From Oceaniferula marina (GTDB lineage: Bacteria; Verrucomicrobiota; Verrucomicrobiia; Verrucomicrobiales; Akkermansiaceae): a DNA stretch of 64,000 nt. This document shows positions 1-64,000 of this stretch, in pieces (position 1 is the stretch's first letter; every line of letters begins with the position of its first letter). The position numbers and the translations under genes were made by a program. The notes under the pieces were generated by a model. That model was not told the DNA's origin, did not search any database, and saw nothing but the letters and a program-made list of their open reading frames with translations. Location: assembly GCF_013391475.1 (NCBI RefSeq), contig NZ_JACBAZ010000004.1, forward strand, positions 434,001 through 498,000. The letters are read 5' to 3'.

Positions 1-853
1 AGATGTCTGCAGCTTCAATCATCGCGGTCAGTTCATCCAAATCCATAAACCGATTTTCAAACTTCACATGTTCGGCTACTCCAAGATCTTCTGCCAGCTT
101 TTGTAACATCCCCCGGTAAGCCTCCCCCTCGTGCGCCCGCAAATGAGGGTGCGTCACGCCGGCAATCACATACACCACTTCCGGGTTCTCTCTTATAATT
201 CCAGGCAATGCCCGAATCGCACACTCCAACCCTTTGTTAGGAGATAATAAACCAAAGGTTAACAATACGGTATTTCCTAACACACCAAACCGTTCCTTGT
301 TATATTCCGGGTCAAGGAAAGGCACATCAATCACTCCATGATGAACCACATCCACTTTTTGTTCTGGCACTCCGTATACTTCAGCCAACATCTCCCGCCC
401 ATGGTCCGCCATCACCACAAACCGATCACACAAGCGATGAAGCCCCATCATCACTCGACGTTGTTGTTCATTAGGCTCCCGCAAAATCGTATGCAGGGTA
501 GCGACAACCGGCATTGTCACCCGCTCCAATAGCTCCAATAAATACACCCCGCAATCACCACCAAAAATACCAAACTCGTGCTGCACCGACAGCACTTCAA
601 CCCCTCTCAAATTCAAAAAATCAGCGGCCTGTGCATAGGCCGCTTCATCCTCCTGATCGATCTCATACATCACACAATTCGGATACGCGTGTGACTGCCC
701 GGGGTCCGTCATTGCCACAACCTGACACGCCGCCTCCGGGTACTCCGTCGCTAGCGCCCTGCGCAAATCCGTCGTAAATGTTGCAATCCCACACTGCCTG
801 GGCACATGCCCTCCTATCCATGCTATGTTTCGAATTCGCGGCTCCTTAATCAT
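1..853 (-). CDS. Glycosyltransferase family 4 protein, partial (C-terminus beyond left edge)
   Basis: Reading leftward from an ATG at 853-851, the frame stays open to the window edge (about 284 codons). The N-terminus (NIAWIGGHVPRQCGIATFT) has the glycine-rich start of GT-B retaining enzymes. Further in are FVVMADHGREML, VHHGVIDVPF and TFGLLSPNKGLE, the last being the usual entry to the second Rossmann domain that binds the nucleotide sugar. The segment nearest the edge (LDELTAMIEAADI) matches the donor-site region just before the E-x7-E motif, so roughly the last quarter is missing. No signal peptide or membrane segment, so cytoplasmic; the donor and acceptor cannot be read. Divergent from the DUF4349 gene. 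An ATG at 860 is out of frame, which favours 853 as start. Confidence 0.85.
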   Translation of the reverse strand, partial: MIKEPRIRNIAWIGGHVPRQCGIATFTTDLRRALATEYPEAACQVVAMTDPGQSHAYPNCVMYEIDQEDEAAYAQAADFLNLRGVEVLSVQHEFGIFGGDCGVYLLELLERVTMPVVATLHTILREPNEQQRRVMMGLHRLCDRFVVMADHGREMLAEVYGVPEQKVDVVHHGVIDVPFLDPEYNKERFGVLGNTVLLTFGLLSPNKGLECAIRALPGIIRENPEVVYVIAGVTHPHLRAHEGEAYRGMLQKLAEDLGVAEHVKFENRFMDLDELTAMIEAADI

Positions 854-1027
854 CGTTCATCGATCCCGGATTCATCAGGATACGACACGGACTCAGAACC
901 CAGAACAAGCCACACGCCGGAAACAAATAACGCATTATTCCATTAACATCCTGCCCAAACCAACACCACCGTCAAGAGCTTTCTCATTCCCTAACTTAAG
1001 CTAACTATTTACTCGAGTGCTAAAATT

Positions 1028-1070
1028 ACAGCATTTAAACTTGACCACCCACGCTTTAAATGCTGTTTTT
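1028..1070 (+). promoter_or_regulatory. Terminator-like leader hairpin upstream of the DUF4349 gene
   Basis: Two perfect 12-base arms (1028-1039 and 1055-1066; ACAGCATTTAAA and its complement) enclose a 15-base loop and are followed by a run of five T (1066-1070). This looks like an intrinsic terminator, yet it ends only 8 bases before the ATG at 1079, and no rightward gene precedes it in the window. It could be a 5'-leader attenuator or stabilising hairpin, or stop read-through antisense to the divergent glycosyltransferase. Confidence 0.5.
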
Positions 1071-1078
1071 CCAGCACC

Positions 1079-1765
1079 ATGAATTCATCTTTCCTTTTGT
1101 ATCTGATTCCTTTAACCCTCGGTCTCTGCTCCTGCAGCAGCCACTTGTTACCCTCTGACCTTGCATACGCCTCCGCTCGTGAAGCTGGCTCCAGCCCATC
1201 CAGCAAATCGAATCCATCCAGTCGTCGGGTGCTACTAAAATCAGGAAGCATGAGTTTGGAGGTCGAGGATGTAGCCGCAGGCACCCGGCAAGTCACCAAC
1301 CTGGTGAAGCAAGGTCGCGGGCAAGTACTCACGATGGACAGCGACAAAAACGACCGTGGAGCCACCCATCTTGAACTGACGATCCCCAGCGACCAACTAG
1401 AAAAAACCATGGATCAGATTGGTAAACTCGGAAAAATCACCTCCCGGCGTGTCCACACGAGAGATGTCACAGATCAGTGGATCGACCTTCAGGCAAAGAT
1501 CAACAACACCCGGGCATTGCGCAACCGGCTGAGGGAACTGCTTCAAGCTTCGACCTCGGTTGAGGACACCTTGAAGGTGGAACGTGAGCTTGCACGTGTG
1601 CAAGCCGAACTCGACACCCTCGAAGGCACAATAAAGGCCATAACCAATCACAAGGCCTACAGCAAGCTGAGTGTGAGCATCACAAAAAAATCGATCCCCG
1701 GCCCGGTCGGCTTCGCCGTTAAAGGCACTTGGTGGGGGGTGAAAAAACTCTTTGTCATCCAGTAA
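1079..1765 (+). CDS. DUF4349-family lipoprotein
   Basis: 228 residues. The N-terminus is a lipoprotein signal peptide (hydrophobic FLLYLIPLTLGL followed by CSC), so it is probably anchored in the envelope. The core from about residue 55 (SGSMSLEVEDVAAGTRQV) through TIPSDQLEKTMDQIGKLGK and TRDVTDQWIDLQAKI is the recognisable DUF4349 domain. A heptad-like stretch at about 140-185 (RLRELLQASTSVEDTLKVER onward) is likely a coiled coil. Family function is unknown; members occur in envelopes of many bacteria. The C-terminus ends in an aromatic, weakly hydrophobic segment rather than the clear transmembrane helix seen in Gram-positive members. It may be read together with nadB, 105 bases downstream, but no functional link is evident. 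Confidence 0.8.
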   Translation: MNSSFLLYLIPLTLGLCSCSSHLLPSDLAYASAREAGSSPSSKSNPSSRRVLLKSGSMSLEVEDVAAGTRQVTNLVKQGRGQVLTMDSDKNDRGATHLELTIPSDQLEKTMDQIGKLGKITSRRVHTRDVTDQWIDLQAKINNTRALRNRLRELLQASTSVEDTLKVERELARVQAELDTLEGTIKAITNHKAYSKLSVSITKKSIPGPVGFAVKGTWWGVKKLFVIQ

Positions 1766-1870
1766 GGACAAGCTCAACGGCCCAAACCTCGATTTTCAAC
1801 ATTCACACACACTTTCCACTGCCTAAACCCAAGCTGGACATGGTGCCGCAAGCCACTAGGATGTCCGCCC

Positions 1871-3484
1871 ATGAATTGCGACTTTCTTGTCATCGGCAGC
1901 GGGATTGCCGGACTTTCTTTTGCCATTCGGGCAGCAGAGCACGGTCAGGTCATCCTCATTTCGAAAGGCCAGGCAACCGAAACCAACACCTGGCGGGCCC
2001 AGGGTGGTATTGCCAGCGTACTCCCTGAAGGGTTTCGCGAGCAAGGGGATCAGGTGGAAAGCCACGTCGAGGACACGCTCGATGCCGGAGCCGGACTCTG
2101 CGATGAGCAAGCGGTCCGAACCATCCTCACCGAAGGGGCCGAAACCATCGACGAGCTGATTACCTGTGGAGTCGATTTTGATCGTGACGGAGATCATTAC
2201 TCACTGGGAAAGGAAGGAGGACACAGTCACCGACGTATCCTGCACGCCAAGGATACCACGGGTAAGGAGATCATGCAGTCGCTGCTGGCAACCGCCAGCG
2301 TCCACCCGAACATCACGATCCTGGAACACCACTTCGCCATCGATTTAATCACCAGTAGCAAACTCGGAGCCGCCTCAGAAGACCGAGTGCTCGGTGCCTA
2401 TGTTCTCGAAAAACAGAGCGGTGACGTACATATCTTCCGCTCGGACCGCGTAGTGCTCGCCACCGGAGGATGCGGTAAAGTCTACCTTTACACGACCAAC
2501 CCGGACAGCTCAACCGGAGATGGGCTGGCCATGGCATGGCGAGCTGGAGCCACGGTCGCGAATATGGAATTTGTCCAGTTCCATCCGACCTGTTTCTTCA
2601 ACCCTGCCGCCACGGGGGCAGCGGCTCGATCATTCCTTGTCTCCGAGGCCGTTCGGGGCGAAGGCGGAATCCTGCGAGGTGAAGATGGCAAAGAATTCAT
2701 GCACCGGTATGACCGCCGCAAATCACTCGCCCCGCGCGACATCGTCGCCCGAGCCATCGACCACGAAATCAAACGCACCGGTGCCCAATGCGTCTATCTC
2801 GACGTCACCCACAAACCCACCGGCTTCATGCGGGAGCGCTTCCCCCATATTCATCAAACGTTACTCGACTTCGGTCTGGATTGTGAAAAAGAACCGATTC
2901 CGGTCGTTCCCGCAGCCCACTACCAATGTGGCGGCGTGCTGACCGACGTCGACGGCAGAACCGACATCCGAGGCCTGTTTGCCATTGGAGAAGTCGCTTG
3001 CACCGGACTGCACGGAGCCAACCGCCTCGCTTCGAACTCCCTGCTCGAGGCCCACGTTATGGCCCGTCGGGCGCTCAACAAAGTCATCAGGGTTCACCCT
3101 TTAAACAAACAGGCCAGCCAAGTCCCTGACATCCCAGCCTGGGAGCACGGCGATACCGCCCCACACGATGAACAAGTGATCATTTACCACAACTGGGATG
3201 AAATTCGCCGCCTGATGTGGGACTACGTTTCCATCGTCCGCACCAGCAACCGACTCGAACGCGCCGCCAACAGACTAAGCAACTTACGCCGGGAAGTGCG
3301 AAGTTTTTACTGGGGACATCGGGTCACTTCTGATATCCTCGAACTCCGCAACTTGGTAGCCTCCGCTTCCATGGTTGTGGATTGCGCCCTGCGCCGGAAG
3401 GAGTCCCGCGGAATCCACTACACCCTCGACTTCCCCGATAAAGACCCTCGGCAGTGCCAGCCCACCACCCTGCGTCGATTCTAA
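1871..3484 (+). CDS. nadB: L-aspartate oxidase
   Basis: 537 residues, close to the 540 of E. coli NadB. It oxidises L-aspartate to iminoaspartate, the first step of de novo NAD synthesis; NadA then makes quinolinate. The FAD Rossmann motif is at residues 6-20 (VIGSGIAGLSFAIRA). Substrate-side blocks follow: TWRAQGGIASVL, LGKEGGHSHRRILHAKD, and GEVACTGLHGANRLASNSLL near residue 375. The C-terminal helical domain (RRLMWDYVSIVRTSNRLERA, then VASASMVVDCALRRKESRG) distinguishes NadB and the succinate dehydrogenase group from other flavoproteins. The full-length helical tail and lack of heme-partner genes favour NadB over SdhA/FrdA. No nadA or nadC is present nearby. Soluble and cytoplasmic. Confidence 0.95.
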   Translation: MNCDFLVIGSGIAGLSFAIRAAEHGQVILISKGQATETNTWRAQGGIASVLPEGFREQGDQVESHVEDTLDAGAGLCDEQAVRTILTEGAETIDELITCGVDFDRDGDHYSLGKEGGHSHRRILHAKDTTGKEIMQSLLATASVHPNITILEHHFAIDLITSSKLGAASEDRVLGAYVLEKQSGDVHIFRSDRVVLATGGCGKVYLYTTNPDSSTGDGLAMAWRAGATVANMEFVQFHPTCFFNPAATGAAARSFLVSEAVRGEGGILRGEDGKEFMHRYDRRKSLAPRDIVARAIDHEIKRTGAQCVYLDVTHKPTGFMRERFPHIHQTLLDFGLDCEKEPIPVVPAAHYQCGGVLTDVDGRTDIRGLFAIGEVACTGLHGANRLASNSLLEAHVMARRALNKVIRVHPLNKQASQVPDIPAWEHGDTAPHDEQVIIYHNWDEIRRLMWDYVSIVRTSNRLERAANRLSNLRREVRSFYWGHRVTSDILELRNLVASASMVVDCALRRKESRGIHYTLDFPDKDPRQCQPTTLRRF

Positions 3485-3532
3485 ACCTCCCCCCGAACAC
3501 CCACATTTACCCAAGCATCCAAGCAACGCGTT

Positions 3533-4393
3533 ATGTCAGTGATACGGACCATCTACACCCTCAGCCTGATCCTTTGTTGCCTCTCTGCCGAGGCCCAGGT
3601 GAGCTCGGCCAAGCCTCAGAGCCAGACCAGCCATCGCACCACCACCAGTACGGGGCCGCGAATCCACACCCCGAGAGCCCCCAAAAATCCTTTTCAAGCC
3701 ATTCAATACCCTTGGCGAAAGAACATCACTGCCACGGTGTTCTGGATCGGGGAAAAACCCACCGCTCGAAACCCAACCCCCAATCATGCCAGCTCATGGG
3801 ACACCAAGTGGCAACAAAACTACGGTGGCTATGACAACCCGGACAAGGCCGCCCGTATCGGCTACCGGCCCAAAGCCTTCACTCCCCGCCTCAACCCCTT
3901 CTACATCGCCCTGCCATTCAACGATTGCCTCAACCACCGGACCCACCACCCGGTCGCCCACCGGGTCATTCCCTGGTGGCACAAACGGGCTGATAAACGT
4001 CCGGGAAAAACCGCCTGCAAGGGGCGCTGGGTCCAGATTGTTCATGGTCGGCGGGTATGCTACGCACAATGGGAAGATTGCGGTCCCTTCACCACCAACG
4101 ACTGGCAATACGTTTTCGGTGGCAAACGACCAAAAAACGAGCACAACAATGGAGCCGGCATCGACGTCTCCCCAGCGGTCCGCGACTTTCTCGGCATGGG
4201 GTGGTCGGCCAAAGTGCACTGGCGTTTTATCGACTTCTCACAGGTTCCACGCGGTGCCTGGTCCCAATACGGCAGCAACAACCCGTTTATCCATGCCCAC
4301 CTTGACCCGGACCGGCAGGCGAAAAAAGAATACATGGAGTATCTTAAACGCCTCCGCGACGAGTCATACAGGAAGAAAAATAGCCGGAGATAA
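3533..4393 (+). CDS. Secreted protein with predicted double-psi beta-barrel-like fold
   Basis: 286 residues. A signal peptide covers residues 1-21 (LILCCLSAEA then Q), followed by a Ser/Thr/Pro-rich linker to about residue 55. The conserved part has NPFYIALPFND, HRVIPWW, CKGRWVQIVHGRRVCYAQWE, DCGPFTTNDWQYVFG and GAGIDVSPAVRDFLG. The DCGPF and IDVSPAV pattern resembles RlpA/expansin-type double-psi barrels, where an aspartate near the C-terminal motif acts on sugar chains. Three cysteines could form disulfides. By that analogy it may bind or cleave cell-wall or polysaccharide glycans in the periplasm, but this is inference from motif shape. It starts 48 bases after nadB. Confidence 0.65.
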   Translation: MSVIRTIYTLSLILCCLSAEAQVSSAKPQSQTSHRTTTSTGPRIHTPRAPKNPFQAIQYPWRKNITATVFWIGEKPTARNPTPNHASSWDTKWQQNYGGYDNPDKAARIGYRPKAFTPRLNPFYIALPFNDCLNHRTHHPVAHRVIPWWHKRADKRPGKTACKGRWVQIVHGRRVCYAQWEDCGPFTTNDWQYVFGGKRPKNEHNNGAGIDVSPAVRDFLGMGWSAKVHWRFIDFSQVPRGAWSQYGSNNPFIHAHLDPDRQAKKEYMEYLKRLRDESYRKKNSRR

Positions 4394-4531
4394 GTGCCAA
4401 GCGGATATGATCTGGCAATACCCGAAGTCGACCAGGTAAAAAAAATGTCGTTTTTTGTAAAACTTGTCTTGCCTTTTTCGCTCGCTCACCCTAATTCGTC
4501 CCCGCACACGTTCTACGACGTTGTCACCTGT

Positions 4532-4619
4532 GCGCGGGTGGCGGAATTGGTAGACGCGCTAGACTAAGGATCTAGTCCGAGTTAATCGGGTGCGGGTTCG
4601 ATTCCCGCCTCGCGCACCA
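4532..4619 (+). tRNA. tRNA-Leu (anticodon AAG)
   Basis: A complete 88-base class II tRNA with CCA encoded. The acceptor stem pairs GCGCGGG with CTCGCGC (one G-U), the T-arm is GCGGG-TTCGATT-CCCGC, and the anticodon stem is CTAGA/TCTAG around the loop CTAAGGA. The variable arm is long, as expected for leucine. Position 34 is A, giving anticodon AAG (codon CUU, and CUC/CUA if deaminated to inosine), whereas bacteria usually use GAG. An intrinsic terminator follows 6 bases later, so it is probably a single-gene transcript. Its 3' end is duplicated 237 bases downstream. Confidence 0.93.
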
Positions 4620-4845
4620 CTTATAAAAAGCTCTCCTTCCATCACGGATCGAGGGCTTTTTTGTGCCTCCATCTCATTCACCCAAGCGAGGTGGGATGAG
4701 AACCTTCCGAAAGTGAGCGCAGCGAACGAAGGACTGAAGTTCGAGCGCACAAAGCCCGTGCATCACGGGCCCTCCCTCCCGCAGGAAATCCGGAGGAGGA
4801 TTTCCTCACATCAGCACAGCCAGAGCGGAGCGATGGCATTCCCGC
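4601..4845 (+). repeat. Tandem repeat unit AB, copy 1 (tRNA 3' end, terminator, hairpin element)
   Basis: Part A (4601-4699, 99 bp) holds the last 19 bases of the tRNA, its terminator and flanking DNA. Part B (4696-4845, 150 bp) holds two perfect hairpins: GCCCGTG-CAT-CACGGGC (around 4765) and GGAAATCC-6 bases-GGATTTCC (around 4785-4806). The unit repeats with a period of 237 bp. No convincing coding frame. Confidence 0.85.
4625..4662 (+). terminator. Intrinsic terminator of the tRNA-Leu gene
   Basis: A 10-bp stem (AAAAGCTCTC with GAGGGCTTTT, one G-U) with an 18-base loop, ending in a T-run at 4657-4662. A second copy lies at 4862-4899 inside the duplicated segment. Confidence 0.8.
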
Positions 4846-5286
4846 CTCGCGCACCACTTATAAAAAGCTCTCCTTCCATCACGGATCGAGGGCTTTTTTG
4901 TGCCTCCATCTCATTCACCCAAGCGAGGTGGGATGATACCACTCCGCAAAACAGACGAGACGATTGATCGTTGTTGAGGTATGTGGAAAAGCACTGCGTG
5001 ATCCATGAGAGTTCCGGATGAATGACCCCTTTGGCTTTGTTTCTCCTTAGTCATGGTGCCCGCACCATTCCTTCGTCGCGCCTTACCAAAGAACTCATTC
5101 ATCTCGGCTATCGCCCCGTCTGTTTTACTACTTGGTATGAGAACCCTCCGAAAGTGAGCGCAGCGAACGAAGGACTGAAGTTCGAGCGCACAAAGCCCGT
5201 GCATCACGGGCCCTCCCTCCCGCAGGAAATCCGGAGGAGGATTTCCTCACATCAGTACAGCCAGAGCGGAGCGATGGCATTCCCGC
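4838..5286 (+). repeat. Tandem repeat unit AB, copy 2, interrupted by a MITE-like element
   Basis: Part A is repeated at 4838-4936 (apparently identical to 4601-4699) and part B at 5137-5286 (two differences from copy 1). The two parts are separated by a 201-bp element bounded by TACCA and TGGTA. Removing that element and one copy of the flanking TGA restores the uninterrupted A-B junction of copy 1, so the duplication came first and the insertion second. Confidence 0.8.
4937..5137 (+). mobile_element. MITE-like element, full copy (201 bp, TACCA...TGGTA ends, TGA target duplication)
   Basis: The ends are imperfect inverted repeats of about 27 bases: both read TACCA, four variable bases, G, one base, then AAAACAGACG and a purine-rich segment ending CGAT. 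TGA flanks it on both sides (4934-4936 and 5138-5140), as a 3-bp target duplication. The interior has a hairpin with a CCCGC loop (GGTG-CCCG-CACC) near 5058. It has no coding capacity, so it is non-autonomous; its transposase is not in the window. A shorter inverted copy is at 7485-7583. Confidence 0.75.
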
Positions 5287-5335
5287 TGATCTTTTCACCT
5301 CCTGAAAGGTGAGTCGAACCATTGATCAAAATGCT

Positions 5336-6004
5336 CTAAGATCTTCTTCTGCGAAAGATCCAACCTGTAGCCCCCAGACCAAGCAACAATGCAGAGGATG
5401 GCTCGGGAATCTGAGTGAGACGCACTGCATTCAAACGCGTGCGGTTATTTGCATTATTTTCTCTGAGGAAGATATCATAGGAAGACGCGCCGTCAGATAA
5501 AAAGGTAAAGCTTGCCGCTGGACCTGATGACGAACTTGCCATGTTATTGGTCACAATACCGTTTCCCTGCAACATACCGTCAATCGTGGCATCCGCATTT
5601 TCGCTCCCATTGGTCCGCAGACCCAGGATCTGATCACCTAAGGTAATGAATGAGCTATCATATGACCAAACCTCGACCTGCCATGTACCTGCGGCAAGAT
5701 CACCCGCAGCGCCAAAAAGCAGAATAATGGCCTCATTACCACCATCATCAAAAGCAAAATCACCTACCAATGCATCAGGATTGGGGGATGCCGTACTGCC
5801 CCGCAACCTGGCACCATCAGAACTGGCAATTCCAAATACCACCCCTCCCACATCAACAGAGCCACCATTTCCACTATGCACCGCATTCAAACCTGTCCAT
5901 CCTGGAGCCGTAAGCACATTATCCGCATCATTAATATCGATGGAATAGGTCGTGGCCGCCCTAACAATCGCAACAGAAGTAAATAGAAAAACCAGAACTT
6001 TCAT
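5336..6004 (-). CDS. PEP-CTERM sorting domain protein
   Basis: 222 residues from the ATG at 6004, chosen because it opens directly onto a signal peptide (MKVLVFLFTSVAIVRA); longer in-frame starts to 6127 would put charged residues in front. The C-terminus is a textbook PEP-CTERM tail: IPEPSSALLLGLGATGWIF followed by RRRRS, the substrate signal of exosortase/archaeosortase-type enzymes, so it is exported and processed at the membrane. The middle (for example GTWQVEVWSYDSSF and DGASSYDIFLREN) suggests a beta-sandwich with no recognised catalytic motif. It lies alone on the minus strand between the repeat mosaic and a divergent PA14 protein, inside the segment bounded by the two inverted MITE copies. 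Confidence 0.85.
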   Translation of the reverse strand: MKVLVFLFTSVAIVRAATTYSIDINDADNVLTAPGWTGLNAVHSGNGGSVDVGGVVFGIASSDGARLRGSTASPNPDALVGDFAFDDGGNEAIILLFGAAGDLAAGTWQVEVWSYDSSFITLGDQILGLRTNGSENADATIDGMLQGNGIVTNNMASSSSGPAASFTFLSDGASSYDIFLRENNANNRTRLNAVRLTQIPEPSSALLLGLGATGWIFRRRRS

Positions 6005-6302
6005 ACTTACTTTGTATTCAATCATGCCATGAGATGTCAAATGAATTAGCCACGATCGACTCACCTGCTGGCCAAAAGGTTTCACTGTCTTCTCCATCAT
6101 CAATGAATCGCCCCCCGCTATGACCACACCACAACTGGCACCAAGCTAAGAGTTGCCCCCTCCTTGGCTCGTGCTCTCGCTGGAATAAAGGTTCCCTTTC
6201 CGGCTCTCACAACCGGGCCTAAGAAACAACCCTGCCAAGGCGTTGTAGACAGTGAAACCCGCTCACCTTCTTGCTTACTCACCCTTAACCGATCAACACA
6301 CG

Positions 6303-7472
6303 ATGAGCCTACATGCCCGATTATCACCAGAAGTCCTTCGCCGCCTGGAAAGCCAGCAGCGAAACTCAACCATTGCCAGTATCCTGATATCAATACTCAG
6401 CTTACTCCTCGTCGGCATCATCCTGCTTTGGGTTCTGCTGCCACCGATTGAAAATTTCACTCCGGAAATTGTTTCCTATCATGCAAACAGCGAAGAACCT
6501 GACCCCGTCCAGAAACGGGAAATGACGCGTAATGTGGAGCGAAAACCCTCAAGCCCATCCTCATCCATAGCTAAAGTCATCGCCGCTAAGGTGGAGGCTG
6601 TCACAGCCATCCCCATCCCGGACAACGTCAATTTCATTCCATCTCTGGATTTCGGAGATGGTGACGACTTTGGCGAAGGCTGGGGTGACGGCTTCGGCTC
6701 TGGCAGTGGTGGTGGTTTCGGATCCGCCAGTAAAATTGACGGCAGCATTTCCGGCTACCTGTATGACTTCAAACAGGACCGCCATGGCAAAGCTGTCAGT
6801 GGTTACAATATTCAAACCCGCTCGCATTTTACCGATCCAATCAACCGCCTGCACCGGTCAAGGTTCAGCCAACCATCCTTGGCTAAGTTCTACAAAGCCG
6901 ATCAAAACCTGTATCTACGCTACGTCGCCATTCCTTTCTCCAATGCCAGTGACGGACCTCGGTTTTTCCAGGCTGAAGAGGAAGTCAAACCCAGCGGATG
7001 GATTGCCCACTACAACGGCCGGGTCACCGCCCCCAAAAGCGGAACCTTCCGCTTTGTCGGAGCCGGAGACGACTATCTCTCGGTGCATGTCGACCGGAAA
7101 TTTCGACTGGTGGCCGCTTGGTCGGATATTCAGGGATCCGTGACTGTCCGAGGAGCCAACGCTTCGGACGCCCCTGTCCACCGCAGTGCCATCGGGGCCG
7201 CTCCCCTTACCTACGGCTCATGGTTCACCGTTCGCAAGGGACAGGAGCTGGATATCGGCATCACTCTGGGAGAACGTCCTGGAGGCAAGGTCGGGTTTAT
7301 GCTCATGCTTGAAGAAAAGGGAGCCCATTACCGGGAAACTGCCGAGGGCAGAAAAATCCTCCCCCCCTTCACCATGGGGCCTCTTTCACCGGAGGATCTG
7401 GACAATTTGGAGAAATTTCCAGGCTGGGAGTGGGAATTTGTCGATGTCCCGGTCTTTAAAGCCAGGGATTAG
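6303..7472 (+). CDS. Single-pass membrane protein with periplasmic PA14-like domain
   Basis: 389 residues from the ATG at 6303; an in-frame GTG at 6252 is possible but adds an unlikely leader. Layout: about 23 cytoplasmic residues, one transmembrane helix (24-46, ILISILSLLLVGIILLWVLL), a Pro/Ser/charged linker, a Gly/Asp-rich stretch (117-141), then a PA14-like fold from about 230 (WIAHYNGRVTAPKSGTFRF, then GAGDDYLSVHVD). PA14 domains usually bind carbohydrate. The N-terminal arrangement is TonB/TolA-like (short inner tail, one helix, long periplasmic linker), but no TonB C-terminal domain is seen. It may be an envelope-spanning partner of an ExbBD motor such as the one at 62.4-64 kb; that is inference. 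Confidence 0.75.
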   Translation: MSLHARLSPEVLRRLESQQRNSTIASILISILSLLLVGIILLWVLLPPIENFTPEIVSYHANSEEPDPVQKREMTRNVERKPSSPSSSIAKVIAAKVEAVTAIPIPDNVNFIPSLDFGDGDDFGEGWGDGFGSGSGGGFGSASKIDGSISGYLYDFKQDRHGKAVSGYNIQTRSHFTDPINRLHRSRFSQPSLAKFYKADQNLYLRYVAIPFSNASDGPRFFQAEEEVKPSGWIAHYNGRVTAPKSGTFRFVGAGDDYLSVHVDRKFRLVAAWSDIQGSVTVRGANASDAPVHRSAIGAAPLTYGSWFTVRKGQELDIGITLGERPGGKVGFMLMLEEKGAHYRETAEGRKILPPFTMGPLSPEDLDNLEKFPGWEWEFVDVPVFKARD

Positions 7473-7484
7473 GCACACGAATAA

Positions 7485-7583
7485 TACCAAGTAGTAAAAC
7501 ATCCGGAACTCTCATGGATCACGCTGTGCTTTTCCACATACCTTAACAACGATCAATCGTCTCGTCTGTTTTGCGGAGTGGTA
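7485..7583 (-). mobile_element. MITE-like element, internally deleted inverted copy (99 bp)
   Basis: The reverse complement of this segment matches 4937-5020 at all but two positions and then jumps to the last 15 bases of that element, so it lacks about 102 bp of the interior. The ends are again TACCA...TGGTA. Flanking triplets are TAA and TTA, each fitting a TNA target but not identical. Together with 4937-5137 it brackets the PEP-CTERM and PA14 genes in inverted orientation. Confidence 0.75.
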
Positions 7584-7593
7584 TTAGCACCAT

Positions 7594-7627
7594 AAAAAAG
7601 CGGAAGGAGTTCACCCTTCCGCTTTTT
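7594..7627. terminator. Bidirectional intrinsic terminator
   Basis: An AT-flanked GC stem (AAAAAGCGGAAGG / CCTTCCGCTTTTT) with a 7-base loop, an A-run on the left and a T-run on the right. It can end both the rightward PA14 gene and the leftward pdhA-pdhB operon. Confidence 0.85.
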
Positions 7628-7666
7628 GATTGCTTTGAAATATACTATCCGTAAAGCGTCAGATGA

Positions 7667-8650
7667 TTAAGCCAATGTCAGGACCTTTTCGATGATCCGT
7701 TTGGGGTTCGGCAACTGCTCATCCTCGATGTGAGGCGAATAAATCGCCGGAGCATCCAAAGCGCAGACGCGCTTCACGGGTGCATCCAAATGATCAAAGG
7801 CATGCTCTTGGATCAAGGTGGTAATCTGAGCAGAAACACCGCAGAACGGCTTACTCTCATCGACAAGCACCACCCGGTTGGTTTTCATCACGGTGTCGAT
7901 AATCGCCTGCTGGTCGAGCGGACGGATCGAACGTAGATCGAGCACCTCGGCATTGATCCCATGTTCAGACTGCAAGGTCTCGGCTGCTTCCAGCGCGCGC
8001 AGGACGGAACGTCCGTGGGCAATCAGCGAAATGTCAGAACCTTCACGTTTGATGTCGGCCTTACCAAGCGGCACCAGATGGTCACCATCTTCAGGATCGG
8101 GCACCGGACCTTTGGTTCCGTAAAGCAAGGTGTTCTCCATGACATAGACCGGATCGTTGTCACGAATCGCGGTTTTCATCAGTCCCTTGACATCGGCCGG
8201 AGTGGCTGGTGAGCAAACTTTCAATCCGGGAAAGGCTGCAAACAATCCTTCCGGACAGTGCGAGTGAGTCGCACCAACGGCCGTTCCACCATTGGCAGGC
8301 CCTCGCATGACAATCGGGCAATGGCACAAGCCACCGGACATATAACGCACATTGGCGGCGTTGTTGACCAACTGGTCAAAAGCGACGGAGTGGAAGGACC
8401 AAAACATCAGCTCCATCACCGGGCGAACACCCAGCATTGAGGCGCCGATGCCCATGCCGATGAAACCGGCCTCGGAAATCGGAGTGTCAACAATACGCTT
8501 GTCACCCCATTTATCCCAAAGCCCTTCAGTCACCTTGTAGGCACCGTTGTATTCAGCCACTTCTTCACCCATGACAACAACATTTTCATCACGGGCCAGT
8601 TCTTCGTCCAGAGCTTCGCGGATCGCGTGGCGGTAGAGGAGTTCTCTCAT
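7667..8650 (-). CDS. pdhB: Pyruvate dehydrogenase E1 component, beta subunit
   Basis: 327 residues, the usual length for a separate E1-beta. With E1-alpha it forms the alpha2beta2 thiamine-diphosphate enzyme that decarboxylates pyruvate and acetylates the lipoyl group of E2. Visible family blocks: REALDEELARDENVVVMGEE at the N-terminus (the glutamate activates the cofactor), DTPISEAGFIGMGIGASM, RGPANGGTAVGATHSHCPEG, and LRSIRPLDQQAIIDTVMKTN with the C-terminal transketolase domain. It follows pdhA by 45 bases and ends at the terminator at 7594-7627. E2 and E3 genes are not in the window. A branched-chain 2-oxoacid dehydrogenase is a weaker alternative. Confidence 0.93.
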   Translation of the reverse strand: MRELLYRHAIREALDEELARDENVVVMGEEVAEYNGAYKVTEGLWDKWGDKRIVDTPISEAGFIGMGIGASMLGVRPVMELMFWSFHSVAFDQLVNNAANVRYMSGGLCHCPIVMRGPANGGTAVGATHSHCPEGLFAAFPGLKVCSPATPADVKGLMKTAIRDNDPVYVMENTLLYGTKGPVPDPEDGDHLVPLGKADIKREGSDISLIAHGRSVLRALEAAETLQSEHGINAEVLDLRSIRPLDQQAIIDTVMKTNRVVLVDESKPFCGVSAQITTLIQEHAFDHLDAPVKRVCALDAPAIYSPHIEDEQLPNPKRIIEKVLTLA

Positions 8651-8695
8651 AATCTTTATTCAGTTAGATGGTTTCAAATTTCGGATCCACGCCCA

Positions 8696-9769
8696 TTAGT
8701 CGTTAAAGAAATGGCGTCCGGTGTTTGCGGCCTCCGTATTATTGTCGGTCTCCCAATACACATCGTCGAAAATCTCAGCCACCTCAGGAGCGGGAGATTC
8801 AATGGCAAAAGTGGCCGATGCATTCGCTTCTTGCTTAGCCTCTTTATCGATGGCATCCGCTTGTTCCTCGGTGAGCACGCCCTCTTCGACCAGTCGGCGG
8901 CGCCAGAGGCGAAGCGGGTCATGGTGGGCGCGATATTGGTTAATCTCCTCCGGTGTCCGGTATTTCTTGGCATTGGCATCCGCCACCGAGTGCCCGTAAT
9001 AGCGATAGGTATCGATCTCGAGCACGGTTGGCTTAGACTCTTTTTTCGCCCGTTCCATGGCGATCTGGGTTTTGGCCCGCACCTCGTAGAGGTCCTCGCC
9101 ATTCACCACATCCCACTCCATATCATAGGCCTCGGCTCGTTGGGCGAGGCAATGTTTATAGGCGCTCGAACGAGTCTGGCTGGTTCCCATCGAATATCCG
9201 TTATTCTCAATCACATAGACCACCGGCAATTCAAACAATGCGGCGATGTTGAGCGATTCGTGAAATGCTCCCTGGTTGACAGCTCCATCACCGAGATAGC
9301 AAAGGCAGCACCCTTCCTGATTTTTATATTTCACCCCATAGGCAAGACCAAGGCCGAGCGGGGTCTGCCCCCCGACGATGCCGTGTCCACCCCAAAAATT
9401 GTTTTCGGGATCAAAGAGGTGCATTGAGCCACCTTTACCTTTGGAAGCACCCGTCGCCTTACCAAACAGCTCGGCCATGCAGGGGTTCATTTCCATGCCA
9501 ACGGCGAGAGCGTGGCCGTGGCAGCGGTAGGCGGTAATCACGTGGTCGTGCTCACCACACAGCGACACGGTTCCCACGGCCACCGATTCCTGACCGATGT
9601 AGAGGTGAAGGAAGCCCCCCATTTTACCTCCGTTGTAATGCTTCAATGCGGTTTGTTCGAATCGGCGAATTCTCGCCATCTCCCGGAAAAAATGAATTTT
9701 ATCTTCGGGAGTCAAAGACCGGTTCACATCGGCCTGGGCGTAATCTTTAAGTGCTGGAGTTGGTGGCAT
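8696..9769 (-). CDS. pdhA: Pyruvate dehydrogenase E1 component, alpha subunit
   Basis: 357 residues. The thiamine-diphosphate/Mg site is clear: GDGAVNQGAFHESLNIAALF starting near residue 160 and ending in ENN, the usual GDG...NN motif. Upstream are the phosphorylation-loop-like YRCHGHALAVG and GKGGSMHLFDPENNFWGGHG; downstream is TYRYYGHSVADANAKKYRTPEE, which includes the active-site loop histidine (YYGHS). It is the first gene of a two-gene leftward operon with pdhB. The 357-residue length and GGSMH motif favour pyruvate over branched-chain substrates. Cytoplasmic. Confidence 0.94.
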   Translation of the reverse strand: MPPTPALKDYAQADVNRSLTPEDKIHFFREMARIRRFEQTALKHYNGGKMGGFLHLYIGQESVAVGTVSLCGEHDHVITAYRCHGHALAVGMEMNPCMAELFGKATGASKGKGGSMHLFDPENNFWGGHGIVGGQTPLGLGLAYGVKYKNQEGCCLCYLGDGAVNQGAFHESLNIAALFELPVVYVIENNGYSMGTSQTRSSAYKHCLAQRAEAYDMEWDVVNGEDLYEVRAKTQIAMERAKKESKPTVLEIDTYRYYGHSVADANAKKYRTPEEINQYRAHHDPLRLWRRRLVEEGVLTEEQADAIDKEAKQEANASATFAIESPAPEVAEIFDDVYWETDNNTEAANTGRHFFND

Positions 9770-9914
9770 CGTTCAAATGATCGGGATTGGCGTCATTCAC
9801 TTAATGGCTGACGCGGCGACGATCAAGCTGAATCCGAATGACTGACAAGCAAAATCCGCAAGGCTCATGACGATTTTTGCGCCAAAATCGCCCTCAAACC
9901 CACGAATTTACAGC

Positions 9915-10916
9915 TTATTTGATCACCCAGCCCTTTTCCACCACGCGGGAAATCATGACATCCTGAGCGCGCTTACTTTTCTCTGGATAGTAAACTTCGA
10001 GGGTAAAACGCCCCTTGGGCTGTGACAACAAAGCCCGTGCCGCCGGATCCTGCTCGTTCTCATTTAACGTGCGGCTGTAGGCAAAAAAGACCTCGCCACT
10101 CACCGGGTGAGTCAAACGGTAACAGCGGTATCCCTTCTCCGCAGACCACTCCGGGTGCGTATTTTGAGTGGGCTCCAAGACACAACGGATCAATCGGGCG
10201 CCGCGCGGCTGCTCCTTCTGGATGCCGAGCCACGCCTGATCTTGGTAGATCACAAAGCTTTCCCAGTCCACCCGGAACCCCGCCAACGTTTTTTCGAGCA
10301 CGATATGTTCAGAAGCCAGTCCCACACCGTGAAGTTTGACCACCATAAAATCCCCAAGGTCCGTGGCTCTGGGATCGGCAGCCACTTGAACCATTGGGCC
10401 GTCTCTGTTCCAGCGATACCATCTCTGCATTTTCTCTTCAATCTGGGGCGTCTGACGCACCATGGGATATCTCTCCCGCCAATTGCCTGCTTTAAAGAAC
10501 TCGCGTAAAAAAACCGTCACATCCGCAGTGCTTAAGGCCAGTTCGAGATTGGGGCCTGCACCAGGCACCGCGGATGAAGCATCCTCTCCCTCCGTCGAAC
10601 CCTCACCACCCGGAACCTCCACCCCCGGCCCAGCCGAAGCCACGAGCTGTTTCTCATTTCCAGACAATAGAAAATTCCACAACAAGAGCGCAATCGATAA
10701 GACCAACAACGATCCGGAAGCCAACAAGACCTTCCAAGACAAGGGAAGAGCTCCCTCTGCCCGCTGCGCCGCTTCCTTGGCAACCTTGCTTTTGCGTGAC
10801 ACCTCAAACAAATGCCCGCACTTGGTGCACTCGACGAAGTTGGAGCGACGTGGACGCTCTAAAACCAAATCATCGTAGTGACGATCGATGCGTCCGCCGT
10901 CACCGTTCTCTGCCAT
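9915..10916 (-). CDS. Zinc-ribbon-like membrane protein of unknown function (paralogue of 48040-49362)
   Basis: 333 residues. One CxxC knuckle near residue 31 (FVECTKCGHLFEV), then a transmembrane helix at about 64-86 (LASGSLLVLSIALLLWNFLL), an acidic Gly/Pro linker, and a periplasmic C-terminal domain. That domain shares a layout with the protein at 48040-49362: both have VDWES plus an aromatic pair, a charged segment starting I/K-x-Q-K, and end in G-W-V. The second cysteine pair of the ribbon present in the paralogue is missing here, so metal binding may be lost. The role is unknown; topology suggests an inner-membrane protein with a short cytoplasmic knuckle. It ends 145 bases upstream of pdhA. 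Confidence 0.6.
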   Translation of the reverse strand: MAENGDGGRIDRHYDDLVLERPRRSNFVECTKCGHLFEVSRKSKVAKEAAQRAEGALPLSWKVLLASGSLLVLSIALLLWNFLLSGNEKQLVASAGPGVEVPGGEGSTEGEDASSAVPGAGPNLELALSTADVTVFLREFFKAGNWRERYPMVRQTPQIEEKMQRWYRWNRDGPMVQVAADPRATDLGDFMVVKLHGVGLASEHIVLEKTLAGFRVDWESFVIYQDQAWLGIQKEQPRGARLIRCVLEPTQNTHPEWSAEKGYRCYRLTHPVSGEVFFAYSRTLNENEQDPAARALLSQPKGRFTLEVYYPEKSKRAQDVMISRVVEKGWVIK

Positions 10917-10931
10917 GGCAACAAGTGTAGC

Positions 10932-13900
10932 TTAGCGGCGGCGGCGAAGCAATAAGGAGATACCACCGAGACCGAGCAAAGCAATCGAGGAAGGCTCGGG
11001 AACCGCCCCGGCAAAACTCGAATTGTGGTCGATCACCGCCCAGACTTTGTTGCTTCCGGTGTGAACACCCCAGGCACCCAGCTCAGGATCTGAATCAGAA
11101 CCGCCAAGCGAGGCGAGATAACTTTCATAACTACCGGAGAATCGTTTATCCTGGAGGTAGGCCTGAATGCCGGTGGTTCCTTCTGCAGTTGTCACGGTGC
11201 CTCCAAGGATATCCAGAGCCACCACATCCGAGTTACCGAGCACGGCATTCACCCAGATGTCCTGTAAAGATTCACCCGCACCGGGGTCGGTGTCGTATTC
11301 AGTCAACCAGACTACCTGCATCGCGCCTTCACCTTCCGTGAGAACCGTGTCGTCATAAGTGAGTTCAACCACATGCATGACGCCATCCAGGCCGGTCAGA
11401 TCGAGGATATCGGTGGCAAAATCACTCACTCCACCCTTGTCCCCATACAAATCGGTGCTAGCTGCGTCCTCGATTTTGGTAAAGGACATCGAGACCGTCG
11501 TTCCTGACTCCAAGGTCTCCGAACCCAAAATAGCAGCAGAAGTTGCAGCAAAGCCGGTGCTGGAGTTGTCACCTGTGTTGGTCAGGCTTGGTGAGACCGA
11601 CCCAAATTCAGTCCCGGCACCATAGCTCTGGCTTCCGGATGCACTGACCTGCTCGACCACCCTCTCGAAGGTGTAAACGTGCTGTTGCCGGGTTGCATAC
11701 GTATTCAATCCGCCGCCATCCGCAATCCGGTCATCACTTACTCCAAGATTGGCAAAATGGCTGCCGATATCAAACTGATCTTCGGTTTCAAAAGTGAAAA
11801 CCGACTCAAAGGTTCCACCAAGTTCACCTGCTCCACCGACACCCGAACCGTCAAACACGGCCGTCATGGTCGAAGCTTCGCCTGGGGCAAGCACCTCATT
11901 ACCCACACGGCTAACCGTCCAACGGTCACTGCCCTCGAACGATTGCGGGGTAACCCGAACGGAGGCCTGTTCGCCAGCCAAGGCCCGGTCCACGTTGCTG
12001 ACCGTAATGGCATCACCATCATCCAGCAGATTGCCCGCGGGTGCAGTAACGTCGAGATCAGCCCGTCCAATCGTGTGCGTATACACACCGAAGGTGTCGC
12101 TCGCAATGACACTTTCACCGCTTAAGCCCTCACCGGACACTCGGCCATTACCGAGGTTGACTGCAATCGTGCCCTCAAAAACGTCTCCCACTGCTCGAGA
12201 CCCATGAAGCTGAAAGGCATCATTTACACCAATGGCCGTGTGTGTGTTCGTGCTGTTCACACGGTGGGTCGGACCATTATTCAAACCACCGTAACCATGG
12301 TTATATGCCTCATCCGCAGAAAGCGCAACCGAGCTAAGATTAACATCGTCAAAGAGATACACATGCTGATCCTTGATATCGATCTGGTTGTTTTCAACAT
12401 TCGCCCAAGTATAGGTCAGGTTGAGTCCTCCTTGAACCGACTCATTGGCCAGGCCGGCACCTCCGTTTTCCAAGGTCGTGATACTTCCGGCTCCGGCATT
12501 CAAGGTTTTGTTAAAAGTTCCGGTAGCACTGCGGTCCACCGTAAAGTTCGCAGTCACCCCGACCACAGCCTCTTGTCCGGCCACGCCGGTAAAGTCCTGA
12601 TCACCACCAGAGTAGACAGCCGTGATGCCATCGCCACTGTTGGATGAGAAGTCCGATAGGCGCACACGGGTGTATTGATCATCCGCTCCCAGTGATTTGT
12701 AGGTGATATTACCAGCCTGACTCACCGACTGGGTAGTGGCAGAGACCATCTGCCGACCAAGATAGGTTTGTAAATTCCCGCTTGTACTGCTTGCGGAAAG
12801 TTGCCGATTATACAATGCCGTGCCACTCACCGTGAGGTTGACACCGGAAAGGTCCAATGAACTTCCTTGAATGACTTCACCGGAAAGCAGGCTATTCATC
12901 CGCTGGTTCACCTGGACACCTCCCGCGCGTGACGCCCGCAGCAGGCCGTTATCGAATTCAAGTTGTGGGCTTGGCTGTGAAAATTCCACCTTGTTCGAGT
13001 TGCGCTCAATCGCAGCTGTCGAGCCCTCGGGGATGGCAGACCCTGAGATCCCGGAAAGTCCGGTCACTTGATACGGGCTAAGTTGCTGTCCGGTCACTCG
13101 GGTTTCCGTATTGCCCAAGAGGCTGCCGACTTCCACTTCTGTCCGCCAGTAGCCACCGAACTCGTTGTGTTTCACTCCAGAAGCATCGGTGTAATTGTCC
13201 GCGCCATTCACACCGGAAAGGGTGATACTCTGGTTATAGTTTCCGGCATTCCCGTAGTAACCAATCTGTAAGTCATGGGTCTGCCCCGCAGCATTAAAAG
13301 TAAAATCGGAAGCACTTGTCAGACGCACACCATTGCCATACTGGGCAAACCCACCGGAGTGAACCTGAATGTTGGTTCCCTCGATCCCACTCAAAGACCC
13401 GCCATCAAGCGTCAAGGTGCCTCCAGGGATCTGGCCGAGCATATGTCGTCCTGCATTAATCGTAGTGGATCCGGTCAACAGACGGTTCTGCACCACATTG
13501 ATGCTAGTATTGGAAACCACCGGAGCCGTCCAATTAGCCCCATCCATTTGCACCCCCAGATTCACGACATCTCCGGCTACCAAACCTGTGATATCAGGCA
13601 GCACTGACAAGCTGGCCGAACTACCGGAGTTCAGAGTATAACCAACGGTGGACACTCCCGACAAAGAAGTCAGCACATCGGGATCCTCAGGCACCAGGGA
13701 CGGCTGCGACAAGGAAACCAGGGAACCATATTCCTTTGCAGGATGAGCTCCAAAAACGTATGGCAAAACCGCAAAGTCAAGGTCCTGATCCATCGCACCA
13801 ATATCCGCGACATTGTAAGTTAAAACATCAGGTGACGTCCCCTCGACAATCCGAAAATCCGCAGGCTCGGAAAGCGAGGCCGCAGGTGCAACAGGAGGCT

Positions 13901-13994
13901 CAACAGCGGCAAGTAAACTCACCAAAGTCGAAGAAAAGGCAACAGAAATCAATGGTCTCTTCAAAGACCCGGAAAAAGGGGTGGATGAATTCAT
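10932..13994 (-). CDS. Large PEP-CTERM surface protein
   Basis: 1,020 residues from the ATG at 13994, chosen because it leads into a signal peptide (SLKRPLISVAFSSTLVSLLA). In-frame ATG (14042) and GTG (14048) starts exist and cannot be excluded. The body is rich in Gly, Ser, Thr and Asn with repeating short strands (for example GGTLTDGGSLSG-like and VNLGNGRVSGEGLSGES), as expected for a beta-helix or beta-sandwich adhesin or matrix protein. The C-terminus is a canonical sorting tail, VPEPSSIALLGLGGISLL followed by an arginine run. No catalytic motif recognised. It is probably exported, anchored and then released by an exosortase-type enzyme. It ends only 15 bases before the zinc-ribbon gene, so the two may be co-transcribed. 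Confidence 0.8.
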   Translation of the reverse strand: MNSSTPFSGSLKRPLISVAFSSTLVSLLAAVEPPVAPAASLSEPADFRIVEGTSPDVLTYNVADIGAMDQDLDFAVLPYVFGAHPAKEYGSLVSLSQPSLVPEDPDVLTSLSGVSTVGYTLNSGSSASLSVLPDITGLVAGDVVNLGVQMDGANWTAPVVSNTSINVVQNRLLTGSTTINAGRHMLGQIPGGTLTLDGGSLSGIEGTNIQVHSGGFAQYGNGVRLTSASDFTFNAAGQTHDLQIGYYGNAGNYNQSITLSGVNGADNYTDASGVKHNEFGGYWRTEVEVGSLLGNTETRVTGQQLSPYQVTGLSGISGSAIPEGSTAAIERNSNKVEFSQPSPQLEFDNGLLRASRAGGVQVNQRMNSLLSGEVIQGSSLDLSGVNLTVSGTALYNRQLSASSTSGNLQTYLGRQMVSATTQSVSQAGNITYKSLGADDQYTRVRLSDFSSNSGDGITAVYSGGDQDFTGVAGQEAVVGVTANFTVDRSATGTFNKTLNAGAGSITTLENGGAGLANESVQGGLNLTYTWANVENNQIDIKDQHVYLFDDVNLSSVALSADEAYNHGYGGLNNGPTHRVNSTNTHTAIGVNDAFQLHGSRAVGDVFEGTIAVNLGNGRVSGEGLSGESVIASDTFGVYTHTIGRADLDVTAPAGNLLDDGDAITVSNVDRALAGEQASVRVTPQSFEGSDRWTVSRVGNEVLAPGEASTMTAVFDGSGVGGAGELGGTFESVFTFETEDQFDIGSHFANLGVSDDRIADGGGLNTYATRQQHVYTFERVVEQVSASGSQSYGAGTEFGSVSPSLTNTGDNSSTGFAATSAAILGSETLESGTTVSMSFTKIEDAASTDLYGDKGGVSDFATDILDLTGLDGVMHVVELTYDDTVLTEGEGAMQVVWLTEYDTDPGAGESLQDIWVNAVLGNSDVVALDILGGTVTTAEGTTGIQAYLQDKRFSGSYESYLASLGGSDSDPELGAWGVHTGSNKVWAVIDHNSSFAGAVPEPSSIALLGLGGISLLLRRRR

Positions 13995-14220
13995 GAACTG
14001 AATAAGGGGCGTAGCTGGGGTTGTTTTATGGAGGTTTAACATCTCCACCCAATTCCGAAGAAGCGGGCGAAGCCAGAACGCTAGCTATTTTACATCATCC
14101 GTCCAGCTTGTTTTTGATTTTTTTAAACGAACGTCTAATTCATGACCATCCTCATTCGTCGCAAGGCCTCAACAACAAACCTTCCGGCACACGTTTCGGC
14201 ACACGTTTCGGGCACTCGGC

Positions 14221-14817
14221 TTATGAATTCAACATCCTCAAGGCATCACGCAAGAGGTCTTCGGTAGCGGCGGAAGTATTTAACTTGGCCACGGCAGCAA
14301 CGGCCTTGCGTGCCTCTGCCTGCTTATAGCCCAATCCGATCAGTGCCGATTCGGCATCAACTGCCGCGTGCGACACCGAGGATTCAGCGGCAGCTTGCCA
14401 GGACTCAGCCACTCCGACCTTATCTTTCAATTCGAGAATGATCCGCTCTGCCGTTTTCTTTCCAAGCCCCTTGATCCGGGTCAAGGCCGCGGCATCACCA
14501 CCAACCACACAGGCCTTGAAATGGTCAACGGGCATCCCGCTCAAAACCGCCATACCAATGGCGGGTCCAATCCCAGTCACCCGCTCAATCAAGAGAAGAA
14601 ACAAATCCTTTTCCGCATCCGTGGCAAAACCATAGAGAGTATGTGCATTTTCCCGAATATGTAGATACGTGCGCAGCTCAATCTCAGCTCCAAGAACCGG
14701 ATTAAGCGCATCATAGGTGCTCATGGCCACGATCACCTGATACCCAACCCCCTGAACATCCACAACCAGTCGACCTGGCAACGCCTCCCATACCTTTCCT
14801 CTTATCCGAGCAATCAT
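14221..14817 (-). CDS. ruvA: Holliday junction branch migration protein RuvA
   Basis: 198 residues from the ATG at 14817 (MIARIRGKVWEALPGRLVVD), the length typical of RuvA; the frame stays open to 14862. Domain I is the OB fold with DVQGVGYQVIV. Domain II has two helix-hairpin-helix elements (LLLIERVTGIGPAIGMAVLS and LTRIKGLGKKTAERIILELK). Domain III at the C-terminus (SALIGLGYKQAEARKAVAAV) contacts RuvB. RuvA tetramers bind four-way junctions and guide RuvB-driven branch migration. ruvB and ruvC are not adjacent; ruvX at 50.6 kb is a different enzyme despite its name. Confidence 0.95.
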   Translation of the reverse strand: MIARIRGKVWEALPGRLVVDVQGVGYQVIVAMSTYDALNPVLGAEIELRTYLHIRENAHTLYGFATDAEKDLFLLLIERVTGIGPAIGMAVLSGMPVDHFKACVVGGDAAALTRIKGLGKKTAERIILELKDKVGVAESWQAAAESSVSHAAVDAESALIGLGYKQAEARKAVAAVAKLNTSAATEDLLRDALRMLNS

Positions 14818-14904
14818 GACAAGCGCATTACAGGTCAGCATCCACGGTGAGGTCAATCGCAATCACTCCGCAGCCCGTCAGGATTCTGTCAGCAGTGAGA
14901 GCTC

Positions 14905-15669
14905 TCAGGCCGTAACCGAAGCAAGAAAACCGTCCAGTGCCTGCCCCGCCGCCAGTTGATGACAACGAATTCTGCGGATCAGGTCCAGTGAGCTCGGAGT
15001 TTCCAAGGTGTAGGACACTCCCGCTCCACGCTCGGCAAGAAAAATAGCCTCAGGCCAGTGTTTCGGCAAATCCGCCTTGGGGGAATGGTCAATCCACCCT
15101 GGCTCCCTCACCTCGTGATCGTCGATCACCGGTTCGGGCTCGGGCGGAATTTCAGAGGAGGCTGCATCCAAAATGGCATGGGCACCGCTGGTGACCCCTG
15201 CGACATTAATCTCATACAGGTAAAACCCAGAGCTCTCCCAGTCTTCGTGTAAAGAAACAAACAAATCCGGCACTGGTTTGGACTCCAACCAAGCGGCATG
15301 TGCCTGAACCTCCTCGGACGACCGCTCCAGGTAGTCACGGTTCAGATCGATCCCGCTGGCATTTTCCCTCGTGCCTGCAGCCAAGCCAAGCGGATTGACA
15401 AATGGACACATCAACCAGTTCGCCCGCTCATCAAACACCCCCTCTTTCAGCAAAGCCAGCATTGCCATCGGACCTGCGGGCTCATCACCATGAACACCGG
15501 CCGAGATATACACCCAGGGACGTCCGCCCCCCTCATCGCCAGACTCGACACACTTGGTAAACCCGGCAACCGCCATCCCCTGAACACTCGTAATCAACTC
15601 GCGCCGGAACCCGGCAAGCATCGCCGAATGATCAAACCTCTCCGAAAAGGCCTCGATATTGAATGTCAT
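14905..15669 (-). CDS. M14-family zinc carboxypeptidase / aspartoacylase-like protein
   Basis: 254 residues from the ATG at 15669 (MTFNIEAFSERFDHSAMLAG); the frame starts at 15681. Zinc ligands are visible: HGDE around residue 60 (H and E), then a downstream histidine in SLHEDWE. GIDLNRDY supplies the substrate-carboxylate-binding Asn-Arg, and the C-terminal TLETPSS supplies the catalytic glutamate. This is the M14 peptidase/succinylglutamate desuccinylase fold. Length and the FNIEAF start resemble MpaA-like murein peptide amidases or small deacylases. No signal peptide. The substrate is not determined; amidase activity on recycled muropeptides would fit with Mpl (32937-34319). Confidence 0.75.
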   Translation of the reverse strand: MTFNIEAFSERFDHSAMLAGFRRELITSVQGMAVAGFTKCVESGDEGGGRPWVYISAGVHGDEPAGPMAMLALLKEGVFDERANWLMCPFVNPLGLAAGTRENASGIDLNRDYLERSSEEVQAHAAWLESKPVPDLFVSLHEDWESSGFYLYEINVAGVTSGAHAILDAASSEIPPEPEPVIDDHEVREPGWIDHSPKADLPKHWPEAIFLAERGAGVSYTLETPSSLDLIRRIRCHQLAAGQALDGFLASVTA

Positions 15670-15698
15670 CGTTTTTCTCACTGCTTTATTTTCTCACC

Positions 15699-16739
15699 TT
15701 ATCCCATCCATCCGAACACAGACTTTACCGCTTCCCTCTTCAGCCGAAGCTCCCGCCATTCATTCACCAAGCGCGACGCCTCAATCACTCCACAACCGGC
15801 AGGAACCGAAATATTTAGCCCATCCCAATGAACCCCGCGAATCGCCACCACAGAACAAAACACACCATCATGTAACAAACCAAAGGGTGCTCCGAAATGA
15901 GACGGACAATGCAATCGATCACGCCACTCCGCCAAACTCCGCAAGGTGTCCACCGTGCGCGGCAAAGGCCCCAGCGCAGGCGTCGGATGCAGGCGCCGAA
16001 TCAAATCATCCATTCCACGGGGTGCGAATAACTCGACGTCAATCGCAGTGTGAAAGTGCACCAGTTGGCCGAGGTCCATCATCTCTCGCCCACCACGGGT
16101 CACATCCCCGATATCAGACAGCTTCGCCACCAGTGTCTGGGCTACAAATTCATGCTCCCTGATCTCCTTGCCATCAACGGCAAACACATCCCGCTCATCC
16201 GCCTTGGCCGTTCCAGCCAAGGCCATCGTCTTGAGCCGGCAAGCATCCAAGGCAAACAACAACTCCGGCGTGCCACCACAAAACCCGCGCGCACCATCAC
16301 ACCAACCATAGCTATAAAATGGGGCCCCGAGACAGGCCATCCGCCCGATAATTTCAACCCCAACATCAGCCGCCCCCGTCAACATTCCACACTCGGCAGC
16401 CACTGGCACGGACTTCTCAATCACCCCTCGCCCAATCGCCTCGTTGATCTCGGCAAAGACTTTCGCAAAGCCATCCGGCTGAAGCTCACTCCAGTCAACT
16501 TCCGCGGCACCACCTTCAAAACCAAGCTCCTTCAGGCTATCCACTTCGAGCACCTCTGCCGGGATTTTCCAGGGTTCGGGGTCGCTAAGCGTAAAGTCAT
16601 TGCAATAGAAGGCCGTCCCGGACTCAGGCGCCTCGGCACATGAACGAAAGGGTCCCAAACCGACGAGGTAACGTCCGTCTCCGTCCTTCATGAAGGCCAA
16701 CTGTTTCGATCCCTTGCTTTGCACGCCCCCAATCAACAA
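15699..16739 (-). CDS. menF: Isochorismate synthase (chorismate-binding enzyme)
   Basis: 346 residues. Chorismate-binding family motifs run in order: FCGGTPELLF, MALAGTAK, EIREHEFVAQTLV, LHPTPALGPLPR, and near the C-terminus SVPAGCGVIEASRLVNEWRE. The LHPTPAxGxxPR motif is typical of MenF/EntC/DhbC, as opposed to anthranilate or aminodeoxychorismate synthases. The protein is shorter than E. coli MenF (431), with the reduction in the variable N-terminal part. Isochorismate feeds menaquinone or a catechol siderophore; no other men or ent genes are here, so menaquinone is an assumption. Divergent from dnaG with an 84-base spacer. Confidence 0.85.
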   Translation of the reverse strand: MLIGGVQSKGSKQLAFMKDGDGRYLVGLGPFRSCAEAPESGTAFYCNDFTLSDPEPWKIPAEVLEVDSLKELGFEGGAAEVDWSELQPDGFAKVFAEINEAIGRGVIEKSVPVAAECGMLTGAADVGVEIIGRMACLGAPFYSYGWCDGARGFCGGTPELLFALDACRLKTMALAGTAKADERDVFAVDGKEIREHEFVAQTLVAKLSDIGDVTRGGREMMDLGQLVHFHTAIDVELFAPRGMDDLIRRLHPTPALGPLPRTVDTLRSLAEWRDRLHCPSHFGAPFGLLHDGVFCSVVAIRGVHWDGLNISVPAGCGVIEASRLVNEWRELRLKREAVKSVFGWMG

Positions 16740-16823
16740 GCTCCCAGCGTCCCATCCAAGATTATTTTCTCCTCAACTCAATTTGGTATTTGGTTTTTCC
16801 CCAGCGGGAAATTAGAAACGGGC

Positions 16824-18656
16824 ATGGGTCGCATCCCGGAGGAAACCATCGAACAAGTTCTTGCCGCCACAGATATCGTGGATCTGGTGGGTTCCTACCT
16901 TCCCTTGAAACGGGCGGGCTCTGCATTCAAGTGCAATTGCCCGTTCCACAACGAAAAAACCCCCTCGTTTGTAGTCAACCCGGTCCGCCAGTCATACCAC
17001 TGCTTCGGCTGCGGCGAAGGAGGCAGCGCCATCGGATTCGTCATGCAGTACGAAAACCTCCCCTTTCCCGATGCAGTCAAAAAACTCGCCACCCGAGCCG
17101 GCATACCCATCCTTGAAGAAGCCTACGACCCGGAAGCCGACCAACGCCGGAAAAAACTCTCCCGCCTCAAAGAAGTCCACAACCGCACCGCCGAATTCCT
17201 TCATCAACAACTGATGACCTCACCGGACGCCCAACATGCACGGGACTACCTCAAATCTCGCGGCTACGGACGCGGCATGGCCGAACGCTGGAAAGTCGGC
17301 TGGATGCCGGAAAATACCAATACCTTCCTCGATTGGGCCAGAGAACAACAATTCACCGGAGCCGAACTCATCAACTCCGACCTCGCCGGCCGCAAAGATG
17401 AAAACAACCCCCGGGCTGGGATCTACGTCCGCTTCCGAGGAAGACTCATGTTCCCCATCCACAACGACTACGGGGACATCATCGCCTTCAGCGGAAGAAA
17501 TCTCCGGGAAGACGCACCCGGCGGAAAGTACATCAACTCCCGGGAAACCCAGCTGTTTAAAAAATCCAAAACCTTCTTCGCCCTCGATAAAGCACGCCGC
17601 AGCATGCCCAAAGAGAAATTCGCCCTGATCTGCGAAGGACAAATCGATGTCATTGCCTGCCACGAAAGCGGTATCACCAATACCATCGCAGGCCTCGGCA
17701 CCGCATTCACCCCCGAACACGCCCGCATCCTCAAACGCTACACCAAAGATGCCGTGCTCTGTTTCGATGCCGATGCCGCTGGCATCAAAGCTGCCGACAA
17801 GGCCTTCCGCATTTTAGCCGCCGAAGACCTCAACGTCCGTATGGTCAGCATGCCTGAAGGCGAGGACCCCGACTCCTTAATCAAGCAGTTTGGAGCCGAC
17901 GCCTTCCGAGAACGTGTCCAAGGAGCACGCGACTATTTTGAAGTTAAATTAAAACATGAAATGGCCTCCCGCGATCTCACGTCCGTCCGGGAAAGAGCCA
18001 GCCTCGCCAACGATCTCGCCGACCTCGTTGCCTGCGTCAGCGACAAACTCACCAAGGACGCCTTGATCAATCAAATCGCCACCCAACTCGGCCTTGGTGC
18101 TGAAGAATTACGCGGCGGCGTCGTCCAGGCCGAACGCCAACAATCGAAAGAAGCCTTCTTCCAGCAACGCCGGGAAGCCAAAGATGAAGAGCCACCCCCA
18201 CCCAATCTGGCTGCTGAAATCAGCACCCCGGTCGCCCACCTCTGCCACTACGCCCTCTGCTCACAAGAGGCCCAAAATTGGCTAGGGGAACAGCTCGAGT
18301 CCCTCATCGAACCTCTCGCATCCACAGCCGGAGGCTCCATCCTACGCAACATCCTCAGCCGTCGACCCGACCCATCCAAACCTGCTGCCATCCAGGCCTA
18401 CATCACCTCCCTCGCCCAGCAGGATCAACTGGCACTTCGAAAGGTTCTCACCCACTCCGCCCCCGGGGACCCCGTCCGAGCTGCGGAAGAAGCCACCGCC
18501 ATGCTGGTCAACACCCACTTCCAGCAAAAGGAAGCGGCCTTGCGCGCGCAGCTCCGACAACCGAATCTACCACCGGATGACATGATCGCATTGATGAACG
18601 AAATCAAGGATCTGCAAAGCATCCTGCAAAACCTTCAGCAACGGTTCATTCGCTAA
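16824..18656 (+). CDS. dnaG: DNA primase
   Basis: 610 residues from the ATG at 16824 (MGRIPEETIEQVLAATDIVD), the standard DnaG N-terminus; the frame is open from 16719. The CHC2 zinc ribbon uses C-x2-H near residue 37 (CNCPFHNEKTPSF) and YHCFGCGEGG. The catalytic core has GRLMFPIHNDYGDIIAFSGR and a TOPRIM domain (LICEGQIDVIACHESGI, then CFDADAAGIKAADKA with the acidic metal site). The C-terminal third, which binds the DnaB helicase, is poorly conserved, as usual. It synthesises RNA primers at the replication fork. rpoD and rpsU, its classical macromolecular-synthesis partners, are not adjacent. Confidence 0.96.
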   Translation: MGRIPEETIEQVLAATDIVDLVGSYLPLKRAGSAFKCNCPFHNEKTPSFVVNPVRQSYHCFGCGEGGSAIGFVMQYENLPFPDAVKKLATRAGIPILEEAYDPEADQRRKKLSRLKEVHNRTAEFLHQQLMTSPDAQHARDYLKSRGYGRGMAERWKVGWMPENTNTFLDWAREQQFTGAELINSDLAGRKDENNPRAGIYVRFRGRLMFPIHNDYGDIIAFSGRNLREDAPGGKYINSRETQLFKKSKTFFALDKARRSMPKEKFALICEGQIDVIACHESGITNTIAGLGTAFTPEHARILKRYTKDAVLCFDADAAGIKAADKAFRILAAEDLNVRMVSMPEGEDPDSLIKQFGADAFRERVQGARDYFEVKLKHEMASRDLTSVRERASLANDLADLVACVSDKLTKDALINQIATQLGLGAEELRGGVVQAERQQSKEAFFQQRREAKDEEPPPPNLAAEISTPVAHLCHYALCSQEAQNWLGEQLESLIEPLASTAGGSILRNILSRRPDPSKPAAIQAYITSLAQQDQLALRKVLTHSAPGDPVRAAEEATAMLVNTHFQQKEAALRAQLRQPNLPPDDMIALMNEIKDLQSILQNLQQRFIR

Positions 18657-18699
18657 CATTTAGTTAGATCACACGCCCCCTCCGATCGACGGGCTGAAC

Positions 18700-19041
18700 T
18701 CACTTTTTCTTCCGGCGCTTCCCCGGACGCTGAGCCATCCGGTTCTGATGGTTTTTTTCCTGCATCCGCAAAACAGGCAAAAGCTCCCGCTCCATCCAGT
18801 CGAAGGCTGACTGCAAGCCCTCATCTTGATAGATGCGACCGATCTCCGCTTCGACGGATGTGGGGTTCCCTTTATTGCGCAGAAAATCATTCGAGGTACA
18901 GCGAACAAACATTTCACCGTCCATGCACCCCTGTTCTTTGAGAATCAACTCCCGCATGTAAAGTGCCAACACCGCATCTCCTACCCAGGCCTCCTCCCGC
19001 TCGCGCATCACTACCTCATCGACTTTTTTTGGTGCCGCCAT
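18700..19041 (-). CDS. Mini-ribonuclease III-like protein
   Basis: 113 residues: a single RNase III domain without a dsRNA-binding domain. The signature REEAWVGDAVLALYMRELIL keeps the metal-binding aspartate (GDAV), while the glutamate four residues before it in full-length RNase III is Ala, as in Mini-III. The second metal glutamate lies in SVEAEIGRIYQDEG. The tail is strongly basic (PGKRRKKK) and may assist RNA binding. Mini-III enzymes in Firmicutes and plastids mature 23S rRNA ends; this role here is inferred. Convergent with dnaG (43 bases). Confidence 0.75.
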   Translation of the reverse strand: MAAPKKVDEVVMREREEAWVGDAVLALYMRELILKEQGCMDGEMFVRCTSNDFLRNKGNPTSVEAEIGRIYQDEGLQSAFDWMERELLPVLRMQEKNHQNRMAQRPGKRRKKK

Positions 19042-19094
19042 TTGTATACTCTCTTTTCTATCAAAAAATTTAAAACTTCCTCAGAGGAGAAAAC

Positions 19095-19661
19095 CTAACG
19101 TTTTTTCTCCATACTCGTTCTCATCGCTGCCTCGGACTCCGCATCCCAGTAACCACTCCCCAGTTCAACAAACACAGACGAGTAAGGCACGGCTGTACGG
19201 GTTTTGATCACCAGCACCCGGTAAGACTTGCTCGTATCACCAAGCAAACGCATCAGCATATCATTATCTAACTGGACAGTTTCCCGACCATGCAACGCTG
19301 CCTCCAGATTCTTGCGGTATGCATTGACCCCGGGAGCATAGTCATAGGGCACATTTTCCAACTCAGCGGTCACAAACACCCTCGGCTTGACATGATGTTT
19401 TTCCTCGATGACGTCCTCCACCCCCTCAAGCACCTCCGGGATATCTGCATCCAGTTGGATCACCCGCAAGCCTCGGCGGCTCTGAACCGGGAAAGCAGCC
19501 TCGGCAATCACCACCCAGTTTCTCGCTCCAAGATACCCGAGTTCTTGACGCAATGTCGGGATCCATGGATTCGGCTTGGATGAATTCACACACCCCGCCA
19601 CAACCAGACAGCAGAATAAGCCCAGTATATACGCAAAAAACTTTCGGATCGAGGACACCAT
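19095..19661 (-). CDS. Lipoprotein with degenerate RbsD/FucU-like domain
   Basis: 188 residues. A signal peptide ends in the lipobox VAGC (Cys24), so the protein is lipid-anchored. Residues 44-58 (LGARNWVVIAEAAFP) align with the RbsD/FucU element LGHGDxIVIADAxFP, the segment IQLDADIPEVLEGVEDVI with the family's middle, and VLVIKTRTAVPYSSVFVELG with RTGExxPYANxILxxG near the end. The catalytic histidine of sugar mutarotases is Ala46 here, D is N48, and the Asn after Tyr160 is Ser, so it is unlikely to be a mutarotase. RbsD/FucU proteins are normally cytosolic; an envelope lipoprotein with this fold is odd. Homology is by eye and moderate. Confidence 0.55.
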   Translation of the reverse strand: MVSSIRKFFAYILGLFCCLVVAGCVNSSKPNPWIPTLRQELGYLGARNWVVIAEAAFPVQSRRGLRVIQLDADIPEVLEGVEDVIEEKHHVKPRVFVTAELENVPYDYAPGVNAYRKNLEAALHGRETVQLDNDMLMRLLGDTSKSYRVLVIKTRTAVPYSSVFVELGSGYWDAESEAAMRTSMEKKR

Positions 19662-19731
19662 GACAGAGGTAAGGAATGCGCCAAAGGATTACCTCACGAC
19701 GCCATTTCTGTCAATCCAGCATCATGCTCCA

Positions 19732-20151
19732 TTACTCACCAACAAGCACCACACTGATTGACCTCTGGTGCGGAGCCTTCCGGTGTTCGAAGAGAAAGAT
19801 CCCCTGCCAGGTTCCCAAGGTCATGCTGCCAGCGACCACCGGAATCACCTCACTACTCCGGGTCAAGACCATCCGGATGTGGGACGGCATGTCATCCGCC
19901 CCTTCATAGGTATGGGTAAAGTATGGCTCATCCTCCGGAACCAATCGGTCAAAATACGCCTCCATGTCGGTGCGGGCGCTGGGATCCGCATTTTCCATCA
20001 TCACCAGACTGGCACTGGTATGCCGGACAAAGACCGTCACGGTCCCGGTCTGAATACCCGATTCTCCGACGGCCCGCGCCACCTGTTCGGTAATTTCATA
20101 GGTTCCCTTGCCACGGGTTGCCAAGGTAAATGATTCGGAATAGGCTGCCAT
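19732..20151 (-). CDS. YjbQ family protein (UPF0047, secondary thiamine-phosphate synthase type)
   Basis: 139 residues, the full length of this single-domain family. Motifs: GTVTVFVRHTSASLVMMENA with the conserved histidine, PEDEPYFTHTYEGADDMPSH, and the end GTWQGIFLFEHRKAPHQRSI. Members bind metal through conserved histidines. The E. coli protein has weak thiamine-phosphate synthase activity in vitro, and the physiological role is unsettled. Cytoplasmic. It ends 70 bases upstream of the RbsD-like lipoprotein and begins 49 bases after the PPK2 gene, so these three may be one leftward transcript. Confidence 0.9.
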   Translation of the reverse strand: MAAYSESFTLATRGKGTYEITEQVARAVGESGIQTGTVTVFVRHTSASLVMMENADPSARTDMEAYFDRLVPEDEPYFTHTYEGADDMPSHIRMVLTRSSEVIPVVAGSMTLGTWQGIFLFEHRKAPHQRSISVVLVGE

Positions 20152-20200
20152 TGTATATCAAGATCGAGGGTGGTCCACCAAGTTCGGGGAGGGTCCAAGG

Positions 20201-21025
20201 CTAGTCGATGACAATATCTTCGGCCAGCCAATCGGAAATCGGGAATTTCATATCCAGCCCCTTCAGGGTGTCGACCATGATCCGGGCAACCACCAAATTG
20301 CGATACCACTTCCGGTCAGCGGGAATGATATGCCACGGCGCATACTTGCTTCCGGTTTTTTCAATCACATCTTCGTAGACTTTTTCAAATTCCTCCCACT
20401 TCGCCCGATCCTTGAGGTCGTCCGGGTTGAATTTCCAATGCTTTGCCGGGTTATCGAGCCGCGACTGCAAACGCATCTTCTGCTCATCCTTGGAAATATG
20501 CAGGAACAACTTGATAATCGTCGTCCCTTCTTCAACCAACATCCGCTCAAACTCGACAATGTGCCGGTAACGAGGGCGCCAAACCGATTCAGGAAACAAC
20601 TTCTTTACCCGGACCGCCACAATGTCTTCATAGTAACTCCGGTTGAACACCACGATCTGACCATTGCGTGGAACCTTTTGATGCATTCTCCATAAAAAAT
20701 CATGCGCCAATTCCTCCTCGGACGGCTTTTTAAATGACTCCACATGAATCCCCTGAGGGTCGACCCGGGAAAACACACTCTTGACCGTCCCGTCCTTTCC
20801 TCCGGTGTCCATCGCCTGAATCACCACCAGCACCCGCCGCTTGCTCTCCGCATATAACAAAGTCTGCAAAGCTTGTAACTCATCCCGCAATTGGTCGAGA
20901 AAAGGATAAGAGTCCTCCTTACCTCCATGACCAAACAGCGACTTATCATTGGTTGAGTAATCAGAAAGGTTAATTTTCCCCTTCTTATTCACGCGGTATT
21001 TTTCAATCGATCCTTGAACTGGCAT
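20201..21025 (-). CDS. ppk2: Polyphosphate kinase 2 family protein
   Basis: 274 residues. The Walker A loop AMDTGGKDG is near residue 67, followed by VDPQGIHVESFKKPSEEELA (substrate lid), and the Walker B region VFNRSYYEDI. Downstream, HISKDEQKMRLQSRLDNP and WHIIPADRKWYRNLVVA are standard PPK2 motifs. The single-domain length corresponds to the short PPK2 classes (I or III), which transfer phosphate from polyphosphate to ADP/GDP or AMP; which nucleotide it uses cannot be read with certainty. Cytoplasmic. It is probably the first gene of a small leftward operon. Confidence 0.92.
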   Translation of the reverse strand: MPVQGSIEKYRVNKKGKINLSDYSTNDKSLFGHGGKEDSYPFLDQLRDELQALQTLLYAESKRRVLVVIQAMDTGGKDGTVKSVFSRVDPQGIHVESFKKPSEEELAHDFLWRMHQKVPRNGQIVVFNRSYYEDIVAVRVKKLFPESVWRPRYRHIVEFERMLVEEGTTIIKLFLHISKDEQKMRLQSRLDNPAKHWKFNPDDLKDRAKWEEFEKVYEDVIEKTGSKYAPWHIIPADRKWYRNLVVARIMVDTLKGLDMKFPISDWLAEDIVID

Positions 21026-21272
21026 GGAACCATTCTCGCAGACTGCCCAAGGTCATGGCAAGATAGAATACAGACTAATTTTTCCTACGATCACATCAGT
21101 TTGCTGAATTCTTGCATTGAAGGCGCAGCTCATCCCACGGCAAAAATCCATCATCTAATCATTTATGGTTGACGGCATCCGCAGTTTTACCCTTTAATGA
21201 ACTTTACTCTATAGAAATTGACCGCGAATCAATACCTATAGATTGCGAATATAACCTCAATCCAGAACACAG

Positions 21273-21938
21273 ATGAACGTAAAACTCACACTAATGGCGA
21301 TCGCCACTACGTCGCTGACCGCCCATGCGGCAACGATCGTGACCTCCGAAGGCCCCGCCAATAACCAGGCTGGACCTAATTTTGGGCAAAGCATCACAGT
21401 CAATATCGGTGCTGACACCCCGGATGGTTCGATTCCCGGAACCGTCTATTTACAAGAATTGAGTTTCAGGCAGACCAATTCAACCACTGGCATCAACACC
21501 ACGGATACAGCATGGATTCACGTCTATGACGCTTTCACAGTCGATGGAACATCCTCCCCGACAGCCATTGGCAATTTAATCACAGTTTCCTCGACAACGG
21601 TCAATTTTACGACGACGGGTGCAGGCGACTTATTAACCTGGAGTTTTACCGGTGACGCTGCTGACGCGATCCTCAAAGGAACCGAATACTATTACGTGCT
21701 CGCCACAGATCAAAATGCGGCTACGGTTGGAAACTCGTCAAACCTAACAACCCAAGGGTTTAGATTAACCACCGGCGACCCCTACTCAGGAGGTCAAACA
21801 TTACGTGCTAATGGATCAAACGCCGACTGGGATAATGAATTCGTCTTAACAACGATAACAGATCCCGTACCTGAACCCTCATCCTCGGCACTGCTCGGAC
21901 TTGGAGCCTTCGCCTTGATATTCCGTCGCCGGAAGTAA
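21273..21938 (+). CDS. PEP-CTERM sorting domain protein
   Basis: 221 residues. Signal peptide MNVKLTLMAIATTSLTAHA with a predicted cut before ATIV. A Thr/Ser/Gly-rich beta-sandwich-like body follows; TVYLQELSFRQTN and GTEYYYVLATDQNA resemble carbohydrate-binding-like folds seen in similar Verrucomicrobia proteins. The C-terminus is VPEPSSSALLGLGAFALIF plus RRRK, a PEP-CTERM anchor. It stands alone between divergent and convergent neighbours and has its own strong terminator. The upstream region holds two copies of CTATAGA (near 21210 and 21236) of unknown meaning. Confidence 0.85.
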   Translation: MNVKLTLMAIATTSLTAHAATIVTSEGPANNQAGPNFGQSITVNIGADTPDGSIPGTVYLQELSFRQTNSTTGINTTDTAWIHVYDAFTVDGTSSPTAIGNLITVSSTTVNFTTTGAGDLLTWSFTGDAADAILKGTEYYYVLATDQNAATVGNSSNLTTQGFRLTTGDPYSGGQTLRANGSNADWDNEFVLTTITDPVPEPSSSALLGLGAFALIFRRRK

Positions 21939-21964
21939 GCCGAATCCCTCATACAGAATACACC

Positions 21965-21999
21965 TCCCCAACCTCTCATGAGAGGTTGGGGATTTTTTT
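21965..21999 (+). terminator. Intrinsic terminator of the PEP-CTERM gene
   Basis: A perfect 14-bp palindromic stem (CCCCAACCTCTCA and complement) centred at 21978 followed by seven T. It faces rightward and insulates the convergent acyltransferase gene. Confidence 0.9.
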
Positions 22000-22034
22000 G
22001 TCTCTGCAATCAGCGATCAAAGCCCACCCATACT

Positions 22035-23270
22035 CTATGCTTCAAAGCAATCCGAGGCCATCATCTCCCCGCCTGGATACGAACTCTGGTAATAACCCAA
22101 GCCCTCACCCACTGCCATTTCCAATTCATCAGTCAAAGCCTTGATCGATTTTCCCGACACCTCAACCGGCTCGCCGAAGCGGACTTCGGCATGACGGGCT
22201 GACACGGGGCGCACGAGAACCTCAGCATAATCCTCACGCAGTTTCTCCAAAGTCTCGCTGCAGCGGTCGACGCTCGGACACTCCCTAAGGTAGGAGGCGT
22301 CATAGCTCAATACCCGCATCAAAAGGATACTCAGATCGTCCAGACGCTCGACCTGCGAGCCTTCTCCCCCCAGCCTCTTTTTAGCCAACTGCGAACGGAC
22401 CATTCTGGCTCTCTCCAGCGCCCCTCCAGCAGCCTGAATTTCCAAAGAGCTCTCCAATTGATCGAGCAAGTGCGCCACTACCTTCTCCATGGCCCCTGCC
22501 GGGTCCGTCCTCCAGGCATCCACTCCACATGAAAAATCATACCCCCTGCGTTGTAGCCCACGACGAAGAATGGCATAGCCCAACATCTCTATCTGAACGT
22601 AAAAAGGGTCGTCTTCACGCCAATGAACCTGCACGCCTTCTCCAGCCAAAACATCCAGCAAATCCTGGATTTGCTGCTGCAACAACATCCTAACATCACG
22701 GGTGTGGGTCATACGAATCGATGTCGGCACCACTAACACACGCACTGACCTACCTAACTTTTTCTGAGCCTTGACCGCAATAAAGGAAGCCCCATCCAGA
22801 AAAGGCATTACCTTCTCGTTAGAAAAAGCCACATTCCCCTCCGGAAACAATGTCAGGCAGCATCGCCCCCCCTCAATCACACGAACAGCTTCTTGAATCG
22901 ATTGCCGGTCGACATTCTCCCGGTTCACCGAAAAGGCACCCGTGCGCTGCATCACCCAAGCCTGAAAACGGCTACGGGCAAACACCTCGTGAGCTGCCAT
23001 GTAGGCTCCCCAGACACCACACAGCCTTTGAGACTCGGCCAGAACCTCCACATCACTATGGGTTGAGTGGTTAGCAACCATCACCAGCCTTACATTCGGG
23101 TCCTGGGCCAAAGCCCGCAAGCGCTCACCGCCGGTGACAGAAACTGACCGCACGCGGTGTGTTTTTCCCGGCAGGATCCAAACCCGGTTCAACAAGGAGG
23201 CCAAACGGTGAACCCAAACTCTAGGTAAAGAGGGCCTGAACACGTAGGGTTCTGTGGAATATCTCAACAT
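22035..23270 (-). CDS. 1-acyl-glycerol-3-phosphate acyltransferase-like protein (PlsC domain)
   Basis: 411 residues, longer than typical PlsC (about 245). The catalytic HX4D motif is NHSTHSD at residues 67-73, and the second motif LTLFPEGNVAF lies near residue 135. These define the glycerolipid acyltransferase fold, with the active site facing the cytoplasmic side of the membrane. The C-terminal 180 residues have no familiar domain and include helical, charged stretches. No strong transmembrane helix, so probably peripheral. The substrate could be lysophosphatidic acid or another lysolipid. It starts 33 bases after the phospholipase D-like gene, suggesting a lipid-metabolism operon. A purine-rich AGAAGAAG precedes the ATG. 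Confidence 0.82.
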   Translation of the reverse strand: MLRYSTEPYVFRPSLPRVWVHRLASLLNRVWILPGKTHRVRSVSVTGGERLRALAQDPNVRLVMVANHSTHSDVEVLAESQRLCGVWGAYMAAHEVFARSRFQAWVMQRTGAFSVNRENVDRQSIQEAVRVIEGGRCCLTLFPEGNVAFSNEKVMPFLDGASFIAVKAQKKLGRSVRVLVVPTSIRMTHTRDVRMLLQQQIQDLLDVLAGEGVQVHWREDDPFYVQIEMLGYAILRRGLQRRGYDFSCGVDAWRTDPAGAMEKVVAHLLDQLESSLEIQAAGGALERARMVRSQLAKKRLGGEGSQVERLDDLSILLMRVLSYDASYLRECPSVDRCSETLEKLREDYAEVLVRPVSARHAEVRFGEPVEVSGKSIKALTDELEMAVGEGLGYYQSSYPGGEMMASDCFEA

Positions 23271-23303
23271 GTCTTCTTCTGTTTAATGCTTCCTCAATTC
23301 TCA

Positions 23304-24440
23304 TCAACGGTGCCGACCTAACTGCTGATACCAGTGCTGCAAACAAGCCATTCCCTTCCAGTAACCTGAGACCTCACTCCGACGAACCACTGGGCGCCCA
23401 AGACTCCACCGCTCCATCAACACTTCATTGAGCGAATCAACCGCATCGCTCCCATCCAGCAAAAAGGACAGCTCCCCGGCACGCTGCAACGAAAACACAG
23501 AGAAATTAGCAGAGCCAAACAAGGCCCTCTTACCGTCAATGACCATCACCTTTGAATGAATCATCTTCGATGACATCCTGACCTCCACAAGAGCAGACTT
23601 CATCAACTGGTTCAACACATGGTAGTTGCCGTCATTTCCAATATTGGCTTTTTCTGAAAATAAGATTGTGACGTGAACCCCGCGTTGCGCAGCAGCCACC
23701 AAAACCTCGGTCACGTCAGGGTCTCCCAGATAGGCCATCTCAATATGCAAGGAACGCTTAGCCAGCCTGACCAATTCCAGAAGCTTGGCTTTGATTTCAA
23801 ACCTGCCCCGGTCAGGATCATTCATCAACACAGTGAATCCAACACTTGCCTGATCCTGACCGGAACATTGTTGCGCATGGCGAAATTGCTCCACCCGTCT
23901 CTCGCCCCTGATCTCCATCATCACATCATGATAGTTGCGATGCCTGTCCTCCAAATTCAAACTACCGGTGATCAAACAACGCTCATCGATACAATAATAC
24001 TTGGTATGGGTTGGAGAAACCCAAACAAAATCAACCTTCGGGTGCTGCATCAGGCGCAAGCCCAGTGACTGATCCCAATCATCCTGCACCCAAGTTCGGG
24101 GAAACGTCATCCCCAGACCACGCTGGTACAAGCGCTTGCCCCACGACCTCGGAGTCGGAAAAAAAGGCTTCCGGTTTGACTCCTGACTCTCGTAAAGCAC
24201 AGCCCCGCGATCCTTCATGATCTTCACCCGGACACCACGGTCAGCAGCCCTCAACACAGCTCTGCCAATCTGATGCCCGACATCGTCAGCCCGCCACACA
24301 TACATGTGGATCTCTATGGAATGCCGGGCAGCGTCCAAACATCTTTCAATCCGACGATAAGCGAAATCGGCGGCATCCCCGGACTGGTACCCCGATTGGG
24401 AAAGCAGCCGAATACCTTGCTCTGTTGATTCGTCATCCAT
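23304..24440 (-). CDS. Phospholipase D-like / cardiolipin synthase-like protein
   Basis: 378 residues from the ATG at 24440 (MDDESTEQGIRLL); the five preceding codons begin with TTG and are less likely. Two HKD motifs are intact: HTKYYCIDERCLITGSLN in the first half and HSKVMVIDGKRALFGSANF in the second, each with the following Gly-Ser and Asn. Two HKD motifs in one chain form a single active site that hydrolyses or transfers phosphatidyl groups through a phosphohistidine. There are no N-terminal transmembrane helices, as in ClsB-type cardiolipin synthases. Being next to a PlsC-domain gene fits membrane lipid remodelling. The exact substrate is uncertain. Confidence 0.85.
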   Translation of the reverse strand: MDDESTEQGIRLLSQSGYQSGDAADFAYRRIERCLDAARHSIEIHMYVWRADDVGHQIGRAVLRAADRGVRVKIMKDRGAVLYESQESNRKPFFPTPRSWGKRLYQRGLGMTFPRTWVQDDWDQSLGLRLMQHPKVDFVWVSPTHTKYYCIDERCLITGSLNLEDRHRNYHDVMMEIRGERRVEQFRHAQQCSGQDQASVGFTVLMNDPDRGRFEIKAKLLELVRLAKRSLHIEMAYLGDPDVTEVLVAAAQRGVHVTILFSEKANIGNDGNYHVLNQLMKSALVEVRMSSKMIHSKVMVIDGKRALFGSANFSVFSLQRAGELSFLLDGSDAVDSLNEVLMERWSLGRPVVRRSEVSGYWKGMACLQHWYQQLGRHR

Positions 24441-24529
24441 GGCCGCAGGATACAACGGCCACGAGACATCCTCATAATCGATTATACATGAAGCATCATC
24501 TATTCAATTGATGGTTCAATTTGAGCAAA

Positions 24530-25492
24530 CTACTTCAAACCGTCCACAATCGTATTCACGTTATGTTTGATCATACCGAGATACGTGCCTTTGTCGTAGC
24601 GTTCACCGTGTAAATCCACCACATCTCCGGGCGTTCCCATGGCGTCGGAAAAAAGTTCATGTTCACTCACCTTCACCTTGGCCTCACTGGCCACCGCCTT
24701 GATGCCCTTGGCATTCACACTGGATTCCGGGAAAATCATCTTCAGTCCACGCTGTTTGATAAAGGCGACCAACTCCTCACGGTCTTTAATACCTGATTCG
24801 GCATTGGTCGATACCCCTTGCAATCCGCGCACTTCCAAACCGTAAGCCTTCCCAAAATAATAGAACGCATCGTGACTGGTCACCACCACCCGCTGGGATA
24901 AGGGTAACTCAGCAACCCGACGCTTGACCCAACGATCCAATGATTCCAACTCCTTGCGGTAGGCCTCACCCCGCGTCTGATAGCCATCCTTGCCCTCGGG
25001 GTCAGCACGAGTCAGCGCTTGCACAACCACATCCACCGTATCCGCCCAAACCGTAGGATCACCCCAAACATGTGGATCATGATAACCGGCAAAATCATCC
25101 TGCGGCTGCAATAATTTTCCCTTATCAATAGCATCCGTCACCGCAAAGGTATCGCCCTCACGTTCAGCCCGCCGCTCCAGGGAACTCTGCATTTTTCCCT
25201 CCAAATGAAGACCACTGTAAAACACCAAATCCGCCTTTTTCAGAGCAAGGGTATCACGCGATACCACCTGATAACTGTGAGGATCCACCCCCGGTCCCAT
25301 CATGCCATACACATACACCCGTTCAGCACCAATCACCTTCACCATATCGGTTACCATCGTTGAGGTGCAGACGACTCTGAGCACCGCGCCCTCCGGCATC
25401 TCCTCTTCCGCCCCCCCTTCGGGCAACAAAATAAACAAGCCAGCCAGCATCCCGGCCAACACCAACACAATCACGCAGAGTTTTTTCAACAT
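24530..25492 (-). CDS. Metal ABC transporter substrate-binding lipoprotein/periplasmic protein (Mn/Zn type)
   Basis: 320 residues from the ATG at 25492 (MLKKLCVIVLVLAGMLAGLF), preceded by GAG; in-frame starts at 25504 and 25528 are possible. The fold is the cluster A-I metal-binding family (PsaA/MntA/TroA/ZnuA). Candidate ligands: His in DPHSYQ, His in DPHVWGD, Glu in GVSTNAESG, and Asp in SDAMGTPGD. The Glu in third position, and no His-rich loop, resembles manganese binders more than ZnuA. It delivers metal to a membrane permease that is not in this window. An orphan binding protein next to a sulfatase is unusual. A palindromic candidate operator lies just upstream. Confidence 0.85.
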   Translation of the reverse strand: MLKKLCVIVLVLAGMLAGLFILLPEGGAEEEMPEGAVLRVVCTSTMVTDMVKVIGAERVYVYGMMGPGVDPHSYQVVSRDTLALKKADLVFYSGLHLEGKMQSSLERRAEREGDTFAVTDAIDKGKLLQPQDDFAGYHDPHVWGDPTVWADTVDVVVQALTRADPEGKDGYQTRGEAYRKELESLDRWVKRRVAELPLSQRVVVTSHDAFYYFGKAYGLEVRGLQGVSTNAESGIKDREELVAFIKQRGLKMIFPESSVNAKGIKAVASEAKVKVSEHELFSDAMGTPGDVVDLHGERYDKGTYLGMIKHNVNTIVDGLK

Positions 25493-25534
25493 GCCCACTC
25501 GCATAACCAAGCCAAAGGATGTGGTCAACCCTCT

Positions 25535-25554
25535 AAATTAGCCTAAGCTAATTT
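25535..25554. promoter_or_regulatory. Palindromic candidate DtxR/MntR-type operator
   Basis: AAATTAGC-CTAA-GCTAATTT, a perfect 8-bp inverted repeat with a 4-base spacer, 42 bases upstream of the chosen start of the metal-binding protein. The centre TTAGCCTAA matches the core of DtxR/IdeR-type boxes. Metal-dependent repression is the natural reading but is inferred. Confidence 0.5.
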
Positions 25555-25592
25555 TATTATGTCATACGAATACAGTACCAGGCACATGCGGC

Positions 25593-27038
25593 CTATTTTT
25601 TTCCTTTGTCAAGGTTCCAGATCGGGTGCGGCGAATGCTCCTTGCGCATGATTTTGCGCATGGATTCTACGATCTCGGGGTGCTTGGCAGCGAGATTATC
25701 CTCCTCACCAATATCCTTGCGCAGGTCATAAAGCTCAATTGGAGCCTCCCACCCGCCTTTGCGGTATGCTTTCCAGTGCCCCTTGCGAACCGATTGCTGC
25801 TTACCTCCTTCATAAAATTCAAAATAAAGGTATTCCCGCTGTGTTTGTTGCTCCGGCTGACCACTCAAGGTGGGAAGAATCGAAATCCCATCCATATGTT
25901 CAGCAAGAGGCTTCCCTCCGGCATCCGCAAGTGTAGGCATCAGGTCCCACTGTGTCGTCGGCAGGTTCGACTCCGAACCCGCTTCAATCGTTCCGGGCCA
26001 ATATGCAATCATCGGCACCCGAATCCCCCCCTCGTAGAGAGAACGCTTTTTCTTTCTGAACGGGCCGTTGCCATCGAATGTTTTGGTCCGATGATAGTAG
26101 CTGTCTTCATCACCATTATCGGATGTCCAGATGAGGATCGTATGCTCAGCCAGACCCAGCTCTTCGAGCGCCCTGCGTATTCGCCCGACATTCCGGTCAT
26201 GAGCCGTCAGGAGGGCGCAATACACCTTTTCGCGCTGACTCAATTTCTCCATATCAGCGTAAGGTCCGAGTGATGGAACACGCATCCCGCCAGGAGGACC
26301 TCCATGAGGAACCGTGCTGGCAAAATAGATAAAAAACGGGCGATCTTTATTTTTGCCGATGAACTCGATAATCTTGTCGGTGTACAGGTCTTCAATAAAC
26401 ACCCCTTTGCCTTCGCCGACCACTCCCGATCCTTTATTTTTTAACAACGAAGTCCCCTGAAGCACTTCGGGAGTATTGGCAGCCAGAGGGATTTGTTTCC
26501 CATTCTCCCATATGGAGTCGGCATAAAAATCCCGGCAATCGATATGCCCTAGAAAGCCAAGCCAATAGTCCCAACCACAGGCAGTAATTTGCTCCGGAGT
26601 CATCGTGCCCCCGGCACTGATTTTTCCAAAAGCCGCCGTTGCGTAGCCTGCGGAGCGGGCCACATCCCCCAATAAGGGGTGCTTAGGTGGCCAAATATCC
26701 GCTGGCATGGATTTACGATTGGCCCTCCATACCGCATTCCCCGGATGACGCCCCGAAATCAATGAACAACGGGACGGCCCACAAACCGCATTCCCAGCAT
26801 AGGCATCGGTAAACAAGACGCCATCCGCCCGTAAACGGTCAAGCTCCGGCGTCCGGATGATCTTTTCACTGGCTGGATCCATCTTCATGAACGGCACTTT
26901 ACCAATACCCCAATCGTCCGTGTTGATATAAATCACATTTGGCTGCTTAGCAAACACGACCGACATGCCTGCAAACACATAAGCAAAAACCAACAAACAC
27001 TTTAAACCTCTGGACATCAAACACTTAGACTTTTTCAT
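25593..27038 (-). CDS. Secreted sulfatase (arylsulfatase family)
   Basis: 481 residues from the ATG at 27038 (six fewer than the GTG at 27056), which has AAAGG just upstream. Signal peptide around LLVFAYVFAGMSVVFA. The catalytic signature is CGPSRCSLISGR, so the Cys (C-x-P-S-R) is the residue oxidised to formylglycine. Metal and substrate residues appear in the N-terminal INTDDWG and in HDRNVGRI and WTSDNGDE. The family removes sulfate esters from sulfated glycans and is expanded in marine Verrucomicrobia. It requires a formylglycine-generating enzyme encoded elsewhere. The target sugar cannot be read; no other polysaccharide-degrading genes adjoin it. Confidence 0.92.
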   Translation of the reverse strand: MKKSKCLMSRGLKCLLVFAYVFAGMSVVFAKQPNVIYINTDDWGIGKVPFMKMDPASEKIIRTPELDRLRADGVLFTDAYAGNAVCGPSRCSLISGRHPGNAVWRANRKSMPADIWPPKHPLLGDVARSAGYATAAFGKISAGGTMTPEQITACGWDYWLGFLGHIDCRDFYADSIWENGKQIPLAANTPEVLQGTSLLKNKGSGVVGEGKGVFIEDLYTDKIIEFIGKNKDRPFFIYFASTVPHGGPPGGMRVPSLGPYADMEKLSQREKVYCALLTAHDRNVGRIRRALEELGLAEHTILIWTSDNGDEDSYYHRTKTFDGNGPFRKKKRSLYEGGIRVPMIAYWPGTIEAGSESNLPTTQWDLMPTLADAGGKPLAEHMDGISILPTLSGQPEQQTQREYLYFEFYEGGKQQSVRKGHWKAYRKGGWEAPIELYDLRKDIGEEDNLAAKHPEIVESMRKIMRKEHSPHPIWNLDKGKK

Positions 27039-27330
27039 CTTCCTTTTTTTACACACGAGTTACGCCATTACGGCAGAGACCACAGCTGCAATCCCGCCAT
27101 CACACTCCAGAACAATCAGAATACGTCACCCGAAAACATTTCTATCGGTCATGTAGAAGCTCACGGCTCCGACCGCCACTGACTCTGTCATCGACTGGAC
27201 CCAGGTTCCTCACACAAAAAATCGGGTTCAAGATTTCTCCACTTTCATGCGTGCCAAATGAGCTGTTCTTCGTTAGCCTGCCTCTGCGCCCCTCCACCGG
27301 ACCAACGCATTTTCTTCCACACTGCCACCC

Positions 27331-29070
27331 ATGACGAATCGCTATCAAATCATTCGCCTAATCACCAAAGATCAACTGGGTGGAGTGTATCTGGCAAAAG
27401 ACACAGAACTGGAGCGGGAAGTTGCATTCCGAAACTTCAGCCCGGGAAGTGGCGAGTTTGAAATCAAGGACTGGGAGCAGGCATTCACCCTCTACACCGA
27501 ACGCCTGAAAGCCCTGCAACACCCGAATGTGGTCCCCACCTTTGATGCCGCAGTCGACGATGGTGATGCGATCATCATCAACCGAGTCCTCGAAACTGAA
27601 ACGCTGGCCGAAGCCATCATTGAACATGGTAGGTTCAGCGTAGTCGAAACCGTCAACATGGCCATCGACCTACTCAGCGCCATGCAAGCCGCTCATGAGA
27701 TTGGCCTCTACCATGGAGCGATGCACACCGGGTCCATCAAGCGCATCCCCATTTCCCACGGTGGCCACCACTACCTGGTCGCCGATTTCGGACTCAAGTA
27801 CTTGTCCTCCCTTGTCAAAGCCGAGGAAACTCACCTTGAGGACCCGCTGTTGGTCGCTCCGGAATTAGCAAAACGTGGATTCGAGCCCGACGCTCCATCC
27901 GATATCTTTATGATCGGCCAGCTGTGCTATACGGTCCTTGCCGGTGGTCACCCCTTTGCCGAATATTCTGCCGAGCAATGCGCCAAAGCCTACCGGTCAA
28001 ATAAGATTCCGCCCCTGAAAAAATTTAATTCCAAAGTTCCGGCCGATCTCACCACCTGGCTCATGCAAATGATCCACGGCAACGTTGAAAAGCGATTCCA
28101 ATCAGCCGAAGAAGCACTCAACGCACTGAATGCCATTGAGATCGCCCAACCTAAAAAGGATACGGAAATCGCCCCGGAAATCGATTTGGACGACACGCCT
28201 CTCATCCTTCCGCATGAGCCCAACACCCATGTCGCCGCACCGGACACGGCAGAAGCGGCCATTACCCACACCATCAAAATCAGCACCCCAAAACCTGTGC
28301 GCAACAACAGGCTCCGCTGGTCTGTTGCCACCATCGCGATGCTGATCATTGCCGGGGGACTGATCTTCTGGCAGGACCCATTCCAATGGCGTTCAGGAAC
28401 GGAGAAAAACAACAAAGAAGCCCCCGAAGAGCCTGTGATGGCTCAAGAAAGCGAGAAGGAGGCAAACGCCAACACCCATCCCGAGCCCAAAAGCATCACC
28501 TTGATGAAGCGCTCCATGGTCAACTCCATTGCCAAGCGCAGAAAGCCCGTGGCGGTCCCGATCGAAACCCCTCGAACCGTCGACTGGGTCATCACCACCG
28601 GCTCCCCGGCCTCTCAAAAACGGCGCCAAAAAACCGGAGGACACTACCTGCAAAACATCATGGAAACAGGTGGCATCCAGGAATTTGATTTTCCCTACAA
28701 TCCCATCCGCTTTCTCGTTGGAGGTAAAAAAATCATTCCCCGTGCCGCCACCGATAAGCAACACCACGCCGATATCGGCCAAGGGTGGGTCACCATGTTG
28801 CGTACTCCACCAAATCATGAAGGAAATTTGCTTGTCCATTACTTCATCACCCAGTGGCATTGTGACTTGAACATCGAAATCAAAAATGCGGATCAAACCA
28901 CCACACTGAAAGTCCCGGCAACCACCCCGGGGGTGTTCCGTATTCCCATCAAAATCACCGGAGCCAAAGCCAACGAGTTTTACAGCATCAAAATCACCGC
29001 GGCCTCCAAGCACCCGAAAGAAGGACTCTGCCTCGGACTCAATGGCATCCAAGTTGAAAACCTGAAGTAG
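27331..29070 (+). CDS. Membrane-anchored protein-kinase-fold protein, predicted pseudokinase
   Basis: 579 residues. Residues 1-270 have the Hanks kinase fold (YQIIRL, GVYLAKDTELEREVAF, QHPNVVPTFDA, VADFGLKYL, APELAKRG, SDIFMIGQLCYTVLAGGHPF). Catalytic residues are lost: the glycine loop reads ITKDQLGG, the beta-3 lysine is Arg34, the HRD triad is HGA at 128-130, and the catalytic-loop Asn is Ser. DFG (152-154) and APE (176-178) remain. A transmembrane helix at 331-347 (SVATIAMLIIAGGLIFW) leads to an extracytoplasmic domain of about 230 residues rich in basic residues then beta-strands. Most likely a scaffold or receptor rather than an active kinase. It ends 14 bases before the SNF2 helicase gene, implying co-transcription. 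Confidence 0.8.
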   Translation: MTNRYQIIRLITKDQLGGVYLAKDTELEREVAFRNFSPGSGEFEIKDWEQAFTLYTERLKALQHPNVVPTFDAAVDDGDAIIINRVLETETLAEAIIEHGRFSVVETVNMAIDLLSAMQAAHEIGLYHGAMHTGSIKRIPISHGGHHYLVADFGLKYLSSLVKAEETHLEDPLLVAPELAKRGFEPDAPSDIFMIGQLCYTVLAGGHPFAEYSAEQCAKAYRSNKIPPLKKFNSKVPADLTTWLMQMIHGNVEKRFQSAEEALNALNAIEIAQPKKDTEIAPEIDLDDTPLILPHEPNTHVAAPDTAEAAITHTIKISTPKPVRNNRLRWSVATIAMLIIAGGLIFWQDPFQWRSGTEKNNKEAPEEPVMAQESEKEANANTHPEPKSITLMKRSMVNSIAKRRKPVAVPIETPRTVDWVITTGSPASQKRRQKTGGHYLQNIMETGGIQEFDFPYNPIRFLVGGKKIIPRAATDKQHHADIGQGWVTMLRTPPNHEGNLLVHYFITQWHCDLNIEIKNADQTTTLKVPATTPGVFRIPIKITGAKANEFYSIKITAASKHPKEGLCLGLNGIQVENLK

Positions 29071-29084
29071 AAGAGCACCCATCC

Positions 29085-31769
29085 ATGAGCCAGCCCCCTG
29101 ACATGGACGATCTGCGCCCGTTTTTGAGCGAAAGAACTTGGGAGCCCTTGTTCTCTGACGCCGTTCTCAAATCAGGCCACAAAACGGCACGAGCCAAACG
29201 CGTCATCCACGTTCATGGCACACCGCTTGAAACCGGAGATATCGAAATCACCAGCCAAGTCGTCGATGCCCACGGGGAAATCCAGACCCCGGAAATCATC
29301 ATCTGGCAAGAGAGCCAAAAGTTCCACTTCGAAACATCCTGCTCCTGCCCGGTAGCCAACTGTTGCGAACATGCTGCGGCCCTCTTTGAGCATCTCACCC
29401 GTCCCGGCCGATTGGATAAGGCCTTTGGCCGTGACCAGCCAGGTGCAAGCCAAGGGAAAAACGCTCAAAACCCGCTCGACTCCGCACCTCTTCCTAGCCC
29501 GACCGAGAACACCCAGCCCGCCAAAGCACGTGTCCGTTTCCATCTGGACATCCGAAAGCGACCGGACGATCCACGCGTCAGTTGGCTTCCGGAACTCTAC
29601 GCCACGGCCCACGCCATCTACGGCCAGCAAAGTTTCAGCCTCCAACCAAACGGCAACATCGACCCGTCACGGAGCCGGGCAGCGGAAATGGAAGCTCTCA
29701 ACACACTGTACGCCCTCGGACTCTTACCCGGAGCCGAGCAAGCCCCGCCGTCACTGCGCAAACTCCCCAAAATCAAGGAAATCCTCTGGGCTCCCAACAC
29801 CAGCGAATGGAATCCGGGCATCTATTGGCAACGGTTCAGACACGAAGCGATCCCAGCATTGGAAAAACGTGGCTGGACCATCAGCATCGCCGAACGAGCC
29901 GGCCACCAACCGTTGATTTTCAACGCCTCCACCTGGAAAACCGAAATCGTCGAAGAAGGCCGCGGCTGGTTCAACCTCTCCGCCGGTTTTGAAATCGACG
30001 GCCAACACTTCGACCTCCAGCCTATTCTGGCGACCTTGGTGGAATACGACTTCCTTGAACTCACAAAAAACACCCCGGAAAAAGAACATTTCCTGATCTT
30101 TCTTCCCGATGGCGAACATGCCGGGCGCGGACTGAGCCTGCCAGTCGGCCGCTTTCGACGCATCCTGACCCAACTCGGGGAGCTGGTTCATTTTCAGTTC
30201 ACGGGCAAAAAAATCCAACTGCACAAAGTGGAAGCCGCCGTTGTCTGCGAGATGTTGACTCAAGAGGACACATCATTACAGATTCCGCAGGCGATTGAGC
30301 AGCTCATGCCCAGATCGTCGGGAGTGCCTCACGAAGCGGTGGATGTCCCGTCAGGATTGAAAGCCACCTTGCGCCCCTACCAGCTCGAAGGGTACCAGTG
30401 GATGCAGTTCCTCGCTAAAAACAACCTACACGGCATCCTCGCCGACGACATGGGACTGGGGAAAACCATGCAATCACTCACCCACATCCTCGCCGAAAAA
30501 GAAAAGGGACAGCCACTCCCCAATCTGATTATCGCACCCACCAGTGTGGTAGAAAACTGGCAACGTGAAGCCGCCAAATTCACCCCGGATCTCAAGGTGC
30601 TCATCCTCCAAGGGCACAACCGCCACCGCCGGTTTAAGTCATTGCCACACTGCGACATCGCCATGACGTCCTACGCACTGCTGCACCGGGATCTGGAACA
30701 CTTCAGCCATCAGGATTTCCACCTTCTGATTCTAGACGAAGCCCAACACATCAAAAACCCGGACGCCCAGGTATCACGAGCCGTGCGCCAAATCCAGTCG
30801 CACCACAGAATTTGCCTTTCAGGAACCCCCATCGAAAACCACCTCGGCGAACTCTGGAGCCAATTCGACTTCCTCATGCCCGGGCTATTGGGAACCGCAG
30901 AAAGCTTCCGCGAAACCTTCCGCACCCCGATCGAAAAAAATCAGAACCAGGCCCGCGCAGATGCCCTGGCACAAAAAGTCGGCCCTCTCATTCTCCGCCG
31001 GACCAAAAACCAGGTCGCCAAAGAACTGCCACCAAAGACCATCATCCCCCACACCATCAAGCTCGGCACCGACGAAAAAGACCTCTACGAAACCGTCCGC
31101 TCCACCATGGATAAACACGTCCGCAAGGCCCTTGCCATGCGGGGCCAGGAGGCCCAGATGGTCTTTCTCGACGCCCTGCTCAAATTGCGCCAGATCTGTT
31201 GTCACCCCGGCCTCGTCGATTCCTCACTCACCCAAAAAAACGAGACGCCATCAACTTCCTCAAAATTCCAGTACCTCATCGATCTTCTCAGCACCTTGAA
31301 GCAGGAAAAGCGAAGTGTCCTGCTCTTCTCCCAGTTTACTTCCATGCTCGATCTCATCGAAGCCCACTTGATCGAACAAGGGTCAAGCTATCTCAAGCTC
31401 ACCGGTGCGAGTAAAAACCGTCACGAACTGGTCGATATCTTCCAGCAGGGAAATACCGATGTCTTCCTGATCTCACTCAAAGCCGGAGGAACCGGCCTGA
31501 CCCTCACCGCTGCCGACACCGTCATCCACTACGACCCGTGGTGGAACCCGGCTGCCGAAAACCAGGCGACCGACCGAGCCTACCGCATCGGTCAAGACAA
31601 GCCCGTTTTTGTGCACAAACTGATCTGCAAAGGCACCGTCGAGGAGCGGATCCAGACAATGCAGGACAAAAAAAATACGGTCGCCGACTCCATCCTGACA
31701 TCCTCGCTCAATCAGCTCAAACTCGACGACGACATCCTGGCCAGCCTGCTCTCCCCGATCGATGCATGA
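29085..31769 (+). CDS. SNF2/RapA-type helicase with N-terminal SWIM zinc finger
   Basis: 894 residues. A SWIM finger (CSCPVANCCEHAAAL, residues about 85-100) is followed by a variable region, then a SNF2 ATPase: Walker A LADDMGLGKTMQSL near 455, the DEAQ box LILDEAQHIKNPDAQ near 550, GTPIENHLGELWSQFDFL, and the C-terminal helicase lobe with GGTGLTLTAADTVIHYDPWW and QATDRAYRIGQ. This is a double-stranded DNA translocase, as in bacterial SNF2 proteins that remodel nucleoprotein complexes or stalled RNA polymerase. SWIM-SNF2 pairs are widespread and of unclear role. Its close coupling to a pseudokinase gene is notable. Cytoplasmic. Confidence 0.9.
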   Translation: MSQPPDMDDLRPFLSERTWEPLFSDAVLKSGHKTARAKRVIHVHGTPLETGDIEITSQVVDAHGEIQTPEIIIWQESQKFHFETSCSCPVANCCEHAAALFEHLTRPGRLDKAFGRDQPGASQGKNAQNPLDSAPLPSPTENTQPAKARVRFHLDIRKRPDDPRVSWLPELYATAHAIYGQQSFSLQPNGNIDPSRSRAAEMEALNTLYALGLLPGAEQAPPSLRKLPKIKEILWAPNTSEWNPGIYWQRFRHEAIPALEKRGWTISIAERAGHQPLIFNASTWKTEIVEEGRGWFNLSAGFEIDGQHFDLQPILATLVEYDFLELTKNTPEKEHFLIFLPDGEHAGRGLSLPVGRFRRILTQLGELVHFQFTGKKIQLHKVEAAVVCEMLTQEDTSLQIPQAIEQLMPRSSGVPHEAVDVPSGLKATLRPYQLEGYQWMQFLAKNNLHGILADDMGLGKTMQSLTHILAEKEKGQPLPNLIIAPTSVVENWQREAAKFTPDLKVLILQGHNRHRRFKSLPHCDIAMTSYALLHRDLEHFSHQDFHLLILDEAQHIKNPDAQVSRAVRQIQSHHRICLSGTPIENHLGELWSQFDFLMPGLLGTAESFRETFRTPIEKNQNQARADALAQKVGPLILRRTKNQVAKELPPKTIIPHTIKLGTDEKDLYETVRSTMDKHVRKALAMRGQEAQMVFLDALLKLRQICCHPGLVDSSLTQKNETPSTSSKFQYLIDLLSTLKQEKRSVLLFSQFTSMLDLIEAHLIEQGSSYLKLTGASKNRHELVDIFQQGNTDVFLISLKAGGTGLTLTAADTVIHYDPWWNPAAENQATDRAYRIGQDKPVFVHKLICKGTVEERIQTMQDKKNTVADSILTSSLNQLKLDDDILASLLSPIDA

Positions 31770-31817
31770 CAAAGATTGCCCTAGGCAAGGGAACCCAATC
31801 TTCCTATTTCCCCTGTC

Positions 31818-32183
31818 ATGTTCAACACGGCCACCGGAAGACTCCGCATCATCAGCCTGGTTGAGGCGCTCTCCTACCTCATCCTTCTTTTTATTGCGAT
31901 GCCCATGAAATACTTGTGGGAGGAACCACTGGCGGTCCGCATCGTCGGCTCGCTCCACGGCTTTCTTTTCTGCGTCTTTTGCGTCGCCCTGCTCGATGCC
32001 ATGCTCACCCAGAAATGGAACATCAAACCTCCCGCTCTGATCTTTCTCGCCTCCTTGATCCCCTTCGCGCCATTATGGGTTGAACGCTGGCTGAAAACCC
32101 AGCAAGCCGAACAGCCATCATGGCTGGAAACCCTGTGGCACAAGGTCAAACCACCACAAGAAACACAAGGAAAGGAAAGCTGA
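31818..32183 (+). CDS. DUF3817 integral membrane protein
   Basis: 121 residues. The family hallmark is at the N-terminus (TGRLRIISLVEALSYLILLF), followed by MPMKYLWEEP, RIVGSLHGFLFCVFCVALL and PFAPLWVERWL. Three hydrophobic segments (about 12-30, 43-63 and 74-93) make it an inner-membrane protein. No biochemical function has been assigned to the family that I can name. It starts 48 bases after the helicase gene and could belong to the same transcript. Confidence 0.85.
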   Translation: MFNTATGRLRIISLVEALSYLILLFIAMPMKYLWEEPLAVRIVGSLHGFLFCVFCVALLDAMLTQKWNIKPPALIFLASLIPFAPLWVERWLKTQQAEQPSWLETLWHKVKPPQETQGKES

Positions 32184-32244
32184 TCCTTGGCAGGGTTGAT
32201 TCGCATCAATCAGCCAGCGCCACCCTCAGTAGGAGGCTTCCAGC

Positions 32245-32898
32245 CTAATCCACATCAAGCTGGCTCTCAAGCAACCGGAACTTTCGGTGGTAATAGCCAC
32301 CATTGTGCTGCTTGCAACAAGCATAGCAACCGGCCCAGCGTTTCAACCTCCGAACCCGGTCGAAACCCTCACCACAGGCCGGGCACTCGTAGCGCCATTT
32401 TCGTGCCATCGTCCTTCCCGGCAAAGGCAGACTGTGCGTCGCCCGCTCCCCCGGAATCCCTAACTGCGCACAAGCAAGCTGCCACTCCACTCCGTGAGCG
32501 CTGATCCGCTTGCGACCGGCACGGGCATAAGCCACGAGGTGTGCCAATTCATGCAACAAGGTTCGCTGCACCTCATCCGGAGCAAGCTGCTCAAGCTTCG
32601 GGTTGAGTTCAATCCGGGCATCCGGCCAAAATGCACGCCCCGCCGTCGTCCGCATACGAGAGTTCCATTGAACTTCAACCACGGCAGCCACGCCATCCAA
32701 GCCCAAACACAGCAGTGATTCCGCACACTGCGCGGTCAAGCCCCGGTCAAATCCGGACTTCAAAACCTGTGGCTCGATCGAAGAAAAGGTCTCGCACACA
32801 TCGGCCCCGGATGTGAACCCTTCACCGGAGGCCTCATCGGCTTCCCGTTTCTGGCCATCCGTAAAACCAAACTCCAATTGCTGCACAAGCGGAAGCAT
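32245..32898 (-). CDS. SprT-like zinc metalloprotease-fold protein
   Basis: 217 residues from the ATG at 32898 (MLPLVQQLEFGF); the frame opens at 32922. The active site is LLHELAHLVAYARAG, an HExxH with Leu, followed by HGVEW as the third ligand. Near the C-terminus are CPACGEGF and the cysteine pattern GCYACC, a zinc ribbon like the one in SprT and human Spartan. Known relatives degrade DNA-protein crosslinks or are of unknown role in bacteria. No signal peptide; cytoplasmic. Convergent with DUF3817 and followed by mpl on the same strand. Confidence 0.82.
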   Translation of the reverse strand: MLPLVQQLEFGFTDGQKREADEASGEGFTSGADVCETFSSIEPQVLKSGFDRGLTAQCAESLLCLGLDGVAAVVEVQWNSRMRTTAGRAFWPDARIELNPKLEQLAPDEVQRTLLHELAHLVAYARAGRKRISAHGVEWQLACAQLGIPGERATHSLPLPGRTMARKWRYECPACGEGFDRVRRLKRWAGCYACCKQHNGGYYHRKFRLLESQLDVD

Positions 32899-32936
32899 GA
32901 CACATCGCCGCGAGCCAGACAACTCTCAAGCCCCGC

Positions 32937-34319
32937 CTATTTCAGTGCAAGCCTATCGAGCAACTTCTGGTGAATCCCACCAAAGCCACCATTGCTAAGC
33001 ACCGCCACGGTATCGCCGGGTTTGGATTTTTCCCCAACAAGATCGACGATCTGCTCCACGTCCTCACAGTGCCAGGCTGAGGTTCCCCGACTCGTCACAT
33101 CCGAGATCAAGCGCTCCGGATCCAGACGGTCTGACTCCGCCACCTTGTCCGCATCAGGCACCATCGGCACCACCGCAAGATCAGCTTTGGCAAGGGCCTC
33201 CGCCAACTCCGTTTGAAACACATTGCGGCGGGTCGTATTCGATCGAGGCTCGAATAATACCCACAAGCGAGAACCGGGGTATTGCTGCCGCAAACTGTCA
33301 ACTGCCAGGCCGATCGCCGTCGGGTGGTGGGCAAAATCATCGATCACCTTGACACCTCCGACCTCCCCACGGACTTCCTGCCGCCGGGCAATACCTTCAA
33401 AACTTAATAGGCCACTCCGAATCTGATCAGGCGTGAAGCCGGAAAAGCGCGCGGCACACACCGCCATAGCCGCATTGCGAACATTGAACTCACCCGCCAT
33501 CGGAATGGTATACACCTCACCGTCCAAAGAAAAAGCCGTCCCATCAGATCGGTAATCCACCGCTGAGATCCTGAGATCACAATGCTCACCCATGCCAACC
33601 GTTTGGATGGGTGCAGGAGCTCCTGCAGCCACCTCCATGCTGTTTGCGCAGTCGCCATTGACAAAAGCCACCCCATTACGAGGAACAATATTGAGCAAGC
33701 GCTTGAACGTCAGCTTAATCTCGTCCAAGGAATCGTAAATATCCGCATGATCAAATTCGATGTTATTGATGATCACAACCTCGGGGAGGTAGTGCAAAAA
33801 TTTCGACCGCTTGTCAAAGAAGGCCGTATCATACTCGTCCCCTTCTAACACAACAAAATCGGAATCGGTAAAAGAGGCTCCCTTGCCAAGGTTCCGTGGA
33901 ATCCCTCCGATCATATGGCTAGGGTCCTCGCCGGCCGACTTCAACAACCAGGCAAGCATGGAGCTCGTTGTTGTTTTCCCATGGGTGCCACTCACCACCA
34001 GATTCCGGTGCCCACGCAGAAAGTGCTCTTTCAGGACCTCGGGCAAAGAAACATAAAGCAACTTCCGATCAAGTGCGGCTTCTGCCTCCGGGTTGCCCCG
34101 GCTGACGGCATTCCCAATCACGATGACTTCCGCGGCCTCGGGAATATTCTCCGCTTTGTATCCTGAAAAAATTTGAATCCCCTGTTGCTCGAGAAAAGTC
34201 GACATCGGAGGATACACGTTCTGGTCCGAACCCGTCACCGTAAAGCCTTTGGCGTGCATCGCCGCCGCTACCGAGCCCATGGCCGTCCCACAAATACCAA
34301 TAAAATGAATATGCTGCAT
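32937..34319 (-). CDS. mpl: UDP-N-acetylmuramate:L-alanyl-gamma-D-glutamyl-meso-diaminopimelate ligase
   Basis: 460 residues from the ATG at 34319 (MQHIHFIGICGTAMGSVAAA), the usual Mpl N-terminus; GTAMG replaces the GxGMSG of MurC, which separates the two. The ATP loop is VSGTHGKTTTSSMLAWLL, with GDEYDTAFFDKRSKF and NNIEFDHADIYDSL (metal and substrate loop) following. Mpl attaches recycled L-Ala-gamma-D-Glu-mesoDAP tripeptide to UDP-MurNAc, so its presence implies meso-diaminopimelate peptidoglycan and cell-wall recycling. It starts 33 bases after the HAD phosphatase gene. MurC proper is in the fusion at 39.6 kb. Confidence 0.93.
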   Translation of the reverse strand: MQHIHFIGICGTAMGSVAAAMHAKGFTVTGSDQNVYPPMSTFLEQQGIQIFSGYKAENIPEAAEVIVIGNAVSRGNPEAEAALDRKLLYVSLPEVLKEHFLRGHRNLVVSGTHGKTTTSSMLAWLLKSAGEDPSHMIGGIPRNLGKGASFTDSDFVVLEGDEYDTAFFDKRSKFLHYLPEVVIINNIEFDHADIYDSLDEIKLTFKRLLNIVPRNGVAFVNGDCANSMEVAAGAPAPIQTVGMGEHCDLRISAVDYRSDGTAFSLDGEVYTIPMAGEFNVRNAAMAVCAARFSGFTPDQIRSGLLSFEGIARRQEVRGEVGGVKVIDDFAHHPTAIGLAVDSLRQQYPGSRLWVLFEPRSNTTRRNVFQTELAEALAKADLAVVPMVPDADKVAESDRLDPERLISDVTSRGTSAWHCEDVEQIVDLVGEKSKPGDTVAVLSNGGFGGIHQKLLDRLALK

Positions 34320-34352
34320 AACAATTAACAAAAAATAGAGGATGAAAACCGG

Positions 34353-35234
34353 TTAGAACTGCGGTGCAGCCACTGTCCCTCCCTGGATTTCATCTGTCCG
34401 CTGACGTAAAATGCGGTCCGCCACCTCACTCACCATCTCCTCCATCAAGAGTCTGAGATGACTCCCCGCACGGTAATCCGCTGGCGCGATGTGTTTCACC
34501 CGATTGGCCTTGGCACAAAGTTGGTAACACTTACGAAAGCTGCGGCGGCTGGGGTCGTCCGGGTTATACACCGCAATGGCATTCCCCCCGGCTTTGCGCA
34601 TCACGGTAAAACAAGGGACATCCGTAGGTCCGTCCCCGACATAGATCATATTCTCGAAGGGCACCGGCCTCAACTCCGGCGACAAATGATCATTCACATC
34701 TTCGGACAGATCCAACAAGCCTTTGTTGATCCGGAACAAAAACTGCGTCTTGGTCGTATGGGAGATCGTCCTTTTGGAATACCGGATCCGTCCTTGCGTA
34801 TCCTCACCGAACTCACATCCATAAATAGCTTCAAACTTATCCCGGATACTGCTGCCTTCCAACAACGCCTTCAACCCGGACGAAACGATGTAATACTCAA
34901 TGCTGATATCCTGAGCCAAATGAGCCGAGGTCAGGCAGGACTCACGCAACTCGTCAAAGACGGTTTCGACACCGGGAAAAAACGTCAGGTTGGCCCCGAG
35001 CTTCTGAAGTTGTTCATTGTTCACCTGGTCCATTTCCAGGTAATCCAACAAACACTGCATGTAGGCCAACTCACCATCCCACTCCTGCTCGGTTACGAGA
35101 GCATTGCACTTTTTCCAAAACGATTCCGGGTTGATTCCAAACTCAGGGAACACCACATCATCCTGCATGTAGCTGGGACTCAAGGTTTGATCGTAATCAA
35201 AAACAAGGGCAATGGTATTTTGAGCAATGGCCAT
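34353..35234 (-). CDS. HAD-superfamily phosphatase
   Basis: 293 residues. Motif I is VFDYDQTLSP (nucleophile Asp and the acid Asp two residues later), motif II is SSGL, and the acidic motif is YVGDGPTDVPCF. The cap is a helical insertion between motifs I and II (residues about 25-110). HAD phosphatases act on small phosphorylated metabolites; the substrate is unknown. It starts with ATG at 35234 and precedes mpl by 33 bases, so a role in murein precursor or nucleotide-sugar metabolism is possible but unproven. Confidence 0.85.
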   Translation of the reverse strand: MAIAQNTIALVFDYDQTLSPSYMQDDVVFPEFGINPESFWKKCNALVTEQEWDGELAYMQCLLDYLEMDQVNNEQLQKLGANLTFFPGVETVFDELRESCLTSAHLAQDISIEYYIVSSGLKALLEGSSIRDKFEAIYGCEFGEDTQGRIRYSKRTISHTTKTQFLFRINKGLLDLSEDVNDHLSPELRPVPFENMIYVGDGPTDVPCFTVMRKAGGNAIAVYNPDDPSRRSFRKCYQLCAKANRVKHIAPADYRAGSHLRLLMEEMVSEVADRILRQRTDEIQGGTVAAPQF

Positions 35235-35303
35235 GGGTTATTCTGAGCGAGGGAAAAACTCACCCGCGCCATACAACCAAGCCTCTGCAAGATCCGCAAG
35301 CGC

Positions 35304-35341
35304 GAAAAAAAGCACCCTTCCCTGAACGGAAAGGATGCTTG
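35304..35341 (-). terminator. Intrinsic terminator of the cyclophilin gene
   Basis: On the minus strand, AAGCATCCTTTCC pairs with GGGAAGGGTGCTT around a 5-base loop (35310-35340), then a T-run of seven. It follows the cyclophilin gene 25 bases past the stop. Confidence 0.85.
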
Positions 35342-35366
35342 GAAAACAATTCAATCGGCGGGAATC

Positions 35367-35990
35367 TTACTTCTTGGCATCAAGCACCGCATTCCACTTG
35401 TCAATGTTCTGCTTCTGCGCAGCAAACAAGGCATCCGTCGACCCCAGAATTTTGATCCCTTTGATCGTGTCACCTTTGGCAATCTTATTCACCACATCCT
35501 GACCTTTGCTCACCTTGCCAAACACGGTGTGCTTGCCATTCAACCAAGGAGTATCCTTGTGGGTAACAAAAAACTGGGAGCCGTTGGTTCCAGGACCAGC
35601 ATTGGCCATGGAAAAGACACCTGGGCCATCGTGAACCAACTGGGGGTGAATCTCATCCGCAAAACGGTACCCCGGACCTCCGGTTCCCGTGCCGCGTGGA
35701 TCACCACCCTGAATCATAAAGTTGGGAATCACCCGGTGAAAGGTCAGTCCGTTATAATACCCGCGCTTGGCCAGGTTGAGGAAGTTCGCCACGGTCATCG
35801 GAGCCTTGGACGCATACAAGGTGGCCGAAATGTCCCCCTTGCTGGTGCTCAAGACAATCTTAACATCCTCAATAGCCGCTGGCTTGGCAACCGGAGCCGC
35901 TTCTTTTTTGGCTTCGTCCGCGGTGGCCAGCACACTGGCCGCCAACATCGTCATCAATGTAATCGCATAATTTTTCATCGGGGAATTCAT
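35367..35990 (-). CDS. Secreted cyclophilin-type peptidyl-prolyl cis-trans isomerase
   Basis: 207 residues. Signal peptide [18 protein letters not shown] (from the Met at residue 5; the ATG at 35990 has AGAGG upstream and is used here), then an Ala/Lys-rich linker with AAPVAKPAA. The cyclophilin core is complete: [40 protein letters not shown] (with the Arg, Gln and Phe of the active site) and [20 protein letters not shown]. It accelerates proline isomerisation during folding of exported proteins. Monocistronic, with its own terminator. The C-terminal 25 residues past the core are an extension of unknown use. Confidence 0.93.
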
Positions 35991-36060
35991 TAGCCTCTGT
36001 TGGCCCCGACTGCAAGCGAGGAAAACCGGAATTCAAGCCACCTTACAGATATCCCCCCCT

Positions 36061-36256
36061 CAGGGCGAATACACGAGGGGCTAACAGCCTGCGGCGCAGA
36101 CAGGATTTACATGATGGAAGAGGATTTACAGGATTTTTTAAGAAGTAAGCGCTAGATTTTGGACAAACCTTGATCTTTGAAATTTAGAAATCCTGACCAT
36201 CCTGTCAGCGCCGCAGGCATCACCAAGATAATCTCCCTAATGTCAGAGCCCTGTCC
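36061..36256 (+). repeat. Interspersed repeat R1, copy a
   Basis: About 196 bp, alignable with 37809-38029 in the same orientation. The internal termini GCCTGCGGCGC (36087-36097) and GCGCCGCAGGC (36208-36218) form an inverted repeat that extends into CAGGATT, enclosing an A/T-rich middle. No coding capacity. It covers most of the gap between the cyclophilin gene and the next small gene. Confidence 0.75.
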
Positions 36257-36327
36257 CCCCCTTGAATCGGAATCTGGATGATGGATTGCGACTTGCAGAT
36301 TCGTCAGATCGGAGCAACTTGTCCACC

Positions 36328-36828
36328 ATGCCTCATTTCAGTCCACTCAACATCCTGCAAACATTCACAATCCTCTCCTGCCTTCTGTTCATCGTGCAGC
36401 CTGCAGAGGCTTTCGACTCGGACAAGGAAAGCAAAGAAAGCTACCAGGTTCTGTCCACCCACGAAACCCAGGCCGTTTTCAAAGGAACGAGCGAACGCAA
36501 GTGCCGTCACATGACCGCCCTCTGCCCGGACCGCTGCAACCATGGCGGCACCGTAGCGGAATTTACCATCACCCGCTACCTGCGCTACGACAAACCGGGG
36601 AAATACGGAGACCCAAAAACCAAACTTTTCACCACCATGCTCAAAAAGCCGGACATGGATCAAAAAACCATCGAACGGATCGGCAAACTGGCTCCTGGCA
36701 CCGCGCTGACATTAAACTGGGAGCACCGCTACATCTCCCGAACCTACTCGGATGGCACCTCTGCCAAATTTCCCAGAAGAGTGATCACCAAACTGGAGAC
36801 CTCACCATTGGCTCTGCCCGCCAAGTAA
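36328..36828 (+). CDS. Small secreted protein of unknown function
   Basis: 166 residues from the ATG at 36328; the frame extends upstream to 36262 but only this start leads into a signal peptide (LQTFTILSCLLFIVQPAEA). The mature part has a cysteine cluster KCRHMTALCPDRCNHGG resembling a small metal or disulfide knot, a beta-rich middle (AEFTITRYLRYDKPGKYGD) and ALTLNWEHRYISRTY. The Cys-x7-Cys-x3-Cys spacing and nearby His could bind metal. No family recognised with confidence. The last 27 bases overlap the 3' end of the truncated GH2 remnant on the other strand. Confidence 0.6.
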   Translation: MPHFSPLNILQTFTILSCLLFIVQPAEAFDSDKESKESYQVLSTHETQAVFKGTSERKCRHMTALCPDRCNHGGTVAEFTITRYLRYDKPGKYGDPKTKLFTTMLKKPDMDQKTIERIGKLAPGTALTLNWEHRYISRTYSDGTSAKFPRRVITKLETSPLALPAK

Positions 36829-37668
36829 GTCGTCGGCTAAGATCAACCCCCGCATGCCATTCGGCTCCACCCGGTGGTGAACGTTCCATTCCGTCCGCCG
36901 GATCCCAAAGGCCGTTTCCTTACGATCGAGCATCTTACCGGCCAGGAAAAGGGTCGTTCTCAAGGTGTAAAGATGTTGATTGTCACCATCCCAGCGTTTG
37001 GGGTTCAGCACGGTAAGCTGTGCCCTCGCCATGCCTGTTTGCTTGGCTCGCACCCTGGAATCACGAGAAGCCACCACCTGTCCCTGATCCAAAATCTCAG
37101 TCCTCACCACCAATTGCGACTCTTTTCCCGAACCATTATCAATCGTCGTTTCCACTTCCACAGTCGCTTGCTGATCGTCAACCTCAGGAGTGGTAATATA
37201 CGTCCCCCAATGCGCAATGTGAATCATCGGTGAATTGATCAACCACACCCGCCCCTGCAATCGGTCCTCATCGGATACCGCTCCTTGACCAAGGTCCATC
37301 TGCAACACATTGGCAGCCCCAAAACGCAAATAAGGCGTCACATCCATCCGGAATGCACGGTACCCATGTGTCCATTCCCCGACAACTTGCCCATTCAAGC
37401 TCACCCTGGCCGCATCCCGCACATCCTCAAACTCGAGGTAAATTTTCCGTTCACTCGCAGATTCAGGCATCCGGAATTCCTTTGTCAGCCGACCATGCCA
37501 TGCCACGCCGCCATCAGCGATCGCCTTGGCACTCGCCTGCGCTGGTGCATACGACCACCCGTCATCAAAGGCGGTCCGGCGTGTTGAGGCATCCGCACTC
37601 TGAATCATCACCCACAAGCAAGCGCATAAAATCGCTCTGAAGAAATTCGCTCGTTGCTTACAAATCAT
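36802..37668 (-). pseudogene. Truncated GH2 glycosidase (N-terminal remnant)
   Basis: 288 codons: a signal peptide (ICACLWVMIQSADA-like), then the galactose-binding-like jelly roll of family GH2 (AWHGRLTKEFRMPESASERK, IYLEFEDVRDAARVSLNGQV, GEWTHGYRAFRMDVTPYLRF) and the start of the immunoglobulin-like domain (ending GIRRTEW). The catalytic TIM barrel that should follow, with its acid/base Glu, is missing; after about 20 further residues the frame ends in codons antisense to the neighbouring gene. Intact GH2 enzymes are 600-1,000 residues. A deletion between repeats is the likely cause. It may still be made as a secreted sugar-binding fragment, but no enzyme activity is expected. Confidence 0.75.
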
Positions 37669-37808
37669 TGGTCAAAAATAGGTCAGAATCCAAGAATCAA
37701 ACCCACTCATAGCTCGATACGCAATGCGATGCAACCCCAATGCCATGCACAGCTATCGGACAGGTCCACCTTCCCCGCTTCACCGAATAAAAAACAAATC
37801 CCGCATCC

Positions 37809-38029
37809 CAGAGCGAATACACCAGGGGCCAATAGCCTGCGGCGCTGACAGGATTCACATAATTGAAGAGGATTTACAGGATTTTTTTAGAAGTAAACGA
37901 TAAGCGTTTTGGGCAAACCTCGATCTTTGAAAATTACAAATCATGTAAAAACCTGGAAAAATCCTGACAATCCTGTCAGCGCCGCAGGCATCACCGAGAT
38001 AATCTCCTTGATCTAGGACCCCTGTCCCG
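37809..38029 (+). repeat. Interspersed repeat R1, copy b
   Basis: About 220 bp in the same orientation as copy a (36061-36256), with 20-30 extra bases in the middle. It keeps the GCCTGCGGCGCTGACAGGAT terminus and the matching inverted end near 37970-37990. The rest of 37669-38287 shows no gene; murG begins at 38288. Confidence 0.75.
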
Positions 38030-38287
38030 AATCCCTCAAAAAAAAGAGTTCCCTAAGCTTCGAAAAATACCTATGACCACTGGCGAACTCCCCCCGGACA
38101 TCCCCTCCAGCCAACATTGCCAGCAACTGGCATGACTGATTGTCATCAAACGCGCCAATTTCAAAGGAAATACGGTGCTTGTAGATCACTTATTTAACTA
38201 AGATTAATGATTGATGCCTGCGAGCCTTTTCCCTAAGATGAGCGGGCGCGTTTCTGACTCAATTTTTGAAATGAACCGTATCCGGGT

Positions 38288-39535
38288 ATGTCAAAGAAAA
38301 TGAATGTGTTAATTGCATGTGGGGGCACAGGTGGACACCTGTTCCCGGGGATTGCTGTCGCCGAGGTTTTGGAAAAACAAGGCCATCAGGTTTTACTCCT
38401 CATTTCCGAGAAAAAAGTCGATGCCCAGGCATCACAAAAATACGGAATCCTCAAATTTAAAACTGTCCCCGCCATTGCCAAACCGGCCACCCTCTCGCCG
38501 AAGATGATTCCCTTTCTTCTCCGGCTGCGCCAGTCAATCCGCCAGTGCAAAACCATCCTCACCGAACACCAAATCGATGTGGTGCTCGGCATGGGAGGCT
38601 TCACCTCCCTGCCTCCGGTCTACGCCGGAAAACGCATGAAACTGGCCACCTACATCCACGACTCGAATGCCCTGCCAGGCAAAGCCAACCGCCTCACCTC
38701 ACGCTGGTGCCGGAACGTCCTGCTCGGACTGCAAGCCGCCAGCCCCTACTTCAAGGCTAAAAAAGTCGTCATCACAGGCACTCCGGTCAGACAGGAACTA
38801 CGCGCCCCCCTCCGCCAAGACCGGTCACGGGCTCTATTCAAACTCCCCTCCGACGGCAAGGCTGTCTTGATCATGGGCGGTAGTCAGGGAGCCCAAAAAC
38901 TCAACACGCTCGTCGTCGAAGCCGCCAAAGCCTTGGGTCAAATCGATCCACCCACGAAACCCAAGAGTCTGGCCGATGATGTTGCCGAGCGCAAAACCAA
39001 AGCCGTGGAGGCCGCCCAATCCATGACGGCGCCAACCGAGGCTTCAAGCACCAGCGCCCAACAACGGGCCACCACCGCGAAAAAAAAATCCGGCCCGCCC
39101 AAAGTCCGCTTTTTACACATCACTGGCGAAGCCGACTACCAACGGGTCAAGGAACTGTCCAAGGATATAGAAGGATACCACGTCTTATCCTTCTGCGACA
39201 ACATGGCTGCCGCCTACGCCGCATGCGACTTCGCGCTCTGCCGCGCCGGAGCATCCAGCATTACTGAGCTCTGCCACGTTGGCTTACCCTCCATCCTTGT
39301 CCCCTATCCCTACGCGGCCGACGACCACCAGACATTCAATGCCAAAGTCGTCGAGGATGCCGGAGCTTGTATTTTACGCCAGGAAGCCGATCTCGATAGC
39401 CAGACACTGATCCGGGACATCACCAAGCTGATCAGCGATGACAACGCGCTTGCACACATGTCCGAACAATCCAAAAGCCTCGACGTCAGCGATGCCGCCG
39501 AGCAAATTTGCAAGGTCGTTACTTCAACAAACTAA
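38288..39535 (+). CDS. murG: UDP-GlcNAc:undecaprenyl-PP-MurNAc-pentapeptide GlcNAc transferase
   Basis: 415 residues against about 355 in E. coli. Converts lipid I to lipid II on the inner face of the membrane. N-terminal CGGTGGHLFPGIAVA and HDSNALPGKANRL are acceptor-side motifs; the donor domain has IMGGSQGAQKLN, CDNMAAAYAACDFALCRAGA, and PYPYAADDHQTFNAK. The extra length is an Ala/Ser/Thr/Lys-rich insertion at about residues 221-271 between two conserved strands of the donor domain (DVAERKTKAVEAAQSM onward), probably an exposed loop. First gene of a rightward cluster murG-murC/murB-ddl-ftsQ-ftsA. No ftsW or mraY precedes it. Confidence 0.95.
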   Translation: MSKKMNVLIACGGTGGHLFPGIAVAEVLEKQGHQVLLLISEKKVDAQASQKYGILKFKTVPAIAKPATLSPKMIPFLLRLRQSIRQCKTILTEHQIDVVLGMGGFTSLPPVYAGKRMKLATYIHDSNALPGKANRLTSRWCRNVLLGLQAASPYFKAKKVVITGTPVRQELRAPLRQDRSRALFKLPSDGKAVLIMGGSQGAQKLNTLVVEAAKALGQIDPPTKPKSLADDVAERKTKAVEAAQSMTAPTEASSTSAQQRATTAKKKSGPPKVRFLHITGEADYQRVKELSKDIEGYHVLSFCDNMAAAYAACDFALCRAGASSITELCHVGLPSILVPYPYAADDHQTFNAKVVEDAGACILRQEADLDSQTLIRDITKLISDDNALAHMSEQSKSLDVSDAAEQICKVVTSTN

Positions 39536-39570
39536 ACGTCCATCCTCCCATCCCCTCATCTTCCATCCCC

Positions 39571-41883
39571 ATGAGCATCAACGAACTCAGCCGACGCCTC
39601 ACCAACAACGAAAACCCCATTTCCGTCCACCTGATTGGTGTTGCGGGTTCAGGAATGAGTGGTTTGGCCTTGCTTCTGCTCGGCATGGGGCACCGTGTCA
39701 GCGGTTCAGACCGGGTAACCACCTCCGAGACCGATCGCATGCAAGGGCTCGGGCTGCGCTTTTCAAGCCCGCACCACGCCGACGAAGTCCACGATGCGGA
39801 CGTCGTCGTTTACTCATCAGCAATCCGTGAAGACAATGTCGCCCGGGCCGAAGCCCGCAAGCTCGGCATCCCCTGCATCCGACGCGCCGAGTGCCTTGCC
39901 GCCATCCTGCACACCCGCGAAGGCGTGATCATTGCCGGCACCCATGGGAAAACCACCACCTCCGCGATGTGCGCTCACGTCCTCCGTCGCGGTGGTATCG
40001 TCCCCTGCCACTATGTCGGAGCCGAAATCCCGGTGCTTGGAACCAACGCCCACTGGCAAGAAGAGGCCGAACTTATGATCGCCGAAGGTGATGAAAGTGA
40101 TGGCACCCTCGCACTCTACCAACCGAGACACACGGTCGTCCTCAACATCGAGGAAGAGCACCTCGACTTCTATCGGGATATCAACCACATCAAAGAAGTT
40201 TTCACCCAGGTGCTCGACCAAACTAAAGAGCATAAGATTTACTTCTCAGGCTGCCCGGTAGCCAGTGAACTCTGCAAAAACCGCCCAGGCGCCATTTCCT
40301 ACGGCTGGGAAAACGCCGACTACATCGCAACCGATATTGGAGAGTCCGGGGGAACCGTCACCTTCGATGTCAACAAACATGGCGATCTGCTCGGGCGTGT
40401 CGAACTCGGTATCCCCGGCAGACACAACGTGCTCAACGCCCTTGCCGCCATCGCTGTTGCCGATGCCGCCGGTGTCGATTTCCAACTGGTTTCCCGAGCG
40501 CTCTCCACCTTTGCCGGGGCAAAACGCCGATTCGAAAACAAGTATTTTTCTCCAAAGCTCAGGATCATTGACGACTACGGCCACCACCCGACCGAAGTGG
40601 CCGCCACCCTGCAAACCGCCCGTTCGCTCAACCCCAACCGTCTGGTCGTGGTCTTCCAGCCACACCGCTACAGCCGAACCCAAAAACTGGCCGCCGAATT
40701 CGGCCAAGCCCTGCAAGCTGCCGACCAAGTCTTTGTCACTGACATCTATCCGGCCAGCGAACTACCGATCGAAGGTGTCACCGCCCAAACCATCGTCGAC
40801 GCCATCCAAGCCCATGGCGACACCAAGGCGTCCGTCGTGGGAGACATCCCAACCGCCCACTACCAAGTGGGGAACGCTTTAAAAGAAGGCGACATGCTGA
40901 TCACTCTGGGAGCAGGCAACGTCCACACCATCGGCACCCGTATCGCACGTGACATGGCCGTGCTCGAAGAAATGCTCCGCTACTGCCGTAACGACAGCGC
41001 CCGCCAGGTTCAGGCGAAACTCTACGAACCGATGAACCGCCACACCACCATCCTCTGCGGCGGCCCGGCACAATTCTGGATCGAACCCAACACCTCCGAA
41101 GCCTTCGCCTTCATCGTTGCCTATTGCCGCGAACGGGGAATCCCCCAGCGAGTCATCGGCAGAGGATCCAACCTCCTGGTCCGGGACGGCGGCATCCGCG
41201 GTGCGGTGATCCACCCCACCGGCGGAGAATTTTCAGATGTGCATATCGATGGCGATATCATCACAGCCGGAGCCGGTGCCCGTTTCAAAAAAGTAGCCAG
41301 CGTGGCGGCCAGCCAGAACCTGACAGGGATGGAATGGATGGAAGGCATCCCTGGCAACGTCGGCGGAGGCCTGCGAATGAATGCGGGTGCCATGGGTATC
41401 GAAACCTTCGACCAAGTCATCAGCGTACGCTTCCTCGATGAAGACGGGGAAATCCGCGAACGCACACGTGAGGAAATCATCGCTTACTACCGCAACGTCC
41501 CCGAGCTCCGCAGAAACTTCGCCCTCTCAGCCAAGTTCCAGGCCAAGCCATCCTCCCCGGTAAAAATCGCTGAGCGCATGGAAACATCCAAAGCCAAACG
41601 CAAAAATTCACAACCGATCGCCGCAAGCGCCGGATGCGTCTTCAAAAACCCGGAGGAAATACCCGCCGGCCAATTGGTGGAACAACTCGGCATGAAAAAT
41701 GCGAGCCACGGCAAAGCCCGGGTCTCATCAATCCACGGAAACTTCATCGTCAACGACGGCAAAGCCAGCGCCGGCGATGTACTCTCCCTGATCGATACCA
41801 TCCGCCACAAAGCCAAATCAGAATACAACATCGACCTCGAAACCGAAGTCCAAATCATTGGCGAAGATGAAATCACATTCTAA
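39571..41883 (+). CDS. murC/murB: Fused UDP-MurNAc:L-alanine ligase and UDP-MurNAc dehydrogenase (MurC-MurB)
   Basis: 770 residues from the ATG at 39571 (MSINELSRRL); the frame extends upstream to 39508 without a better start. Residues 1 to about 475 are MurC: HLIGVAGSGMSGLALLLLGM, the ATP loop GTHGKTTTSAM (123-133), and DYGHHPTEVAATLQTARSLN. From about 480 to the end is MurB: RGSNLLVRDGGIRGAVIHPT near 531, GIPGNVGGGLRMNAGAMG near 592, and SAGCVFKNPEEIPAGQLVEQ near 687. The proton-donor position of MurB (Ser in E. coli) is Cys here. MurB reduces UDP-GlcNAc-enolpyruvate to UDP-MurNAc, which MurC then ligates to L-Ala, so the fusion joins consecutive steps. Confidence 0.95.
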   Translation: MSINELSRRLTNNENPISVHLIGVAGSGMSGLALLLLGMGHRVSGSDRVTTSETDRMQGLGLRFSSPHHADEVHDADVVVYSSAIREDNVARAEARKLGIPCIRRAECLAAILHTREGVIIAGTHGKTTTSAMCAHVLRRGGIVPCHYVGAEIPVLGTNAHWQEEAELMIAEGDESDGTLALYQPRHTVVLNIEEEHLDFYRDINHIKEVFTQVLDQTKEHKIYFSGCPVASELCKNRPGAISYGWENADYIATDIGESGGTVTFDVNKHGDLLGRVELGIPGRHNVLNALAAIAVADAAGVDFQLVSRALSTFAGAKRRFENKYFSPKLRIIDDYGHHPTEVAATLQTARSLNPNRLVVVFQPHRYSRTQKLAAEFGQALQAADQVFVTDIYPASELPIEGVTAQTIVDAIQAHGDTKASVVGDIPTAHYQVGNALKEGDMLITLGAGNVHTIGTRIARDMAVLEEMLRYCRNDSARQVQAKLYEPMNRHTTILCGGPAQFWIEPNTSEAFAFIVAYCRERGIPQRVIGRGSNLLVRDGGIRGAVIHPTGGEFSDVHIDGDIITAGAGARFKKVASVAASQNLTGMEWMEGIPGNVGGGLRMNAGAMGIETFDQVISVRFLDEDGEIRERTREEIIAYYRNVPELRRNFALSAKFQAKPSSPVKIAERMETSKAKRKNSQPIAASAGCVFKNPEEIPAGQLVEQLGMKNASHGKARVSSIHGNFIVNDGKASAGDVLSLIDTIRHKAKSEYNIDLETEVQIIGEDEITF

Positions 41884-41908
41884 CTTAAGACTAATCTAAC
41901 ACCCACTC

Positions 41909-42835
41909 ATGGACAAAGACTCACTCATCGCCGTTCTCATGGGCGGCCCAGGCTCCGAACGCCAGGTATCACTAGCCTCCGGTAATGCAGTGCTGGAAGC
42001 GCTGCTCGCACAAGGCTTGAACGCTGTGGGCGTGGATGTCACCAGCACGAACCTTGAGCTCCCCGAGGGAACCAAACTCTGCTTCAACGTCATCCATGGA
42101 ACCTTCGGAGAAGATGGCACCATGCAGAGCCAACTCGAGGAACTCAACATCCCCTACACCGGCGCGGGCCAACAAAGCAGCCAACTCGCCTTTGACAAGG
42201 TGGCAAGTAAAGAAGCATTCATCGCCCACGACGTGCCCACCCCAGGCTCGGAAATTGTTGATTGTTCAGCGGGCGTCAAACTCCCCGAGATGCCACTGCC
42301 ATACGTGGTCAAACCTCCCCGCGAAGGATCCAGCGTCGGGGTGCACATCGTCCGCAGTGAATCCGAGGCGCTGGCCGCCATCGAAGACGCAGCCAGCTAC
42401 GGGAACGAAGTTCTGGTCGAAGCCTTTATCGAGGGCAAGGAACTCACCGTTGGCATCCTCGACGGAGAAGCCTTACCAGTCGTGCACATCGCACCACGAA
42501 GCGGCTTCTACGACATGAAAAACAAGTATCCGTGGATGAGTGAGGAGGGCGGAACCGACTACTACTGCCCCGCCGATCTTGATGAAACAACCACCCGCCG
42601 CGTGCAAGAAGCCGCAGCCGCAGCCCACCAATCACTGGGTATTGAAATCTACTCACGAGTCGATGTCCTGCTGGATGCCGATAATCGCCCCTACGTTCTC
42701 GAGGCCAACACCATCCCTGGCATGACCGCCAGCAGCCTGCTGCCCAAAGCAGCCCAAGCTGTTGGTTATGGCTTCGGCCCTCTGTGCGAAAAAATTGCCG
42801 ATCTCTCGTTAGCCTTACGTGCACCGTCTCACTAA
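41909..42835 (+). CDS. ddl: D-alanine--D-alanine ligase
   Basis: 308 residues, standard for DdlB. The N-terminus MGGPGSERQVSLASGNAVLE, NVIHGTFGEDGTMQ, and GAGQQSSQLAFDKVASKEAF are family motifs; VKPPREGSSVGVHIVRS is the ATP-grasp loop, and YSRVDVLLDADNRPYVLEAN with NTIPGMTASSLLPKAAQ is the C-terminal metal/substrate site. It makes the D-Ala-D-Ala dipeptide for the murein pentapeptide. It starts 25 bases after the MurC-MurB fusion and 15 bases before ftsQ, the usual dcw order. Confidence 0.96.
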   Translation: MDKDSLIAVLMGGPGSERQVSLASGNAVLEALLAQGLNAVGVDVTSTNLELPEGTKLCFNVIHGTFGEDGTMQSQLEELNIPYTGAGQQSSQLAFDKVASKEAFIAHDVPTPGSEIVDCSAGVKLPEMPLPYVVKPPREGSSVGVHIVRSESEALAAIEDAASYGNEVLVEAFIEGKELTVGILDGEALPVVHIAPRSGFYDMKNKYPWMSEEGGTDYYCPADLDETTTRRVQEAAAAAHQSLGIEIYSRVDVLLDADNRPYVLEANTIPGMTASSLLPKAAQAVGYGFGPLCEKIADLSLALRAPSH

Positions 42836-42850
42836 CAGCCCCACCCCGCC

Positions 42851-43792
42851 ATGCCCCTGATCAAATTCCGAAAAAAAACATCCCGCAGCCTGCGCTCCCA
42901 CCGGACCGTCAGACGCGGTGGTGATATTCAAAAGCTGCACATCAAGGTCAGCTCCCCGAGGATCGTCATGATCCAGATCATGAATGGGATTGGCAAGGGG
43001 CTGAAGCTCTCCATCGTGTTCGCCCTGATTGGGCTCGCCGCATGGGGTGGCTACAAAGGAATGCGACACGCCTTCATCGATAACGAAAAATACAAACTTC
43101 AAGAGATCAAACTTCAAACCAATGGCCACCTCGACCATCAACGGGTCGTGGAAGTTGCCGGGATCAACCTCAATGACAGCATCTTTGCGGTCAACGCAGA
43201 AGATGCCCGCAAACGTCTCAACGCCCTCCCCGAAGTGATTGATAGTTCCGTCAACCGACGCTTACCCGGCACGCTCAAAATTAAAATCACCGAACGTGTC
43301 CCCGTCGTTTGGCTCGAGTGCGACCAGCTCGGTTACCCCGGGCGCAAGGATGGAGGCATCCTGGCCGACAAGGATGGCATCACCTTCCCCTGCGAAGGTG
43401 CTCTCTGGCAAACCGCACGCGACCTTCCAGTGATCGTGCTCAAAGAGTCCACGGTCGACGATTTTGAACTGGGAAAACCCATGCAACACCGCGATGCCAT
43501 GAGAGCCCTGCGGCTGATCCAACGCTTCAGCAATACCGGGATCAGAAACGATTGGCTTCCCGAGCGCGTGATCCTCGTCAACAACTACTCGATGGATGCC
43601 GTGTGCAACGATGGAACCAGAGCAACCTTCGGTATGTATGAGCACGAACGCCAAATGCGGGACTTTATTAAAATCAGTGAACATACACGCAAAACCCAGC
43701 GTAACATTCAACACATCAACCTGATTCCCAAGAAAAACATCCCCGTGCGCTTTGCCGCCACCCCCCAGCTCGTTCAGCCCAACACACCCTGA
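42851..43792 (+). CDS. ftsQ: Cell division protein FtsQ/DivIB
   Basis: 313 residues. A basic cytoplasmic N-terminus (about 50 residues, KFRKKTSRSLRSHRTVRR), one transmembrane helix (about 55-75, IVFALIGLAAWGGYKGM), and a POTRA domain starting at KLQEIKLQTNGHLDHQRVVE, followed by the FtsQ beta domain (NALPEVIDSSVNRRLPGTLK, then VPVVWLEC). FtsQ links FtsB/FtsL to the divisome and regulates septal peptidoglycan synthesis. Its place between ddl and ftsA supports the call. The N-terminal tail is more strongly basic than usual. Confidence 0.9.
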   Translation: MPLIKFRKKTSRSLRSHRTVRRGGDIQKLHIKVSSPRIVMIQIMNGIGKGLKLSIVFALIGLAAWGGYKGMRHAFIDNEKYKLQEIKLQTNGHLDHQRVVEVAGINLNDSIFAVNAEDARKRLNALPEVIDSSVNRRLPGTLKIKITERVPVVWLECDQLGYPGRKDGGILADKDGITFPCEGALWQTARDLPVIVLKESTVDDFELGKPMQHRDAMRALRLIQRFSNTGIRNDWLPERVILVNNYSMDAVCNDGTRATFGMYEHERQMRDFIKISEHTRKTQRNIQHINLIPKKNIPVRFAATPQLVQPNTP

Positions 43793-43841
43793 CCTGCTCC
43801 ACCATACCACCAGCTCACACCCTTTCCTCTCTCCCCAAACC

Positions 43842-45059
43842 ATGGCCAAATCTAAAATTTACGTCGGACTTGAAGTAGGCACCTCAAAGACCTGCATGGT
43901 GGTCGGCGAAGTCAAGACAGACGGATCCGTCAAAATCCTCGGCGTCGGAGAAACACGCAGCGCCGGTGTGCGCAAAGGAGAAATCACCGATATGGCACAG
44001 GCCAAAACCGGCCTCAAGGACGCCTTACTCAAAGCCGAAGATATCTGCGATGTCGATATCAGCAGCGTCCTGCTCGCCGTCACCGGATCCCATATCAAAG
44101 GTGCCAATAACCGAGGAACCTTCCGACTCCGAGACGATGAAGAAGAAATCCACCTCGGCCACATAGAAGAAGCCACCGAACTCGGGCGCGACCTCGCCAT
44201 TCCAGGCGATCACGTCTACCTGCATAACTTTATCAGCCACTACCGACTCGATGGACAGGAACATAGCGTCAGCCCGATTGGACTGTTAGGACGAACCCTG
44301 GATGTCGATTTTCATATCGTTCACGGCATCCGTACCCGGATTCAAAACTGCATCAAGTGCGTTCGTGAAATCCCACTCGAAGTCGATGACGTCGTATTCG
44401 CCCCCATCGCCACAGCTCAGGTTGCCTTGGATCGGGAGGATAAAGACAGTGGAGCCCTCGTTATTGATATCGGAGGAGGCACGACCGACTACGTGCTCTA
44501 CCTAAATGGAGCCATTGCGGCATCCGGCTGCATCCCCGTGGGCGGAGACCACATCACCAACGACATCCACCTCGTGACCCACATCCCATTTTCGCGTGCC
44601 GAAGAGCTCAAGAAAAACGAAGGGGATGCCTCCGGCGATCCGGCCCGGGGAGTCGGGAACGTCAAGGTGCTCGATGACCAAGGATACGAAGAAGGAGAGA
44701 TCAAACGTTCTCTGCTCAATGACATCATCCACGGACGCCTCGAGGAAACCCTGCACCTGATCCTTGAACGACTTCCAAACAACGCTCTACGCAATATAGG
44801 AGCTGGTGTTTACATCACCGGAGGCACCAGCCGCATGCGAGGCTTCACCGACCTTGCTGAAAAAGTCTTCCCTGGATTACCTATCTATCAGGCTGAGCAA
44901 TCCAACATCAGCGGCGTACACGCCAACTTCCGCGACCCGCAATACACCACCGCCGTCGGACTCATTCGCTACGCCCAAATACTCGACGCCGAACGGGACG
45001 CCGCCACAGGGCGCGGAAAAATTGGCAAGTTCTTTAAATCCCTCTGGCCCTTTGGTTAA
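43842..45059 (+). CDS. ftsA: Cell division protein FtsA
   Basis: 405 residues from the ATG at 43842 (MAKSKIYVGLEVGTSKTCMV); the frame is open from 43752 but the added codons are proline/serine-rich and overlap ftsQ. Actin-fold motifs are complete: phosphate-1 VGLEVGTSKT, the 1C domain (TRSAGVRKGEITDMAQAKTG), phosphate-2 LVIDIGGGTTDYVLY, and GVYITGGTSRMRGFTDLA. The C-terminus GKIGKFFKSLWPFG is the membrane-binding amphipathic helix. FtsA tethers FtsZ to the membrane and recruits later divisome proteins. ftsZ is not in the window, although it usually follows ftsA in dcw clusters. Confidence 0.95.
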   Translation: MAKSKIYVGLEVGTSKTCMVVGEVKTDGSVKILGVGETRSAGVRKGEITDMAQAKTGLKDALLKAEDICDVDISSVLLAVTGSHIKGANNRGTFRLRDDEEEIHLGHIEEATELGRDLAIPGDHVYLHNFISHYRLDGQEHSVSPIGLLGRTLDVDFHIVHGIRTRIQNCIKCVREIPLEVDDVVFAPIATAQVALDREDKDSGALVIDIGGGTTDYVLYLNGAIAASGCIPVGGDHITNDIHLVTHIPFSRAEELKKNEGDASGDPARGVGNVKVLDDQGYEEGEIKRSLLNDIIHGRLEETLHLILERLPNNALRNIGAGVYITGGTSRMRGFTDLAEKVFPGLPIYQAEQSNISGVHANFRDPQYTTAVGLIRYAQILDAERDAATGRGKIGKFFKSLWPFG

Positions 45060-45077
45060 AGCACCGTGAGGCACTAA

Positions 45078-45282
45078 TACCATTCTCCCAGTTAAATTGG
45101 CAGAATGGTTTGAGTTTAAGATGATGAGTCAGTCAGCAAGCTGAATGGTAAGAGGACACTGAATCTTTTAGATTTTACCGTTGTTGCGCGTCGGTTGCAT
45201 AGCCCGCTATGCGCCTTCCTTGCGCCTAGTTAAAATCGAAAACCTTCAGTGCCATTCAGCCAATTTAACTGATCAAATGGTA
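45078..45282 (+). mobile_element. MITE-like element (205 bp, TACCA...TGGTA, TAA target duplication)
   Basis: The ends pair over about 24 bases: TACCATT at the left and its complement at the right, continuing into CAGTTAAATTGGC and GCCAATTTAACTG. It is flanked by TAA on both sides (45075-45077 and 45283-45285). The interior has a CATAGCCCGCTATG hairpin followed by a C/T-rich segment, similar in layout to the element at 4937-5137 although the sequence differs. It begins 18 bases past the ftsA stop codon. No open frame of note. Confidence 0.75.
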
Positions 45283-45367
45283 TAACGCGTGGATACACGA
45301 GAAAACCCTACCCCCAAGCACCCACTGGGATAAGGCAGGAAACACTTTCCAGCGTTCACGGATGATG

Positions 45368-45522
45368 AGGACAGGATTCCATCCTGTCGACAACCCGAGG
45401 TATGATCAGCCCAAGGAGAATGGCACCCGCTCAAACGAATTCACAGCGGTTGATTGAGGCCAGTCAGCCCAAAGCAAAAGCTCCGCGTTCCCAAGCATGC
45501 CGACAGGATGGAATCCTGTCCT
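45368..45522 (+). mobile_element. Repeat element R2 with perfect 22-bp terminal inverted repeats
   Basis: The left terminus (45368-45389) and right terminus (45501-45522) are exact reverse complements, and each is itself a near-palindrome around GACAGGAT / ATCCTGTC. The 111-bp centre has no coding capacity. It sits between the MITE and the argA-type gene. With the preceding MITE it fills most of the 519-bp gap 45060-45578. Confidence 0.7.
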
Positions 45523-45578
45523 ACCTTCGATAGATGACCGTTGAGCTTGTTCGCGCCAACAGCCTTCCACCTCACATC

Positions 45579-46625
45579 TCAAAGCAACTTCCCAAACACG
45601 CGAGAATCACGCCCACTCGCTAACAACTGCTGACTCCTCACTTGCGGGATCGCAGCAGCATCCCATTCCTCGTAACCCATCCTGTCCTGGAAGAAATGAG
45701 CTGCTCGGTTGGTCAGCGAAAAGACAGAAGCCAAACCAAGCTCCCGGGCCTGCTGCTCAGCATAGGTCACCAGTTCCGCACCGTATCCCAACCCCTCGTG
45801 CGCTTGCTTCACATACAGACAGGCAACTTCCGCCGTATCCGCTCCTGCATAACGCAACAAGGCCACACACCCAACAACATTGCCGTCGATATCCATGACC
45901 GAGTAATCCTCCAGATGCTGCTCAATATCAGCATAGGTTCTTGGAACCAATCGAGAGTTGCGGACCGACCGACCGATCATCCCTAACAATTCGACAATAT
46001 CCTCCTCACGGATCGGACGAATACCACGGTAGCTATCAGCGTACACCATGGTTCCCACACCTTCGTTTGAAAACAGCTCATTCAAGAGCACCGCGGGGAA
46101 CGAACCGTTCAACAAATGAACACGATCCACACCTAACTGACAGGCGGCTTCGGCTCTGGACAATAAAGGGTCCAATGACTCCCGTTTCCCTAAATCCGCC
46201 GCACGGATTGCTCCTTGTTCTGCCGCCCCGCTCCCCGCTTGCAACAGAATGAACTTGGACGCCCCCAATTCAACAGCCAACGCTGCCTGAGATGTGGACA
46301 ACGGCTCTTGACCGGAAAAGTCAACAAGCGCTGCTTGGCCCCGCCCGAGAACTAAGGCCAGATCATCACTCATGCTGGCGTCAGGCTTAAGGACAAACGG
46401 TTCTTGAGCATACTTCAGTTCCACTTCGGCTGCCCGGTCGAAAATTTCATCAATCCCGTGCAGGGAACTCCCCAGGACCAGTTTCACCCCGATATTTTGT
46501 AGTGCTAACAAGTCCAGCATCGTTTCCGCCAAATTGGCATGCGGAACATCGATCACAATCACAAAGGTCTTCCCCTTAAATTGAGGGACATATTGCAGCA
46601 GGCCTCTGACATCTATCTGGGACAT
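45579..46625 (-). CDS. argA: N-acetylglutamate synthase, ArgA type (kinase-like plus GNAT domains)
   Basis: 348 residues against about 440 for E. coli ArgA. The N-terminal part (GKTFVIVIDVPHANLAETML, GVKLVLGSS) is the amino-acid-kinase-like domain, shortened here. The GNAT domain begins near residue 200 (GIRPIREEDIVELLGMIGRS) and includes VMDIDGNVVGCVALL and LYVKQAHEGLGYGAELVTYA (acetyl-CoA loop), with FSLTNRAAHFFQDRMGYEE near the end. It acetylates glutamate in the first step of arginine synthesis. The short kinase domain may have lost the arginine-inhibition site. Last of three leftward genes; the 46647 gene ends 21 bases upstream. Confidence 0.85.
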   Translation of the reverse strand: MSQIDVRGLLQYVPQFKGKTFVIVIDVPHANLAETMLDLLALQNIGVKLVLGSSLHGIDEIFDRAAEVELKYAQEPFVLKPDASMSDDLALVLGRGQAALVDFSGQEPLSTSQAALAVELGASKFILLQAGSGAAEQGAIRAADLGKRESLDPLLSRAEAACQLGVDRVHLLNGSFPAVLLNELFSNEGVGTMVYADSYRGIRPIREEDIVELLGMIGRSVRNSRLVPRTYADIEQHLEDYSVMDIDGNVVGCVALLRYAGADTAEVACLYVKQAHEGLGYGAELVTYAEQQARELGLASVFSLTNRAAHFFQDRMGYEEWDAAAIPQVRSQQLLASGRDSRVFGKLL

Positions 46626-46646
46626 ATCAATCGTATCGGTGGTTGC

Positions 46647-48047
46647 TTATTCAGATTCGGGCACCTCCATCCCTCTGGAAACGGCCGCCTGATGCGCCTG
46701 CTCGGGAACCAACTGCCGCCAAGCGTCATCCCTCCGGGAAATCATCCCCTGAACATCCCGACCGGTAAATTTCAGTAATGTGGAATCACCGCAGGGAATG
46801 GCATGAATTCTGTCGTTGTCACAAAAATAGCGGTACAAGTGCTCCAGATGACTCGCCACCTTGAAATTTTCCGCCGTCACCAATTCATTCGATTTGCGGT
46901 TCTCCCACGGATAGACATAAAGCGACAATTCATTTTTGAACAAACGCCCGAACGACTCCAAAATGCCTCCAGCCAGATTCTCCGACCATTTCTCTTTAAA
47001 CAACTCATTGAGAAGCCCAATACTCAATACGATCCCGATCGGACGTGTCGTATACAAACTCAGATAGCTCGCAATCCGGTGAAACTCGGGACAACGTGAC
47101 ACCAGCACCGTCTTACCCAGTGCCTGTAGCGCATCCGCCCGCTCCAAAAAGGCCAAATGATCCACCTCCCCGCCGCGCAGCAGGTTATTCATCGAAATTT
47201 CGCATAGTTCAATCGCCTGCTCGCCCGGTTCCAACTGCTGAAACACCTCACGGGTCTGACGCAACATATCCAAATGCAAGTTCATCACCGGATCAAAACT
47301 TCCCCGCAACAGAATGATCGGCTTTTTATAAAGAACTTCCGCCGGCTGCACAACTTCACCGTTCGGTAAAAACATAGCAGCATCCGTCAAGCCGCTTTTC
47401 ACCAACTGCAAATGGCACAGCCGGTTATCCACCATCTCAAACCCCTTGCCGCTGAACTTCAGCATATCGACCTCAACCTGGTCATTGGTCAGGCCGTCCA
47501 TCAAGGATTCCACAAATACAGGTAAATCATCGCGATGATAAAAAGCGGCAAAAATAAGGTTCACCCCGATGATTCCCAGAGCTTCCATCTGATCCACATT
47601 TTCCTGATCCAACAAGCGGACATGGATTAATATTTCGCAAGGTTCTTCCCTGGGCCTGAGCTGCAATCGAATCCCTAACCACCCATGGCACTCGGCTGTA
47701 TCCTGATACCCCCTGGCCCGAACCGTATTACAAAAACTAAAGAAGGTGGTATCGTCACCACGACCTCCCGCCAGGCGCTGTTCCAACAAGTCATACTCGT
47801 AAGCAAGCATGGCACTCAAGCGCTGCCGTGACACGTAGCGTTGTGACTTCCCGTAAATGGCGTCACTCACCGTCATGTCGTAGGCCGAAATCGCCTTGGC
47901 CACCGTCCCGGCGGTAGCAGACACACGGAAAAACCAATTTGCCACCTCCTGGCCGGCTCCAATTTCAGCAAAGGTTCCGTAAGTGGAGCGGTCGAGGTTG
48001 AACTGAAGTGCTTTGTCGTAAGTCGACAACTTGGTTTGTTTACTCAT
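46647..48047 (-). CDS. Conserved protein of unknown function
   Basis: 466 residues. The N-terminus LSTYDKALQFNLDRSTYGTF and AEIGAGQEVANWFFR, then AKAISAYDMTVSDAIYG, is strongly conserved in a family I associate with Bacteroidetes and Verrucomicrobia; some members carry a nicotinate-nucleotide adenylyltransferase label, for which I see no motif here. Further conserved blocks are IIGVNLIFAAFYHRDDLP, DGLTNDQVEVDMLKFSG and KPIILLRGSFDPVMNLHLDM. The last resembles nucleotidyltransferase GxFDPxHxxH but the histidines do not match. No signal peptide or membrane helix. Its ATG overlaps the stop of the zinc-ribbon gene by 8 bases, so the two are translationally coupled. Confidence 0.7.
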   Translation of the reverse strand: MSKQTKLSTYDKALQFNLDRSTYGTFAEIGAGQEVANWFFRVSATAGTVAKAISAYDMTVSDAIYGKSQRYVSRQRLSAMLAYEYDLLEQRLAGGRGDDTTFFSFCNTVRARGYQDTAECHGWLGIRLQLRPREEPCEILIHVRLLDQENVDQMEALGIIGVNLIFAAFYHRDDLPVFVESLMDGLTNDQVEVDMLKFSGKGFEMVDNRLCHLQLVKSGLTDAAMFLPNGEVVQPAEVLYKKPIILLRGSFDPVMNLHLDMLRQTREVFQQLEPGEQAIELCEISMNNLLRGGEVDHLAFLERADALQALGKTVLVSRCPEFHRIASYLSLYTTRPIGIVLSIGLLNELFKEKWSENLAGGILESFGRLFKNELSLYVYPWENRKSNELVTAENFKVASHLEHLYRYFCDNDRIHAIPCGDSTLLKFTGRDVQGMISRRDDAWRQLVPEQAHQAAVSRGMEVPESE

Positions 48048-49362
48048 GGGGGTTTGTCTCTTCGCTTGGAATGGTCAGCTCCTTAGGTGGACGAACCCAC
48101 CCATTTTGTATGTAATCCACAATTTCCACCTGATTATCAGCGACGCTGCCTTCGGGGAACTTCACCTTGAGGGTGGCCGGAAGCGCCCGACCACTCTTCA
48201 GGTCCCCGAGTAAACTCGTAAGCGTCGATGTCTGCCGATCAATGTAGCCATACAATGCCCGGTCTGCGTCCGGGTATTCCATCCGAACAACCAACCATTT
48301 TTGGTCATCGCGAAACATCCGGTTGTAATAACTATCAGGGTAACAAGTGACCCGTAACTCAATCGGGCTGACCGGTTTTTGCTTGAAGACGTCCGGCCAG
48401 CGGACTTCCGTCCAGGCTACCCAACTTTCCCAGTCGACCAAATAGCCATCCGGGGTCCGCTCTACCGCGATGTGCCGGATCGAATAATCGCCAAGTCGAA
48501 CGGACATTGAGGCCATCACCCCCTTGACGGTAACGCCACCACCATAACCAACATCCTTCACTCCCGGACTTTGCCAAGCATGCTGGGCATACCATGCGCG
48601 CATTCTTGGTACGGTCACACCGGGAGTTCTTACCAGTTTTTCCAGTTCGGCAGATGACTCAGCGGTCAGAAAATCCCGTACGACCTTCTCGGCAGCCTCC
48701 ATCACATCCATCCCGGTATTGACGGACTCTTCGATTTCTCTTTGAGCCTTCAACTCATCCGGGGTCATGGTCACATTGATCTCATTATCCGGAGTCTCCA
48801 TGTTCCCCTGATCCACTTGCGTAATGCCCCCCCCACTCTTTTCCTTTCTGACAGACAGATTAGCCATCACCAACCAAGCTCCGATTGCGACAACCCCCAG
48901 ACCAAGCACCGAGCCCCCGACCACCCAGAGCAGCGAACTCGCTCCTGCTGAAGAAGAGGATGAACGCGCCTGATCCCAGGAGGGCTCCCGCTCTGATGTT
49001 GCCTTTTTCCTCCGGACTTTCCGGTGTGCCGAAGAGCTGTGCCGTCTCTTCTCCGGTTTTACCGCCGGAGCCGCATCCACATCCGCAAAGGATCGGGCGG
49101 CAATCGGCAAATTCTCCTTTTTGTTTCTCGGCTCCGCCGCCACTGGCGCTGCCATTTCCGGCGATATCGGATCCGCAGGCTGACTCAGCTCACCCCCACG
49201 GGGCAAATTCAGCAAATGACGGCAAGCCGGGCAAATCACTCCCTTCCCGGCATGCCCCTTCGGGACCCGGAATACAAAACGACAGACCGGACAAGCATAC
49301 CCAGCCCATGTCCGTTTTTGTTGAGTAGAATGCGTCACGAAATGACGATGTTCCAGCGGCAC
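48040..49362 (-). CDS. Zinc-ribbon membrane protein of unknown function (paralogue of 9915-10916)
   Basis: 440 residues. Two cysteine knuckles (CPVCRFVFRVPKGHAGKGV, then CPACRHLL, residues about 24-50) form a complete zinc ribbon. A low-complexity Ala/Pro/Lys/Ser linker with HSSSAHRKVRRKKATSERE follows, then a transmembrane helix near 143-167 (LLWVVGGSVLGLGVVAIGAW). The C-terminal domain (YLVDWESWVAWTEVRW) matches that of the 333-residue protein at 9915. It overlaps the 46647 gene by 8 bases and leads a three-gene operon that ends in argA. Role unknown; a cytoplasmic zinc ribbon coupled to a periplasmic domain suggests signalling or assembly. Confidence 0.65.
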   Translation of the reverse strand: MPLEHRHFVTHSTQQKRTWAGYACPVCRFVFRVPKGHAGKGVICPACRHLLNLPRGGELSQPADPISPEMAAPVAAEPRNKKENLPIAARSFADVDAAPAVKPEKRRHSSSAHRKVRRKKATSEREPSWDQARSSSSSAGASSLLWVVGGSVLGLGVVAIGAWLVMANLSVRKEKSGGGITQVDQGNMETPDNEINVTMTPDELKAQREIEESVNTGMDVMEAAEKVVRDFLTAESSAELEKLVRTPGVTVPRMRAWYAQHAWQSPGVKDVGYGGGVTVKGVMASMSVRLGDYSIRHIAVERTPDGYLVDWESWVAWTEVRWPDVFKQKPVSPIELRVTCYPDSYYNRMFRDDQKWLVVRMEYPDADRALYGYIDRQTSTLTSLLGDLKSGRALPATLKVKFPEGSVADNQVEIVDYIQNGWVRPPKELTIPSEETNPHE

Positions 49363-49473
49363 AAAAAGTGCAAGTCAGCAGTTCGCGAATTCGTCATTCA
49401 CCATTGACCTGCACACCTTCCTTTCGCATGCTGAGCCCGAACACTCATCACACCCACCTTTCATCCACACACA

Positions 49474-50550
49474 ATGAACACCAACCATTTTGCCCTCATT
49501 CTCGCCGGTGGCAGCGGCACCCGCTTCTGGCCCCTCTCCCGTAACGCCCGTCCAAAACAGCTCCTCAATCTGTTCGATGACACCACGCTGCTCAACCAAA
49601 CCATCGCACGCCTCGAAGGATTGATCCCTCGCGAAAACATCCTGATCCTGACCAACACCCTGCAAGAACAAGCCGTCAGAGAAGTCGCATCCGAACTCCC
49701 ACCCGAGAACATCTTTGCCGAACCCGCCAAACGGGACACCGCGCCCGCAGTCGCCCTCGGCACCGCCCTGATCGCCGCCAGAAACCCTGGGGCCACCATG
49801 ATGGTCCTGCCATCCGACCAATTAATCACCGACGTCGAGGCCTATCAATCGGTCATGGCTGACGCCCTCAGCACCGCCGAAAACAACACAGCCCTCGTCA
49901 CCATCGGCATCAAGCCCACCTGGCCGTGCCCGTCATTCGGCTACATCGAACGGGGAGAACCCGCACAACTCGATGGCCCACCTCTCACACACACCCCAAA
50001 CGAAGTCAGCCGCTTCCGCGAAAAACCCAACCCGGAACTTGCCGAAACCTTCCTCCGTCAGGGGAATTTCGCTTGGAATGCCGGTATGTTCATCTGGTCC
50101 GTGCCCACGGTGACCAACGAACTTGCCCAACACACACCGGAGCTCGCCGACTTCATTCAAGAAATCAGCCAGTCAACCGACCTCGCGGAAACCGTCAAAC
50201 AACGCTTCCCCAAACTTACACCCATCTCCATCGACTACGCCCTGATGGAAAAAGCCACCCGTGTCCTCAACATCGAAGCGTCCTTCGACTGGGATGATGT
50301 CGGGTCCTGGATCTCCATCGCAAAGTACCTCGGAACCCAGGGGGACAACAACCAAACCAACTGTGAACTTGCTGAAATCGACAGCGAAAACAACATCGTT
50401 TTCAACGCCCGCAAAGACTCCAAAGTGGCGCTATTGGGAGTCGATGACCTGATTGTCGTCCAAACTGACGACGCCCTGCTTATCGCCAACCGCCATCAAG
50501 CGGATGCCATCAAAAACCTGACACCTCAGTTGCCCGAAGAACTCCACTAA
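49474..50550 (+). CDS. manC: Mannose-1-phosphate guanylyltransferase
   Basis: 358 residues, the monofunctional form without a C-terminal mannose-6-phosphate isomerase domain. The pyrophosphorylase signature LILAGGSGTRFWPLSRNARP at residue 6 and the KQLLNLFDDTTLL loop define nucleotide-sugar binding; FRDKP is represented by SRFREKPNPELA and FAWNAGMFIWSV, and SIDYALMEK and FDWDDVGSWISIAKYL follow. It makes GDP-mannose from mannose 1-phosphate and GTP, for glycan or lipopolysaccharide-type polymers. It starts 111 bases after the divergent zinc-ribbon gene and precedes ruvX by 23 bases. Confidence 0.93.
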   Translation: MNTNHFALILAGGSGTRFWPLSRNARPKQLLNLFDDTTLLNQTIARLEGLIPRENILILTNTLQEQAVREVASELPPENIFAEPAKRDTAPAVALGTALIAARNPGATMMVLPSDQLITDVEAYQSVMADALSTAENNTALVTIGIKPTWPCPSFGYIERGEPAQLDGPPLTHTPNEVSRFREKPNPELAETFLRQGNFAWNAGMFIWSVPTVTNELAQHTPELADFIQEISQSTDLAETVKQRFPKLTPISIDYALMEKATRVLNIEASFDWDDVGSWISIAKYLGTQGDNNQTNCELAEIDSENNIVFNARKDSKVALLGVDDLIVVQTDDALLIANRHQADAIKNLTPQLPEELH

Positions 50551-50573
50551 CCATTCTTACTTCGTTATTTCCC

Positions 50574-50999
50574 ATGGAGCACCCCATTTTAGGTATTGAT
50601 CACGGAGACGCCCGCATCGGCATCGCCGCCACCGACCCGGCAGGCATCCTCGCGCACCCCGTGGAAACCATCCAAATGGACTCTCCGGACCCCATCGGCC
50701 GAATTGTTGAAATTGTCGCCGAACGGCAAATCCAACAACTCGTTCTTGGCCTGCCGATCAAACTCGACGGCCATGAAGGCCCGGCGGCAATCAAAGTTCG
50801 CAAATTTGGCAAGCAAATCCGCGAACGGCTTCCGGACCTGCCGCTGCATTACATGGATGAGACCTTCACCACCGTGACCGCTTACGACAAACTGCACGAA
50901 GCTGGCTTCAGTAAAAAACGCAAAGCCAAACAGCAGCGGGCCATCATCGACCAAGCTGCCGCCGTTGAAATACTCAACAACTGGATGGAACAAGCATAA
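50574..50999 (+). CDS. ruvX: Putative pre-16S rRNA nuclease / Holliday-junction-resolvase-like YqgF
   Basis: 141 residues. The RNase H-like fold starts with ILGIDHGDARIGIAATDPAG (first catalytic Asp), continues with VLGLPIKLDGHEGPAAIKVR and HYMDETFTTVTAYDKLHEAG, and ends with the C-terminal acidic site IIDQAAAVEILNNWM. In E. coli the essential YqgF removes the 5' leader of pre-16S rRNA. It is close behind manC and probably co-transcribed. Confidence 0.92.
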   Translation: MEHPILGIDHGDARIGIAATDPAGILAHPVETIQMDSPDPIGRIVEIVAERQIQQLVLGLPIKLDGHEGPAAIKVRKFGKQIRERLPDLPLHYMDETFTTVTAYDKLHEAGFSKKRKAKQQRAIIDQAAAVEILNNWMEQA

Positions 51000-51030
51000 G
51001 CGGACAAGCCCATCCCCCCCTTGCCTCATT

Positions 51031-51052
51031 TGATTTCAGCCCACTGAAATCA
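51031..51052. promoter_or_regulatory. Palindrome upstream of the maltose operon (candidate operator)
   Basis: Perfect 9-bp arms TGATTTCAG / CTGAAATCA around CCCA, 93 bases before the malE ATG. No T-run follows on the plus strand, so it is not a terminator for ruvX. A second partial copy (TTTCAGATCTGATT) lies near 51064. It does not match the enteric MalT box or the usual LacI-type centre, so the regulator is unknown. Confidence 0.45.
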
Positions 51053-51145
51053 AAAAACATAGTATTTCAGATCTGATTAGACAGCCTCCCCCGATCATGC
51101 TAGATTGGCTACCATCGTATTTGCGACGGTTCCACTCTGCATGCC

Positions 51146-52369
51146 ATGTTCTCAAACTCCAAATCTCCATCTCTAACATCATCCCCCTGCACCAAGCCCA
51201 TCTGCACATTGGCATGCTTGGCGCTAATCGCCACCACTGGCTACAGTTTTGCAGGCAAAGAAGGTGAACTGCTCGTCTGGATTGGCGGAGACAAAGGATA
51301 CCGCGGCCTGGCGGAAATTGGCAAACGCTTCGAACGTGAACTCGGTCGCCCGGTGAAAGTCGAAGCACCCGAAGGCGTCACCGACAAATTCCAACAGGCG
51401 GCCCAGTCAGGCAAAGGTCCCGACATCATTTTCTGGGCTCATGACCGGGCAGGCGAATGGGCCAGCGCCGGCCTACTCAGTCCGGTCCGTCCCAAGGAGA
51501 CATTCAAAGCCAAGTTTGAAGCCAAAGGCTGGGATGGATTCAAACACGGAGGCAAAATCTGGGGATACCCGGTCGCACTCGAAGCGGTCGGCTTGATCTA
51601 TAACAAAGATCTCGTAAAGTCCCCCCCGGCTCAACTTTCGGAAATAAAAGCGCTCAACGCCCGACTGCAACGCGAGCACCAGGCGTCTGCCATTCTATGG
51701 GACTACCAAAACACCTTTTTCAGTTGGGGTATCATGGCCAGCGACGGCGGCTATGTCTTCGGCAACTCAAAAAACGGTGAGTATGACGTGGCCGATATTG
51801 GTATCGCCAACCGCGGATCGATCGACGGCTTGAATGCCATCGTCCAACTCATCGATGACGGCGTGATGCCCAAGGGCGCATCCTACTCTGTGATGGAAGC
51901 CAGAATGAACTCCAGTGAGGTCGCGATGATGATCAGCGGTCCCTGGGCCTGGGCCAACCTACGCAAAAGCGGTATCAACTTCGGGGTCGCGCCTGTGCCA
52001 GGCATCAACGGTAAACCCGGCAGACCCTTTGTCGGAGTGCTCGGAGCGATGATCAACCGCTCATCCCCCAACAAGGAACTAGCCCGGGAATTTATCGAAC
52101 ACTACGTACTCACCGACGAAGGGCTGAAAACCATCGACCGCGATGTGCCCTTGGGTGTTCCGGCCAGAACCACAACCTACCAGGACCTTGCAGCCGAAAA
52201 TCCACTCATTGCCGCTACCATGCAAAACGTGACCAATGGCGTGCTCATGCCCAATGTTCCCGAGATGGGTAAATTCTGGTCGGCATCAACCACAGCCTTG
52301 CAAATTGCCACCAATGGCCAGGCGACACCCGACAAGGCGCTCAAGGACGCAGCGGAAAACATGAAATAA
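51146..52369 (+). CDS. malE: Maltose/maltodextrin-binding periplasmic protein
   Basis: 407 residues with a signal peptide ([19 protein letters not shown]). The mature part follows enteric MalE closely: [97 protein letters not shown], and [19 protein letters not shown]. Aromatic sugar-binding residues of E. coli MalE have equivalents (W in FWAHDR and GPWAW). It captures maltodextrins for MalFGK2. First gene of malE-malF-malG-malK, with a short upstream region carrying a palindrome. Confidence 0.95.
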
Positions 52370-52405
52370 CACCCCGGCCCCAACAACCCGAACCATCTCT
52401 CATCC

Positions 52406-53995
52406 ATGGCTGACCATCACCGCACCAAACTTCAGTATGTGCTTACCGCCGCTATCACCCTGCCGGCACTCTATCTGTCGTTCCTCATCTACCAGAGCGG
52501 ACAGTTCACCATTGCTCTCATCCTTCTCTGCCTGACACTCCTGTTCAATTACGTTTACCTCAATTCGAAAGCCTACACTTACCGCTACCTCTTCCCCGGA
52601 TTGATTGGCTTCGGTCTTTTTGTCATCTTCCCCCTGATCTACACCTTTGTCATCGGCTTCACCAAGTATGACGCCAATCACCTGCTCTCTCACCAGCGGG
52701 TCAAATCCGATTTCCTCACCCAAAACTACATCCCGGAAGACGCCGTCAGTTACCGCTATGTTCTCTACCGCCAGGATGGCAAACCGGACAGCTACCGGCT
52801 GTGGTTGGAATCCGAGGATCTACCCGAAGGCACCACCAAAACCCGCTTCATCTCCGAGCCCTTCCCGCTTTACCCACCCGGCGAAATCAAACTTGGATCG
52901 AATGATTCAAGCGATCCCATCCCACTGGTAGCAGCACCTGAGCACCCGACGGGAACCCCACTCCAGCTCGCTGACATCACCAGACCCAAGCTCTACATTC
53001 CACTTAAAACCCACACCTTCACCACCCCGGATGGCCCCGGACTCAAACTCGAAAGCCTTCGTAGTTTCACCACTCTGCTTCCACTCTGGACAGAACTCGA
53101 TGAAGGCCAAAACGAACAACTCAAAAACCTGCAGTCGGGTGAAATCATCACTGCGAACAACGAAGCCGGCCGATACGAGAACGAGGACGGGGAGCAAGTC
53201 GGGTTCGGGTTCCGCACCTGGACCGGCATGGACAACTACAAACGGATTGTCAAAGACGAGCGGGTCAAAGGCCCGTTCATCAAAATCTTCATCTGGACCA
53301 TTGTTTTTTCGGCGGCCTCCGTCCTCCTGACCTTTGCCCTGGGTATGGTTCTCGCGGTGCTCCTTGAATGGGAATCCCTGAAGGGAAGAAAGATCTACCG
53401 CACCCTGCTCATTCTCCCCTACGCGGTTCCCGCCTTCCTCTCCATCCTCGTCTTCAAAGGCATGTTCAATCAGGAAGCCGGCGCCATCAACGAGGTGCTT
53501 TCCTCACTCTTCAACATCAAACCTGAATGGGTCACCGACCCCAAATTTGCCAAGGCCATGGTCCTGATCGTCAACGTCTGGCTCGGCTACCCCTACATGA
53601 TGCTGATCAGTACAGGAGTCCTTCAGTCGATCCCCAAACAAATCTACGAAGCCAGCTCGATCGACGGATCCAACACCATCCACGACTTCTTCAAACTCAC
53701 GCTCCCCCTCATCATCACCCCCTTAGCTCCACTTTTAATCGCCAGCTTTGCCTTCAATTTTAACAATTTCAACCTCATCTTCCTGCTCACCCAGGGAGGC
53801 CCCAAAATGGTCAACAGCACAGGAGTCGCAGGAGAAACCGACATCCTCGTCACCTACACGTTCAATCTCGCCTTCATGGACAGCGGAAACAACTACGGCC
53901 TCGCCTGCGCGATTGCCACGATCCTTTTCGCCATCGTGGGAACCTTGGCATGGATCAACCTGAAAATGACCAACAAAAATGCCGCCCTACGTTAA
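52406..53995 (+). CDS. malF: Maltose ABC transporter permease MalF
   Basis: 529 residues, close to the 514 of E. coli MalF. Helices at about 10-60 ([38 protein letters not shown]) precede a large periplasmic loop (residues about 88-275), the MalF-type P2 loop that contacts MalE. The permease core follows: [40 protein letters not shown], and the EAA loop in [20 protein letters not shown] with [19 protein letters not shown]. The P2 loop is the hallmark of enteric-type maltose transporters and is absent from most other MalF-like permeases. Inner membrane. Confidence 0.95.
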
Positions 53996-54031
53996 TTCAG
54001 GCACCGCAACCCAACCTCACATCCAAATATC

Positions 54032-54934
54032 ATGAATGTTCACACCCGCAGAAAATGGCAACACGGAATGGCTCACGCCTTTCTGATCGGCTTCATCCTG
54101 ATCGTGATCATCCCCTTCCTCATGGTCATCTCCGCATCTTTTACCAAAGGCAATCTGGCCCCGAACCAACTGTGGCCGGAAGAGGTGTCCATGGAACACT
54201 GGAAGTTTGTTCTCGGTATCGAATATGAAGAAGTCATCAATGCCGAAACCGGGGAAACCCGAACCATCAAGGCTGCCACTCCTCCCTTGGTCTGGTTCTG
54301 GAACTCCCTCAAAGTATCCCTCCTGGCCTCCGCAGGCATCCTCTTGCTCTCAGCCTCATGCGCCTACGCTTTTGCCCGGATGCATTTCCGCTTCAAACAC
54401 CAACTGCTCAACAACCTCCTCATCCTCCAGATGTTCCCCATGGTGCTCGCCCTGATCGCCTACCGGGTCATCCTCGAGTTCCTCGGCGACTACGTCCCCG
54501 CCTCAGGACTCAACACCCACGCCGGGCTCATCCTGATCTACCTCGGCGGCATCTCAATGTATATCTGGATGATCAAAGGCTACTTTGACACCGTACCTGC
54601 CAGCATGGAGGAATCGGGAAAGATTGACGGAGCTTCCCCCTTTCAGACATTCATCCACATCCTACTGCCCATGAGTGCTCCGATCTTCGCCGTCGTCTTT
54701 ATCCTCTCCTTCATCGCCTTCATGTCGGAGTATCCGGTCGCATCCGTGATCCTGCAGACAAGCGATCAGTGGACACTCGCCGTCGGGGCCAATTCCTTTC
54801 TCTATGAACAAGAAAAACTCTGGGGCCGCTTCTCCGCACTTGCCGTGCTCAGCGGCATCCCCATCACCCTCATCTTCATGGTCTGCCAACGCTTCCTGAT
54901 CAGCGGCATGACCTCCGGAGGAGTCAAAGACTAA
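54032..54934 (+). CDS. malG: Maltose ABC transporter permease MalG
   Basis: 300 residues, similar to E. coli MalG (296). Six predicted helices, starting with [20 protein letters not shown] and a periplasmic loop that here includes a short insertion ([18 protein letters not shown]). The EAA motif is in [20 protein letters not shown], with [20 protein letters not shown] after it, and the C-terminal tail reaches [14 protein letters not shown], the MalG tail that enters the sugar path in the E. coli structure. Partner of MalF. It starts 36 bases after malF. Confidence 0.95.
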
Positions 54935-54973
54935 CAACTCACCACCGAAACAACCCATCAAACTTCGAAAGCC

Positions 54974-56101
54974 ATGGAAGACGCCAGCGTATCTATCAAA
55001 TCCCTAGACAAAGTCTATCTCGACGACAAAGGAAAACCCTCGTTCCATGCCGTCAAAGCCATCGATCTTGAAATCCATGACGGCGAGTTCATGGTCCTGG
55101 TCGGGCCGTCCGGATGTGGGAAAAGCACCACTCTGCGCATGATTGCCGGGTTGGAGTCCATCTCCGGCGGAACCATCTCGATTGGCAATGCCGTGGTCAA
55201 CGACCTCAGCCCGAAAGACCGCGACATCGCCATGGTTTTTCAGAACTACGCGCTCTACCCGCACATGACGCTCTACGACAACATGGCCTTTGGACTGAAA
55301 CTCAAAAAATTCAGTAAAGCTGAGATCGATGAACGCATCCAGGAAGCCTCTGAGATTCTTGGTCTCACTCCCATGCTGCAAAGAAAACCCAAAGCCCTCT
55401 CCGGAGGACAGCGCCAACGGGTCGCGGTTGGCCGGGCCATCGTCCGCCATCCCAAGGTCTTCCTCTTCGACGAACCCTTGTCGAACCTGGATGCCAAAAT
55501 GCGGGTCTCCACCCGAGCCGAGATCTCCAAGCTGCACAAAAAACTCGGCAGCACCATGGTCTACGTCACCCACGATCAGGTCGAAGCCATGACGATGGGC
55601 GACCGGATCACCGTGATGAAAGACGGCGACATCATGCAGGTGGATGACCCACTCAACCTCTACCAAAACCCAGCCAATATGTTTGTCGCCGGCTTCATCG
55701 GCAGCCCGCCCATGAACCTGCTTCACGGAACCATCGAGTCATCCGAATCTGGCATCACCTTTGTCGAAGAAAGCGGAGAGGGTGAGGCGGCCCGGATCAC
55801 ACTCCATGGAGACGTTGCCCAAAAAGCCGAACAGCGCATCGGTCAAGCCACGGTCTTCGGCATCCGACCGGAACACTGCAGTGAGCACCCCTCCGCAACA
55901 CACAGCACTCAAATCTCAGCCCCGGTCGAAATCGCCGAGATCATGGGTGAGGAAACCTACGTCCACCTGCAGCTCTCCAAGCACCTGCTCATCGCCCGGG
56001 TCAACACCGAAAGTTACCGCGAAACCACTCAGCAGCTCAACATCCACCTCAACCTCGACAAAGCCAAACTCTTCGACCCTGCCACCGAGCAAGTCCTCTG
56101 A
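54974..56101 (+). CDS. malK: Maltose/maltodextrin import ATP-binding protein
   Basis: 375 residues. Walker A is [17 protein letters not shown] near residue 44, the signature is [15 protein letters not shown], and Walker B is [20 protein letters not shown], with [20 protein letters not shown] as the switch. The C-terminal OB/TOBE domain (residues about 235-375) is of the MalK/UgpC type; whether it binds a MalT-like regulator is unknown. It supplies ATP hydrolysis to MalFG. In MalK paralogues substrates vary, but adjacent malEFG fixes the role here. Confidence 0.93.
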
Positions 56102-56273
56102 CCCTTAGCCACCGAAGCTTGCCGGCCCAGCATCCTTTCCGTGCCTTCCGTGTTTTCCGTGGTCAACCCCACGTCAAGGAAATCTCGGCAGGTGATGACA
56201 AGAAAGGGAGTGCGTTCCCTGCCCGATCGGTTTATAAAGCGTCTCAGCCCCCCCAGATCCATTCAACCGACGC

Positions 56274-58082
56274 ATGGCCAGTCAACAACGCCCACTCATC
56301 TACCAGCTCATGGTGCGCCACTTTGGTAACACCAATGAAACCCGCAAGACTCATGGCACCATCGAGGAAAATGGTTGCGGTAAGTTCAACGACATCAATG
56401 ATGCCGCCCTGCGCTCCATCAAAGACCTCGGCATCACCCACATCTGGTTTACCGGTGTGCTCGAACAAGCATCGGGAACCGCCTACCCAAACCGACCGGC
56501 GGACGACCCGGCGATCCTCAAAGGCCTGGCCGGCAGTCCCTACGCCATCCGGGACTACTTCGACGTCAGCCCGGATTACGCCGAGAACCCGGACAATCGA
56601 CTCGAAGAATTTCAGGCCCTACTCAAACGCACCCATTCCTACGGACTAAAAATCATCATCGACTTTGTCCCCAACCACGTCGCCCGCTCCTACGCAAGTG
56701 ACGTCCGCCCCGAGCTCAGCTTCGGCAACAACGATGACACCTCCCATTTTTTCAACCCGAATAACAATTTCTACTACCTCGGACACCTACACCCCGGGGG
56801 AGGCCCGCCACTCAAACTTCCCACACCAGACGGCGGACACACCCCCTACCAAGCGGAAAGCGACTTCGGCCGGGTGACCGGCAACAATGCCATCACTTGG
56901 GCACCCTCGATCCACGATTGGTATGAAACCATCAAACTCAACTACGGTCACGATTTCACGGTCGGTCCCCCTAATGAACAAACATCGAAACTTCCAGGCG
57001 CCGATACCATTCTCGAGAACACCCCGGATACCTGGCAAAAAATGGATGCCATCCTCGGCTACTGGCAACACCTGGGGGTCGACGGATTCCGGGTCGATAT
57101 GGCCCATCTCATCCCAATGGAATACTGGAGATGGCAACTCCGCCGCTGCCACCAACGCGACCCGGAAACCTACTTCATGGCCGAAGCCTACGACGGCGAT
57201 CCCGCCAAGATGAGCGAAGGCAATGTGCTCGACGCCTTACTCAACTCCGGCTTCGACGCCGTCTACGACGGCCCGACCTACGAGACCATCATGCACATCC
57301 ACGACCAGGGGAAATGGTCGAATGATATCGATGAGGCCGCCAACCCGTTCAGCCCACACTTTCACCGCGTTGTCCGCTATGCCGCTAACCACGACGAGGT
57401 CCGCATCGCCTCTCCCAAAACCTGGGGAGGTGCCGACATGAACGTCGGTCGCTCGGCCTCGGCCATCCTCTTCGGACTCGGTCGCGGCCCGAACATGATC
57501 TACAACGGTCAAACCGTCGGAGAGGCCGCGGAGGGGACCGAAGGATTCGGCGGTGATGACGCCCGCACTTCCATTTTTGATTACTGGTCGATGCCTACCC
57601 TCGTTGCTTGGTGTAATGACCACCAATACGACGGCGGCAAGCTCACCGACAAACAAAAAGATTTACGCTCCTTCTACGGCCGGCTACTCAAACTCTGTGC
57701 CGAGCCCGCTTTCACCAACGGTGAATTTTACGGACTCAACCACGCCAACAAATCCAACCCTCTGTTCGGCCGTCTCGACAACGATCCCGTCTCCGGTCAC
57801 TGGCTTTACGCCTTCCTGCGCTACGACGCAGACAGCAATCAGGCCTTCCTCGTCGTCGTCAACAACCACACGAGCCAAACGTTAAATAACGTCGCGGTCC
57901 ATATCCCGGACGACGCCTTGAATTGGCTGGGGGACCTTCCGGAAACGATCACCTTTAACGACCGGCTCGGCTCCGGCATCCACGTCACAGCCAATCGATC
58001 CGAGCTCCCGAACAACGGCCTGCAACTACCACCGCTGCCACCACACACCCCGCTGTATCTCGAGATCGGGGCAGACGCATGA
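56274..58082 (+). CDS. Cytoplasmic alpha-amylase family (GH13) enzyme
   Basis: 602 residues with no signal peptide. The four GH13 regions are present: I IIIDFVPNHVARSYAS, II GVDGFRVDMAHLIPME (nucleophile Asp), III TYFMAEAYDGDPAKMSEG (acid/base Glu), IV RYAANHDEVRIAS (transition-state Asp). A C-terminal beta-domain begins near residue 500. The N-terminus starts directly at RPLIYQLMVRHFGNT. It probably cleaves imported maltodextrins, but glycosyl transfer cannot be excluded. It follows malK by 172 bases, a gap that holds no gene. Co-localisation with malEFGK supports intracellular maltodextrin use. Confidence 0.9.
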   Translation: MASQQRPLIYQLMVRHFGNTNETRKTHGTIEENGCGKFNDINDAALRSIKDLGITHIWFTGVLEQASGTAYPNRPADDPAILKGLAGSPYAIRDYFDVSPDYAENPDNRLEEFQALLKRTHSYGLKIIIDFVPNHVARSYASDVRPELSFGNNDDTSHFFNPNNNFYYLGHLHPGGGPPLKLPTPDGGHTPYQAESDFGRVTGNNAITWAPSIHDWYETIKLNYGHDFTVGPPNEQTSKLPGADTILENTPDTWQKMDAILGYWQHLGVDGFRVDMAHLIPMEYWRWQLRRCHQRDPETYFMAEAYDGDPAKMSEGNVLDALLNSGFDAVYDGPTYETIMHIHDQGKWSNDIDEAANPFSPHFHRVVRYAANHDEVRIASPKTWGGADMNVGRSASAILFGLGRGPNMIYNGQTVGEAAEGTEGFGGDDARTSIFDYWSMPTLVAWCNDHQYDGGKLTDKQKDLRSFYGRLLKLCAEPAFTNGEFYGLNHANKSNPLFGRLDNDPVSGHWLYAFLRYDADSNQAFLVVVNNHTSQTLNNVAVHIPDDALNWLGDLPETITFNDRLGSGIHVTANRSELPNNGLQLPPLPPHTPLYLEIGADA

Positions 58083-58092
58083 ACGGCTAACA

Positions 58093-58124
58093 TAAAAATC
58101 CCCTCTCCCGGAAAGGGGAGAAGG
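58093..58124 (-). terminator. Possible terminator of the DUF1080 gene
   Basis: On the minus strand a G/C stem built from TCTCCC and GGGAGA is followed by GGGGATTTTT. The pairing is ambiguous because of neighbouring runs. Confidence 0.4.
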
Positions 58125-58173
58125 GAAAAAAGTTTCAAGTTTGCAGATTGAAGTCCTCAACCTCGCTAGAAAA

Positions 58174-58920
58174 CTACCCTTGTTTCTTGGCCTTGATCTT
58201 TTTCGCCTCCTCGGCTCCGATTTCACGAACGAAGACGTTGCGCCAGCGGATCTCTCCACCGTGGGTCTGCAGCTGGATAGGGCCTTTTTCTGGAGCTCCT
58301 CCCTTACGGTCGAAATAGTTCTCCATCGTTGCATGATCCACCACCAGCTTATCGTTGAGGTAGACGGTCACCTTGTCGCCCACCATGATGATGCGCATGC
58401 TGTTCCACTCGCCAAAGGGTTTGTCAGCGAGAACCAGAGGATCCTTACCGGGAGCGCCCTTGCTGTTGTTCCACAGGCCACCGGACCCCTTGTCGGCTCC
58501 GATTTTCCACTTCCCACCTTCTTTGGTGTAGTCCCAGATCTGAACCTGAGGCAGACCACGTAAATAAACGCCGCTGTCGGCCTTGGCCACGGTTTTATAT
58601 TCGAGCAAAAGTTCGAAATCAGCGTAATTCTTGTCGGTTGTCAGATACATCCCGTGGCCGTCGTTGACCAACTCGTCACCTTCGACCGACCAATGTTTGT
58701 TGATATTGGCGATGCTATTCTTTTTCTTTTTGGCAAAGTCCTCCTTGGACAGGGCCATCCATTTGGCAGGGTTTTCGGTCTTCAGCCCCCACCATCCGGT
58801 GAGGTCCTTGCCATTAAACAAAGCGGTGAAACCCTCGGGAGCCTTCACTTCAGCTGCGGCAAAACCGGAACATGCGGTGAAAAAGAGGGCGGACATGAGT
58901 GAAATTCGACGTAATATCAT
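58174..58920 (-). CDS. Secreted DUF1080 (3-keto-disaccharide hydrolase) family protein
   Basis: 248 residues with a signal peptide (LMSALFFTACSGFAAA). The family hallmark is EGFTALFNGKDLTGWWGLK near the start, then DFELLLEYKTVAKADSGVYL, GLPQVQIWDYTKEGGKWKIG, and PFGEWNSMRIIMVGDKVTVY, with QTHGGEIRWRNVFVREIGA at the C-terminus. The fold is a concanavalin-like jelly roll. Some family members hydrolyse 3-ketoglycosides; the reaction for this one is not known. Expanded in Planctomycetes and Verrucomicrobia. Convergent with the GH13 gene. Confidence 0.88.
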   Translation of the reverse strand: MILRRISLMSALFFTACSGFAAAEVKAPEGFTALFNGKDLTGWWGLKTENPAKWMALSKEDFAKKKKNSIANINKHWSVEGDELVNDGHGMYLTTDKNYADFELLLEYKTVAKADSGVYLRGLPQVQIWDYTKEGGKWKIGADKGSGGLWNNSKGAPGKDPLVLADKPFGEWNSMRIIMVGDKVTVYLNDKLVVDHATMENYFDRKGGAPEKGPIQLQTHGGEIRWRNVFVREIGAEEAKKIKAKKQG

Positions 58921-59268
58921 AATAAATCAGGTGAAATCAGTAACACACGATATACAGCCCAGCAAGCCCCCATCTTTCACCCTGCTCTGATTTGTCGATC
59001 ATCCCACGCCTTTCACCCATCCGCTTTCATACAGCTAGGGCAACCCTATGTCTGATTGGCTCTTCTGCCAATCAACTGAGTCCCACCACCGGCACAAGCA
59101 CGAATCGTTGATGATCGCCATACGTCTCAGATGTTTCAGGGCTGCGGACCCTCTGACCTGTTCGAAACTCCCCCTCATTCTTGAGTTTGCATTGATCTCA
59201 ATTTGTGTATTATCACTCTCTATCCATCATACCGTGATAGGATCAAGCAACCTCGCCCTTGAAAAAAC
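58921..59268. other. Intergenic region, 348 bp, without a supported gene
   Basis: Lies between the divergent DUF1080 and FadL genes and should contain both promoters. A perfect short hairpin GATTGGC-TCTTCT-GCCAATC at 59054-59073 has no T-run. No repeat from elsewhere in the window is recognised. Confidence 0.6.
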
Positions 59269-60507
59269 ATGACTGGCAAAAAACGAACCACCCTGCCCCT
59301 TCTATGCGCCGCCACCTTATTCACCCCTTCGTTGCACGCAGGAGGACTCTACCTCTACGAGCTTAGTACTACGGAGACATCTCTAGCCGGCGCCGGATGG
59401 GCTGCCCGCGCACAGGACCCCACCACTGTCGTCACGAACCCGGCTGGCATGTCCCGCCTCGAGGGTACGCAACTCCAATTTACCCTTCAACCACTTGCGA
59501 TTGACTCCGACTTCAGCTCGGACCTCGGTGGAGGATCCAGCCTCGACTCAGTGCTCCCCGGGGGAAGTTTTTTTGCAACCCACCAGCTCAACCAGGAATG
59601 GACCATTGGTTTTTCAATGGCCGGATTTTTTGGACTCGGGCTCGATTATGATTCAGGATGGGAGGGACGCTACTACCTCGACGAAATCACCTTACAGAGT
59701 ATCGGATTCCAGCCCACCGTGTCCTACAAAGTAAACGACCAATTCTCGGTCGGAGCCGGCATCACCCTCATCTACACTGTCTTTGAACAGAAGATGTCAG
59801 TTAACAACCCGGGACCAGCGAGCGATGGCAGATTGGATCTAGACGACGAAGTTACCTCACTACAAGCCAACGTTGGATTTCTTTATGAGCCAAACGACCA
59901 CACCCGCTTCGGCCTCCAATATTTGTCAGAATCCAATATCGACCTGAAGACTCGGCCAGATGTCAAAGGCAACGGTCTGGTTTCCGATGCTCTTCGCCGA
60001 ATCGACAAATTGGATCTCGGCATGACCATGCCGCAGTCCGTGATCTTCAGTGCTTACCATCAAATCAACGACTGCTGGGCCGTCATGGGCAACGTTGGCT
60101 GGCAAGAATGGTCCAAATTTGGCAAGGTTGACATCGACGCATCAGCCGCCAACACAAGCAGATCGATCACTGCCAATCGCCGCTACAAAGATACATGGAA
60201 TGTTTCGCTTGGCGCGCAATATCAAGTCAACGACCAATGGCGGATCAACACCGGCATCGCTTACGACTCCGAGATGGTTGACGAAAAGAATGTCACCTTC
60301 GACCTGCCGACAGCTGAATCGTGGCGATACGGTATCGGAGCTACTTACACCTGCTCAGAAAATTTGGAATTCAGTGCGGGCTATGAAATCGTTTGGTATG
60401 GCGATATCGACATCAGTGCGAACCGAGGTCTGGCAGGAAATGTTTCAGGCACCTTCGAAGACCATGCACTTCATTTCCTTAGCTTTAGCGTAAACTGGAA
60501 ACTGTAA
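59269..60507 (+). CDS. OmpP1/FadL/TodX-family outer membrane transport protein
   Basis: 412 residues. Signal peptide (CAATLFTPSLHAGG), then the FadL start LYELSTTETSLAGAGWAARA and AQDPTTVVTNPAGMSRLEG, the hatch-domain NPAGM motif. Repeated amphipathic strands with alternating aromatics (for example QEWTIGFSMAGFFGLGLDYD, FSVGAGITLIYTVFEQKM) build the 14-strand barrel, and the C-terminus HFLSFSVNWKL ends with a barrel-type pattern. FadL relatives take up long-chain fatty acids or aromatic hydrocarbons; the substrate here is open. No fad genes adjoin it. Convergent with the exbBD operon's last gene (7 bases). Confidence 0.9.
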   Translation: MTGKKRTTLPLLCAATLFTPSLHAGGLYLYELSTTETSLAGAGWAARAQDPTTVVTNPAGMSRLEGTQLQFTLQPLAIDSDFSSDLGGGSSLDSVLPGGSFFATHQLNQEWTIGFSMAGFFGLGLDYDSGWEGRYYLDEITLQSIGFQPTVSYKVNDQFSVGAGITLIYTVFEQKMSVNNPGPASDGRLDLDDEVTSLQANVGFLYEPNDHTRFGLQYLSESNIDLKTRPDVKGNGLVSDALRRIDKLDLGMTMPQSVIFSAYHQINDCWAVMGNVGWQEWSKFGKVDIDASAANTSRSITANRRYKDTWNVSLGAQYQVNDQWRINTGIAYDSEMVDEKNVTFDLPTAESWRYGIGATYTCSENLEFSAGYEIVWYGDIDISANRGLAGNVSGTFEDHALHFLSFSVNWKL

Positions 60508-60514
60508 AAACAGT

Positions 60515-62431
60515 TTATGTCTTCGGGATCAACAATAGCGAGAATCGGCACGGCCCCGGACCGTTGACAAGCCTCACAAGGATTTTGTTCACCCCTCGTT
60601 TAAACTTCACCACCCTGACTTGCTCACTGATTTCGTAGGGTGACAATCCGGCATCTTCGAAAACGATCTTCCCGTTCACCCGAATGCGAGCAGCGTCATC
60701 GGAAGCAATCGCAAGGTTCATCGTGGTCTCCTGTTCGAAATACACTTCGGTGTAGGCAAAATACAGGGCGTCATTGGACAGCTGTTCGCGGGGAATCCGC
60801 ACTTCCACCGTCGGACTCTGATAGAACTGCCACCTTAAACGCCCCGATCGTTCATCTTTTCCGGCATAGCCACGTTCATCATCATAGAGGAAATGTCTTT
60901 TTCCCGTGGTGTAGATGGCGTCCAAATCAACCTTTTTTTCCAGTGGGTAGATTTTGGAAAAATCGATCTGTCGCCCACGCGTAGCCTGCGCGTCCCAGGG
61001 GCCGATGATATGCCATGTATCAATAAACAGGTACCCTTTCCGTTCGCTTTGCGAACTAAAACGACGTCCCGGAAGCACATTAGCCAGCACTTTCTTTTTG
61101 TTCACCGTGATCTGCCGGCTTCTATCCTGACTTGCCGCAAGATCCGATCGCAGGGCCAACGAGCGCCAAACGGCCTCACGGCTGCGCTGTCCCGGCCCCG
61201 AGGGGTCTCCTTGCTGGTTGGAATTTTCCGTCCCATTACCTCCGCCGCTGCCGAACGGGCCATCCCCAAATTTGGCGTCCCCACTTTTATCACCGCCCTG
61301 CCCTTCACCACCATCGGCTTGCTCACCCTCACCTTGCCCAGGCATTTCACCCCCAGACTCCATCAAAGCTCGGGCCGCACTCATCTGAGCCTCCGTCAAT
61401 GCCTCGGTAAATTGATCCAGCTGATCCACATTCTCGGGCATTTCTTGCTGCAGCTCCTCCTGCATATCATCCTTGGCGTAGGGTTCGTGAGCCAATTTAT
61501 CCAAAGCCACAGGAAAGGGAATCTCGGCTGCGTCAGCCAGCTCACCAGCGGCCACATCCCCCATCAGGTTCTTGTAGTGCTCTGCCATCAGCTGCGATAA
61601 CTGATGAAGCTCTGCCATGGTCATCGGACGAATCGTCCGGTCAAACTGAGCGCGCTGCGAGGCCGACAACGGATGGTCCTCCGGTTGGGCAAAGCCACGC
61701 ACGGCCATATCCCGATCCTGATTCCGGATCGCATCCACATTGGATTGGATACTCAAGCCATAACGAAGCGCCTGCTGCCCCAACAGCTCAGTATAATCTG
61801 ACTCAGCCAACACTCTGGTCAGCCGATCCACCGCCGCAGCAAGCGGCTTGAACGCATCTTCCGTCGCATGGCTCTGATACCGGCGAGCGAATTGCCAAAC
61901 GATCTGGACTTCCCGCGCAACAGGCTCCAATTGCTTTAATTTCTGATGAAGAACCGATGTCTTTTCCCCATACGCCTGCATCCTTGATTTACGGATCGCG
62001 CCATACACCTTATCCGAGTGCTCGACCAGTAAAGGAAGCAGGGAGTCAAACAATGCCGGATCTTTTCTAAACCTCGCGGTAACCGCAGCCTCTTCTTTTT
62101 CCGCAAGAACAATCCGTTGCTCCAAACGTCGAAGCATCTCCATCATTTGCTTCCGTGCGCGTTCTTCTCGCAACTTGGCTAGCCGCTCAACATCTAACTT
62201 AGACAATCGACGCCTCGGTTTCTGGCTCTGTTTTTTTTGCCTCTGCTTTTTTGCCTCTGCTCGTTCCTGCTCGCTCGGCATCGACAACTGAGCACTGAAC
62301 AAATCCGGCTTCAGCAATGCGGTCACGCCAACAGCAAGTAAAACGATGCAGGTCACCACCCGGGCGACCCGGCGCCCGCGCTGCATCCGCCGTTCGATCG
62401 GGTCGAGTTCTTTACTGGTTGTAAGCTTCAT
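60515..62431 (-). CDS. Large envelope protein linked to ExbBD, with C-terminal PA14-like domain
   Basis: 638 residues from the ATG at 62431 (MKLTTSKELDPIERR); the frame begins at 62446. A basic N-terminus, a transmembrane helix at about 24-40, a Lys/Arg/Glu-rich coiled coil (about 55-125), a helical middle, a Gly/Asp/Asn-rich linker (about 360-414), and a C-terminal domain from about 464 (YLFIDTWHIIGPWDAQATRG, then LAIASDDAARIRVNGKIVFE and RGVNKILVRLVNGPG) that looks like a PA14 or sugar-binding jelly roll. Its start overlaps the upstream exbD by 20 bases, so it is translationally coupled to the motor genes. It may connect the ExbBD motor to the outer envelope. Function unknown. Confidence 0.65.
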   Translation of the reverse strand: MKLTTSKELDPIERRMQRGRRVARVVTCIVLLAVGVTALLKPDLFSAQLSMPSEQERAEAKKQRQKKQSQKPRRRLSKLDVERLAKLREERARKQMMEMLRRLEQRIVLAEKEEAAVTARFRKDPALFDSLLPLLVEHSDKVYGAIRKSRMQAYGEKTSVLHQKLKQLEPVAREVQIVWQFARRYQSHATEDAFKPLAAAVDRLTRVLAESDYTELLGQQALRYGLSIQSNVDAIRNQDRDMAVRGFAQPEDHPLSASQRAQFDRTIRPMTMAELHQLSQLMAEHYKNLMGDVAAGELADAAEIPFPVALDKLAHEPYAKDDMQEELQQEMPENVDQLDQFTEALTEAQMSAARALMESGGEMPGQGEGEQADGGEGQGGDKSGDAKFGDGPFGSGGGNGTENSNQQGDPSGPGQRSREAVWRSLALRSDLAASQDRSRQITVNKKKVLANVLPGRRFSSQSERKGYLFIDTWHIIGPWDAQATRGRQIDFSKIYPLEKKVDLDAIYTTGKRHFLYDDERGYAGKDERSGRLRWQFYQSPTVEVRIPREQLSNDALYFAYTEVYFEQETTMNLAIASDDAARIRVNGKIVFEDAGLSPYEISEQVRVVKFKRGVNKILVRLVNGPGPCRFSLLLIPKT

Positions 62432-62834
62432 CGTATGTGCGCACACCCACGTTATTGATTTGATAGAAATTACAAAGATCGAGCACTTCGGCTACGTGAA
62501 TGAACTTTGTCCGTTTGTCGCAATCGAGACGGATCCCCTGATCCTTATTCACCATCGCGATCTGCTCCAGGCTCTTTCGCAGTTGCATCCGTGAACTCAT
62601 CACACCGTCAAAATAAAACCGGCCTTTGCGGTCGATGCCGATGACGGTGTCATCGTTGGGTTCGATCTCGATCGCCGCATTGGATACCGGCAATGAGATA
62701 TCGATGTCTGCATTCTTTTTTTTCAGCATCGTGGTCACCAAAAAAAAGATCAGCAGCAAAAACACACAGTCGATCAATGGCGACATCGACACCTCGACGT
62801 TATCTTCATCCCGATGCTTGTTCTTAATTTTCAT
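62412..62834 (-). CDS. exbD: ExbD/TolR-family biopolymer transport protein (second copy)
   Basis: 140 residues. The single helix VSMSPLIDCVFLLLIFFLVT carries the conserved Asp (SPLID) that takes part in proton translocation, and is preceded by a charged cytoplasmic tail (KIKNKHRDEDNVE). The periplasmic part (DIDISLPVSNAAIEIEPNDD, then VIGIDRKGRFYFDGVMSSRM) matches ExbD. It overlaps the upstream exbD by 11 bases and the downstream envelope gene by 20, so the four genes are tightly packed. The pairing of two different ExbD subunits with one ExbB is common in Verrucomicrobia and Planctomycetes. Confidence 0.92.
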   Translation of the reverse strand: MKIKNKHRDEDNVEVSMSPLIDCVFLLLIFFLVTTMLKKKNADIDISLPVSNAAIEIEPNDDTVIGIDRKGRFYFDGVMSSRMQLRKSLEQIAMVNKDQGIRLDCDKRTKFIHVAEVLDLCNFYQINNVGVRTYDEAYNQ

Positions 62835-63306
62835 CTTTCTCCTTTCGGTAAATCGATTGAAAATTATCGGAGTCCGAATAGGTCTTCACGTTGGAAAACC
62901 CTTGGATCGTACAAACGTCAAAGACCCGCAAGACATCCTGAAACTCCACATCTTTCTGCACCTGGATTACCAAGGGACGATTCTTTTTTCCTTCCGCCAC
63001 CAAGATTTTCAGATAAGCTGGTAAATCCGGAACATCCACATAAGTGATCCTGCCAAAGGCATCACGTTGTTTCAAAGGACGTTTGATGGTCCCCTGCTTG
63101 GTCAGGCCGATGTACATGGTATCGGACTTCACCGTATCCGCCACGCTCAGCACAGCATCCGGCTGGCGGATCGGGATACGCCGCTCGGTCTTCTTCAACA
63201 TCGTGGTCACCAGAAAAAAGATCAGCAGCAAAAATACACAGTCGATCAATGGGGACATTGAGACGTCCACATCGTCATCGAGTTCTTTGGACCGTTTAAT
63301 CTGCAC
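62824..63306 (-). CDS. exbD: ExbD/TolR-family biopolymer transport protein (first copy)
   Basis: 160 residues from a GTG at 63306, chosen because AGGA lies 7 bases upstream and because the tail length then matches the sister ExbD; the ATG at 63372 would overlap exbB by 25 bases and add an atypical acidic stretch. The helix VSMSPLIDCVFLLLIFFLVT is identical to the other copy. The periplasmic domain differs (PIRQPDAVLSVADTVKSDTM), suggesting distinct partners or an ExbD heterodimer. Located between exbB and the second exbD. Confidence 0.88.
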   Translation of the reverse strand: MQIKRSKELDDDVDVSMSPLIDCVFLLLIFFLVTTMLKKTERRIPIRQPDAVLSVADTVKSDTMYIGLTKQGTIKRPLKQRDAFGRITYVDVPDLPAYLKILVAEGKKNRPLVIQVQKDVEFQDVLRVFDVCTIQGFSNVKTYSDSDNFQSIYRKEKDEN

Positions 63307-63347
63307 AACGCAATCCTGGTTCAGCTCATCATCTTCCCAAGTGCAAG

Positions 63348-63986
63348 CTAACGCACTTTCTTCCCAAACCATGCACGCTGGACCCGATCCAAATCAGCCT
63401 CCAACTTGTCAGACAGACTCCCCAAACGCACTTTGAAATAATGAAACGCCGCCAAGGAAGGAATCGCGATAATCAAACCCACTGCCGTGGTGATCAGGGC
63501 CTTGCCAATCGAGTCACCCAATACCAGGGCAGCCTCACTGCTGTCGGTGAGTTTGGAAAACTTGGCAAAAGCTTCAATCATTCCGATCATGGTCCCGAGT
63601 AGACCTAACAATGGAGCCAAGGTTGCAACCACCCCGAGGCTGTAAACTCTTCGGCGGTGGCTTTCGATATCGCGACCGGCAAGATCGCCGGCCATCTCCA
63701 CTATTTCCGATGACTCATATTCGTTATGTTCCGCCATGTGATTCACCACCTTGGTGAAAGATGATGGTTTTTCCTGATAGAGTGTTTTAGCGGCATCCTC
63801 CCCCTCGATGGGGTCAACCGCCATCGCCACATTGACCACCTCGGGAGAAGCAAGCACATTGGATGAACGCATATTGATCAAACGCTCAATGACAAAAAGC
63901 ACTGCAGCCAGAGCCAACACCAGCAAAGCAATCCCGGTCCCGCCACCCTTTTGTAACTCAGCCATCCAGTCGATGGATGCCTGCAT
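63348..63986 (-). CDS. exbB: MotA/TolQ/ExbB proton channel family protein
   Basis: 212 residues. Helix 1 is IALLVLALAAVLFVIERL; the pair near the C-terminal half is YSLGVVATLAPLLGLLGTMI and GMIEAF, then LGDSIGKALITTAVGLIIAI with the Thr-rich proton path. It forms the pentameric channel around two ExbD subunits that uses the proton gradient. The frame remains open beyond the ATG at 63986 to the window edge (five more codons), so a longer start cannot be excluded. First gene of the leftward exbB-exbD-exbD-envelope-protein operon visible here. Confidence 0.9.
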   Translation of the reverse strand: MQASIDWMAELQKGGGTGIALLVLALAAVLFVIERLINMRSSNVLASPEVVNVAMAVDPIEGEDAAKTLYQEKPSSFTKVVNHMAEHNEYESSEIVEMAGDLAGRDIESHRRRVYSLGVVATLAPLLGLLGTMIGMIEAFAKFSKLTDSSEAALVLGDSIGKALITTAVGLIIAIPSLAAFHYFKVRLGSLSDKLEADLDRVQRAWFGKKVR

Positions 63987-64000
63987 CTGATCAGAGGCAA

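Follow-up and report, generated by a model that had tools for sequence, protein, structure and literature searches.

The arm types known for proton-driven motors are few: besides TonB and TolA there is the vWA type, a recent proposal. TonB and TolA have a helix motif in common, given as Ser-3X-His-6X-Leu-3X-Ser in the available text of PMC12905483, and the helical domain of TolA is named domain II in PMC12204202. In the latter work, Williams-Jones et al. (2025) proposed the vWA-type motor-driven force transducers; according to the sections available, the vWA systems of the PVC group combine one tolQ-like gene and two different tolR-like genes with a helix-linker-globular arm, and many vWA arms bear an SHLS motif. 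The main text of PMC12204202 makes no mention of PA14. TolQ/ExbB and TolR/ExbD genes, one pair of them without TonB, appear under alginate-oligomer transport in Verrucomicrobiota in an excerpt of PMC13274419. In our literature search, no report of a PA14 domain on an ExbBD-linked arm was found, nor any description of the module reported here. The Akkermansia mucin-uptake loci, where ExbBD-type genes may be present, were considered as a parallel and set aside, ExbB/ExbD being without mention in the accessible portions of the literature on these loci.

The window analysed in this study is a stretch of 64,000 nucleotides from Oceaniferula marina, and at its right edge lies one minus-strand operon with the order exbB, exbD1, exbD2 and a fourth gene, here called X. 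The exbB gene (MotA/TolQ/ExbB proton channel) occupies positions 63348..64000, where it is truncated by the end of the window; in the genome it continues to its start at window position 64106 and encodes 252 aa (L009:9348-10106). The initial annotation had placed the motor at 62412-63986. The first and longer ExbD gene, exbD1, spans 62824..63372, and the second and shorter one, exbD2, which adjoins X, spans 62412..62834. The ORFs, gene order and overlaps previously described for the four genes were borne out by the ORF check. X overlaps exbD2 by 20 bases, counted from the X ATG (a GTG at 62446, upstream of this ATG, is an alternative start). The overlap between exbD1 and exbB, its 5' neighbour, is 25 bases, a value as uncertain as the start codon of exbD1, since by eye the usual ExbD start region comes only after the first ~30 residues.

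The motor genes matched Pfam above all curated cut-offs, with 79.1 bits for MotA_ExbB (PF01618, E=3.2e-22) and 93.2 and 66.7 bits for the two ExbDs (PF02472, with E=1.8e-26 for exbD2 and 2.8e-18 for exbD1). Judged by these domains, the window genes are those of a proton-driven ExbB/ExbD (TolQ/TolR) motor. Both window ExbDs have the intramembrane channel Asp, within S-P-L-I-D; across the modules this residue was recognized by pattern in 106 of 116 ExbDs and by eye in the sequences of the remaining 10. The window ExbB bears the Thr-containing motifs L-L-G-T-M-I-G and L-I-T-T-A-V-G in TM2 and TM3, respectively, and the corresponding patterns fitted 64 (TM2) and 63 (TM3) of 67 modules.

X (60515..62431), the force-transducer candidate, is an ORF of 638 aa. 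Its full-length AlphaFold2 model (m05349a1889b5) had a mean pLDDT of 71.9 and a pTM of 0.41. Hydropathy places a transmembrane helix at residues 22-40 (62312..62368); it has no S-x3-H, and motif scans showed the Ser-3x-His-6x-Leu-3x-Ser motif to be absent from it. Residues 41-358 (61358..62311) form a helical region, taken as periplasmic, according to the secondary structure of the model (block pLDDT ~45-94). This is followed by a Gly-rich linker, predicted to be disordered (residues 362-439, 61115..61348, pLDDT <50), and by an end domain (residues 440-638, 60518..61114) predicted as a beta jelly roll in a separate model (m7b756fe73a01, pLDDT 85.7, pTM 0.84). An Asp-Asp pair at residues 578-579 (60695-60700) is invariant in the end domain; in PA14 lectins, such a pair is the site of calcium binding.

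The predicted end domain is nearly all beta, jelly rolls are among the fold matches listed, and it resembles PA14, GH2 N-terminal and CBM35 domains with moderate scores in Foldseek and VIA-align. Foldseek listed GH3 enzymes first, with TM-scores below 0.5 among the matches listed, and the PA14 lectin domain 6x8a of Marinomonas MpAFP reached a TM-score of 0.41 on the query and 0.44 on the target. In VIA-align the top places went to GH2 N-terminal domains (2vzs, Z 12.3, rmsd 2.9, 133 aligned residues), and these jelly rolls rank as near to the end domain as PA14 or nearer. No Pfam family matched full-length X above cut-off, the Pfam results for X and its end domain contained no vWA family, and the end domain of the window copy did not match Pfam PA14 (PF07691, cut-off 24 bits). 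Weak PF07691 matches were present in 13 of 46 relatives at E<=0.1 (best 5e-4), and the two relatives with known scores reached 15.6 and 13.1 bits, below that cut-off. We consider "PA14-like" a fair label for the modelled fold, although X stands outside the strict Pfam family; the C-terminal PA14-like domain proposed from the sequence is kept in this sense. The absence of a TonB C-terminal domain, also claimed there, was confirmed by Pfam (PF03544, no match at E<=1), and no TonB or TolA structure was among the 50 matches listed per fold search. A profile search of solved-structure sequences gave 10 matches, to short and seemingly unrelated stretches. In the whole genome, TonB_C gave one match above cut-off, at C1:1112570, beside other motor genes.

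The initial annotation had also brought in a separate PA14 protein at 6303-7472. Its ORF is real and its Pfam PA14 match falls below cut-off (E=0.03). The genome contains 5 matches to this protein, itself included. All lie more than 20 kb from each of the 9 ExbB matches, the smallest distance being 22 kb, and with no linkage to any motor it was rejected as a part of the system.

The conservation of the gene order had been set beforehand as a test of the coupling between motor and X, and it was kept: of the 42 strong-hit loci, 39 have exbB and exbD adjoining X, as have 43 of the 51 loci in another collection, which in part contains the same loci. In contrast, exbB/exbD lay alongside other proteins with a similar end domain in 0 of 18 loci. 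A dedicated ExbB/ExbD/ExbD motor genetically tied to X over several phyla is thus supported at the level of gene neighbourhoods. Antisense ORFs aside, further neighbour families recurred in at most 5 of 42 or 6 of 45 loci; a conserved extra operon gene was rejected, the helix partner of the split form alone standing out while the other neighbours vary. The distribution of the module is patchy. At E<=1e-5, 13 genomes of the same genus and 22 of the same family, some of them incomplete, gave no match, and one X homologue (L088), in a same-family genome, has no motor nearby. The window genome itself has a second, diverged module copy, whose X (L014:7463-9352) is 29-30% identical to that of the window, and other genomes gave up to three strong matches, three being the most candidates scored per genome.

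The motor subunits linked to X also form lineages of their own. In two trees, a branch of SH-aLRT 100 separated 67 X-linked ExbBs, that of the window included, from 36 or 35 other ExbBs, the latter being 30 from 8 genomes (the best-scoring of ~68, with loci of ~1.5 kb to each side) plus 6 or 5 of the 7 of the window genome. In a tree of the ExbB core cut by motif, 21 of the 102 rows dropped out, 18 X-linked ones among them, and the same split appeared with a support of 99. The two ExbD types of 49 modules, with exbD1 of the window counted among the first and exbD2 among the second, required 3 and 2 label changes, compared with ~38 if shuffled; their sequences indicate that they are two old separate lineages. 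In addition, the distances between ExbBs and between X end domains over the 67 modules were correlated (r=0.85; <=0.15 in 2000 permutations), a correlation that partly reflects shared host history. ExbB, the two ExbD lineages and X are inherited together as one unit.

The transmembrane helix of X was informative when modules with a single ExbD were considered. S-x3-H was found in 12 of 12 X helices of this type, with the full S-x3-H-x6-L-x3-S/T in 9 of them. The helix partners of split forms had S-x3-H as well (5 of 5), so that all 17 single-ExbD modules scored were positive, with one more unscored. As a control, the motif occurred in 10 of 334 other membrane ORFs near the loci, and 9 of these 10 were X-family proteins. 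On the other hand, 41 of 46 X helices scored from two-ExbD modules lacked the His of the TonB/TolA-motor contact, as did the window X. A functional switch correlating a single ExbD with the His found no support beyond a clade effect, with 1-2 independent pairs and no significance. Given that S-x3-H is kept in the single-ExbD relatives, the reading that suits X best is one more class of motor-driven force transducer, to be set alongside TonB/TolA and the vWA arms put forward in 2025. The functional coupling first suggested is supported as a genetic tie, and the motif in distant relatives, which the initial annotation had not noted, brings X closer to the mechanical class of TonB/TolA than to a wholly separate system.

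In comparison with the Ton system, X shares the ExbB/ExbD families and the plan of one helix, a spacer and a C-terminal domain, but its module has two different ExbDs, a predicted jelly-roll end domain and no TonB_C match. As in the Tol system, a long helical stretch follows the membrane helix of X, and the window ExbB and ExbDs score best, although far under cut-offs, with the TolQ and TolR models of NCBIfam. The number of motor genes and the helix-linker-globular arm recall the vWA transducers, as far as the available text of PMC12204202 describes them; there, however, the arm ends in vWA. X is probably a force transducer coupled to the motor, whose end domain is PA14/GH2-N-like and not of the TonB kind. 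The four genes would then encode a Ton/Tol-class machine that transmits force across the envelope through an unusual arm. An ExbB pentamer would surround an ExbD1-ExbD2 heterodimer, and proton flow would turn or rock this motor. The X helix may lie against the ExbB ring, as those of TonB and TolA do, while the helical stretch would span the periplasm and the end domain would grip a partner at the peptidoglycan or the outer membrane, which would be pulled as the motor moves. As to this partner, our tentative candidate is a glycan or else an outer-membrane protein that handles glycans, favoured because the fold of the end domain is shared with sugar-binding modules.

Other explanations must be weighed against a force transducer. 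X could be a sensor or regulator of the motor in the periplasm, namely a ligand-sensing gate through which sugar binding by the end domain opens the channel. RetS and anti-sigma-factor domains are among the Foldseek matches and the window-type helix has no contact His; nonetheless, a transducer-type motif is kept in the single-ExbD relatives and a long helical stretch with a flexible linker fits a spanning arm, and we regard the sensor as improbable. X might otherwise be a Tol-like envelope tether in a module that replaces TolQRA and keeps the outer membrane or the wall aligned. The plan of a helix followed by a long helical stretch is also that of E. coli TolA. The window genome, 97% complete, has no match to TolB_N (PF04052) at E<=0.1, yet has 3 OmpA-domain matches; of 14 control genomes, 3 were positive in the same search, E. 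coli included. This lack of TolB_N equally sets the locus apart from Tol-Pal, as do the different end domain of X and the patchy, multi-copy occurrence of the module. Conservation would be expected of an essential tether, and for this reason the patchiness described above counts against it, as do the two diverged copies in the window genome and the up to three strong matches elsewhere, which make a tether quite improbable.

A role in gliding or surface secretion, in the manner of AglRQS and with X as a moving adhesin-linked part, has a precedent in Myxococcus, whose gliding is driven by ExbB/ExbD-type motors. Gliding machines, however, need more parts than exbB, exbD and X, and no other neighbour family recurring beyond the counts given above, this role is very improbable. 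The available text of PMC12505986 counts the gliding proteins AglRS among ExbB/ExbD-type motors.

If X is a force transducer, it would add a widespread arm type that has an ExbB branch of its own and two heterologous ExbDs, and would show the motor to be a general platform. To our knowledge, the motor of selfish glycan uptake in Verrucomicrobiota is not settled, and the module would be a concrete candidate for moving large glycans over the outer membrane in some polysaccharide-eating bacteria. Such uptake is reported for Verrucomicrobiota in the accessible part of PMC13174399. A more specific scheme, which as a whole we consider rather unlikely, is an ExbBD-driven transducer class with an obligate ExbD1-ExbD2 pair, a lectin-like tip and docking without the TonB/TolA His hub, which would pull glycans or their carriers in the outer membrane inward and so bring large polysaccharides into the periplasm of Verrucomicrobiota, Planctomycetota, Lentisphaerota and certain gut Bacteroidota.

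The module is found in cultured species (Bacteroides finegoldii, B. faecis, Paraprevotella clara and Cerasicoccus) and is therefore testable. Glycan-related neighbours were seen in some loci and kept out of the evidence: an NPCBM protein adjoins the second module of the window genome, and GH88 and DUF2264 proteins adjoin that of B. finegoldii.

At the right edge of the window (contig C4, 434001-498000), exbB (63348-64106 when followed genome-wide, the window edge cutting the gene), exbD1 (62824-63372), exbD2 (62412-62834) and the gene of X (60515-62431), a 638-residue one-helix candidate force-transducer arm, overlap one another on the minus strand. This order and its overlaps, reported in the initial annotation, were borne out by the ORFs, and ExbB and both ExbDs were identified by Pfam; X matched no Pfam family over the cut-off. 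A FadL-type porin gene (59269-60507, Pfam) follows downstream of X in convergent orientation, and beyond exbB there is a divergent ORF which we take to resemble an SppA-type peptidase. The exbB-exbD-exbD-X arrangement is present twice in the genome in diverged copies. A search with X revealed a paralogue of 629 residues, about 30% identical (C5:98489-100324), which is immediately preceded by an exbB and two exbD genes of its own, arranged as in the window. In addition, the genome contains nine ExbB matches and a single TonB_C protein over the cut-off, whose gene adjoins two other exbB genes, one exbD and a Plug-domain receptor; TolB_N gave no match at E ≤ 0.1. In a further exbB-exbD-exbD set (L013:6194-8094, contig C8), the place of X or TonB after the motor genes is taken by a protein of 1031 residues that looks repeat-like by eye.

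Used alone as a query at E ≤ 1e-5, X matched two of 58 genomes, its own and one from the same taxonomic order. It matched none of the 13 genomes of the same genus or the 22 of the same family, not all of which are complete. A two-row profile (X and its paralogue), run on 387 phylum-wide genomes with at most three candidates scored per genome, matched 44 at the same threshold. The 61 matches listed comprised 43 strong (E < 1e-19) and 18 weak rows, and loci of both sets were fetched. The conserved exbB/exbD/X neighbourhood, set beforehand as a check, was found: both motor genes stood beside X in 39 of the 42 strong-hit loci, which include the one from the genome of the same taxonomic order. The exceptions were L070 (exbD only) and L076 (neither), both at contig edges, and L088, an X homologue of a same-family genome without motor genes nearby. 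The weak rows corresponded to domains similar to the end domain of X (residues 440-638) inside other proteins, and none of their 18 loci, a few of them truncated by contig ends, had exbB or exbD. In a second, named collection of 51 loci, partly identical to the first, both genes were present in 43; four loci, all at contig edges, had exbD only. Neither gene was present in the other four, of which L113 and L141 are at contig edges, while L143 and L145 are isolated fragments of the end domain. It must be noted that ExbB is by no means rare (83 matches across eight genomes of 3.5 to 5.9 Mb), so that, by estimate, a few per cent of loci would have it near X by chance. According to record titles or tree labels, the hosts of the modules (exbB, one or more exbD, and X) include Verrucomicrobiota, Lentisphaerota, Kiritimatiellota, Planctomycetota, one Nitrospirota MAG and Bacteroidota, the last including Bacteroides faecis, B. 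finegoldii, B. acidifaciens, Paraprevotella and Sphingobacterium.

With respect to the motor proteins, 67 distinct modules having all three gene types were compared. Their ExbBs lay on one side of a single branch (SH-aLRT 100) against 36 other ExbBs, namely six of seven from the window's genome and 30 from the eight genomes (the best-scoring 30 of about 68 non-X-linked, whose short loci contain no X). Equal trimming with 35 other ExbBs gave the same split, and a smaller core tree concurs. ExbB and X end-domain distances correlated across the 67 modules (r = 0.85; permutations at most 0.15), a correlation that partly reflects the common ancestry of the hosts. In the 49 two-ExbD modules, first and second ExbDs formed two nearly clean lineages on few alignment columns (three and two label changes observed versus about 38 when shuffled), which indicates that the pair is old; ExbD1 and ExbD2 would probably form a heterodimer.

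In the AlphaFold2 model of X (34-row alignment; mean pLDDT 71.9, pTM 0.41), a helix spans residues 11-40 and long helices extend as far as 358; the Gly-rich linker (362-439) is disordered and the end domain mainly beta. Modelled alone (46 rows), this domain reached pLDDT 85.7 and pTM 0.84. Foldseek placed GH3 beta-glucosidases, enzymes with a PA14 insert, at the top, the aligned part not being given in its output, and also listed GH31 enzymes, GH2 beta-glucuronidases, PA14 lectin domains and, with the full-length model only, CBM35; scores were moderate, with E-values between about 1e-5 and 1e-3, TM-scores < 0.5 and sometimes a large rmsd. In VIA-align, the N-terminal jelly rolls of GH2 enzymes came out on top (2vzs with Z 12.3, rmsd 2.9 and 133 aligned), with Z of 11.0-12.3 throughout its best 50 rows. 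Pfam PA14 was detected at E ≤ 0.1 in 13 of 46 end-domain relatives (best 5e-4), no other family appearing in more than a few members, and was not detected at that threshold in the window's own copy. The PA14-like C-terminal domain initially annotated is a predicted fold resemblance with moderate scores, without a Pfam match in X itself. Two adjacent Asp residues were invariant in both alignments; in PA14 lectins such a pair is the calcium site.

According to passages of PMC12905483, TonB and TolA helices share the motif Ser-3X-His-6X-Leu-3X-Ser, whose Ser and His contact ExbB/TolQ. Its core, S-x3-H, was present in the helix of all 12 intact X proteins among 18 single-ExbD modules, nine of them with the whole motif (last residue Ser or Thr). 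In five of the 18, X was split into a helix-plus-coil protein with S-x3-H (5/5) and a separate end-domain protein; the remaining one, L094, was left out of the scoring given its ambiguous start. As a control, S-x3-H occurred in 10 of 334 other membrane ORFs around the module loci, nine being X-family members (split partners, tandem or edge copies, L088) and one unrelated. In contrast, only five of the 46 scored X helices of two-ExbD modules had it; several carried Gln in the His position, and the window's X has neither. Single-ExbD relatives keep the TonB/TolA core and the window's X lacks its His; this distribution argues that X descended from, or converged upon, the TonB/TolA docking mode, which the window's branch would have altered. 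Since ExbD number and helix motif changed only two and three times on the tree, a causal link between them cannot be shown. In the split modules (L078, L082, L084, L089, L091), the helix-plus-coil protein has 343-443 residues and precedes an end-domain protein with a coil, no clear X-type helix and, by eye, some signal-like starts.

The analysis shows which genes the module contains, that they are inherited together, how the domains are arranged, the fold predicted for the tip and where the motif occurs; motor action and a grip on a partner are inferred. An ExbB ring and an ExbD1-ExbD2 core would convert proton flow into movement of X, whose helix would ride on the ring, with its end domain attached to an outer partner. 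The modelled end domain resembles modules that bind sugars, which suggests a glycan or a glycan carrier as a candidate for this role. Passages of Williams-Jones et al. (2025; PMC12204202) describe arms of the PVC group that likewise come with a single tolQ-like gene and a pair of tolR-like genes, their tip being vWA in contrast to the jelly roll predicted for X, and state that more PMF-driven systems are still to be discovered; PA14 is absent from the main text. In searches of the open PMC literature, no listed title or abstract opening described an ExbBD-linked arm with a PA14-like tip, and the one listed paper that mentions both ExbD and a PA14 domain concerned GH3 enzymes. As far as these searches reach, the module is undescribed.

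A separate PA14-like protein (6303-7472), which had also been tied to the motor, was rejected as part of it, as no motor gene is near. It matched 39 of 58 genomes at E ≤ 1e-5, its own included, many listed matches spanning only the first ~142 residues (helix and linker) in frames of other lengths. Pfam PA14 remained below the cut-off in this protein (E 0.03) and in three of four homologues (0.00089 to 0.081). These one-helix proteins, five of them in the window's genome, have the ~142 N-terminal residues in common and vary in frame length; they look like a separate, modular family of envelope or surface proteins.

Regarding variant modules, those of Bacteroidota (L105, L107, L111, L117, L118, L122, L132, L134, L135, L138) and of Lentisphaeria (L066, L067, L123, L128; largely rumen records) clustered in the ExbB tree (100/100). 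Their ExbBs, of about 440-530 residues, have an N-terminal extension, for which Pfam gave no identification in two tested. This grouping and the common long ExbB make module transfer between the phyla likely. In-frame TGA codons, and no other stops, interrupt the Gly-rich linker in the two nearest relatives of the window's X, with one such codon in L025:9922-11838 (genome G040) and four in L096:6001-7932 (an uncultured Rubritalea MAG); the end domain beyond is still well conserved. TGA is a normal stop in L025, since other ORFs there end in it, and X copies without interruption occur in other species; the interruptions may stem from an assembly error or from decay, or may mark two separate products. 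In family f31, genus g111 (L068, L069, L071-L075), the order is exbD-X-exbB-exbD and X has about 940-960 residues, and in L086 and L087 one exbB and one exbD are followed by two tandem X genes.
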